Below, piece by piece: positions 1-40,273 of a stretch of 40,273 nucleotides of DNA (position 1 is the first letter of the stretch; each line of letters starts with the position of its first letter). The DNA is from Oscillatoriales cyanobacterium (GTDB lineage: Bacteria > Cyanobacteriota > Cyanobacteriia > CACIAM-69d). Location of the stretch: NCBI GenBank assembly GCA_004292515.1, contig RDXB01000055.1, forward strand, positions 1 to 40,273, read 5' to 3'. The translations under genes and the position numbers were made by a program. The notes beneath the pieces are model-generated. The model had not been told where the DNA came from. It saw nothing but the letters and a program-made list of their open reading frames with translations, and searched no databases.

Positions 1-25
1 TCGACCGCTTTTCTGAGAGGGATAT

Positions 26-48
26 ATGCCATGAAACCATCATGGCAT
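26..48. repeat. Perfect inverted repeat upstream of polA
   Basis: An 8-bp perfect stem (ATGCCATG / CATGGCAT) encloses a 7-base loop. It lies about 250 bases before the polA start. No T-run follows, so it does not look like a simple Rho-independent terminator. It could be a processing hairpin of an upstream gene that is outside the window, or a protein site. I see no convincing gene between base 1 and the polA start. Confidence 0.5.
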
Positions 49-298
49 CTTGGATGATCTTTAAGCGTTTTTGAGGAAAGTCATCACTGTTGATGAACCT
101 CCTAGCCACGATCGGCGCGTTTGGTGCGTTCTACTCAATTATCCTCAAAACCATTGACGATTTCGCACCGTTTTGGCCCACAACTTCAGCCCGTTGATGA
201 ACCCCGATCGCCCGCCACTAACCGAATCCCCAAGGGGCAATCAAGTCGGGAGAATCAGTCGGCTGGTATCCTGAGAGCGAGCATTCTGCACCTTGCCC

Positions 299-3220
299 AT
301 GACCAGCGCCACAAAAACATTGCTTTTGGTCGATGGCCACTCGCTGGCCTTTCGTGCATTCTATGCCTTTGCCAATGGCCGAGATGGGGGGCTGCGAACC
401 TCAACGGGAATTCCCACCAGTATTTGTTATGGGTTTATTAAGGCCTTGCTCGACACGATCGCCCTCGAAAAACCCCAGGCGATCGCCGTGGCCTTCGACA
501 CCCGCCAACCCACCTTTCGCCACGAAGCCGACGCAACCTACAAGGAAGGGCGACCCGAAACACCAGAAGACTTTATCGAGGATATCCAAAACCTTGAAAA
601 CCTGCTAGCGGCGTTGGGTTTATCAATTGTGAAAACGCCGGGATTTGAAGCCGATGATGCGATCGGTACACTGACTCAACAAGGGGTAGCGGCTGGATAT
701 CGTGTCCGAATTTTGAGTGGCGATCGGGATTTGTTTCAACTAATTGACGATCGCTTAGATGTCAGCGTTTTGCACTTGGGGGGGCGCGATGCTAAATCCT
801 CTCGATATAGTGAATGTCGATCGGCGCAGGTGGTTGAAAAATGGGGGATTTTGCCGGAGCAAGTGGTGGACTTCAAAGCCCTCTGCGGCGACAAGTCCGA
901 TAATATTCCCGGCGTGAAGGGCATTGGCGAAAAAACAGCAGCCCAACTCCTGCAAACCCGTGGCTCCCTTGAGGGGATTTATGGGGCAATCGACAGCCTC
1001 AGCAAAGCTGTTAAAACCAAGTTGATTGCCGATCGCGATGCCGCTTTTCATTCCCGATTTATGGCACAGATCAAGTTAGATGTGCCCTTGGAAACGGCGA
1101 TTGAGACCTTTGATCTAAATGGGTTTGATCGCGATCGGCTCGTGCCCGTTTTGCAGCAACTGGAACTCAACCAATTTTTGAAGCAAATTGAGCGGCTACA
1201 AACTCGCTTGGGTGGATCAGAACCGATCGCCCTATCCACAAGCGCGACGGGGCGATCAGCTCCTGCTGCAACCCGTTACGAATCTGAAGAAACCTGGTTT
1301 TTTAGTGCTGCTGACACGGACGCACAGCAAGAAACCCAGGCAACTGAGGCGATCGGCCCGGCTGAGTTTACGCCGCAAATTATTACCCAACCCAACCAGC
1401 TTTCCCAGCTAATTTCGGCGCTGTTGGCTTGTCAAGATCGCGAGTGGCCCGCCGCTTGGGATACAGAAACTACTGATCTCGATCCACACAAGGCTGAATT
1501 GGTGGGAATTGGGGTTTGTTATGGTCGCGAAACCGAGGTGACGGTGGCCTATATTCCGGTGGGTCATGCCAATGGTGAACAACTCGATCGCGCCAGCGTC
1601 TTGGCAGCCCTCAAGCCCGTTTTGGAAAGCGAAAATCACCCGAAAGTGCTACAAAATGCCAAGTTCGATCGGGGAATTTTCCGGGCCCAGGGCATTCAGT
1701 TGGCGGGTGTGGTGTTTGACCCAATGTTGGCTAGCTATGTCTTGAATCCAGAAGCCAGCCACAATTTAACGGATTTAGGCCGGCGCTATTTGGGTGTGAG
1801 TGCCACCAGCTATCAAGATTTGGTTCCCAAGGGTCAAACGATCGCCGATGTGGAAATTTCGGCGGTGGCGAATTATTGCGGAATGGATGTTTATAGTGCG
1901 TTTCATTTGGTCAAAATTCTGCGATCGCAACTGGCCAGCGAGCAAGATTTGTTACCGCTGTTTGAGCAAGTGGAACTGCCATTAGAGCCGGTATTATCGG
2001 CTATGGAATATCGCGGCATTCGGATCGATACGCCCTACCTTGCTGGTTTTTCAAAGCAACTAGAAACGGATTTGTTGGCGATCGAGCAGCGGGCCTACGC
2101 GGCAGCGGGCGAGACGTTTAATTTGGGATCACCAAAGCAACTGAGTGAATTGTTGTTTGATCGCCTAGGTCTGGATCTCAAAAAGTCTCGTAAAACCAAA
2201 ACCGGCTATTCAACGGATGCGGCCACGCTCGAAAAACTGAAGGATGATCACCCCGTGGTCGAGGCGATTGTGGAGCATCGCACCCTGGCTAAACTAAAGT
2301 CTACCTATGTGGATGCATTACCCCAGTTGGTGTCAGCCAAAACCCACCGGGTGCATACGGATTTTAACCAAGCAGTGACAGCTACCGGGCGGCTGTCATC
2401 CTCAAATCCCAACTTACAAAATATCCCCATTCGCACGGCTTTTAGTCGGCAAATTCGTCGTGCTTTCTTACCTCAAAATGGGTGGTTGCTGGCAGCGGCT
2501 GACTATTCGCAAATTGAGCTGAGAATTCTGGCCCACTTAAGCCAAGAACCCGTTCTCATTGAAGCCTATCAAACGGGCAAAGATGTCCATGCCCTGACGG
2601 CACAACTCTTGCTCGATCGCCCAGAGGTGACCGCAGAGGAACGCCGCCTCGGCAAAATCATCAACTTTGGTGTGATCTATGGGATGGGGGCCCAGCGATT
2701 TGCCCGGGAAGCCGGGGTGTCGCGTCAGGATGCGAAGACTTTTATTGATCGCTTTAACGAGCGATATCCACTGGTGTTTGCCTATTTGCAACAAATGCAA
2801 CGGGAGGCGATCGCCCTGGGCTATGTGCACACGTTGCTGGGGCGGCGGCGCTATTTTCAATTCATGAGTCCATCGTTGAATCAATTGCGCGGCTGTGATC
2901 CTGCCGAAATTGACCTCGATCGCCTGAGGATCAACGGTCAAAATGATGCGCAATTGTTGCGAGCGGCCGCGAATGCACCGATTCAAGGATCGAGCGCCGA
3001 TATTATCAAGATTGCGATGGTGCAGCTTCACCAGAAATTGCGATCGTGCAACTCCAGATTGCTGTTGCAAGTGCATGATGAATTGGTGTTTGAAGTGCCA
3101 CCGGATGAATGGGAAATGACCCGGGCGATCGTACAAGAAACGATGGAATCAGCCGTGACGCTTAGTGTGCCCTTGTCTGTCGAAGTGCGGGCGGGTCAAA
3201 ACTGGATGGAAGCGAAATAG
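299..3220 (+). CDS. polA: DNA polymerase I
   Basis: Family A polymerase for gap filling, Okazaki-fragment processing and repair synthesis. All three domains are visible. The N-terminal 5' nuclease has LVDGHSLAFRAFYA, GFEADDAIG, SGDRDLFQL and CGDKSDNIPGVKGIGEKTA. The proofreading exonuclease has DTETTDLD near residue 388, NAKFD, and YCGMD (the Y-x3-D motif), so it looks active. The polymerase has motif A DYSQIELR (about 734), motif B RRLGKIINFGVIYG (about 782) and motif C QVHDELVFE (about 923). Length is about 973 aa, a little longer than E. coli Pol I. A TTG at 293 is in frame, but the ATG at 299 gives the expected family N-terminus and is preferred. The TAG stop at 3218-3220 coincides with the target site of a small mobile element. 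The gene appears monocistronic. Confidence 0.97.
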   Translation: MTSATKTLLLVDGHSLAFRAFYAFANGRDGGLRTSTGIPTSICYGFIKALLDTIALEKPQAIAVAFDTRQPTFRHEADATYKEGRPETPEDFIEDIQNLENLLAALGLSIVKTPGFEADDAIGTLTQQGVAAGYRVRILSGDRDLFQLIDDRLDVSVLHLGGRDAKSSRYSECRSAQVVEKWGILPEQVVDFKALCGDKSDNIPGVKGIGEKTAAQLLQTRGSLEGIYGAIDSLSKAVKTKLIADRDAAFHSRFMAQIKLDVPLETAIETFDLNGFDRDRLVPVLQQLELNQFLKQIERLQTRLGGSEPIALSTSATGRSAPAATRYESEETWFFSAADTDAQQETQATEAIGPAEFTPQIITQPNQLSQLISALLACQDREWPAAWDTETTDLDPHKAELVGIGVCYGRETEVTVAYIPVGHANGEQLDRASVLAALKPVLESENHPKVLQNAKFDRGIFRAQGIQLAGVVFDPMLASYVLNPEASHNLTDLGRRYLGVSATSYQDLVPKGQTIADVEISAVANYCGMDVYSAFHLVKILRSQLASEQDLLPLFEQVELPLEPVLSAMEYRGIRIDTPYLAGFSKQLETDLLAIEQRAYAAAGETFNLGSPKQLSELLFDRLGLDLKKSRKTKTGYSTDAATLEKLKDDHPVVEAIVEHRTLAKLKSTYVDALPQLVSAKTHRVHTDFNQAVTATGRLSSSNPNLQNIPIRTAFSRQIRRAFLPQNGWLLAAADYSQIELRILAHLSQEPVLIEAYQTGKDVHALTAQLLLDRPEVTAEERRLGKIINFGVIYGMGAQRFAREAGVSRQDAKTFIDRFNERYPLVFAYLQQMQREAIALGYVHTLLGRRRYFQFMSPSLNQLRGCDPAEIDLDRLRINGQNDAQLLRAAANAPIQGSSADIIKIAMVQLHQKLRSCNSRLLLQVHDELVFEVPPDEWEMTRAIVQETMESAVTLSVPLSVEVRAGQNWMEAK

Positions 3221-3281
3221 AGCCTGTCGCCAATTAGCCCAAAACCCTCATTCCATTGTTAGGAAATTAACAAGGGGCTTA
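3220..3281 (+). mobile_element. MITE-like element, left arm only, fused to polA stop
   Basis: The left arm starts GAGCCTGTCGCC and continues with AAAACCCTCATTCC, closely matching the left arm of the intact copy at 30573. The preceding TA (3218-3219) plus the element's first G forms the polA stop codon TAG. The arm ends at the half-palindrome ACAAGGGGCTTA, where a second copy begins at the TA (3280-3281). The matching right arm is not clearly recognisable after 3427 and is probably eroded. Confidence 0.7.
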
Positions 3282-3425
3282 GGGCGCGTCGTCATATCGC
3301 TTGAAACCCTGATTCCGCCGTCACAAGATCGTGAGGGACAAGGGGCTTAAGCCCCTTGTTACGACAATTGGGGCACGGAAAACTGACCATTTGAGATCCA
3401 GTCCATCGAATTTGATAACACCCCT
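3282..3425 (+). mobile_element. MITE-like element, near-complete copy (144 bp)
   Basis: The copy is flanked by TA at 3280-3281 and 3426-3427. Its left end reads GGGCGCGTCGTC; its right end, read on the minus strand, is AGGGGTGTTATC. A perfect 22-bp palindrome with GGGGCTTAAGCCCC at its core lies at 3338-3359. The right arm after the palindrome (TTACGACAATTGGGGCA) matches the copy at 30573. No reading frame is present, so it is non-autonomous. It sits inside the palindrome of the older polA-linked copy and about 70 bases before the next gene's start. Confidence 0.75.
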
Positions 3426-3494
3426 TAAAACCTGCCCCCACGATCCCGATCGCTCCTGTCATCAACACCATCGCCAACGCGATTACCCAAATTT

Positions 3495-4736
3495 GTGCTG
3501 AATTTTGCCAGCTACTTTTTTGCGCCGGGGGGCTGGGGCACCCATGCGCGATCGTTCGCGGGGGCGCTGCATTGCTTAACCCCGATCGCCCTTGACCATT
3601 GGCATCCTCCGCAAGTATTGACCCACCCTGAAACCGGGGTTGCTGAGATTTTGGCGGCCAATTTCAGCCCTGACACAACTGCACCGACGATCGCGATCGT
3701 GCCCGGTGCCAAGATTCCGCCGATGGTGGGTCGCTACAAAATCGGCTTTTTTGTGTGGGAAACCAGCCATATTCCCCAGCATTTTTGTCAAGCACTCGAT
3801 CAGTTTGATGCCCTGTGGGTGCCGTCCCTGTGGCAGCGGCAGGTGGCGATTCAGTCGGGCTTGGCGGCCGATCGCATTCAGGTAGTGCCGGAAGGAGTTG
3901 ACCCGCTGTTATTTTGCCCCGCCGATCACCCAGTCCATCAGTCAGTTAATCGCCCAGTTAATCGCCCAGTCCATCAGTCAGTTAATCGCCCAGTTCATCA
4001 GTCAGTTCATCAGTCAGTTCATCAGTCAGTCCATCAGTCAGTTAATCGCCCAGTCCATCAGTCAGTTAATCGCCCAGTCGATCGCCCGACTGATCCCGAT
4101 CGCCCCTTTCACTTCGTCACTGTCGGCAAGTGGGAACGGCGCAAGGGCATTGATTTGGCGATCGCTGCCTTTGCCAGGGCCTTTGGGCCGCGAGATCGAG
4201 TTGAGCTGGTGCTGCACAGCCACAACGGCTATCAACCCGGATTTGAGCTACGGGAGGCGATCGCCCGCGCGGCCCCAGCTTTGGGAGCCGATCCCAGTCG
4301 AATTCGGCCCAGCTATCCCCAAGGGCGATCGGGATTGGTGCAACTGCTGCGTGGGGCCGATGCGTTTTTGTTGCCCACCCGGGGCGAGGGCTGGGGACTG
4401 CCCATTTTGGAAGCAATGGCCTGTGGGCTGCCCTGCATTGTCACGGACTGGAGCGGTTTGCGCGCCTATGCTCATCCCGGCAACAGCTATCTAATTCCGG
4501 TGAAAGCACTCGTGCCGGTGGATGATCCCGCGTTTTTTGACCCGGCGCTCAATTGGGGCTGCTGGGCAGAACCGGATCTAGAAGCAATCGTGGCGCTGAT
4601 GCGACAGGTCTATCGCGATCGCGCTGGGGCCCGTCAGATTGGGGCGATCGCCCGTGCAGAGGCGGCTGAGTTTTGGACATGGGAGCGGGCAGCCCACACC
4701 GCCATCGCCCACCTATCGCAACTTTGCCCCTGTTGA
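3495..4736 (+). CDS. Family 4 (GT-B) glycosyltransferase with tandem-repeat linker
   Basis: A retaining GT-B glycosyltransferase of the GT4 type, likely cytoplasmic and working on polysaccharide or glycolipid; donor and acceptor cannot be told. The N-terminal domain ends at VVPEGVDPLLF. The C-terminal nucleotide-sugar domain opens with FHFVTVGKWERRKG and carries the EX7E signature (E298 GWGLPIL E306) followed by EAMACGLPC. Length is 413 aa. The GTG at 3495 is used as start because nothing better lies in frame; the start is uncertain. Twelve four-residue units (HQSV or NRPV, residues 148-195) are inserted exactly in the linker between the two Rossmann domains. The gene stands alone: a MITE precedes it and about 290 bases of non-coding DNA follow. 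Confidence 0.85.
   Translation: MLNFASYFFAPGGWGTHARSFAGALHCLTPIALDHWHPPQVLTHPETGVAEILAANFSPDTTAPTIAIVPGAKIPPMVGRYKIGFFVWETSHIPQHFCQALDQFDALWVPSLWQRQVAIQSGLAADRIQVVPEGVDPLLFCPADHPVHQSVNRPVNRPVHQSVNRPVHQSVHQSVHQSVHQSVNRPVHQSVNRPVDRPTDPDRPFHFVTVGKWERRKGIDLAIAAFARAFGPRDRVELVLHSHNGYQPGFELREAIARAAPALGADPSRIRPSYPQGRSGLVQLLRGADAFLLPTRGEGWGLPILEAMACGLPCIVTDWSGLRAYAHPGNSYLIPVKALVPVDDPAFFDPALNWGCWAEPDLEAIVALMRQVYRDRAGARQIGAIARAEAAEFWTWERAAHTAIAHLSQLCPC
3936..4079 (+). repeat. In-frame 12-bp tandem repeat, 12 units, inside the GT4 gene
   Basis: Twelve contiguous 12-bp units encode HQSV (CATCAGTCAGTY) or NRPV (AATCGCCCAGTY), in the order H N N H N H H H H N H N, followed by a diverged DRPT. The unit is a multiple of three, so gain or loss of units changes only linker length. 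Near-identity between neighbouring units suggests recent expansion by slippage or unequal recombination. Confidence 0.95.
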
Positions 4737-4790
4737 GAAGGTACGGGCGTGGGTATGTCCATTAGCTACCGAATTGTGACTGTACGGTGA

Positions 4791-4985
4791 CTGTTCATTA
4801 GCCCCACAGCACAATGGCTGCTTGAGTTTTACATCGAAACCTACGGTGGAATCTTACTGCAAAATGGTGATGCCGCTCCGGTGGTCGATCGCCTAGACCT
4901 CCTTTGGCCTCAAGCGACCAGCCCGATCTCCCCAAACGGCCAACCCAGCGCCCCACCCACCAACTCAGACCAAAATTTCCGCTAG
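4791..4985 (+). other. Open frame without start codon, possible gene remnant
   Basis: The 286 bases between the GT4 and methyltransferase genes hold one open frame of 64 codons, from just after a TGA (4788-4790) to a TAG (4983-4985). Its first part reads naturally (AQWLLEFYIETYGGILLQNG) and then becomes proline-rich. There is no ATG or TTG, and only an internal GTG. It may be the tail of a decayed gene. No family recognised. Confidence 0.25.
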
Positions 4986-5022
4986 GATATGGGTCGCTTA
5001 CGCCCTTTTTCTAGCCTTCGCC

Positions 5023-6492
5023 GTGCCAGCCGCCGCCAGTCATTCCGCCAGTCACCCCGCCAGTCCTCTTGCCCGCCGCCCGATCGCCATTGACCTGTTT
5101 GCCGGAGCGGGGGGAATGTCCCTTGGGTTTGAAATGGCCGGATTTGATGTGGCCGTGGCGGTGGAAATTGATCCGATTCACTGTCTAACCCATCAATACA
5201 ATTTTCCGCAGGGGGCGGTGCTCTGTCGCAGTGCCGCTGAGGTGACTGGAGCCGAAATTCGTCAGCAGTTGGCGCAGGTTTTGCAGGGCGATCGCTCGCA
5301 AATCAACCCCGATCGCGCCGGTTTGATCAAATCCCCAGAATTAGCTCAATTACCGGGATTATTTAAATCACCAGAATCACCAGAATTACCAGAATTACCA
5401 GAAATTGACGTGATCTTTGGCGGCCCCCCTTGCCAAGGATTTTCGATGATGGGGAAGCGAGCCTTTGATGATCCGCGCAATGCCCTGATGTTTCACTTTG
5501 CGCGACTGGTGCAGGAGCTGCAACCCAAATATTTCGTGATTGAAAATGTACGGGGCATGACCCTCGGCCAGCATCGACAGTTTCTGGATGAATTAATTGA
5601 ATTATTTGCGACGATCGGCTACCAAATTGAAGCCAATTATCGGGTTTTAAACGCGGCCCATTTTGGAGTGCCCCAAGATCGCCAGCGACTGTTTTTGCTC
5701 GGTGCGCGATCGGGGTTGCCCCTGCCGGCCTATCCCGCGCCGATCACTCGTCGGCCGGCCCTTTCCAAAAGTGCCAAACGGGACAACATTTTAGGTGACT
5801 TGCCCCGTTGCCCCACGGTGGCCGAGGCGATCGCCGATTTGCCCAACGTGGATGCCTATGAGAGTTTGCGGGAGTCAGACTGGCTGGCCACCGAGCACCT
5901 AGGCGACCCGACCAGCGATTATGCCCAACAATTGCGAGGGCTGCTGCGGGATTCGGCAGACTTCAGCTACCCACGCTCGACCACCCGATCGCACCTGTCG
6001 GGTTGTTTGCGCACCGACCACGGAGCCACCTCGATCGCCCGTTTCCAAGCCACTCCTTGGGGCGAAGTCGATCGCATCAGCCGTTTTTTGAAGCTACACC
6101 CAGACGGCATCTGCAACACCCTGCGCGCCGGAACCCCCAGCAATCGCGGTGCATTTACCTCGCCGCGCCCGATTCATCCCCACCACGGCCGCTGCATCAC
6201 CGTGCGAGAAGCGGCGCGGCTCCATTCCTACCCCGATTGGTTTTGTTTCCACGGCACGAAATGGCACGGGATGCGCCAAATCGGCAACTCTGTGCCGCCT
6301 TTGCTGGCTCGGGCTGTGGCCGCCGAGGTGCGATCAGTCTTGGGCAACCCACCCACCCAACCGGAGCGGGCGATCGCCCCATTCGATCGCGCCTGGTTAA
6401 CCTACACCATGGGCCAAGCCGCCGACTTCTACACCGTCAGCCGCCACGCGATCGCCCCACGCCAACGCCAAACCGCCAGCCCATCATCCTAG
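5023..6492 (+). CDS. Orphan cytosine-5 DNA methyltransferase (Dcm family)
   Basis: It transfers a methyl group from S-adenosylmethionine to C5 of cytosine. Motifs are in canonical order: I, DLFAGAGGMSLG from residue 24; IV, GGPPCQGFS with catalytic Cys137; VI, ENV at 174; VIII, QDRQR at 218; then a target-recognition region and motif X, RQIGNSVPPLLARAV. Length is 489 aa. Translation begins at GTG 5023; the first 20 residues are low-complexity and dispensable-looking. An insertion before motif IV (residues 116-127) is made of SPE/LPE repeats. No restriction endonuclease or specificity subunit is adjacent, so it appears solitary. Specificity cannot be read from the sequence. Established: the orphan enzyme M.Ssp6803I of Synechocystis methylates CGATCG, the HIP1 core; this gene is a candidate homologue by context only. 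The neighbour downstream is a truncated tnpB. Confidence 0.92.
   Translation: MPAAASHSASHPASPLARRPIAIDLFAGAGGMSLGFEMAGFDVAVAVEIDPIHCLTHQYNFPQGAVLCRSAAEVTGAEIRQQLAQVLQGDRSQINPDRAGLIKSPELAQLPGLFKSPESPELPELPEIDVIFGGPPCQGFSMMGKRAFDDPRNALMFHFARLVQELQPKYFVIENVRGMTLGQHRQFLDELIELFATIGYQIEANYRVLNAAHFGVPQDRQRLFLLGARSGLPLPAYPAPITRRPALSKSAKRDNILGDLPRCPTVAEAIADLPNVDAYESLRESDWLATEHLGDPTSDYAQQLRGLLRDSADFSYPRSTTRSHLSGCLRTDHGATSIARFQATPWGEVDRISRFLKLHPDGICNTLRAGTPSNRGAFTSPRPIHPHHGRCITVREAARLHSYPDWFCFHGTKWHGMRQIGNSVPPLLARAVAAEVRSVLGNPPTQPERAIAPFDRAWLTYTMGQAADFYTVSRHAIAPRQRQTASPSS
5368..5403 (+). repeat. In-frame 9-bp tandem repeat in the methyltransferase
   Basis: Four 9-bp units (TCACCAGAA twice, then TTACCAGAA twice) encode SPE-SPE-LPE-LPE between motifs III and IV. 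The stretch is AT-richer than the rest of the gene, and the preceding residues look like older, diverged copies of the same unit. Confidence 0.85.
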
Positions 6493-6511
6493 GGGCGATC
6501 GTTCTTCAGGC

Positions 6512-7087
6512 CAGGCAATCGGCTTAGACGTTGGCCTCAGCGATTTCTATACGGATAGTTTTGGGCTGACGGTTGAAAATCCGCGCTTTCTCCGTCAAGG
6601 AGAAAGACGGCTAAAACAGGCTCAAAGGTGCGTCTCTAGACGTGTTAAGAGGTCTAACAATCGTGGCAAGGCTAGAGTGATTCTAGGGAAGCGCCATCTC
6701 AAGATAAGTAGGCAGCGTAAAGACCATGCCGTGAAATTGGCAAGGTGCGTGCTCACATCTAACGATGTTGTCGCCTATGAAGACTTGAGAATTAAAAATA
6801 TGGTCAAGAATCACTGTTTAGCCAAGTCGATTAACGACATATCTTGGTATCAGTTTCGGTCTTGGTTGGAATACTTGGGCAAGGTATTCGGAAAGATCAC
6901 CGTTGCCGTTCTACCCAATGGAACGAGCCAGGAATGCTCTAGCTGCGGGGCGATTATCAAAAAGTCCCTATCAACTCGCACTCATGCCTGTCGGTGTGGG
7001 TGCGTGTTAGACCGAGACCACAACGCCGCTAGAAACATCCTGAGTCGAGGATTGGCTACCGTGGGGCACACGGGAGCTTCATGCTAG
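6512..7087 (+). pseudogene. tnpB: 5'-truncated TnpB (IS200/IS605 family) remnant
   Basis: An open frame encodes the C-terminal half of a TnpB RNA-guided nuclease. It starts at about QAIGLDVGLSDF (RuvC-I Asp codon at 6527) and runs through VVAYEDLRIKNM (RuvC-II Glu codon at 6779). It then has a four-cysteine zinc finger (CSSCG ... CRCGC) and DRDHNAARNIL (RuvC-III, about 7010-7039). The C-terminus GHTGASC is typical. The N-terminal recognition and wedge region, usually about 190 residues, is missing. The frame runs without a natural start into the end of the methyltransferase gene; the first usable start is GTG at 6677, inside the nuclease domain. All three RuvC motifs survive, so decay is a 5' deletion rather than scattered mutation. 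No left end and no tnpA were seen. Confidence 0.88.
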
Positions 7088-7200
7088 ACATGAGCAACGC
7101 TTTAGGAGAATCGTCCTCTACCTTGGTTGGAGTAATCCTGTCAAAGCAAGTCGGCTCGTAGATTAAAGAATCCTCGTGCATTTACGCCGGGGAGTGTCAA
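7088..7200 (+). mobile_element. IS200/IS605 right end with putative omega-RNA scaffold
   Basis: The sequence after the tnpB stop ends in a short imperfect hairpin (CCTCGTGCATTTACGCCGG, then GGAGTGTCAA at 7200). This is the form of IS200/IS605 right ends in cyanobacteria. In characterised TnpB systems the omega-RNA spans the end of tnpB and the right end, and the guide is the flanking DNA just after it. Here that flank is a tandem repeat (7201 onwards). Whether any RNA is made cannot be seen. Confidence 0.65.
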
Positions 7201-7264
7201 TAGCGATCGAAGGGAATAGCGATCGAAGGGGATAGCGATCGAAGGGGATAGCGATCGAAGGGGA
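7201..7264 (+). repeat. 16-bp tandem repeat, four units
   Basis: Four head-to-tail copies of TAGCGATCGAAGGGGA (the first ends GGAA) begin at the first base after the IS right end. Each unit contains one CGATCG. There are no spacers, so this is not a CRISPR array. It lies 64 bases before the mutS start and could influence the mutS promoter region. Confidence 0.95.
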
Positions 7265-7327
7265 TAGAGAGTTTTTAACAACAGGCTGACTATTTAAAAC
7301 TTTCCATCCTCTCAAGAACCCGATAGG

Positions 7328-10111
7328 ATGAAAACTTCCCGGAAGCCTTCGATCGCTTCCCCATTACCACCCCGATCGCCCCTTGCCCCTTTGCTGGATC
7401 GCATGAGTGCCTCCTTGCCCCGCGATATTCCCAATGCTGACTATCGGTTGCTGGATTCTGAGAAGCTGACCCCGATGATGCAGCACTACGTTGCCGTCAA
7501 GGAGCAACATCCCCAAGCGCTGCTGCTCTATCGGGTGGGAGATTTTTTTGAGACGTTTTTTCAGGATGCCTGCACGATCGCGGAAGTGCTGGAACTGGTG
7601 CTAACTTCCAAGGAAGGCGGCAAGGAGGTCGGGCGCGTGCCCATGGCTGGCGTGCCTCACCATGCGATCGAGCGCTACGCGGCGCAACTGGTGCAAAAAG
7701 GCTATGCCGTCGCCCTTTGTGACCAAACCCAGGATGCGGCAGAGGCCCAGGGCTTGGTGCGGCGGGAGGTGACGCGGATTCTCACGCCGGGCACGGTGAT
7801 CGAAGAGGGAATGTTGGCGGCGCGCAAGAATAACTTTTTGGGGGCGATCGTCCTAGAGCGGCGGCATTGGGGCTTGGCCTACGCAGACATTTCCACGGGG
7901 GAATTTTGGGCCACCCAGGGCGAGGAGTCGGAAGCGCTGGTGCAGGAATTGTGGCGGCTGAGTCCGTCGGAGGTGTTGGTGCCGGTAAATGCGCCGGATT
8001 TGGTGGGGCTGTTGCGGCCGGGCGAGAGTCGATCGAGCCTGAACGGGCGCGGCTTTCCCGACTGGTTGCCCGCCCAGTTTTGCTATGCGTTGCGACCCCA
8101 ATCGCGGTTTGGGGCCACGGAGACGCGGCAACGGTTGTTGGAACGGTTCCGGTTGCGATCGCTGGAAGGGATCGGCTGCGATCGCCGACCCTTGGCGATG
8201 CGGGCGGCGGGCGGCCTGCTGGCTTACCTGGAAGAAACCCACCCCAGCAGCGAGGCCCAAACCCGCGAAATTCCGCTGCAACTGCTGAAAACCTATGAAA
8301 TTACTGATTATTTAATTCTTGATCACCAAACGCGCCGGAATTTGGAGATTGTCCAGACTGTGCGGGATGGGACGCTCACGGGGTCGCTACTCTGGGCGCT
8401 CGATCGCACTGTCACGGCCATGGGCGGGCGGGCCCTGCGGCGCTGGCTGTTGCAACCGCTGCTAGATCTCGATGGGATCACTGCGCGTCAGGGGGCGATC
8501 GGGGAACTGATCGATCGCCCCGACCTGCGCCAAGATTTGCAACGGCTGTTGCGGGAAATGTATGACCTAGAGCGGTTGGCCGGTCGGGCCGGGGCGGGGT
8601 CGGCCAATGCGCGGGATCTGGCGGCCCTGGCAGATTCCCTCGGGCGGTTGCCGGAGCTGGCCCGAGTGGTAGCCGACGGACAATCGCCCTATTTCCGGGT
8701 GTTGCAGCAAGTGCCGCCGGAACTGGAGCAACTGGGCGATCGGCTGCGGGGCGCATTGGTCGAAGAGCCGCCACTCTCGGTGACGGAAGGGGGCCTGATT
8801 CGCGACGGTGTCAACGGCCAGCTCAACACCATGCGCCAACAGTCGGCGGGCGATCGGGAATGGCTGGCAAATTTGGAGGCGATCGAGCGCCAACGCACGG
8901 GCATCAACACCCTGAAAGTGGGCTACAACAAAACCTTTGGCTATTTCATCGGCGTGTCGCGGGCCAAGGCCGACCTCGTACCGGACGACTACATCCGCAA
9001 GCAAACCCTGGTTAATGAGGAGCGCTACATCACGCCGGAACTGAAGGAGCGGGAGGCGCGGATTCTGTCGGCGCGGGATGACTTGAACCGGCTGGAATAC
9101 GAGATTTTTTGCGAGTTGCGATCGGCCACCGGTCTGCTGGCAGATCAAATCCGCAGGGTGGCCTTGGCGGTGGCGGCGATCGATGTGCTGGTTAATTTGG
9201 CAGAGTTGGCGATCGCCCGGGGCTATTGCCGGCCAACGGTCGATCGAGGGCGGATGATCGCGATCGACCAAGGCCGCCACCCCGTGGTGGAGCAATCCTT
9301 ACCCGAAGGCTTTTTTGTGCCCAACTCGACGCAGTTGGGCTATGAAATTGTCAACGGGGAGCTGGTTGATCCTCAAGCAGAGTTCACCGATCCCCAACCA
9401 GATCTCGTGGTGCTGACCGGACCCAATGCCAGTGGCAAAAGCTGTTATTTGCGGCAGGTGGGCTTGATTCAACTAATGGCCCAGGTGGGATCTTATGTAC
9501 CAGCCAAATCGGCCAGGCTGGGAATTTGCGATCGGATTTTCACCCGCGTGGGAGCCGTGGACGACCTAGCCACGGGTCAATCAACCTTCATGGTGGAGAT
9601 GAACGAAACGGCGAATATTCTCAACCATGCCACCGATCGCTCCCTGGTATTGCTCGATGAAATTGGTCGCGGAACGGCTACGTTTGATGGGTTGGCGATC
9701 GCTTGGTCAGTGGCAGAATACTTAGCCAGTGAGCTGCGATCGCGATCAATTTTTGCCACCCACTATCACGAACTGAACGAGCTAGCCACCCTGCTAGAAA
9801 ACGTCGCCAACTATCAAGTTGCCGTCAAAGAACTACCCGATCGAATTGTGTTTTTGCACCAAGTCCAACCGGGCGGGGCCGATCGCTCCTACGGCATTGA
9901 AGCGGCCCGCCTAGCAGGGTTGCCCCCCAGCACGATCGCCCGCGCCCGTGAAATCATGGCGCAAATTGAAAAGCACTCCAAAATCGCCGTTGGTCTCCGC
10001 CACTCCAACAGTTCAGGAACTAAACCCACAACCGCGGCCGGCGTGGTTACACCTGATCCATCCTTGTCCTCTTCAGCGGCCCAGCTTGATATTTTTAGTA
10101 AGAAAAATTAG
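7328..10111 (+). CDS. mutS: DNA mismatch repair protein MutS
   Basis: Recognises base mismatches and small loops and starts mismatch repair. The mismatch-binding motif is GDFFET (F73, E75, the family F-x-E). Connector, lever and clamp regions follow. The ABC-type ATPase has Walker A GPNASGKS (about 698-705), [14 protein letters not shown] (Walker B and signature) and FATHYHEL. Length is 927 aa, longer than E. coli MutS because of an N-terminal extension and a low-complexity C-terminal tail. ATG 7328 is taken as start; ATG 7403 is an alternative that still keeps the mismatch domain complete. Walker A has Ala-Ser where many bacterial MutS have Met-Gly. No mutL is in the window. Confidence 0.97.
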
Positions 10112-11808
10112 TAAACACCTGGAGATTACTCGCAAAAAAGCAAAGATTTTAAAATAATTGTTACTTGAAATAATAAATTATAACCAGTCACTGAAACGAC
10201 CAACCATTGCTCCAATGGGTCAGGTGAGATAGTAGCAATCTCTACAGTCCTCAGTGTCCTAAGATCGACAGTTAACAAACGGGATATCATTATTAATGGC
10301 TAGATTAATGGCTAGCTCCCATCCCACGAAATTCGCACTGGATCGACTCAGAATGGCGATGAATGACTGAGAATCAGAGTCTCCTTAAACCACATTCCAA
10401 AATGGCGATCGCTGAGTCATTCAAACTGCATACCCCAATCACCACCACACACCACTGCATACCATCGCTCTTAGCCTAAAACCCGCACAATTTGGTAGTC
10501 ACCCATTTTGAGATCAATTAATTTTGAGATCACTCAATCGAAAAGATCAATAAAGAAAGATCGATAAAGATCACTCAATCGATCTAGATTGATATTGATC
10601 CAAATCGCCCAGAACACAGGGAATCACAAGGGAATCACAGGAGTTGGAAACCCAAATTGATGAATAACTCTTTGTCTGTCTCGTTCAATACACCCCTTGA
10701 TAGTTTGTATTAAAACCCATGAACGGAGACCTGAGAGAATATCTGAGCAGCCAAAATTGATACGCTGCACGCCCCAGCGATCGATGTAGATATCAATGTG
10801 GATATCAATGTGGATATCAATGTGGATAGGGGACTTGAGCGCCTTGCCCCCCAGACTATTGGTGCTAGGCTCGTGCCAAAAGATACTTTGCAGACAGCCT
10901 CCAAATTTAGGGGCCGATCAATACCAATCCACTGCAATTTCCCACAAGAGCGAGGTCTCCGACTATTAGCTAGTCCGGTCTGTAGTAAGGGGTACAGATG
11001 TAAGCAACGAGTAAATCTGGTTAATCCTTCAGTCCTGACCACTGCGCCTATTCTTAACCAGCGCTAGCATTAATCTTCGCGGACAGTCAAGCCACTGGCC
11101 AGGGATCGTTTGCTCGTCGATCGCCCCACGCCCACCACAGCGCATAACCATTAATGCCCATGCCGCAGAATCGTGAATGACTAACCCAGTAACCCTTAGG
11201 CGGTGGTGAATACTCTATTCAATGCCAGCAGGCAATTGCAATCTGACAATTTAGTTACCGCCTGTGATCTCCCTCGTTTCTAGTCCTAAAAACACTCGAT
11301 TTCTTGAGCAGAATCATGGCTTTCTCCTGCCACGATCCCACAGACTGATGAGCAGCCAATCTTCATCACAGTCATGGCCAATAACATGGCAGACCGAAAT
11401 AGATAGGGTATGAATGAAGTGGAACAGTGATTGCAGCTCAAGGGACATTCAGAGGCGATCGCCTTTGGCTCAGTGGCATCTGGAGGGGCTGCGCCGAAAA
11501 CCCATACCTAGCCACACCTCTAGGTTTATGCGTATACAGTCCACTCATTTTGGGTGATCAAAATTACTTCAATTAGCATCGATGGATTGGTGATGGTATC
11601 CCCAAGACTGGGTTATCTATTTCTGCAAGGTTGTTGATTTGTCCCCACATTTAACCCCAGCCCCACTCCACTGACCCGCTCCACTGACCCGCTCCACTCA
11701 ACTGTCATCCTCAGGGTTGCGATCGAGGGGTCTAGCACCAACCCGTTGTTGATTATCGATTGCGCGCGATCTTCGCACTCACGTAACTCTCCCGCTCTCT
11801 GACAACCT
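10112..11808. other. Long intergenic stretch without a convincing gene
   Basis: About 1.7 kb between mutS and the GGDEF-EAL gene. The first 600 bases are AT-rich, with interspersed GATCAATAAA/GATCACTCAATCGA motifs (10520-10610). A 12-bp tandem repeat lies at 10789-10824 and a 13-bp duplication (CTGACCCGCTCCA) at 11671-11696. The short open frames are repeat-driven or lack any family-like pattern. No tRNA-like T-loop was found. It could hold an unrecognised small RNA or decayed genes. Confidence 0.6.
10789..10824 (+). repeat. 12-bp tandem repeat, three units
   Basis: Three exact copies of GATATCAATGTG, preceded by a partial unit (GATGTA). It is non-coding as far as can be seen; open frames across it only translate the repeat. 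Confidence 0.95.
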
Positions 11809-14325
11809 ATGACGGAAGCATTTCGCCCCTGCCCTCCCTTGAACCAATCTCCATTGCAGCTTTTTAACCAATTGCAGTGTCCCGTTTGGGTGATCTCCCT
11901 TGAGACCATGAGCCTGCATTGGTCAAACCACGCTGGTCAAAAACTATGGCCCCGATCGAGCCTGCGAGCCTGGATCAAACATGCCCAACAGGGACGTAGC
12001 GATCGCGTTTTGTCGCGGGTCGATCGCGTCCGCCAAGCCCTCGCCGAACAACAAACCTGGACGGAGCAATGGACGTTTTATCGCCAGGGGGAGCTGGTGT
12101 CGATGCCCTGTTTATGTTCTGCCTTAAGTCTGGATGCCTGTCCTGAGGCGCTGTTGTTGGTGGAGGGGCTGGATGAGCGCCTCGAACCGGCTTTGGCGCG
12201 GGCCCTGCGGCTGACGGAAACGAATTTGCAGCAACGGGATGCCACCATGCTGGCTGTGGGTGAGGCCATGCGATCGCTCTTGGGAAATGCCGATAGTGAT
12301 CAGGCAATTAGCCATGCGTTGCAGCTACTGGGCAGCATGACCCATGTGGATCGCGCCTATATTTTTAAAAATCATCCCCACCCGGTGACGGGCGATTTGT
12401 TAACCAGCCAACGCTGGGAATGGACTTACGACCGGGTCACCACCCAAATTGATAACCTGGAACTCCACAATATTTCCTACCAAGCCCTGTCGCCGGAAGA
12501 TTGGCTAGACCCCCTCCGCAGTGACTGCTGCGTTAGTTTTCGGCTCCGGGATCTCCCGGCGGGTCATCCCCTGGTTGAGTTTTTGGGGGCGCAACAAATT
12601 CAGTCAATTTTGGCGTTACCTATTCTGTTGCAGGGGAATTTTTGGGGCTTTTTGGGGTTCGATCGCTGCCGCACGGATCAGCTCTGGACGGAGGCGGAAC
12701 AAAACCTCTTGCGACTGGCGGCGGCGGCGATCGGTTGCACGATTTTGCGTCACCAAAGTGAGGTGAAGCTGGCCAGCTTCAACACTCAAATTGAAGCCCT
12801 GGTGGAGCAGCGCACCCTGAAGTTGCGGGCGGCGGTGCAACAGTTGCAGCAGGAGATTCACGAACGCGAGCGGGCCGAGTCGCAACTGCGCTACAACGCC
12901 TTGCACGATCGCCTGACGGGGTTGCCGAATCGGGCGTTTTTGATGGAGGAGTTGGGCCGGACGATCGCCCAGTTGCAAACCACCGATAGTTTGGGGTTTG
13001 CGATTCTGTTTGTGGATATCGATCGGTTCAAGGTGATCAACGACAGCCTGGGGCACCAGGTGGGCGATGAGCTGTTGGTGGCGATCGCCCACCGATTGCG
13101 CCGTTGCTTGCGGCCGGTGGATTCGATCGCCCGGTTGGATGGCGATGAGTTTGCGATTTTGCTGCGGGATGTGGGCACGCGCACCCAGGCGGAGCAGGTG
13201 GCAGAAGCGATTCACCGATCGTTGGCCCGGCCCGTCACCTTGGGCAGCCAGGAAATTTTTACCAGCGTCAGCATTGGGATTGCCCTAGGATCGCGGGAAT
13301 ATAACTGCGCCGAGTTGCTGTTGCGGGATGCCGATATCTTTATGCGACGGGCGAAGGCAATGCGATCGCGCCACGAGGTGTTCGATCGCGCTGTCCATCA
13401 ACAGGTGCTCACGACGCTGCGGCTGGAATATGACCTGCGCCGGGCGATCGCTCAAATCGAGGAGATGGGCATTGAGCAAGCCAGCCGCCCCGAGGTGGAT
13501 TTGCCCTTTAGCCTGCGCTACCAACCGATCGCCGAAGCCGCCACAGGGTATATCTACTCCTTTGAGGCCCTGCTGCGGTGGAATCATCCGGAACTGGGGC
13601 CCGTCGCGCCCGATCGGTTCATTGCGATCGCCGAAGAAACGGGGCTGATTGTCACCTTGGGGCTGTGGACGCTGTACCGCGCTTGCTACCAACTCAGCGA
13701 ATGGCAACGGCTCTATCCCGAACTCGATCGGCTGCGGATGGCCGTGAACCTGTCGGCCAAGCAGTTCTCGCGGCTGGACTTGATTGAGCAAATCGACCAA
13801 GTGCTGCACCGCACCGGCATTCATCCCGGAACCCTGAAGTTGGAGATTACCGAAACCACGATCGCCGATAACTCCGACCTGGCCGAAGCGACGATGCATG
13901 AGCTGCGCGCCCGCCGGATCACCATTTGTATGGATGACTTTGGCACGGGCTATTCCTCCTTGAGTTACCTGCACCGGTTCCCGCTGGATGTGATCAAAAT
14001 CGATCGCTCCTTCATTGCCCAATTGGGCGGCCGAGACAACACCCAGGCGATCGTCCGCGCGATCATCACCCTAGCGGAGCACTTGGGAATGCAGACCATC
14101 GCTGAAGGTGTCGAACAGCAAGAGCAGCTTCAATGGTTGGCCGGGCTGGGCTGCACTTACATCCAAGGCTATTGGCTAGCCAAGCCCCTCAGCGCTCGGG
14201 GGGCGGGTCAACTGCTGGTTCAGCGAATCTCAGAAGCCGAGACCTTGCGCCAAACCTGGCCCGCCGCCTGCCCCGACAAGTCCTTGCCGGTAGCAGCCAT
14301 TGCCACTCAGCCGCCACAAGGGTAA
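11809..14325 (+). CDS. GAF-GGDEF-EAL cyclic-di-GMP signalling protein
   Basis: A cytoplasmic 838-aa protein of second-messenger turnover. Residues 1-140 resemble a divergent sensor domain. A GAF domain follows (about 150-310), then a coiled-coil linker (EALVEQRTLKLRAAVQQLQQ). The GGDEF domain (about 365-530) has FVDIDRFKVIND and the signature RLDGDEF (444-448 read DGDEF, first Gly replaced). An intact inhibitory I-site RPVD lies five residues before it. The EAL domain has EALLRW from 586, NLSAKQFS, LEITETTI, DDFGTGYSSL from 709, AEGVE and QGYWLAKP, so the phosphodiesterase residues look complete. The enzyme is probably a phosphodiesterase or bifunctional; the DGDEF change makes cyclase activity less certain. 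No transmembrane segment was seen. No operon partner: the next gene starts about 100 bases on and is unrelated. Confidence 0.92.
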   Translation: MTEAFRPCPPLNQSPLQLFNQLQCPVWVISLETMSLHWSNHAGQKLWPRSSLRAWIKHAQQGRSDRVLSRVDRVRQALAEQQTWTEQWTFYRQGELVSMPCLCSALSLDACPEALLLVEGLDERLEPALARALRLTETNLQQRDATMLAVGEAMRSLLGNADSDQAISHALQLLGSMTHVDRAYIFKNHPHPVTGDLLTSQRWEWTYDRVTTQIDNLELHNISYQALSPEDWLDPLRSDCCVSFRLRDLPAGHPLVEFLGAQQIQSILALPILLQGNFWGFLGFDRCRTDQLWTEAEQNLLRLAAAAIGCTILRHQSEVKLASFNTQIEALVEQRTLKLRAAVQQLQQEIHERERAESQLRYNALHDRLTGLPNRAFLMEELGRTIAQLQTTDSLGFAILFVDIDRFKVINDSLGHQVGDELLVAIAHRLRRCLRPVDSIARLDGDEFAILLRDVGTRTQAEQVAEAIHRSLARPVTLGSQEIFTSVSIGIALGSREYNCAELLLRDADIFMRRAKAMRSRHEVFDRAVHQQVLTTLRLEYDLRRAIAQIEEMGIEQASRPEVDLPFSLRYQPIAEAATGYIYSFEALLRWNHPELGPVAPDRFIAIAEETGLIVTLGLWTLYRACYQLSEWQRLYPELDRLRMAVNLSAKQFSRLDLIEQIDQVLHRTGIHPGTLKLEITETTIADNSDLAEATMHELRARRITICMDDFGTGYSSLSYLHRFPLDVIKIDRSFIAQLGGRDNTQAIVRAIITLAEHLGMQTIAEGVEQQEQLQWLAGLGCTYIQGYWLAKPLSARGAGQLLVQRISEAETLRQTWPAACPDKSLPVAAIATQPPQG

Positions 14326-14427
14326 CGATCCTGCGATACTGGAGGGCGATCGAGGGCGAACCTGACTCAATCCGGGCCAACAATCGCAGTAGATCGGTCG
14401 ATTTATGGTCTTCGGGGGTGATTGCAA

Positions 14428-15390
14428 ATGGGACGCTACCTAATCAATCGCGTAGGCATTGCGATCCCCACCCTGTTGGCAATTAGTGTGATCATTTTTG
14501 GCATTTTGGCCCTGGCTCCCGGTGACCCCCTCGGGGAATTTGCCGCCAACGGAGCCTTATCACCCGAGGTGCGATCGCAAATTCGCGCCGCATTTGGGCT
14601 AGACCAACCCATCTATGTGCGCTACTTCAAGTGGCTGTCGGCCTCTCTGCGCGGTGACTTCGGCTATTCCTTCGTTAGTCGCAGCCCCGTCGGTGAGTTA
14701 ATCACCCAGCGCTTGCCCACCACCCTGGCCGTTGTGGGCGTGGCCTATGGTGTCAGTGCGCTCTTGGCATTACCCCTGGGGTTGATTGCCGCTATCAAGC
14801 GTCACGGTTGGGTCGATCGGACCGCCACCATCGTCACCCTAGTGGGCTTTTCGCTGCCTCCTTTCTTTACGGGTTTGTTAGCAATTTTGCTCTTTAGTGT
14901 GCAATTGCGCTGGTTACCGTTCATCTACGACAGCAACCTCCAAGTCACGGACTGGGCGAGCTTGCTAGCTCAACTGCAGCAATCGATCTTACCGATCGGG
15001 GTCTTGGCCCTGTTCCAGTCGGCCGGGCTGATGCGGTTTACCCGGGCCTCGGTGCTGGAACAGATCCATCAAGGCTATGTCCGCACCGCCCGGGCCAAGG
15101 GACTGCCCGAATGGCTGGTGGTGGGCCGCCACATTTTGCGCAACGCCTTGATCCCGGTGGTGACACTGATGGCGCTGGATGTGCCGTCGGTGTTTACGGG
15201 GGCAATTGTCACAGAGCAAGTGTTTCGCGTGCCAGGGATTGGTTCCCTGTTGGTAGACTCAATTCAGCGCAGTGACACCCCTGTAGTGATGGCGATCGCC
15301 TTTATCTACGCCATTTTGATTGTGCTGTTTAACCTGATTGCCGATATTCTCTACGGCTTGCTAGATCCGCGCGTGCGGCTTGATCGGTAA
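14428..15390 (+). CDS. ABC transporter permease, peptide/nickel (DppB/OppB) type
   Basis: Inner-membrane permease subunit of a binding-protein-dependent importer for oligopeptides or similar solutes. The N-terminus MGRYLINRVGIAIPTLLAIS is typical of the family, followed by LAPGDPLGE, a transmembrane core with AAFGLDQP, and the loop RTARAKGLPEWLVVGRHILR (EAA-type coupling motif). The end is GLLDPRVRLDR. Length is 320 aa. TTG 14422 is also in frame, but ATG 14428, preceded by GGGGGTG, is preferred. The partner permease, ATPases and binding protein are not adjacent; dispersed subunits are common in cyanobacteria. Substrate unknown. Confidence 0.92.
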   Translation: MGRYLINRVGIAIPTLLAISVIIFGILALAPGDPLGEFAANGALSPEVRSQIRAAFGLDQPIYVRYFKWLSASLRGDFGYSFVSRSPVGELITQRLPTTLAVVGVAYGVSALLALPLGLIAAIKRHGWVDRTATIVTLVGFSLPPFFTGLLAILLFSVQLRWLPFIYDSNLQVTDWASLLAQLQQSILPIGVLALFQSAGLMRFTRASVLEQIHQGYVRTARAKGLPEWLVVGRHILRNALIPVVTLMALDVPSVFTGAIVTEQVFRVPGIGSLLVDSIQRSDTPVVMAIAFIYAILIVLFNLIADILYGLLDPRVRLDR

Positions 15391-15518
15391 CTCGATCGCC
15401 CAGCACCTAGCCGCCGACTATCGCCGAATATTCGAGAAACTAGAAATCGAAGCGGCTGGAAATCTACACTGTCTCCGCAATCCACGCCCTCAACCTCAAC
15501 TTCACATCATCAATGTAG

Positions 15519-16067
15519 ATGTACAGGAATATGGATGCACAGGCCGCGCTGTATTTAGGATTAATCTTGGTGGCGATCGTAGGGGTGGTGGGCGCACTGA
15601 TCCCGGCGATTCCGGGGCCGAGTTTGGTTGTTTTGGCCGTAGTGGGCTGGGGACTGGTCAAGGGCTGGGCGGTGGTGTCCGTGGCCCTGTGGGTGTCGAT
15701 CGCCGTGTTGATTGCCAGCCTATTGATCGACAATCTGGCGGGCATTGTGGGTGCACAGAAAGCCGGAGCCAGCAAGTGGGGACAAATTGGCTCGATCGTG
15801 GGGCTGTTGCTAGGGTTTTTTGGGTTGCTGCCCGCGCTGCCGGTGGGCGGGCCGCTGGTGGGTATTTTGCTGGGGCCGGTGTTGGGGGCGATCGTAGGAG
15901 AAATGCTTTATCGCCGCACCATACCGCTGATTCCCCGCCTGCGAGTCTCCATCAAAGCAGCCCTCGGGATTCTGTTGGGGTCGATCGTGGGGAATGCCAT
16001 CCAAGGGTTGCTGGCCCTGGGCGCAACGATCGTCTTTGTGGGTACCACCTGGCACACAGCATTTTAG
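15519..16067 (+). CDS. DUF456 family membrane protein
   Basis: A small integral membrane protein of unknown function. Glycine-rich hydrophobic segments include GVVGALIPAIPGPSLVVLAV (the DUF456-like G-x2-G-x3-P-x-x-P-G pattern), LLGFFGLLPALPVGGPLVGI and a C-terminal helix LLALGATIVFVG. Length is 182 aa from ATG 15519; ATG 15531 is an alternative that removes four residues. The TAG stop (16065-16067) is formed where a MITE-like end begins. The gene is alone: the permease upstream ends about 130 bases earlier. Confidence 0.8.
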   Translation: MYRNMDAQAALYLGLILVAIVGVVGALIPAIPGPSLVVLAVVGWGLVKGWAVVSVALWVSIAVLIASLLIDNLAGIVGAQKAGASKWGQIGSIVGLLLGFFGLLPALPVGGPLVGILLGPVLGAIVGEMLYRRTIPLIPRLRVSIKAALGILLGSIVGNAIQGLLALGATIVFVGTTWHTAF

Positions 16068-16479
16068 AGGCTGTCCCTGGCGAGACCATTGGGGACACGG
16101 AGGGCTGAGGGGTTGTCGCTGAATCGCTCGAAACCCTGACTCCACCGTGCCGAGGTCGTTGGGGGCAAGGGGCTTAGGGCCTGTCATCCATTTAGCTCAT
16201 CAATCGGAAAGATCAACGAGGTCAACGAGATCAACGGGTCAGGCTAATGCATTGCCGGTTTCCCTCAACCCAACCCCTCTTCCGACTTGGGAGAGGGACT
16301 AATCTGGCTCTCCTCCGCCCTTTTTGGACGAAGGGGCTGGGAGATGAGGGCAACCCGGATCTAACGGTCTAACGGTCGTCCAAGGGTTTTGGGCGAGGGT
16401 TTTGGGCGTTTGATGAAAGTCCCTAAGCCTTTTGTTACGGCGATCGGAGCCTGGAAGATCAACCCTTTCAGCTTGCCCC
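16067..16479 (+). mobile_element. Compound cluster of MITE-like elements
   Basis: Remnants of at least three element copies. A left end (GAGGCTGTCC) starts at 16067 within the DUF456 stop codon and passes into a right-arm-like piece (ATTGGGGACACGGA). A second left arm (GGGGTTGTCGCTGAATCGC) starts at 16109 and runs to the half-palindrome GGCAAGGGGCTTA at 16176. Its right half resumes at 16424 (TAAGCCTTTTGTTACGG), continues GATCGGAGCCTGGAAGATC, and ends CTTGCCCC before TA at 16480-16481. A different element (16177-16423) splits it at the TA in the middle of the palindrome. Confidence 0.65.
16177..16423 (+). mobile_element. 247-bp inner element with the same ends, nested at a TA
   Basis: Left end GGGCCTGTCATC and, on the minus strand, right end GGGACTTTCATC are near-identical inverted repeats. 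The element is flanked by TA at 16175-16176 and 16424-16425; removing it and one TA restores GGGCTTAAGCC. Inside is an unrelated body with the inverted pair CTTGGGAGAGGG / GGGGCTGGGAGATGAGGG that is common in cyanobacterial intergenic repeats. No reading frame. Confidence 0.65.
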
Positions 16480-16754
16480 TAGGAACCGAAGACGCTCCCA
16501 ACAAGCAAGGGGGCTAGTCGTCTGCACGCATCAGTCGGCAGGGCTGGCGATTGCAGGCATAGCTACCCTGCCCCAAAACGACCCAATTACCAGGAATTTA
16601 ACCAATTGACGGCCAATTAACGGCAATTTTAAACGGACGGCTGTTGATCTCGGCAGCAATCAACGGGCTAAACATCAGTTGTTGAGTTTGGGTTGGTCTG
16701 AGGGGTTTAGCTGGGGTCGGATTGCAGAAACAGCGAGTCCGTGAGCCATTTGAG

Positions 16755-16979
16755 TTAGTCGTTACTCCAGTCTTCTTGGCCGAGCAAATCGCCAACACAA
16801 TCGCGCAGCAAGTAATCGCAACGTTCAAGCTCGAATTCTACGCAAGTCCATTCCCGAGGCGGAATGAATTGGCACAACACGTAAAGGGGCTGGTGGCGAT
16901 CGATGTCGCCTTTGTCCACCAAGTGGCGGGCTTCATCTCGGATCTCATCGATCGAGTAGCGCAGTACAGTTTGCAGCAT
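16755..16979 (-). CDS. DUF4327 family small protein
   Basis: A 74-aa protein of a cyanobacterial family of unknown function. It contains RYSIDEIRDEARHLVDKGDI, QPLYVLCQFIPPREW, CVEFELERCDYLLRDCVGDL and a terminal EDWSND, which follow the family pattern closely. ATG 16979 is preferred to the upstream TTG at 17006: an AAGAGGG ribosome-binding sequence lies just before it and the product then has family length. Two flanking non-coding stretches isolate it. Cytoplasmic, no signal peptide. Confidence 0.85.
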   Translation of the reverse strand: MLQTVLRYSIDEIRDEARHLVDKGDIDRHQPLYVLCQFIPPREWTCVEFELERCDYLLRDCVGDLLGQEDWSND

Positions 16980-17537
16980 CAGAAAAGCCCTCTTAACAAC
17001 GGTCAAAGTCTATTAGTTTGTGTTCAAAACCATCGGTTCGGCAGTATCCGAAACGGATGCACCCAGGGGAGCGCACCACTCTGCGCTCGCAGGTTTGTCG
17101 GTAGCCAACAATACTGAATTTTTACCTATTTTCGTCCGACTGTCGGCCCCCACACACACTATAAGCGGTTAAAAATTCATACAGAATGAGGCGATCGCGC
17201 AATCGTGAGGCTGCTGAATCGGTTGCTCTTCAAGGCAGCAATGGCGCGATCTCCCTTTGACTCGGGGATTGAATGGGTGGATTTTCTGTAAAATCTTCAC
17301 AAAAATTCAGGATAGCGCGAGCAAGCACACATTTGGGAAGTTTTGTATTGATTTAAGGGTTAGCGGGCGATCGCCTAGGGCTTGTTGGTGGGTTTAGCGG
17401 AACACTGAAACCGTTGATTTTGACTGCCTCATGTGCATGTTGCGCTCGTTGTGATTGAAGGATTGAACCTCTAGCTCCCAACCATCTCGCCACCGCGAAG
17501 TCACGATGGGGGTGGCAAGCGATGGGACTACCCCCCC
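16980..17537. other. Intergenic region between DUF4327 and lipid kinase genes
   Basis: About 560 bases. It would contain the promoter of the leftward DUF4327 gene, but no clear -35/-10 pair could be chosen. Near 17480-17530 is an imperfect inverted repeat (TCGCCACC ... GGGGTGGCAAGCGA) just past the end of the leftward lipid kinase gene, which might act as its terminator. No gene recognised. Confidence 0.4.
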
Positions 17538-18434
17538 CTAGGACACCAATGGCGCAGGCACAAACACCACCAGACTGTTGGGCAGCACGCGAAAGAGCGC
17601 TGGCGTGCGGGTCGAAAGCTCGCCGTCGGTGTTGATGGATTTGGGGTGATGGGTGGTAACGCGGATTTCGCGAGCTTCGATCGTGCGGACTTGGGCCTTT
17701 TGGCTGAGGCGGCCCGCGTGCATGGCTGGCACTAACGGTAGCATTTGCCACCAGTGAGCAATTTCCAGGCTGTATAAATCGAGACGCTGATCATCGATCG
17801 TGGCATCCCAGGCCACGCTGAGACCGCCGCCATAGTAGCGACCGTTGCCGACGGCGATTTGCACCGTTTTGACATCGATCGCCTCACCGTTGGCCTCGAT
17901 GGTGGCCGTAAAGGGCCGCGATTTCCACAGGGCTTGCAGGGTGGCGATCGCGTAGGCAAAAACTCCCCAACGTTTTTTGATTTCGCCGCTCAGTTGGCGG
18001 GTGATGCTGACACTGAGGCCCAGGCTGGCTACGTTAAAAAAGTAGCGATCGTTCACTTGCCCCACATCGATCGCCTTGGTTGCGCCCTGGGCCACCACTG
18101 CACAGGCCTGCCTCAGATCTGCTGGGATGGCTAGGGTGCGCGCTAGATCGTTGGCGGTTCCCAGGGGCAAAATGCCCAGGGGTAAGCGGGTTTCCACCAG
18201 GGCTGGTAGGGCTGCATTCAGGGTGCCATCGCCGCCACCAATGATCACGCAATCAACCCGGCTGGCATATTGCTGAATCAGGTCTTGAAAATCACTCGAT
18301 CGCTTGGTGCTGCGGAAGATTAGCTCGAACCCCATTTCATCCAAGATGGCGATCGCCCGGCCGAGCAGTTGCCGTCCTCGGCGCGATTGGGAATTCACCA
18401 GCAGCAAGGCCCGCTGAGGAGCAACGGAGTCCAT
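17538..18434 (-). CDS. YegS/DgkB-type lipid kinase
   Basis: A diacylglycerol-kinase-catalytic-domain protein, expected to phosphorylate a membrane lipid with ATP. Motifs are ALLLVNSQSRRG near the N-terminus, GGGDGT (66-71) for nucleotide binding, and LPLGTANDLARTL (about 89-101). A C-terminal beta domain follows, with AVGNGRYYGGG and INTDGEL. Length is 298 aa from ATG 18434. The frame is open to a TTG at 18524, but the extra 30 residues are not family-like. It is the third gene of a leftward series after trhO and the MEKHLA gene, with an 80-base gap. Exact lipid substrate unknown. Confidence 0.9.
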   Translation of the reverse strand: MDSVAPQRALLLVNSQSRRGRQLLGRAIAILDEMGFELIFRSTKRSSDFQDLIQQYASRVDCVIIGGGDGTLNAALPALVETRLPLGILPLGTANDLARTLAIPADLRQACAVVAQGATKAIDVGQVNDRYFFNVASLGLSVSITRQLSGEIKKRWGVFAYAIATLQALWKSRPFTATIEANGEAIDVKTVQIAVGNGRYYGGGLSVAWDATIDDQRLDLYSLEIAHWWQMLPLVPAMHAGRLSQKAQVRTIEAREIRVTTHHPKSINTDGELSTRTPALFRVLPNSLVVFVPAPLVS

Positions 18435-18514
18435 AATGCACCCGTGATCTAGATAACGCTTTGGTAACGCTAACAGTCTTTGACGTGACCTATCAAAATA
18501 AGCTTTCCGTGCTA

Positions 18515-19015
18515 CTACAGCCAATCGATTTGTTCAAAGGTGGCAGCTTGGCCATAGGGTTGACCGGCTTCATCCAATAGGTTCAAAATCAGACCATCGA
18601 GGATCCGAAAGCGGCGACCTGTTTTGGAAATTCGCACCCCTTGATAATTGCTGATATAACCCCGATCGGCTGCTTCTGCTAACATTTTGGCGCGCTCTTC
18701 TCGGGCGATCGGCTCGGCGCTCAACCGGGATGGCAGTTGCACAAACTCATCCCAACTCAGCTCCCATAGGTCGATCGCCCGTTGGTTGGCATAGTTAAAA
18801 ATCGGGTCGGCTTCCGTGCCGTGGGACACCACCACAAAAGGCGCGTGAAAAATCCGGCGCGATCGCTCGATCGGGTCGAGATCTGCCGGTAAATCTCCGA
18901 GCGATCGCCCCACCACCCGCTGGAAACTGACCGAGAGGCGATCGACATGGCGCACCACCGCCGGATCTTGCCAAATTTCGATCATGTCGCTCATGTCCAC
19001 CACCCGATCGCTCAC
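18515..19015 (-). CDS. MEKHLA (PAS-like) domain protein
   Basis: A 166-aa cytoplasmic protein almost wholly made of a MEKHLA domain, a PAS relative. Features are RIFHAPFVVVSHGTEADPIF, NYANQRAIDLWELSWDEF and RISKTGRRFRI, ending AATFEQIDWL. The GTG start at 19015 overlaps the trhO stop in GTGA, which supports both the start and translational coupling. The domain is predicted to bind a small ligand or cofactor; none can be named. Its function is not known to me, but coupling suggests it is made in fixed proportion to TrhO. Confidence 0.85.
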   Translation of the reverse strand: MSDRVVDMSDMIEIWQDPAVVRHVDRLSVSFQRVVGRSLGDLPADLDPIERSRRIFHAPFVVVSHGTEADPIFNYANQRAIDLWELSWDEFVQLPSRLSAEPIAREERAKMLAEAADRGYISNYQGVRISKTGRRFRILDGLILNLLDEAGQPYGQAATFEQIDWL

Positions 19016-19815
19016 GAAGTATCTCCCAAACTGGATTGGCAGTGGGGGCAGGTGTCGAGATTGCGATCGACCGGCCGACCACAGGCGCGACAGATTTGAT
19101 GAGTCCCCGGTTGCAGGCCGTGTTGCAGCGCCACCCGCTCGTCAAACACGAAGCATTCACCCTGCCAGGCGCTTTCCGCCGGGTCAACGGTGGCTAAGTA
19201 ATTGAGAATGCCACCCTCCAGTTGGTAAACCTGCTCGAATCCTTGGGCCAGCAGGTAGGCCGAAGCCTTTTCGCAGCGGATGCCGCCCGTGCAGAACATG
19301 GCCACTTTGCGATCGCGCTGGGGGTCGAGCAACCGTTCTACCGCTGCGGGAAAGTCTGTGAAGTTTTCGGTTTCCGGGTCGATCGCCCCCTGAAATGAGC
19401 CGATCGCCACTTCAAACTGGTTGCGCGTGTCGATCAGCTTCACCTCTGGATCGGCGATTAGCGCGTTCCAATCGCTGGGGGCCACGCGGGTTCCTGTCTG
19501 CTCCGTGGGGGCCACGGGTTGGTGGAACGCGACGATTTCTCGCTTCAGTTTGATTTTCAGCCGTTGGAAGGGCATGGCCGAGGCGATCGACTCGCGGGCG
19601 CTCAAGTTGGTGAGGGCCGGGTGCGATCGCAGGGCCACCAACATCTGGTCGATCGCCTCCCGAGTACCCGCGATCGTGCCATTGATTCCCTCTTGGGCCA
19701 GCAGCAACGTACCGCGAATGCCCAGGGTTTCGGCCCGATCAAGCCACTGCGATCGCCAATCGGCCCAATCATCCACCGCCACAAACTGATAGAGCGCGGC
19801 CACCACCACCGTCAT
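19012..19815 (-). CDS. trhO: tRNA uridine-34 hydroxylase (rhodanese-fold)
   Basis: Homologue of YceA/TrhO, which makes 5-hydroxyuridine at the wobble base of tRNA in an oxygen-dependent reaction. The N-terminal domain has RGTLLLAQEGINGTIAG. The rhodanese domain follows (VKLIDTRNQFEVAIGSFQGA, then the catalytic loop MFCTGGIRCEK with C175 and C181). The C-terminus has GECFVFDERVAL and two cysteine pairs (C242/C245 and C256/C259) forming a zinc-ribbon-like knuckle. Length is 267 aa from ATG 19815. It heads a leftward group with the MEKHLA and lipid kinase genes. A MITE lies 30 bases upstream of the start. Confidence 0.92.
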   Translation of the reverse strand: MTVVVAALYQFVAVDDWADWRSQWLDRAETLGIRGTLLLAQEGINGTIAGTREAIDQMLVALRSHPALTNLSARESIASAMPFQRLKIKLKREIVAFHQPVAPTEQTGTRVAPSDWNALIADPEVKLIDTRNQFEVAIGSFQGAIDPETENFTDFPAAVERLLDPQRDRKVAMFCTGGIRCEKASAYLLAQGFEQVYQLEGGILNYLATVDPAESAWQGECFVFDERVALQHGLQPGTHQICRACGRPVDRNLDTCPHCQSSLGDTS

Positions 19816-19845
19816 CTTGTCTCTCCGTCAGAAATCCAGGATCTA

Positions 19846-19988
19846 ATACCTGTCGTCATTACCTAGCGTGAAGCTGAAATGGTTGATTTTTCATCCCTCA
19901 ACCGTTGTAACAAGGGGCTTAAGCCCCTTGCTGCCCAACGATCGCGTAACGGGAGGATCAGGATTTCAGGCGATTTGACAACATCCCC
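19846..19988 (-). mobile_element. MITE-like element, complete copy (143 bp) at dtd stop codon
   Basis: Reading on the minus strand, the copy begins GGGGATGTTGTC and continues AAATCGCCTGAAATCCTGAT. It has the central palindrome around GGGGCTTAAGCCCC (19910-19930) and ends with the right arm GATGAAAAATCAACC. TA flanks it at 19989-19990 and 19844-19845. The dtd stop TAG is the flanking TA plus the element's first G. It separates dtd from the trhO start. Confidence 0.8.
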
Positions 19989-20432
19989 TAAGCATCCAAA
20001 ATCAAGGTCACTGGGCCATCGTTCTCAATTTGGACTTGCATCATTGCGCCAAACCGGCCGGTTTCCACGCGCAGTCCACTGGCTCGCAACAATTCCACAA
20101 AGCGATCGTACAGGGCCTCGGCCCGATCGGGCGCGGCAGAGCGATCGAAACTGGGTCGCCGCCCCTTGCGCCCATCGCCATAGAGGGTGAACTGACTAAT
20201 CACCAGCAGTTCGCCGCCAATCTCACGGACAGATCAAACCGAGGATTAGCCGCCGCCGGATCGGGAAACAGCCGCAAATCCAGACATTTGCGCGCCATCC
20301 ACTGCAACTCCACTTCTGTATCGGTCGCGGCGATCGCCACCAACAGGTTCAAGCCCCGGCCAATTTGCCCGACGGTTTCCCCCCCCCGATCGCCACGCTC
20401 GAAGCCATCACCCGCTGAATCACCACCCGCAT
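19988..20432 (-). pseudogene. dtd: D-aminoacyl-tRNA deacylase, two frameshifts
   Basis: Pieces of DTD, the enzyme that hydrolyses D-aminoacyl-tRNA, lie in three frames. The N-terminus [17 protein letters not shown] starts at ATG 20432. The frame then breaks at a run of nine G (plus-strand C, 20379-20387). It resumes as [18 protein letters not shown] through RFDLS, and breaks again near 20224-20230 before EIGGELL. The last part, [20 protein letters not shown] through [10 protein letters not shown] and [11 protein letters not shown], is intact. The total of 445 bases is right for a 148-aa family member apart from a net shift. One break is in a homopolymer and might be a sequencing error; the second is not. 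It lies 47 bases after folD and was probably co-transcribed. Confidence 0.85.
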
Positions 20433-20479
20433 CGTGTCGCCGTCCTCGTAAATGATCACTGTCCCAATCCAGGACAAGG

Positions 20480-21349
20480 TTAGGACAAGGCGCGACGGCG
20501 ATAGCTTTCCACCGTGTTGGCCAGCAGCATCGTCACTGTCATGGGCCCCACTCCGCCGGGTACGGGGGAAATTGCGCCCGCAACATCGAGGACGCGATCG
20601 AAATCCACATCGCCCACCAGTTTGCCCTTGCCGGTTTCATCGGTGATCCGGTTGATGCCTACATCGATCACCGTTGCGCCGGGTTTGATGTGGTCGGGCC
20701 CCAACATCAGGGGCCGCCCCACCGCCGCAATCAAAATATCCGCCTCACGACAAACGGCCGCCAAGTCCGGGGTGCGCGAATGGGCGATCGTCACCGTGGC
20801 GTTGGCTTCCAGCAACATCAGGGCGATCGGCTTGCCCACCAAAATACTGCGCCCCACCACCACAGCCTTTTTGCCCGCCGGGTCCACGCCCGCATCCCGC
20901 AACATTTCCATCACACCCGCCGGGGTGCAACTCCGCAAGCAGGGTTCACCGCGCACCAAGCGGCCCAAGTTAGCCGGATGCAGCCCATCCGCATCCTTGT
21001 CGGGGGCAATTTCCAGCAACAGCGCATTGCCATCAAGGCCGTCCGGTAGCGGCAGTTGCACCAAAATGCCATCCACATTCGGATCATCATTCAGTTGGTG
21101 AATGATCGCGGTCAGTTCCGCTTGGCTGGCGGTGGCGGGCAAATGCTTGCCAAAGGAGGCAATGCCCACCCGCTCGCAGGCCCGCTCCTTGTTGCGGACA
21201 TAGGCGGCGCTGGCGGGATTGTCGCCCACCATCAAGACGGCCAAGCCGGGGGCCCGGCCGCGATCGCCCCGCAGTTGGGCAATGTCTGCCTTGAGTTGGT
21301 CTTGAATTTTTTCGGCTAAGGCTTTGCCGTCAATCAAGCGCGCAGTCAT
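20480..21349 (-). CDS. folD: Bifunctional methylenetetrahydrofolate dehydrogenase/cyclohydrolase
   Basis: Interconverts 5,10-methylene-, methenyl- and 10-formyl-tetrahydrofolate using NADP. Signatures are Y50-V-R-N-K54 (catalytic Tyr and Lys), [10 protein letters not shown] (97-106), [21 protein letters not shown] (163-174, Rossmann nucleotide loop) and [10 protein letters not shown] (262-271). Length is 289 aa, the usual size. Starts at ATG 21349. It is divergent from the lipoprotein gene and is followed by the disrupted dtd. Confidence 0.97.
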
Positions 21350-21529
21350 GGGTTTGTGCGTCGTCGGTGAAGGGTTGCCCGTTCAGCCTATATCGATTCG
21401 TGAATGGGGTTCCGCAATTCCCGGGTCAAACTTCAAAATGCAGAAGTTAACCTTAAGAATGATCGCCAATCTTCGGGCGATCGCGTCACCATAACAGGCA
21501 ACAGGGGTCTATCGAAAACCATACCGGTC

Positions 21530-22018
21530 ATGTCCCAGCAGGCAATGTCTCAGCTGCTCCCGTTTCTATCCCTGATCACTCAGCGGGCTATTTCTCCGAG
21601 GACTTCCCAAAGTCGCTCTCTCAAGGATTCTCACCGTTTCTTTCAGGGTATTTTTCAGCGATGGCAGCCTTTTGTCTTAGGACTGGGCTTGGCACTGATG
21701 GGGGGTTGCGCTGCCCCGGTGTCGATCGCGTCGCTGAAGCAGCAGTCTAGCCAGGGGCTAAATGGTCAGTTGGTTTACATCGAAGGCAAAGCGGTCGATC
21801 GCGTGCCCTTGTTGGATGGTCGGGTTTATCGAATTGAGGATGGCACGGGCTGGATTTGGGTACTCTCTCAAGGGAAAGAGGACGAGATTACCCTCGGAAA
21901 AACCGTTCGGTTAAAAGCCGAGTTGCGCTATCAGGACATGGCCGCAGACCAAGAACCTGGGGGCAGTCAGCCTGGAGCCGACGAACTTTATGCTGTGGAG
22001 CGGCAGCGCTTGCCATGA
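21530..22018 (+). CDS. Putative lipoprotein with OB-fold-like domain
   Basis: No named family recognised. A hydrophobic stretch (QPFVLGLGLALMGG) ends in GGCAAP, a plausible lipobox, so the mature protein may be anchored by its Cys at codon 60 of this start. The C-terminal 80 residues (NGQLVYIEGKAVDRVPLLDG, YRIEDGTGWIWVLS, then a Lys/Arg-rich strand) look like a small OB-fold similar to secreted OB domains. ATG 21404 in the same frame would add 42 residues. ATG 21530 is preferred for length, yet the n-region is still unusually long, so the start is uncertain. The stop overlaps the next ORF in ATGA. Confidence 0.6.
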   Translation: MSQQAMSQLLPFLSLITQRAISPRTSQSRSLKDSHRFFQGIFQRWQPFVLGLGLALMGGCAAPVSIASLKQQSSQGLNGQLVYIEGKAVDRVPLLDGRVYRIEDGTGWIWVLSQGKEDEITLGKTVRLKAELRYQDMAADQEPGGSQPGADELYAVERQRLP

Positions 22019-22248
22019 CGAATGATCGCACCGATGCGCCCGCGAATTGCCCGACTTCCAGAAGTAAGACCCTGGCTGATCGCACGTTTGATTGCACCAC
22101 CGATCGCACCAATGATCGCCCCACCGATCGCCCCGTGGCCCCGCCGCCGAGATCGCTCCCGCACCACAGCGATCGCCGCAATCGTCGCTGGGTGGCGGCC
22201 CTGTCCTCTGGGTTTCAACTATTGATGTGGTGTTTGGTGGGGTGGTGA
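22015..22248 (+). CDS. Small ORF linking lipoprotein and Nudix genes
   Basis: A 77-aa frame starting MTNDRTDAPANCPTSRS, with an Asp-Arg-Thr-rich middle (TDRTNDRPTDRPV) and a hydrophobic end (LSSGFQLLMWCLVGW). It is unrecognised. Support is positional: ATGA overlap with the lipoprotein stop and GTGA overlap with a GTG of the Nudix frame, so a translating ribosome could pass through all three. Against it, the middle comes from repeated GATCGC-type DNA and shows no family pattern. Confidence 0.35.
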   Translation: MTNDRTDAPANCPTSRSKTLADRTFDCTTDRTNDRPTDRPVAPPPRSLPHHSDRRNRRWVAALSSGFQLLMWCLVGW

Positions 22249-22679
22249 TTCAAACCGTGGCCATGGCGTTGTTGTATCCACCCTCGCGCGATCGCTTCTT
22301 GTTGCAGTTGCGCGATGACTTTCCCCACATCCTGTTTCCGGGCTATTGGGGCTTGTTTGGCGGCCATTTGGAACCGGGCGAGACTCCGGAAGTCGGCCTG
22401 CGCCGGGAACTGGTTGAGGAAATTGGCTTTGAGCCGCCGCAGTTGGAGTTATTTCGGATTGACCATGCCGAGACCGATCGGGAGCGCTATTTTTTTCAGG
22501 GGCTGCTGACGGTCGAGCTAGATCAATTGCAACTGAATGAAGGTCAGGATATGGCTTGGGGATCGATCGCCGATCTAGAACTAGGGGAGTTGTGGTCGCC
22601 CCGTTTGCAGGAAATGCGCCCGATCGGCCCGCCCCATCGATCGGTTTTGCTGGCCTTGGCGGAATCTTTAATTCTGTAA
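22245..22679 (+). CDS. Nudix hydrolase
   Basis: A pyrophosphohydrolase of unknown substrate; the nearest-looking types act on nucleoside-diphosphate compounds. The Nudix box is complete: GHLEPGE, seven residues, then RELVEEIG (residues 40-61 from GTG 22245), inside GYWGLFGGHLEPGET. Length is about 144 aa. GTG 22227 and ATG 22263 are alternative starts; 22245 is chosen for its GTGA overlap with the upstream frame. Cytoplasmic. Confidence 0.88.
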   Translation: MIQTVAMALLYPPSRDRFLLQLRDDFPHILFPGYWGLFGGHLEPGETPEVGLRRELVEEIGFEPPQLELFRIDHAETDRERYFFQGLLTVELDQLQLNEGQDMAWGSIADLELGELWSPRLQEMRPIGPPHRSVLLALAESLIL

Positions 22680-22854
22680 TCTCAGCCAGATTTCGACTAT
22701 TTGACCATCCAACCCCACAAAACAGCGATCGCGCCGGCCCTTCAGGACACAGCGCGATCATGCTCATTTCTACAATTCAATCAATCATGAATTGAACAAT
22801 CGCACGAATGATTGCTTGATTACTTGAATGATTGGACGATTGATTGCTGGAAAC

Positions 22855-23175
22855 CTAGCTATCCAAATTAACGGCATTCACATCCACTGCGGCATCAGCA
22901 ACCGTTGCCGAATTCGCTGATTTGACCGTGGGGCGATTTTTGAACCATTCGATCGCAATTTGTGACAGCTCTGCGATCAACAAGGTGACGATCGCCAAGT
23001 CATCCAACTGCCCCGCGATCGGCAAAAAGTCCGGCGCAATATCCAACGGACTCAGCAAATAAACCAATGTGCCCGCCACAATCCACAGCCGATATTTGGG
23101 GTTCCGAATCGTGTCGCGATACCAACCATAGAGGGCGCTGGGCGAGATATTCATGGGGCTGTCCTGGTGCGTCAT
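22855..23175 (-). CDS. DUF1232 (YkvA-like) membrane protein
   Basis: A 106-aa protein. The core LYGWYRDTIRNPKYRLW and the segment YLLSPLDIAPDFLPIAGQLDD are typical of DUF1232; one or two membrane helices are likely. Function unknown. The frame opens upstream to 23355, but that part overlaps repeat DNA. ATG 23175, preceded by GGAGAGCA, is the better start; ATG 23154 is a third choice. Probably the last gene of the leftward GT2/fucose group, separated by a degenerate MITE. Confidence 0.85.
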   Translation of the reverse strand: MTHQDSPMNISPSALYGWYRDTIRNPKYRLWIVAGTLVYLLSPLDIAPDFLPIAGQLDDLAIVTLLIAELSQIAIEWFKNRPTVKSANSATVADAAVDVNAVNLDS

Positions 23176-23289
23176 TGCTCTCCATCTTGGCAGGGGCGAT
23201 CGAGCTTCGTCGAGGGCAAAAACCCCACCGCCCGATCGCGAAACCCGCCCCCCCCCAGCCAATTCGGCAACTGGCGATCGCCCTGTTGT

Positions 23290-23405
23290 TTTTGCGGTTT
23301 TAAGGTTGCCTACCCAGCCGTTGGAACAAGGGGCTTCAGCCCCTTGCTGCCCCACGATTCGCTCACGGTAGCGTCAGGGTTTCAGGCGATCAAACGGCCT
23401 GACTG
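23290..23405 (-). mobile_element. MITE-like element, degenerate copy
   Basis: On the minus strand it reads GATCGCCTGAAACCCTGAC, then ATCGTGGGGCAGC and the palindrome AAGGGGCTGAAGCCCCTT (about 23326-23346, one mismatch), then a short right arm. Ends are eroded (GGGCAGTC near the left end) and no TA duplication is certain. It begins a few bases after the stop of the GDP-fucose synthase-like gene. Confidence 0.55.
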
Positions 23406-23413
23406 CCCACTGC

Positions 23414-24364
23414 TTACACCGCGTTGGCTCGATACCAGGCGATCGTTTGCTTCAGACCATCTTCAAAGCTAGTTTTAGCTGCAAACCCAAACAAATCCCG
23501 AGCGCGGGTTGTATCCAAACAGCGGCGCGGTTGACCGTTGGGCTTATCAGTTTCCCAGACAATTTCGCCGTCATAATCCATCAATTCACAGATCAATTCG
23601 ATCAAATTGCGGATTGAAATTTCCCGTCCTGTACCCAAGTTCACCGGCTCCGAACTGTTGAGATGTTGGGTACCCAACACCAACCCCACCGCTGCATCTT
23701 CCACATAGAGAAATTCACGGGTGGGGCTGCCATCTCCCCAAACCGGTAGTTGGCGATCGCCCCGTTGTTGGGCTTCGTGAATCTTGCGAATCAGGGCGGG
23801 GATCACGTGAGAGCTGCTGGGGTCGAAATTATCGTAGGGCCCATAAAGATTCACCGGCAGCAGATAAATGCCATTGAAGCCATATTGATCGCGGTAGGAC
23901 TGAAGCTGCACTAACAGGGCTTTTTTAGCCACACCGTAGGGGGCGTTGGTTTCTTCGGGATAGCCTTCCCAGAGGTCAGCTTCTTTGAAGGGAACGGGGG
24001 TGAATTTGGGATAGGCGCAAATCGTCCCGGCACAGACGAATTTTTCGACCCCGGCTTCGTGGGCCGCGTGGATCAGTTGCGTGCCCATCATCAGGTTGTC
24101 GTAAAACAACTCGGCGGGTCGATCGCGGTTTAGACCAATGCCGCCGACGTGGGCGGCCAGGTGAATCACGATTTGTTGGCCAGCCACGGCCTGCTGACAA
24201 GCGGCCAGTTGGCGTAGGTCACAATCATGCGATCGCGGCGTGGTGATTTTGTCAGGATTAGCACCAGCAGCGATTAGTTGTTGCACCACATGGCGACCCA
24301 AAAAGCCTGCGCCACCGGTCACGAGAATGGTTTTGCTGCTGAGGTCGAGTGCGGGATTGCTCAT
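23414..24364 (-). CDS. GDP-L-fucose synthase-like NAD(P) sugar epimerase/reductase
   Basis: An extended short-chain dehydrogenase, expected to convert GDP-4-keto-6-deoxymannose to GDP-L-fucose for surface glycans. The dinucleotide loop is TGGAGFLG (16-23). The catalytic Y143-x3-K147 is in APYGVAKK. CAGTICAYPKFTPVPFKE and LLPVNLYGPYDNFDPSSSH are typical of the fucose synthase branch; Thr stands where E. coli has the catalytic Ser. Length is 316 aa from ATG 24364; the frame opens to 24430 without family similarity. The GDP-mannose dehydratase (gmd) that usually accompanies it is not adjacent. The GT2 gene lies just upstream in the same direction. Confidence 0.87.
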   Translation of the reverse strand: MSNPALDLSSKTILVTGGAGFLGRHVVQQLIAAGANPDKITTPRSHDCDLRQLAACQQAVAGQQIVIHLAAHVGGIGLNRDRPAELFYDNLMMGTQLIHAAHEAGVEKFVCAGTICAYPKFTPVPFKEADLWEGYPEETNAPYGVAKKALLVQLQSYRDQYGFNGIYLLPVNLYGPYDNFDPSSSHVIPALIRKIHEAQQRGDRQLPVWGDGSPTREFLYVEDAAVGLVLGTQHLNSSEPVNLGTGREISIRNLIELICELMDYDGEIVWETDKPNGQPRRCLDTTRARDLFGFAAKTSFEDGLKQTIAWYRANAV

Positions 24365-24493
24365 AGTTGCCAAGAAGGGTAAGGAATGGAACTCAGGGAT
24401 GGCTGATGAATGCAGGCTGATCATGCCCATCGAAGCGGTTGATGCACCCGATCGCTCCCGGAGAATCCCGAAGAATCTCAGAGAATTGATCGA

Positions 24494-25642
24494 TTAGGCG
24501 TTGTCTGGGGCGGATGGGACGGCGATCGCCCTGGAATCGACCGGGTGGCGGATGTAGCCGAGGATCGATTGGGGATTTAGCCAGCGCGATTGCGGCCCTA
24601 GGCGATCGATCAGCATGGCTCGCCCCCCATTCGGCACAATCCCGATCAACAGCAAGCCCAGAGCCGTTTTGCAGGCTCCACGCGATCGCCCAGCCGCTCG
24701 ATCCAACTGCCAAGCCTGCCACCACAACCACCAGCCCAGTTGCCATTGGCGGGGCAATCGCCGTCCCGATCGCTGCCCCGATCGCTGCCCCGATCGCAGG
24801 GCCGCCGGATCTAAACGCGGAGCTAGATATTTATAGAGTAAGTATTTGGCAAAGTTTCCCCAAGCCACGGCCCGGTAGGCAGCTAAATCGGGATGGCGAT
24901 CGAGTGCCCCCTGCAAACAAGCAAAGCCCGATCGCCCAATCCGAGCCACATCGGCCGATTGCGACCCCGCCGCCACCCGATAGAGCACTTGCACCCGAGG
25001 CACACAGACAAAGGGAAACCGCTCCGCCAACCGCAACCAGAGATCCCAGTCCTCCGAGGGCACTAGCTCAGGATTGAACGGGGCGATCGGGCGGGAATCT
25101 TCCATGGCCGGCCAACCTACGGCCGCCAAAGCCGCACGATGAATTAAGGGATTCGAGCCATTTTCCAAGAAATTCACTTGCAGCAGTGGCCACAGGACTG
25201 AGCCACTGAGCTGGACATAACTACCCCGATGCAGCCATGCCCCGCGATCGTCCAGATAATCCGTCCAACTGTAGGCCACCGCTGCGGCTGGCTCGGCTTC
25301 CAGAGCTGCCAACTGGGCCGCCAGCTTGTCGGGAGTCCAGCGATCGTCCGCATCTAAAAACGCAATCCAATCGCCGCGAGATCGGGCCAGACCGCGATTA
25401 CGGGCGATCGCCTGGCCACCATTGGCAAACCGGAACGGCCGCAGCCGCTGATCCTGCTGGGCAAGATTCTGCAAAAGCTCCCAGGTGCGATCGGTCGATC
25501 CATCATCGATCGCCACCACCTCAAAATCCGTCAGGGTTTGGGCCAGCACTGAGGCGATCGTGTCGGCGATCGTGCCCGCCGCATTGTAGGCCGGAATTAC
25601 CACCGAAATTCGCGGCCGCTTTCGTGCCCGTTCTGTCCCCAT
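24494..25642 (-). CDS. Family 2 (GT-A) glycosyltransferase
   Basis: An inverting glycosyltransferase of the GT-A fold. ISVVIPAYNAAGTI opens the domain; DDGSTDRT (46-53) and the metal-binding FLDADD (97-100) follow; acceptor-side residues include SEDWDLWLRLAERFP. Length is 382 aa from ATG 25642; a GTG at 25654 is possible. The C-terminal third is Trp-rich (QWQLGWWLWWQAWQ) and may touch the membrane. It contains a 12-bp in-frame duplication giving RSGQRSGQRSGR (24763-24798). Likely a glycan-assembly partner of the fucose synthase-like gene; sugar unknown. Confidence 0.88.
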   Translation of the reverse strand: MGTERARKRPRISVVIPAYNAAGTIADTIASVLAQTLTDFEVVAIDDGSTDRTWELLQNLAQQDQRLRPFRFANGGQAIARNRGLARSRGDWIAFLDADDRWTPDKLAAQLAALEAEPAAAVAYSWTDYLDDRGAWLHRGSYVQLSGSVLWPLLQVNFLENGSNPLIHRAALAAVGWPAMEDSRPIAPFNPELVPSEDWDLWLRLAERFPFVCVPRVQVLYRVAAGSQSADVARIGRSGFACLQGALDRHPDLAAYRAVAWGNFAKYLLYKYLAPRLDPAALRSGQRSGQRSGRRLPRQWQLGWWLWWQAWQLDRAAGRSRGACKTALGLLLIGIVPNGGRAMLIDRLGPQSRWLNPQSILGYIRHPVDSRAIAVPSAPDNA

Positions 25643-25690
25643 CACGGCCCCCACCGCCTACAATTCTGGCAATGTACTGACTGCCCATCC

Positions 25691-26218
25691 ATGACGCGCC
25701 GATCGCCCGAAGGCCTCGCCACCACAAAGCTGCCTCTTCCCCTGTCTGACCAAGAGTGGCAGCAGTTCCAGCGCGTACGGACGATCGCCACCCTGCTGGA
25801 CAATGCGATCGAGATTCCCATTCTGCGCTACCGCGTTGGCCTCGACCCACTGATTGGTCTCCTGCCGATCGGGGGAGACGTGGTGGGGTTTTTGCTCTCG
25901 ATCTATTTGGTCGTGGAATCGGCCCGATTGGGGATGCCTGCGACCCTGCTGACGCGGATGACCCTGAATATTGCCCTTGAAACCCTGGCTGGCTCTGTGC
26001 CGGCCCTCGGTGACTTGGTTGATGTGGCCTGGAAAGCCAATGCTCAGAACTTGCAACTGCTGGAAGCCTATTTGAATTCGCCCAATCGCGACCCAATTCG
26101 GGTGTCCAAGCGGTTTATGTTGTTACTGGTGGGCAGCTTGTTGGCCCTGACGATCGCGGCGGCTGGACTCAGCCTGTGGTTGCTGAACTGGGCAATCCGG
26201 GCGATCGTTGGAGCCTAG
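25691..26218 (+). CDS. DUF4112 family membrane protein
   Basis: A 175-aa protein of unknown function. The family core is clear: LLDNAIEIPILRYRVGLDPL, IGLLPIGGDVVGFLLSIYLV, TRMTLNIALETLAGSVPALG and DVAWKANAQNLQLLE, followed by a C-terminal helix LLLVGSLLALTIAAAGLSLWL. Two to three membrane segments are expected. Starts at ATG 25691, divergent from the GT2 gene. The stop TAG is followed by GGGCGATCATCG, which only loosely resembles the MITE end. Confidence 0.88.
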   Translation: MTRRSPEGLATTKLPLPLSDQEWQQFQRVRTIATLLDNAIEIPILRYRVGLDPLIGLLPIGGDVVGFLLSIYLVVESARLGMPATLLTRMTLNIALETLAGSVPALGDLVDVAWKANAQNLQLLEAYLNSPNRDPIRVSKRFMLLLVGSLLALTIAAAGLSLWLLNWAIRAIVGA

Positions 26219-26310
26219 GGGCGATCATCGTTTCCATCGCCGTGGGGGGCTTAGTTACTTGACGATCGCCCGATCAACATACCAACACCCAATACCAACA
26301 CCCAATATCA

Positions 26311-26348
26311 AAAACGTCCGCGATCGCATGACGACCAACGGACGTTTT
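26311..26348. terminator. Bidirectional Rho-independent terminator
   Basis: A perfect 10-bp stem (AAAACGTCCG / CGGACGTTTT) with an 18-base loop and T-runs on both strands. It serves the rightward DUF4112 gene and the leftward small genes that end just beyond it. This is the clearest terminator in the window. The rest of 26219-26378 holds short ACCAACACCCAATA repeats. Confidence 0.85.
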
Positions 26349-26378
26349 TAGGAATAACTCGTGCTGTAACACTCGAAG

Positions 26379-26519
26379 TCAAACGGACTCATCGCGCAAG
26401 AAGCGATCGCGCTCAGTGTTACTCCGACCTAAGTTGTCGAGATGCCCCCAACTCAAATTTACTGAGTTGTTTAACCCCCAGGCACCAAGGCAACCTAAGG
26501 TCATGATGCACCCGAACAT
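26379..26519 (-). CDS. Possible small single-pass membrane protein
   Basis: A 46-aa frame from ATG 26519. It has a hydrophobic start (MFGCIMTLGCLGAWGL), then a polar tail (NSVNLSWGHLDNLG, ERDRFLRDESV). It ends about 30 bases before the strong terminator and follows the leftward gene at 26552 by about 30 bases, fitting the last gene of a small operon. No family recognised and no strong ribosome-binding site. Confidence 0.4.
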   Translation of the reverse strand: MFGCIMTLGCLGAWGLNNSVNLSWGHLDNLGRSNTERDRFLRDESV

Positions 26520-26551
26520 GGTGCGGCCGATCGCCGACTGAGCTGACGAAT

Positions 26552-26965
26552 CTAACGAGCCGCTGCCGCCACCATGCTCAGCGCGGGTAACTCCTCTTCC
26601 TGATCGCCCCAAAGCCGCAAGCTCGGGAACAGGAAATGGTTTTCCTCAACATATTGCGCGCCAAACAACCCCTTCTCTGCCCAAAAGTAGCGATCAGTGG
26701 TGTGTTCGTTGCGCTTCACCAGCACCAAAGCAGGGGGGTGAATTCCTTCTGCCTTAATGAACTTGCGAGCGGCCGTGACCGGCTTATCCTCGCCACATTC
26801 GATGCTATACTGTGGCACATTCTCAAGAATCCGTCGCCCTTCTTGCCGCCGACGGCTCTTGCGCTTGCGTCTCCTTGCCAACCTCCTTACCTCCCGTGCC
26901 AAGATAAGTGTAGTGACGGTTACAAAAGCCGTGCAAAGTATACCCCCTTTGAGCCAAAATTTCAA
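26552..26965 (-). CDS. Conserved-looking membrane-anchored hypothetical protein
   Basis: A 137-aa protein. The N-terminus is a membrane anchor (LKGGILCTAFVTVTTLILA) followed by a strongly basic stretch (RRLARRRKRKSRRRQ). The soluble part (VPQYSIECGEDKPVTAARKF, NEHTTDRYFWAEKGLFGA) reads like real coding sequence. The start is TTG 26965: a TAA lies in frame 6 bases upstream and no ATG or GTG follows nearby. Function unknown. Confidence 0.65.
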   Translation of the reverse strand: MKFWLKGGILCTAFVTVTTLILAREVRRLARRRKRKSRRRQEGRRILENVPQYSIECGEDKPVTAARKFIKAEGIHPPALVLVKRNEHTTDRYFWAEKGLFGAQYVEENHFLFPSLRLWGDQEEELPALSMVAAAAR

Positions 26966-27445
26966 CTTGTTTTAATTGATTGATACTAAAACAATGACTG
27001 CGGTTGGGATGGCAGACAAAAACAAGAGGGATCGAAGCTGAATCGCGGATAAAGGCAATAGGATCGAAGCGAGCATGGGTTTCATTCGATCTCAGTTCAC
27101 CCTGGCTTGTAGGTAGTTTGACAGAGTATTTTGCCCCTCTATCGATAATTCTTTACAAAAAATTTATAATCCGACGTAATCGTTCGCGTTCGCTCACATC
27201 CCCGCGATCCCTCAGGCGATTGCTTGTGGGGACAACATTCTGGAATGGTTGGCGGCTGGCTGTCGAGCAATCGGGGAGCGATGTTAGGTGCGATCGCCCA
27301 AGGCGAAATCAGCTTGGAATGAACCCTGATCTAACCCCCCGAGGGCCTGGCGCAGGTTGGCACAGTGGGGTGCGATCGACCAGATCCCGATCAGTCCTTG
27401 ATTAACTCCTCCTCAAACACCAGTTGGGCTGGTGCATGGCAAGGC
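26966..27445. other. Intergenic region upstream of the histidine kinase
   Basis: About 480 bases. No convincing gene. The middle (27115-27170) is AT-rich and holds TATAAT at 27165. The frame at 27004-27405 has no family-like content. It probably carries divergent promoters for the leftward hypothetical gene and the rightward kinase gene. Confidence 0.5.
27142..27170 (+). promoter_or_regulatory. Candidate sigma-70 type promoter
   Basis: TATAAT at 27165-27170 with a weak TCGATA at 27142-27147 (17-base spacing). A TTGACA at 27118 is too far for this -10. It would give a leader of about 270 bases to the histidine kinase. Confidence 0.3.
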
Positions 27446-28969
27446 ATGGCAAGTTCAACATTTATTGCACTGTGCCAGGCACAACTAGCGTTGTTGGCGG
27501 AGATGTCGCATCTCCGCCGGGGCGTGGTGTACTTGGCACAAGACTGGGCAGGGGCGGCCAATGCGCCGTGGGTGCCGGTGCTGGAATATCCGATGCCCAC
27601 GGGTGGCCAGCGTGCTTTGGGCGATCGGCCATCCCGGCTCTTGGCGGGGTCGCCGGAGCCGATCGAACCGGCGATCGAGGTCAGGAGTCCCGATGTACAA
27701 CCCGGTCAGGATGGGCCATCGGCAGTCCAGGGGGGTCTACGCGCCCAGCCCATCACCCATCAAAACACCGCGCGATCGGGAACGGACTCGTTTGATCCCA
27801 ATGGTCATCCGGGGCGGTTGGTGTTGCCTTTGGCCCGGGATGGGGTGGTGCTGGGGCTGCTGGTGCTCGATCGCGCCAAGCCCTGGAGCAATCGCGATCG
27901 GCGGCAGGCGGGCCAGGTGGCTATGACCTTGGCGGCGGCCTGCGAACTCGATCGCCGCAACCAACTTTTGGAGGCGGCCTATCACCAACAGCAGATGGCG
28001 CGCGATCGCCAAGGTGAATTGCTCCACGATTGGTTACACCAGTTCCGCAATCCGCTGACGGCGATTCGCACCTTTGGCAAGTTGGTGCTGAAGCGGTTGA
28101 GTGGCGACGATCGCACGCGCCAACATGTGGAAGGGTTGCTGCGGGAAAGCGATCGCCTGCAAGGGATGTTGATGGAACTCGATCGGGCGATTGATGCCGA
28201 TGACTGGTCGGGGCGATCGCCGATGTCGGACGATCCATTGCCCCTGCCGACGGCGGCCTTGTCTGACCCGCCCACAGGATCTGCTGCTCCCTCCGCTCCG
28301 CGCTTGTTGTTGCAGGGGTTGGTGATTCAACCTTGGTCGGCGGCGGAGTTGACCCGCGATGCGATCGCGGCGGCGGCAGCAGTGGCGGCCGAGCGTGGTT
28401 TACGGTTTCGGGTGCAGTTGCTCGATCCCTTGCCGGTGGTGCTGGCCGATGGGACGGCTTGGCGGGAGGTGTTCAGTAATTTGCTGGACAATGCGATCAA
28501 ATATGCCGGGGGCGAACCGGGCGATCGGGCACGGGTGCAGGTGCAGGCTCAGATTGGGATTTGGCGCGATCGCCCCGCAGCCGGAGCCGGCCTGGCGATC
28601 GCCGTGACCAACGAGGGGCAAAATATTCCGCCGGGGGATTTGGTGAATCTCTTTCAGCGCGGCTTTCGGGGGGTGCGGGCTGCGGGACCGATTCCCGGCA
28701 CGGGCTTGGGCCTGGCGATCGCCCGACAACTGATGGAGCAAATGCAGGGACGATTGGAACTCTTTAGCCCCCCGATCGGCCTGGAGGCGGTGTTCCAGGG
28801 GCTGGAACCGGAGGTAGCCCAGTCACCTCAGCGATCGGCGATCGGCACGGGTGCAACAGCCGTGGCTTGGTTGCCCCTGGCCGATCCGTCCGGTGCTGCA
28901 ATCCCCAGTGCTCCTCGCATAGATCATCAAGCGAATCACGGGGCGACCAGCGGCCAATCAGCCACCTAA
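27446..28969 (+). CDS. GAF-domain sensor histidine kinase
   Basis: A 507-aa cytoplasmic two-component sensor. The GAF-like N-terminal domain (about 10-180) includes SHLRRGVVYLAQDW and GRLVLPLARDGVVLGLLVLD. The H-box is WLHQFRNPLTAIRTFGKL with His198 as predicted phospho-acceptor. The catalytic domain has N-box NLLDNAIKYA (345), a modified G1 box AVTNEGQNIPP where the usual Asp is Asn, LFQRGFRG, and G2 GTGLGLAIA (418). No membrane segment. Start ATG 27446 is chosen to open on ASSTFIALCQAQ; GTG 27365 is in frame. No response regulator is adjacent. Its stop overlaps the ispE stop from the other strand. Confidence 0.88.
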   Translation: MASSTFIALCQAQLALLAEMSHLRRGVVYLAQDWAGAANAPWVPVLEYPMPTGGQRALGDRPSRLLAGSPEPIEPAIEVRSPDVQPGQDGPSAVQGGLRAQPITHQNTARSGTDSFDPNGHPGRLVLPLARDGVVLGLLVLDRAKPWSNRDRRQAGQVAMTLAAACELDRRNQLLEAAYHQQQMARDRQGELLHDWLHQFRNPLTAIRTFGKLVLKRLSGDDRTRQHVEGLLRESDRLQGMLMELDRAIDADDWSGRSPMSDDPLPLPTAALSDPPTGSAAPSAPRLLLQGLVIQPWSAAELTRDAIAAAAAVAAERGLRFRVQLLDPLPVVLADGTAWREVFSNLLDNAIKYAGGEPGDRARVQVQAQIGIWRDRPAAGAGLAIAVTNEGQNIPPGDLVNLFQRGFRGVRAAGPIPGTGLGLAIARQLMEQMQGRLELFSPPIGLEAVFQGLEPEVAQSPQRSAIGTGATAVAWLPLADPSGAAIPSAPRIDHQANHGATSGQSAT

Positions 28970-29925
28970 ACCGGTCGGATGCCAGCGGCGCTGAATTGAG
29001 TTACCCAAAAGTTCAAATCGGGATTGGGCAGTGCCGATCGCGCCGCGCGTTGGATCTGGTTTGCCTCCTCCTCTGAAGCGGCCAAGGCAAACACCGACGG
29101 CCCCGAACCGGACATCATCGCGCCCAAGGGAGCCAAATCATCCAACACCGATCGCAACTGGGCGATTTGCGGATGTTCCGGCAACACCACCCGTTCGAGA
29201 TCATTGCGTAACTGACCGCGTAATTCTGCCAAGCCTGTACGATCTCCCGCCGCTAAGGCCTGGAGCGATCGAGCCATCGGCCCCGATTTGGCCGCCGTAT
29301 GCCGAGCCGCCAGGGCCTCCGGGGTGCGGGCATAGTCCTGACCAAATTGCGATCGATAGGTTTTGTAAGCCCAAGGGGTCGAAACGCCCAAGCTCCGGTA
29401 CTTAGCCAGCACCACCCACACCTGATCTACCCCCGCCAGCGGATCGAGCACTTCGCCGCGTCCGGTGGCCAAAGCCGTGCCACCCCCCACACAAAAGGGC
29501 ACATCCGATCCCAGTTCCGCCGCCAATTCCTGGAGTTCGCCTTGGGTTAAACCCAGGCCCCAAGCCAAGTCCAGCCCCACCAGCACCGCCGCACCGTTGC
29601 CGGAACCACCGGCCAAGCCGGCCGCCACGGGAATTTGCTTATCAATTTCGATCGCCACACCACCGAACTTAGAAAAGGCCTCGGGAAATCGCTCGCTCAT
29701 TAGGGAAGCGGCTCGATAGGCCAAATTGGTCGCATCGTTGGGCACACCTTCCGCCCCGCATTCCACCCGAATCACCCCCGGCATTCCCGATCGCACATGC
29801 ACAATATCCGCCAGATCAATGCTCTGGAAAATCGTGGCCAGCTCATGGAAGCCATCGGGGCGATCGCCCACAATTTCCAAATACAAGTTGATTTTGGCGG
29901 GCGATCGGAGCGAGTAAGATTTCAT
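28966..29925 (-). CDS. ispE: 4-diphosphocytidyl-2-C-methyl-D-erythritol kinase
   Basis: GHMP-family kinase of the MEP isoprenoid pathway; phosphorylates CDP-methylerythritol at the 2-hydroxyl. SPAKINLYLEIVGDRPDGFH carries K11; the ATP loop is PVAAGLAGGSGNGAA (99-113); the catalytic D141 is in GSDVPFCVGGG; the C-terminal GHMP motif is GAMMSGSGPSVFALA. Length is 319 aa. Starts at ATG 29925. Convergent with the histidine kinase; the bases CTAA serve as stop on both strands (TAA rightward, TAG leftward). Confidence 0.96.
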   Translation of the reverse strand: MKSYSLRSPAKINLYLEIVGDRPDGFHELATIFQSIDLADIVHVRSGMPGVIRVECGAEGVPNDATNLAYRAASLMSERFPEAFSKFGGVAIEIDKQIPVAAGLAGGSGNGAAVLVGLDLAWGLGLTQGELQELAAELGSDVPFCVGGGTALATGRGEVLDPLAGVDQVWVVLAKYRSLGVSTPWAYKTYRSQFGQDYARTPEALAARHTAAKSGPMARSLQALAAGDRTGLAELRGQLRNDLERVVLPEHPQIAQLRSVLDDLAPLGAMMSGSGPSVFALAASEEEANQIQRAARSALPNPDLNFWVTQFSAAGIRPV

Positions 29926-30570
29926 GGGATCGGGCGCAAGTCAGGTCAAAATCGCCCCTATTCTCTCAGACAAAGGGCTTCAGACCTTTCCGAGCCGTCA
30001 TTCTCCCGTCCACCCGAAAGGATCTCTGACCCGTATCTTGCGGCCCGAACCCAGCGCCAATTGTCGTAGGGGCAAGGGGCTGGAGCATCTTACGTTCGTT
30101 GATCAGTGGGGCGTGCAAAGTATTCACCCTGGCTGTCTAGAGATCCTCGGAGCGATCCGTGATCAGGCGATCGCCACTTTTCAAGGACAGCCGCAGGATC
30201 AACCAGGGTTTTCAACAGGTTAATTGCGGGCGATCACCCTTGACGATCGGAAAACAAATATCAGGATTTTGTACGAAATAAAAATGATTGTTGAAGAAGT
30301 CATTTTAGACAAGATTTGACTTCTATAACAGTCACCAATGATCATGACCCATTGATCAAACTAACTTGATTTAATCAATTTAATTTGGTTGATTCTCCAG
30401 CGAATTTATCGATACATGAACGAATGGATTGGTCGATCGCTGGATTCACAAATCAATTGATACTGGTTAGCTTGACCAAATCTTGCTCACGCAGCAATCA
30501 AGCAAAAATCACATCAACCGATGTTGAATAGGGACTTGATTTGCACGATAGCAAAACTGTGTCATCAATC
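29926..30570. other. Intergenic region upstream of ispE and the phosphate transporter
   Basis: About 650 bases. The first 300 hold an open frame (29924-30223) that I do not accept as a gene, plus a degenerate piece resembling the MITE centre (AAAGGGCTTCAGACCTTT near 29972). From 30240 the DNA turns clearly AT-rich, with runs such as TTGATTTAATCAATTTAATT; this may hold promoters or a regulatory site, but none is definable. Confidence 0.5.
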
Positions 30571-30572
30571 TA

Positions 30573-30713
30573 GGGACTGTCGCCAAATCGCCTAAAACCT
30601 TCATAACGCCGTTGCAAGATCGTGGAAGACAAGAGGCTTAAGCCCCTTGTTACGACGATTGGAGCATGGAAAATCAACCAGTTCAGCTTGCGACAAAAAA
30701 TGACGATAGCCCC
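30573..30713 (+). mobile_element. MITE-like element, best complete copy (141 bp)
   Basis: Flanked by TA at 30571-30572 and 30714-30715. Left end GGGACTGTCGCC; right end on the minus strand GGGGCTATCGTC. Central palindrome at 30629-30650 (one mismatch). Arms contain AAATCGCCTAAAACC and TTACGACGATTGGAGCATGG, shared with the other copies. No open frame. It ends 24 bases before the phosphate transporter start, so it must form part of that gene's leader or core promoter. Confidence 0.85.
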
Positions 30714-30739
30714 TAGGATTCACGCACTAATCCGATTGA

Positions 30740-31936
30740 ATGCTGATGGGTGCGCATAGAACTCAATTACTAGCCATGTTCTTACTTTTTTTGGTGGGTG
30801 CAGCGCTCTTTTTGGCCTATGCCAATGGAGCCAATGACAATTTCAAAGGGGTAGCCACTCTGTTTGGCAGCCAAGTCACCAATTACCGCCGCGCCATCAC
30901 TTGGGCCACCGCCACAACGATGTTGGGGTCGATCGCGTCGGTAGTTTTGGCAGCGAATTTGGTCAAGAACTTTTCGGGCAAGGGGTTGGTTCCCGATCCG
31001 ATCGCTGAGGGATTGGGTTTCCACGGTGCGATCGCCCTGGCGGCCGGGATCACAGTGATTTTGGCCACGCGGTTGGGCTTTCCCATTTCCACCACCCATG
31101 CCCTAACCGGCGCGCTGGTGGGGGCAGGCTTGGCAGCTAGTGGGTCGGCGGGCGAGGCGCTGGTGAATTTTGCTCAGTTACGAACAGCCTTTCTGTTGCC
31201 GTTGCTGTTGAGTCCTCTGGTGGCGATCGGTTGTGGGGCGATTCTCTATGGTTTGCTGCACCAACTGCCCAGCCGGTTGGGATTGGCGAAAGCACCACTA
31301 CAGGAGGCTTGTGTTTGCGTTGATCCAGGGGCGGCGATGGTTACAGCCAGCGGCCCAGACCCCACCGGGGCGATCGCGCTGTCCGTGAACCCTCAGCCCA
31401 CCGTGGTGATTGATCAGATGGCTCGCTGTGTCGATCGCTATGGGGGCCAACTCTGGGGCATTCAGGTGCAACCAATTTTGGATGGGGTGCATTTCCTGAG
31501 TGCGGGTCTGGTCAGTTTTGCGCGCGGCTTGAACGATACGCCCAAAATTGTGTCGCTGATGTTGGTGAGCCAGGGGCTGTCGTTGCAGATGAATGCGTTG
31601 ATTGTGGGCTTGGCGATCGCGATCGGGGGCTGGCTGAATGCGCGGCGGGTGGCGGAAACCATGAGCCAAAAGCTCACATCGTTAAATCCTGGTCAGGGGC
31701 TTTCGGCCAACCTGGTGACGGCTGCTTTGACCATTGCGGCCAGTCGTTGGGGGCTGCCCGTTTCCACCACCCATGTGTCGGTGGGGTCGATTTTTGGGGT
31801 GGGAACTGTGGCCCGATCGGCCCATTTGCGCGTGTTTGGTCAGGTGCTGTTGTCGTGGGTGTTGACGCTCCCGATCGCGGCGTTGTTGAGTGGTCTGATT
31901 TACGCCGCAATGTTGCCATTTCCCTCGCTGCATTAA
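30740..31936 (+). CDS. Inorganic phosphate transporter, PiT family
   Basis: A 398-aa inner-membrane phosphate permease of the PHO4/PiT family. Both family repeats are present: AYANGANDNFKGVATLFGS (27-45) and FARGLNDTPKIVSLML (about 262), each followed by an ISTTHAL/VSTTHVS segment (FPISTTHALTGALVG and LPVSTTHVSVGSIFG). About ten hydrophobic helices, with a cytoplasmic central loop (about 190-225). ATG 30740 is used; no clear ribosome-binding site precedes it. A MITE ends directly upstream. No PhoU-like gene is adjacent. Confidence 0.93.
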   Translation: MLMGAHRTQLLAMFLLFLVGAALFLAYANGANDNFKGVATLFGSQVTNYRRAITWATATTMLGSIASVVLAANLVKNFSGKGLVPDPIAEGLGFHGAIALAAGITVILATRLGFPISTTHALTGALVGAGLAASGSAGEALVNFAQLRTAFLLPLLLSPLVAIGCGAILYGLLHQLPSRLGLAKAPLQEACVCVDPGAAMVTASGPDPTGAIALSVNPQPTVVIDQMARCVDRYGGQLWGIQVQPILDGVHFLSAGLVSFARGLNDTPKIVSLMLVSQGLSLQMNALIVGLAIAIGGWLNARRVAETMSQKLTSLNPGQGLSANLVTAALTIAASRWGLPVSTTHVSVGSIFGVGTVARSAHLRVFGQVLLSWVLTLPIAALLSGLIYAAMLPFPSLH

Positions 31937-32047
31937 CCGCTAGGTGCTGCTGATCTGGGGTTGCGATCGGGTTAAGTAGGAACTCTAGATCACCTTGACC
32001 TTAAATGATTGGTATGTCAGATCGCTGATGGTATGAAACGGTTCATT

Positions 32048-32094
32048 GGTGGGCATTGCCCACCCTACAGGTTGCTGCACTACAGGTTGCTGCA
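32048..32094 (+). repeat. Short palindrome plus 15-bp duplication
   Basis: GGTGGGCATTGCCCACC (32048-32064) is a palindromic repeat frequent in cyanobacterial intergenic DNA. It is followed at once by two exact copies of CTACAGGTTGCTGCA (32065-32079 and 32080-32094). No gene is visible in 31937-32162. Confidence 0.85.
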
Positions 32095-32162
32095 CTTATT
32101 AAACACTTATTGAGAAAGGTAAAAAAGGTAAAAGCTGTGGCTCCAACTATTTCAACTCATTC

Positions 32163-32654
32163 ATGGGCGAATTGATGATGAGTGAATCCATCAATAGTGA
32201 ATCCATCAATAGCGAATTCATCAATGCTGGTGAGTCGATCGTGCAGGATTGGATCGTCCATACAGGCGGTTGTCATTGTGGTCGAGTGCGGTTTCGGGTG
32301 TTGGCTACCCCGGTGTTGATTGTGCAGTCTTGTAATTGTTCGATGTGTGATCAAACGGGCTTTTTACATTTGCTGGTGTCGCGATCGTGCTTTCAATTAT
32401 TGAGTGGTGAAGATAACCTGACGACCTACACCTTTAACACCGGAACCGCCAAGCATTTGTTCTGTAAAACCTGTGGTATTAAGTCGTTTTATATTCCCCG
32501 ATCGCACCCCGATGGTTATAGCGTGAATGCACGATGTCTTGATCCAGAAACGATCGAACGGCTAGAAATTGAACCCTTTGATGGGCGCAACTGGGAAACC
32601 AACATCGATGCGCTGCGGGCAGCCACGGCCAAAGCGAGCGACGGGACAACTTAG
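32163..32654 (+). CDS. GFA/CENP-V domain zinc protein
   Basis: Family of glutathione-dependent formaldehyde-activating-like proteins; most members have no proven reaction. The zinc-binding cysteines are in GGCHCGRVRFRV, CNCSMC and CKTCGIKSFY. The central PRSHPDGYSVNARCL is typical. Length is 163 aa from ATG 32163; ATG 32175 and 32178 are also possible. Residues 7-21 are a 15-bp in-frame tandem repeat (ESINS ESINS EFINA, bases 32181-32225) that extends the N-terminus beyond the domain. Confidence 0.88.
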   Translation: MGELMMSESINSESINSEFINAGESIVQDWIVHTGGCHCGRVRFRVLATPVLIVQSCNCSMCDQTGFLHLLVSRSCFQLLSGEDNLTTYTFNTGTAKHLFCKTCGIKSFYIPRSHPDGYSVNARCLDPETIERLEIEPFDGRNWETNIDALRAATAKASDGTT

Positions 32655-32768
32655 CCCCTGCCCGATTTGCTCAAAAATCGGTTAGACCAGTGGACATTGG
32701 CGCAGTTTTCGACAGTGGTTCGGGGGCGGCGCTGGATTTGTTCTCAACCGCGATCGAACGCAACCCCT

Positions 32769-33977
32769 ATGAACGACGAGCCACGATCGAGCCGCTCTAT
32801 CCTTTGGCGACAGGTGCTGGGGCTGGCGGGTTTGCAGGGGGCGATTTCCCTGGCCTGGGTGCTCTATCGGTTTTATTTGCCGCAACTGTTGGCGGGGGTG
32901 GGGCTAGCCGGAACTGACCGACTGGTGACCATGGCCGAAGATGCGTTGGCGGCGGTGTTGGAACCGGCATTGGGGGGACTGAGCGATCGGGCCCGGCTGC
33001 GGGTCGGCAGTCGCTATCCGCTGGTGGTGGCGGGGGTGCTGCTGACGGTGGTGCTGTTTGGGGTGATTGGCGCAGCGGGCATGAGTCAAGGCAGCTTGGC
33101 TCAGGGAATTTTGGTGTCGGGGTTGTTGCTATGGGCGGTGGCGATGGCGATGTTTCGATCGCCTGCGATCGCCTTGATTGGGCAATATGCGATTTCGACG
33201 CGGCTTCCCCAGGCCTTTAGCGTGCTGGTGTTGGTATCGGGTTTGGTGGGAGCTTTGACCCCGGCCGCCCGCGATCGAATCCTGTCGGCGGGGCCGGGCT
33301 ATGCCTTTGGGCTGGGATCGCTGGTGTTGATGGGGGCGGCGGTGGTGCTGAAGTTGGCAGGGCCCGATCGGGTGTTGGGCGCGGGGGCGATCGCCGCCGA
33401 TCTGCCCAGCCCGATCAATTGGCGATCGTTTATCCAGCTCTTTGGTTTGGGGATGTGTGTTTGTTGGGGGTTGCGGCTGTTTTTTGCGGCCGTGCCGGTG
33501 GCGGTGCAAGCTCAACTGCCCCAAGTGCCAAGTGCCACAATCAGCCTGGTTGTGGGGGTTGGGGTGGCGCTGATGGCGGTGATCATGGGGGCTGCGGCCG
33601 GGCGCTGGGGCAACCAGCCGGTGATGTTAGGGAGTGCGATCGCCTTGGTCTTGGGACTGCCATTGTTGATGAGTGGGGTGATCGAGGCGATCGCTGGCCC
33701 CTTGGCGCTGGTGGAGATGTTGGCTTGGGCGGGCCTGTTCAATGGGGGCATTCCCCTGGCGATCGAACTGATGCCCGATCGCGTGGGGCTAGGCATTGGC
33801 TGCTTTTTTGGCGGCTTTGGGGCCACGAGCGCCATTTTGGGGCAAACGGGCCTGGCAATCTCGCCTTGGGCAGCGGCGATCGCCTTTGGGTTAGTAACGA
33901 TCGTGCTGCTGGATCTGCGGTTGAAGGCTCATCAGCAGGCTACCAAGGCCGCCGACCCGTCCAGTTCAGCACCGTAA
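32769..33977 (+). CDS. MFS-type transporter
   Basis: A 402-aa membrane protein with about 12 hydrophobic helices. LYRFYLPQLL in helix 1, then EPALGGLSDRARLRVGSRYP resembles the MFS loop-2 G-x3-D-R signature. The second half repeats this with GRWGNQP and IELMPDRVGLGIGCFFGGFG. Substrate unknown. ATG 32769 is preferred; the frame opens to 32667 without membrane-protein character. It runs convergently into modB, overlapping it by 38 bases. Confidence 0.8.
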   Translation: MNDEPRSSRSILWRQVLGLAGLQGAISLAWVLYRFYLPQLLAGVGLAGTDRLVTMAEDALAAVLEPALGGLSDRARLRVGSRYPLVVAGVLLTVVLFGVIGAAGMSQGSLAQGILVSGLLLWAVAMAMFRSPAIALIGQYAISTRLPQAFSVLVLVSGLVGALTPAARDRILSAGPGYAFGLGSLVLMGAAVVLKLAGPDRVLGAGAIAADLPSPINWRSFIQLFGLGMCVCWGLRLFFAAVPVAVQAQLPQVPSATISLVVGVGVALMAVIMGAAAGRWGNQPVMLGSAIALVLGLPLLMSGVIEAIAGPLALVEMLAWAGLFNGGIPLAIELMPDRVGLGIGCFFGGFGATSAILGQTGLAISPWAAAIAFGLVTIVLLDLRLKAHQQATKAADPSSSAP

Positions 33978-34629
33978 TCGACAACAGAGCGATCGCAATC
34001 GACAGACCCACCCACAGTTGGGCGCGGTTCCAGTCCCCCGCTTCCACCGCTGCAAACACGGCGCTGGGAATGGTTTGGGTGCGATCGGGAATATTCCCCG
34101 CCAACATCACCGTGGCTCCAAACTCTCCGAGCGATCGGGCAAAGGCCAAGATCGCCGCCGCAACTACGCCCGATCGGGCCAATGGCAACCGCACCCGCCA
34201 AAAAATCTGCCAAGGGTTCAGCCCCAAGGTACGGGCCGCCCGCAGCAGGTCTGGATCAAGTTGCTCAAAGGTACTCAGCAGGGTGCGATAGGCCAGCGGT
34301 AACGCCACCACCGTTGCGGCCACCACCGTGCCGGCCGGTGCAAACACCACCGAGAGACCCCAGCGATCGAGCCATTGGCCCAGCGGCCCCGATCGGCCAA
34401 ACAACACCAACAACCCAAACCCCACCACAGTTGGCGGCAACACTAGGGGCAAAGACAGCAGCGTATCGATCGCACTGCGCCAAGGTTCCCGCAAAGTCAA
34501 CAAACCCCAAGCGGCTAACAGCCCCACCCCCGTGGCTAGCACAGTGGCAATCAAGGCCGATCGCAACGACACCCCCAAGGGCGACCAATCCACGGAGCCG
34601 GTCGCTGCGATCACTAGCTCTACGATCAC
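33940..34629 (-). CDS. modB: Molybdate ABC transporter permease
   Basis: Membrane subunit of the molybdate importer. GVSLRSALIATVLATGVGLL opens the first helices; SLPLVLPPTVVGFGLL, the coupling loop LRAARTLGLNPWQIFWRV, and FARSLGEFGATVMLAGNIP are characteristic of ModB. Length is 229 aa. The GTG start at 34629 overlaps the modA stop in GTGA. No ModC ATPase gene follows; the next gene is a convergent MFS transporter. Confidence 0.93.
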   Translation of the reverse strand: MIVELVIAATGSVDWSPLGVSLRSALIATVLATGVGLLAAWGLLTLREPWRSAIDTLLSLPLVLPPTVVGFGLLVLFGRSGPLGQWLDRWGLSVVFAPAGTVVAATVVALPLAYRTLLSTFEQLDPDLLRAARTLGLNPWQIFWRVRLPLARSGVVAAAILAFARSLGEFGATVMLAGNIPDRTQTIPSAVFAAVEAGDWNRAQLWVGLSIAIALLSITVLNWTGRRPW

Positions 34630-35438
34630 TGGGGCGGGCCGCTGGGGGTGGAAGGGGGCGCGATCGGCCGGAACCCGTAGCGCTGAAACACTTGCTGGGC
34701 CGCCGGTTGTCCTAGGAAATTCAAGAGCGATCGGGCGGCGGCTGGCTGGCTCGATCGCCGCAACACCGCCGCCGAATAGAGGATTGGAGGATGGGATGCT
34801 TCAGGGGCGATCGCCACCGTTTGCACCGCCGCATTTTGGCGCGCATCGGTGGCATAAACCAAACCTGCATCGGCATTGCCCGTGGCCACATAGGCCAGCA
34901 CTTGCCGCACATCTTGTCCCAACACCAACTTCGGTGCGATCGCCTGCCACAACTGCAACTGGGTGAGGGTCGCTTTGGCATAGCGCCCCACCGGGACAGT
35001 CGCCGGATTCCCGATCGCCACGAACTTCACCGCCGGTTGGGCCAAGTCAGCCCAGCCCTGCACCGGGCCACCGGGCCGCGCCACCAACACCAGTTGATTG
35101 CCCAGCAGATGGCGGCGCGTGGCAGGGTCGATCGCGCCGGTCTTGGCTAGCCTATCCATCGTCTCGTTGTCGGCTGCAATAAATAGATCAACCGGCGCAC
35201 CTTGCAGGATTTGTTGCTTGAGTGCGCCAGAGCCACCAAAATTGATCGACAGCTTCACCGTTGGTTGCTGTTGCGCGTAGATGGGCTGCAAAGCCGTCAG
35301 GGCCGGTTGCAAGCTGGCGGCGGCCGAAACGGTGATCGTGGTGGTGGGACTAGCAGAGGGCTTAGGTGTCGGTGAACCCTGACAAGCCCCCAGAGCGATC
35401 GCCCCAAACAGAACGCTGGCCAGCCTAAGTTTCACCAT
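34626..35438 (-). CDS. modA: Molybdate-binding lipoprotein
   Basis: Periplasmic solute-binding protein delivering molybdate (or tungstate) to ModB. The signal peptide ends in the lipobox ALGAC (Cys19), so it is probably lipid-anchored. The mature part has VSAAASLQPALTAL, FGGSGALKQQILQGAPVDLF, AADNETMDRL and ATGNADAGLVYATDA, all typical of ModA. Length is 270 aa from ATG 35438. Translationally coupled to modB. No regulator gene nearby. Confidence 0.94.
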   Translation of the reverse strand: MVKLRLASVLFGAIALGACQGSPTPKPSASPTTTITVSAAASLQPALTALQPIYAQQQPTVKLSINFGGSGALKQQILQGAPVDLFIAADNETMDRLAKTGAIDPATRRHLLGNQLVLVARPGGPVQGWADLAQPAVKFVAIGNPATVPVGRYAKATLTQLQLWQAIAPKLVLGQDVRQVLAYVATGNADAGLVYATDARQNAAVQTVAIAPEASHPPILYSAAVLRRSSQPAAARSLLNFLGQPAAQQVFQRYGFRPIAPPSTPSGPPQ

Positions 35439-35462
35439 TGCTAACTCCCGGATCCCTCATCC

Positions 35463-35544
35463 TGTAGGTTGGGTTGAGGCGCGAAACCCAACACCAGAGA
35501 AGTTTGCATGGATCGCGTTGGGTTTCCCAAAGCGCTACCTAACC
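35463..35544. repeat. Cyanobacterial GTTGGGTT-type dispersed hairpin repeat
   Basis: Two inverted arms pair: GTAGGTTGGGTT with AAACCCAACA, and GCGTTGGGTTT with a trailing TACCTAACC. This AACCCAACCTAC-type repeat is widespread between cyanobacterial genes. It lies 25 bases upstream of modA, in its likely promoter region. Confidence 0.65.
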
Positions 35545-35599
35545 GACTTGAATCGACTACTGGCCTCAACTGTTGATTAACCCCACTGACCGATCGCCC

Positions 35600-37060
35600 C
35601 TAATCGTCCAACTCCTCCAGGTCGATCGCCAGCTCACCCGATCCCGCATGGGCCGTTTTCACCCACTTCAGCCGCTTGGGCCGCACAGCGATCCGCAAAC
35701 CCATGCTGGCAATCACCGGGAACCAATGCAGCATATACACCATGCCCAGGAAGGTTTTGCTGATTGTTCGCAGCCAACTGGTGACCCGATCGCCCCAATG
35801 GACGATCGGCTCGGTGGCCGCCGCAATCTGCCGCAACCCCAACACCATCCCCAAAGCCGATAGCAGCAATCCCGCCATCGCCAAGGGAGTGAGCACGGGC
35901 CAATCACCCCGCAGGCCGCTGATCACCCAATCGGCCAGCACCATTTGGGGCACAAGGTATTGGAACAGTAAAAACACCGCTAAATCCAGGGTTTTGGCCG
36001 AGCCGCCCCGGTTGCCTGCGATCGCCGTCCAGTAGTCCAAATAGCGCTGGTAGCCCCCCTCTGCCCAACGGTTGCGCTGATGCCAGAGCGATTGGGGCCC
36101 GGTCACACCCTCTTCCAACACAGCGGGGAACATCGGACATTCAATATCCCAGCCATAGAGGTGCAGCCGCACGGCCAAGTCCAAATCATCGGTAATGGTG
36201 GCTTCATTAAATCCGCCACAGCGCTCCAGGGCCGATCGCCGAATAAATTGCCCATTGCCACGCAGTTCGCCCACACCACCTTGGTTGGCCCGCTGGCCTT
36301 GGAGGTGGCTATCCAGGGCCATTTCTGCCTGCTGACCCCGCACCCAAAAATTATCGCGATCGGGATGGGGTTCCGGGCTGACCTGTTCTGCCTGGACGAT
36401 CGCCTTGCGCAGTTGCACCGCCCCCAGGTTCGATCGCCCAAAGGCCGGGATCACTTGCCGCAACAAACCTGGCGACATCTGAGCATCCGCATCAAATACC
36501 ACCAAAATCTCACCCTTGGTCAGGGGCACAGCCGCATTCAACGCACCGGACTTGCCCCCACCCGCACCGGGCAGCCGCCGCAGCAACCGCAATTGGGGAT
36601 AGCTGCTTTGCATTTGTTGCAGCACTTGGGGCGTGCGATCGCTGCTGCCATCGTCAATAATCCACACCTCGTAGCGATCGGCCGGATAGTCGATCGCACA
36701 GAGCCGCGCCACCAACTTGCCAATCACGGCTTCTTCGTCCTTCGCCGACACCAGCACCGACACCGCCGGCCAGTCGGATTCTGTCGGAGCCGACCCCAAG
36801 GAAGCCGCCGGATCGATCGGGGCCGGCAACCGCCAGGCCATCGTGCGCAACACGTAGCCCCCAGCCAGCAGAGTCACAGCCCAAACCATGGCCTGGCCCC
36901 AGGCCGCGTAGTGCAAAATAGCCACCATCGACCACAGCACCAACAGGGCAGCCGCAGCCTTGCGCCGTCGTCCTTCGAGGCCACCACTCCAGTCCCAATC
37001 CGGTTCGGCGCGATCGACCGCGGCCTTCAGAGGTTCCTTGTCAAAAACGGGTTCCGTCAT
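35600..37060 (-). CDS. Monoglucosyldiacylglycerol synthase-like GT2 membrane glycosyltransferase
   Basis: Resembles Sll1377 of Synechocystis, which transfers glucose from UDP-glucose to diacylglycerol in the first step of cyanobacterial galactolipid synthesis. N-terminal SGGLEGRRRKAAAAL precedes two membrane helices. The catalytic domain has SVLVSAKDEEAVIGKLV, DDGSSDRT (136-143), FDADA (189-193), GELRGNGQFIRRSALERCGG, TDDLD (290-294) and QRNRWAEGGYQRYL (328-341, the Q-x-x-R-W motif). Three or four C-terminal helices follow. Length is 486 aa from ATG 37060. The long N-terminal match and size favour the glucolipid synthase over other GT2 enzymes. Monocistronic. Confidence 0.85.
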   Translation of the reverse strand: MTEPVFDKEPLKAAVDRAEPDWDWSGGLEGRRRKAAAALLVLWSMVAILHYAAWGQAMVWAVTLLAGGYVLRTMAWRLPAPIDPAASLGSAPTESDWPAVSVLVSAKDEEAVIGKLVARLCAIDYPADRYEVWIIDDGSSDRTPQVLQQMQSSYPQLRLLRRLPGAGGGKSGALNAAVPLTKGEILVVFDADAQMSPGLLRQVIPAFGRSNLGAVQLRKAIVQAEQVSPEPHPDRDNFWVRGQQAEMALDSHLQGQRANQGGVGELRGNGQFIRRSALERCGGFNEATITDDLDLAVRLHLYGWDIECPMFPAVLEEGVTGPQSLWHQRNRWAEGGYQRYLDYWTAIAGNRGGSAKTLDLAVFLLFQYLVPQMVLADWVISGLRGDWPVLTPLAMAGLLLSALGMVLGLRQIAAATEPIVHWGDRVTSWLRTISKTFLGMVYMLHWFPVIASMGLRIAVRPKRLKWVKTAHAGSGELAIDLEELDD

Positions 37061-37266
37061 AGAGATGCTCGGGTGACAAAAAACGACGCGGAAAGATGTC
37101 GAAAGCCCCAGTTTTCAGCAGAAATTCACTGGGGATTTTGGGGCAAGCTGTTGATCTACCCGCAAGGGCAGTTCAACATAGCATTAGAGCGCTTGCAGCT
37201 CGATCGAGCAAGTAGCGCACCGGGGGATGGTCGGCGATCGCTCCGGTTGACCCCTGAGTGATGCTG

Positions 37267-37294
37267 ATTTGACTTTGATTTGACTTTGATTTGA
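37267..37294 (+). repeat. 11-bp tandem repeat in the leader of the next gene
   Basis: Two exact ATTTGACTTTG units and a partial third (ATTTGA) end four bases before the ATG at 37299, occupying the position of the ribosome-binding site. No purine-rich Shine-Dalgarno is visible there. Confidence 0.9.
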
Positions 37295-37298
37295 TGGC

Positions 37299-37673
37299 AT
37301 GTCCCTAGATAAGTTGGAACCCGCTCCGAAAGGGGCTGTTGGCGTGTATTTACCCTATTACCAAGGCAATAAGCGCACGGTGCTGCCCTTTGCGATCGGG
37401 CTGTACCAAAAAGGATCGATCGAAGGCAAGCGCCGGATTGAAGGGGGCGAACATATCCCATTTGTGGCCACTTGGCGGGTGTCGTCATTGCCAGCCGACT
37501 TAACCCGCTGCCGAGTGCAATTTGATGGCAATGCGGAACTGAGCTACGAAGTGGCCATGGCGAATTATGAGTTCATCAACTTTTTGATTGATATGTTGGT
37601 GGACTACAAAAAAACGCGCCTCACGGATTTTGCCAAGCCGTTCTATCGCAAGCTGCTCAGTCATTTGGAATAG
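37299..37673 (+). CDS. Conserved hypothetical protein
   Basis: A 124-aa soluble protein. It opens SLDKLEPAPKGAVGVYLPYY and contains FAIGLYQKGSIEGKRRIEGG, FVATWRVSSLPADLTRCRVQ and a helical end (YEFINFLIDMLVDYKKTR, FAKPFYRKLLSHLE). Composition and even codon use support a real gene, probably cyanobacterial, but I cannot name a family or function. Alone, between an oppositely oriented glycosyltransferase and a non-coding stretch. Confidence 0.75.
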   Translation: MSLDKLEPAPKGAVGVYLPYYQGNKRTVLPFAIGLYQKGSIEGKRRIEGGEHIPFVATWRVSSLPADLTRCRVQFDGNAELSYEVAMANYEFINFLIDMLVDYKKTRLTDFAKPFYRKLLSHLE

Positions 37674-38228
37674 GGAGCGGCGATCGCGCATTTTCTACAA
37701 CCCCAGTCGCGATGATGGCTGCGCTGCGGTCTGGGAACAGGGGTGGGCTTTGAGCTTGGGCGACATCGATGCATCAAAGCAACCGCCCCCAAGCGCTGCC
37801 ATGAAGTCGCCCATAAGCAGAGCGCATAAGCAGAGCGTATAAATTGTTACGATCTTCACGCTTCAGCACAAACCATGACAAACCATGATGACTGTTTGCA
37901 ATCCCTGTAATACACATTAATGATTTAATTGCATTACAAAGATTATTAAGCCCGATCGTTGGCCGGGCGTTAACCGATTGCGCTCTCAGTCGATCCCTCA
38001 GTCGATCCCGATTGCGACCGAGTATCTTGCGACCGAATATTTGTCGAAAGTCCACAGCCATTGCTCGGTGCTGGATCCTGAAATTTTAGACTCCTTTGGA
38101 TTAGCCCCGATCAATCACTTCCCAGCCTCGGCTTGATCGTGCTTTCTGGTCTACTAGATCCCGCTCGATTCCTCCGCCGAAACCGGTTAGTTTCACCCAA
38201 GTTTGTTGCGCAACATAGGAGTTTTAGC
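37674..38228. other. Intergenic region upstream of the BioD-like gene
   Basis: About 555 bases, no accepted gene. Holds a 13-bp duplication (CATAAGCAGAGCG at 37812-37824 and 37825-37837) immediately followed by TATAAATT. An AT-rich segment (37900-37950) contains possible promoter hexamers. An imperfect inverted repeat at 37946-37973 (TTAAGCCCG / CGGGCGTTAA) follows. Any of these could control the downstream gene. Confidence 0.5.
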
Positions 38229-39305
38229 GTGCCGTTTCGTCCCAGGCATTTAATCGTCGGTTCCACGGAAGAATACAGCGGCAAATCAGCCGTGCTGCTG
38301 GGATTGGCTCACCAATTTGCAGCTCAGGGCATCAAGCTGGGCTATGGCAAGCCGATCGGGGGAATCATGACCGCCGTGGATGGTGAAGACGCGGATGTGC
38401 GACTGATGCGCGAGACGTTGAATCTGTCGGGCGATCGGTTGCTGCCAACCCTGGTGCAACTGAATTCTGAGGCGGTGCTGAAGCGGCTGCAAGGTGAAGA
38501 CACCACTGACTACACCGCCGCCCTAGCAGGCTATCGCAACACCAGTGCCGAGCTGGCCTTGGTCGAAGGGGCTGCATCATTGCAGGAGGGCAGCTTGTTT
38601 CAACTGTCCCTGGCCCAAATGGGTCAGTCCCTCGATGCGTCGGTGCTGTTGGTTTGTTCCTATGAAGCGACGGCGACGGTCGATCGCCTGTTGGCGGCCC
38701 GGGCATTGCTGGGCGATCGGCTCGTGGGCGTGGTGTTGAATCGGGTCTTGCCCCAAGAATTTGATGCGGTGCACAATGTCACCCGCCCGTTCCTGGAAGC
38801 CCAAGGCATTCCTGTTTTGGGTCTGCTGCCACGAAATGCCTTGTTGCGTAGCGTCAGCGTGGGTGAACTGGTGCGCCAGTTGGATGCCCAAGTGCTCTGT
38901 CGGCGCGATCGCCTGGAACTAATGGTCGAAGACCTGAAGATCGGGGCCATGAATGTCAACTCGGCCCTAAAGTATTTCCGCAAAGGCAACAACATGGCCG
39001 TGGTGACGGGGGGCGATCGCGCAGATATTCAGTTCGCGGCCCTCGAAACCTCCACCCACTGCCTGATCCTGACCGGCCAAGTGCCGCCCGACCCGACGAT
39101 TATTACGCGGGCCGAAGAGCTGGAAGTGCCGATTCTATCAGTGGATTTGGACACTCTGACCACCGTGGAAATTGTCGATCGCGCCTTTGGTCAAGTGCGT
39201 TTGCAAGAACCGGTGAAGATCCAATGCGCCCGCCATCTGATCGAGGAGCATTTCGATCTCGATCGGCTCCTGGCCCGTTTGGGCATGGAACCCGCCGCCG
39301 TCTAA
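38229..39305 (+). CDS. BioD-like P-loop plus DRTGG domain protein
   Basis: A 358-aa protein resembling the N-terminal part of long phosphotransacetylases and stand-alone BioD-like/DRTGG proteins of cyanobacteria; no enzyme activity can be assigned. The P-loop is GSTEEYSGKS (11-20). VEGAASLQEG and DASVLLVCSYEATATVDRLL belong to the dethiobiotin-synthetase-like fold. The C-terminal DRTGG-type domain contains MAVVTGGDRADIQFAALE. GTG 38229 is chosen because AGGAG lies nine bases before it and the protein then opens on the P-loop strand; the frame extends to 38133. The UDG gene follows after 22 bases, so the two are probably co-transcribed. Confidence 0.85.
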   Translation: MPFRPRHLIVGSTEEYSGKSAVLLGLAHQFAAQGIKLGYGKPIGGIMTAVDGEDADVRLMRETLNLSGDRLLPTLVQLNSEAVLKRLQGEDTTDYTAALAGYRNTSAELALVEGAASLQEGSLFQLSLAQMGQSLDASVLLVCSYEATATVDRLLAARALLGDRLVGVVLNRVLPQEFDAVHNVTRPFLEAQGIPVLGLLPRNALLRSVSVGELVRQLDAQVLCRRDRLELMVEDLKIGAMNVNSALKYFRKGNNMAVVTGGDRADIQFAALETSTHCLILTGQVPPDPTIITRAEELEVPILSVDLDTLTTVEIVDRAFGQVRLQEPVKIQCARHLIEEHFDLDRLLARLGMEPAAV

Positions 39306-39327
39306 CTCAAGGGAAAGGATCGCAATC

Positions 39328-40077
39328 GTGTCCGGCAGCGAACAGAGTGAACAAATCAGCCTCTTTGATCTGGGCGGCCTGGCTGCTGCACCCGGCCCAG
39401 TACCCACGCCACCGGCCATGCCTCCAATCGCCCTCGATCGCCTCCCCACCGATGGCCGCCTGCCCATTCCCCCCGGTACCTACGACAACCTAGAAGCCCT
39501 CTTCGATCACTGCCGCCAATGTCAGCGCTGCGGCTTGGCGGCAGGACGCACCAATGTGGTGGTGGGGCGTGGTTTGCCCACCGCACCATTGATGATCATT
39601 GGCGAAGGGCCGGGCCAAACGGAGGATGAAACGGGCTTACCCTTCGTTGGCAAGTCCGGGCAACTACTGGAAAAAATCCTCGAATCCGTCCGCATTGACC
39701 TGGCCAACGAGGTCTACATCTGCAATGTGGTGCGCTGTCGTCCCCCCGGCAACCGTGCGCCCACCCCCGAGGAAATTGCGGCCTGCCGTCCCTACCTAAT
39801 GGAACAAATCCGGCTGGTCAATCCCAAGATTATTTTGCTGACGGGGGCCACGGCCGTGCGCGGCGTAACGGGTCGCAAAGATGGCATCACTAAAATTCGT
39901 GGCCAGTGGATGGATTGGGATGGACGGCTTTGTATGCCAATTTTCCATCCCGCCTACCTGTTGCGAAACCAGTCGCGAGAAAAGGGCAGCCCCAAATGGT
40001 TGATGTGGCAAGACATCCAAGGGGTGCGATCGAAACTGGATGAGCTGCTGGGGCGATCGAGCAGCGAAGAGTTTTAA
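39328..40077 (+). CDS. Family 4 uracil-DNA glycosylase (Fe-S)
   Basis: Removes uracil from DNA in base-excision repair and carries a [4Fe-4S] cluster. Cluster cysteines are in CRQCQRC (C62, C65, C68) and C137-x15-C153. Motif A is GEGPGQTEDETGLPFVG (from 92) and motif B FHPAYLLRN (H207). Length is 249 aa, with an N-terminal Pro/Ala-rich extension of about 50 residues. The SEQISLFDLGG stretch at its start resembles a sliding-clamp-binding QxxLFDL peptide (Q9 ... L11 F12 D13 L14), which is an inference. GTG start at 39328 with AAGGA upstream. Likely in an operon with the BioD-like gene. Confidence 0.93.
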   Translation: MSGSEQSEQISLFDLGGLAAAPGPVPTPPAMPPIALDRLPTDGRLPIPPGTYDNLEALFDHCRQCQRCGLAAGRTNVVVGRGLPTAPLMIIGEGPGQTEDETGLPFVGKSGQLLEKILESVRIDLANEVYICNVVRCRPPGNRAPTPEEIAACRPYLMEQIRLVNPKIILLTGATAVRGVTGRKDGITKIRGQWMDWDGRLCMPIFHPAYLLRNQSREKGSPKWLMWQDIQGVRSKLDELLGRSSSEEF

Positions 40078-40243
40078 GGCATTGATGATTTCAGACTCAT
40101 TCTGGGCAATCATCACACCCCCGAACCAGCTCTGTCTTTCCTTTGCTTCTTTATATCCCAAACTGAAGTATGCAAAGGTTAATCAACAGTGATTGATTTC
40201 CTGTCATTTCCTCACATTCTCTGAAAAACGCGAATCCATCCTA

Positions 40244-40273
40244 GGGGCTGTCATACACTGAACAGATGCTGCT
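40244..40273 (+). mobile_element. MITE-like element, left end cut by window edge
   Basis: TA at 40242-40243 is followed by GGGGCTGTCATACACTG, matching the left inverted repeat of the family. The body is outside the window. It is about 165 bases beyond the UDG stop; nothing else is seen in 40078-40241. Confidence 0.5.

What the first reader, a model, noticed from the sequence alone, without database searches (positions are those of the whole stretch)
6512..7216. Headless TnpB that keeps its nuclease motifs and its omega-RNA end
Only the N-terminal half of TnpB is missing; the frame through all three RuvC motifs, zinc finger and right end is intact. That is unusual for a decaying transposon fragment, which normally collects stops. 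The natural guide would be the DNA just past the right end, which is the 16-bp tandem repeat, so any RNA made would match four neighbouring sites. Either the deletion is recent, or a shortened product (GTG 6677) or the RNA alone is retained.
Basis: partly seen in the sequence, partly recalled or inferred. Interest (0 to 1): 0.5.

Follow-up and report, generated by a model that had tools for sequence, protein, structure and literature searches.

The report
Broken TnpB transposon remnant
This is the leftover right-hand half of an ordinary bacterial jumping gene whose nuclease lost the parts needed to find DNA and hold its guide RNA, so it is most likely a fairly young, non-working fossil rather than a new kind of system.

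Summary
The fragment is real: window 6503-7200 is the 3' half of an IS200/IS605-type tnpB (about residues 179-370 of 397) plus its right end. The three catalytic residues and four zinc-binding cysteines of ISDra2 TnpB align to it. An 86-sequence alignment puts the element's edge exactly at 7200, so any guide would start at 7201, in the 16-bp repeat. The frame is not intact to the right end: a one-base shortfall against relatives stops it at 7085-7087 and cuts off the C-terminal tail. The whole WED and REC part (TAM reading, omega-RNA gripping) is lost. No in-frame ATG/GTG/TTG precedes 6677, so a GTG-6677 product would also lack RuvC-I. No other copy of this TnpB and no head remnant was found in the own genome. 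The guide core occurs four times in the genome, all in this array, never beside the family's TTAY motif. dN/dS is ordinary for the family (0.092; median 0.087), fitting inherited constraint plus a recent truncation; 5% neutral divergence would give only about one stop. Verdict: ordinary decaying insertion-sequence remnant. The 'recent deletion' reading is supported; retained protein or RNA is not.

The parts
6503..7084 (+). 3' part of tnpB without its head (family residues about 179-370 of 397, plus the first shifted codons); RuvC and zinc-finger (TNB) domains, no WED or REC
6493..6503 (.). left breakpoint zone: the host methyltransferase gene ends at 6492 and TnpB homology begins at 6503/6504; no left end (LE) present
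7073..7097 (+). tail stretch one base short relative to relatives (frameshift), giving the stop at 7085-7087
7085..7200 (+). out-of-frame remnant of the TnpB C-terminal tail (original frame readable to 7160) and the right end (RE), i.e. the 3' part of what would be the omega-RNA scaffold; terminal hairpin weaker than most relatives
7201..7216 (+). would-be guide (flanking DNA, first unit of the 16-bp array); not part of the element
7200..7267 (.). 16-bp tandem array, 4.2 copies; copies of the guide core start at 7201, 7217, 7233, 7249 and are not preceded by TTAY

Best explanation
A 5'-truncated, decaying copy of a cyanobacterial IS200/IS605-type element that carries tnpB. A full element of about 1.35 kb (size judged from the G001 copy) once sat here. 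A deletion or rearrangement removed its left end and the first ~178 of 397 codons and joined the rest just behind the methyltransferase gene (shown: structure and breakpoint; inferred: the event). The tail has since lost its frame. Without WED and REC the protein could not read a TAM or hold the omega RNA (established for ISDra2), without LE the copy cannot move, and no relative in the genome was found to supply the missing protein. It most likely does nothing; the open frame reflects inherited constraint and short time.
For: Sharp right edge and missing left half; frameshift in the tail, seen in 1 of the 71 sequences that could be tested of 86; three changes at columns conserved in at least 98% of the others, a number exceeded only by L088 of the 80 and equalled by L082, L084 and L081; terminal hairpin ranked 69 of 86 in stability; no sigma-70-type promoter-like site in 6480-7400, mean 0.7 in shuffles (other promoter types not covered); no same-family tnpB and no head remnant in the genome. 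Other remnants exist: a 103-110-bp solo right end on C16, 92% identical, a 283-bp 3' fragment in G002, and partial or broken TnpB genes of other families at 6 of 10 other places in the own genome, 3 of these 6 lying at contig starts. Fragmentation of IS605 elements is described in Halanaerobium (PMC7290912, passages).
Against: dN/dS is not raised (rank 33 of 80), so decay cannot be shown from the coding half itself. No other complete loss of the head was seen in 77 assessable of 79 relatives (these are the best 80 of 293 matches, ranked by the same half). Transcription was not testable.
Confidence: 0.93

Rival explanations
1. The right-end RNA is retained and works in trans with another TnpB of the genome, guided to the tandem array.
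For: The right end is complete to its conserved last base; four exact 14-nt matches of the guide core lie in the array; four full-length TnpB genes of other families exist in the genome.
Against: Those TnpBs are only 38-42% identical to the fragment; the only other copy of this right end found in the genome is the C16 remnant; no array copy is preceded by TTAY; the terminal hairpin is weakened.
Confidence: 0.03
2. A shortened protein from GTG 6677 (136 aa) is made and kept for a new role, such as RNA or DNA binding.
For: Open frame 6677-7084; dN/dS near 0.09.
Confidence: 0.02
3. The gap is an assembly artefact and the real locus holds a full element.
For: Draft genome of 111 contigs; reads are not available.
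Against: The junction lies inside a 40-kb contig, the head was not found anywhere in the held genome, and an independent tail frameshift is present.
Confidence: 0.02

Closest known systems
Full tnpB elements of the same family in same-genus genomes G001:C3 (L129) and G002:C50 (L130); L037, Limnothrix sp. CACIAM 69d, shows the same alignment as the G002 copy
   Same: 81-82% protein identity over the shared part; right end with the same last bases
   Different: Those keep left end, head and tail (397 aa); the G001 insertion has an empty counterpart in G000:C68
ISDra2 TnpB (PDB 8bf8, 8exa, 8h1j)
   Same: Catalytic and zinc residues align
   Different: The window lacks everything before about ISDra2 residue 187, i.e. 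WED (1-12, 117-176) and REC (13-116) (PMC10097598, passages)
Solo right end on own contig C16 (L002, L133)
   Same: 92% identical right end with the same terminal bases
   Different: Only about 103-110 bp, no coding part
TldR, nuclease-dead TnpB regulators (search listing of PMC13418256; details recalled)
   Same: Also TnpB derivatives that departed from the transposon form
   Different: As recalled, TldR keeps RNA and target binding and loses catalysis; here the catalytic residues remain and the binding half is gone

Membership tests
IS200/IS605-type tnpB element | tnpB sequence similarity | tested here: met
IS200/IS605-type tnpB element | defined right end shared with family members | tested here: met
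   edge at 7200, 86-row alignment
IS200/IS605-type tnpB element | left end preceded by target motif (TTAY in this family) | tested here: not met
   Homology starts at 6503/6504 inside tnpB; LE absent. Family motif: TTAT 29 and TTAC 15 of 51 hairpin-anchored elements among 82 examined, and the empty-site pair L129/L131
IS200/IS605-type tnpB element | tnpA (Y1 transposase) in the element, where autonomous | tested here: not met
   The ORF list leaves no room for one between the methyltransferase and mutS; the genome's only Y1_Tnp match is on C82
Functional RNA-guided TnpB nuclease | three RuvC carboxylates and zinc finger | tested here: met
   (present in the open frame, but the first lies upstream of any usual start codon)
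Functional RNA-guided TnpB nuclease | WED and REC domains | tested here: not met
   with PMC10097598
Functional RNA-guided TnpB nuclease | target with TAM next to the guide match | tested here: not met
   four array copies, 5' flanks without TTAY; no exact match of TTAY plus the first 12 guide bases in the genome (best has 1 mismatch; 15 sites at up to 2 mismatches, 12 for the reversed control pattern)
Functional omega RNA | transcribed and processed, bound by TnpB | not testable with these tools
   no RNA data; no Rfam match at gathering threshold in the window

The most novel reading that the evidence does not exclude
A TnpB right end has been left behind as a stand-alone guide-RNA gene in front of mutS, with the 16-bp array as its own multi-copy target, and acts as a decoy or regulator with some other TnpB or with none.
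Probability: 0.02. Interest if true: 0.5.

Novelty: already known. Interest (0 to 1): 0.07.

Why it matters
It matters little: it shows that an open, motif-bearing half of a TnpB is what a young truncated insertion sequence looks like, since only about one stop is expected per 5% neutral divergence over 570 nt. If the RNA were retained without its protein, that would be a new way for a genome to domesticate guide RNAs, but nothing here asks for that reading.

Tried and rejected
Head remnant elsewhere in the genome, as the other half of a rearrangement: not found with the full protein or the full element DNA. In-trans TnpB of the same family: not found. Orthologous locus in sister genomes: methyltransferase and mutS lie about 44 kb apart in G001 and G002, so no empty site for this insertion could be read. 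dN/dS as a decay test: uninformative for the coding half (rows dropped before the count: L023, too short; L086, in-frame stop; 4 duplicates; 80 rows remained, window included). Bias of remnants towards keeping the right end: the three one-sided remnants C96, C16 and G002:C42 all keep it, but two short matches to the left-end region (G001:C11, G002:C24) and one fused left-right mini-element (G001:C18) also exist, so the numbers carry no weight. Codon positions were computed in a wrong frame and are not used; one search replaces them (the guide and flank lines do not depend on the frame). Literature: searches listed, as far as their titles and abstract starts show, no paper on retained right-end RNAs in cyanobacteria; this covers only the held open-access library and these terms.

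Full report
What is there. The window is the whole contig C96 of a 3.98-Mb draft genome. TnpB relatives in named records are nearly all cyanobacterial, and the same-genus copy in G002 aligns like L037 of Limnothrix sp. CACIAM 69d. Window 6503-7200 is homologous to the 3' half of a 397-aa TnpB found whole in two same-genus genomes (G001:C3, G002:C50). The fragment matches residues 179-370 of the G001 protein at 81%. It hits OrfB_IS605, Cas12f1-like_TNB and guided_TnpB. It sits between an intact C5-methyltransferase gene (5023-6492; TIGR00675) and mutS (7328-10111).

Domains. Aligned with ISDra2 TnpB, D191, E278 and D361 fall on codons 6527, 6779 and 7016, and C331, C334, C351, C354 on codons 6935, 6944, 6989, 6995 (numbering counted by hand, codon positions). 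In ISDra2, WED is residues 1-12 and 117-176, REC 13-116, RuvC 185-326 and 360-375; WED and REC read the TAM, and WED with RuvC holds the omega RNA (PMC10097598, passages). The window therefore keeps nearly the whole nuclease lobe and none of the recognition lobe. The open frame runs from 6404 but has no ATG, GTG or TTG before 6677, so a GTG-6677 product would also miss RuvC-I.

Right edge and guide. In an alignment of 86 sequences, conservation is 0.99 at 7200 and 0.33 at 7201. The G001 insertion, compared with its empty counterpart in G000:C68, gives the same right edge and a left flank TTAT. Across the family, 51 of 82 elements with enough upstream DNA could be anchored on a left-end hairpin, and 44 of these 51 have TTAT (29) or TTAC (15) shortly upstream; 31 of 82 could not be anchored. 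The anchor is crude and TTAY will also occur there by chance in some rows, so TTAY as motif rests on the exact site pair plus this majority. IS608 uses TTAC (PMC8612924, passages). The guide would start at 7201, in the 16-bp array. Its 14-base core occurs four times in the genome, all in the array. The 5' flanks are GTCAA (the element itself), GGGAA, GGGGA and GGGGA. None is TTAY. The window copy's own motif cannot be read because its left end is gone.

Signs of decay. The tail is one base short relative to relatives: 21 nt against 22 (64) or 19 (6) in the 71 sequences of 86 that matched the test, and the frame ends at 7085-7087; the family tail is still readable out of frame to 7160. Three of 71 near-invariant columns are changed; over 80 sequences L088 has four, L082, L084 and L081 also have three, and 40 have none. 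The terminal hairpin folds at -11.0 kcal/mol against a median of -14.2, rank 69 of 86, so it is weak but within the family's range.

Why the frame is open. Pairwise omega to the ten nearest relatives is 0.092 (median), rank 33 of 80, the median of all rows being 0.087. Synonymous distances are near saturation, so this is rough. It fits a branch spent mostly as a working TnpB with truncation late on it. Random substitutions make a stop in 3.8% of cases over the 570 nt, so 1.07 stops are expected at 5% neutral divergence and 2.15 at 10%. An open frame is no anomaly.

Base rates. The own genome also holds a right-end-only remnant on C16 at 92% identity, and ten other TnpB places of other families: four whole (C62, C103, C68, C85) and six partial or broken (C44, C106, C64, C30, C24, C19), three of these at contig starts, where cutting by the assembly explains part of it; C24 is an internal, open, headless piece like this one. 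In G002 a 283-bp 3' fragment lies on C42. Against this, among 77 assessable of 79 relatives from the genome collection, 72 have the head covered in one frame, three have it in two frames, two have lost only about its first 43 or 65 residues, and none lacks it wholly (at least two of the 72, L040 and L041, have a shortened open frame).

In trans. No second coding copy of this family was found in the own genome with protein, DNA or right end alone. The four full TnpBs are 38-42% identical to the fragment. One Y1 transposase match exists, on C82. No sigma-70-type promoter-like site was found in 6480-7400, with 0.7 expected by chance, which says little.

Conclusion. An ordinary 5'-truncated IS200/IS605-type remnant, probably young. 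Fragmented IS605 elements are documented elsewhere (PMC7290912, passages). Transcription and sister strains could not be tested here.

Noticed in passing
G001:C18:78943-79005 (L137, L139): A left end joined directly to a right end, about 58 bp, preceded by TTAT: a mini-element of the same family, apparently an internal deletion between the two similar end hairpins.
   Followed up: partly
G000:C16:18871-18973 (L002, L133): Solo right end, 92% identical to the window's, with a short direct duplication at its inner side.
   Followed up: partly
G000:C68:92383 against G001:C3 and G002:C50: Empty site in the window's genome for an insertion that both sister genomes share.
   Followed up: yes
window 5023-6492 and 7328-10111: The methyltransferase and mutS, about 0.8 kb apart here, are about 44 kb apart in both sister genomes, so the remnant lies in a rearranged stretch.
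   Followed up: partly
window 3925-4087: In-frame 12/24/36-bp tandem repeats in a glycosyltransferase-like gene, coding a VHQSVNRP-type run.
   Followed up: no
window 5329-5403: 9- and 36-bp repeats inside the methyltransferase gene.
   Followed up: no
G001:C11:31275-31321 and G002:C24:149363-149403: Short (41-47 bp) matches to the left-end hairpin in what look like the same surroundings in both genomes; old left-end remnants or chance hairpins.
   Followed up: no
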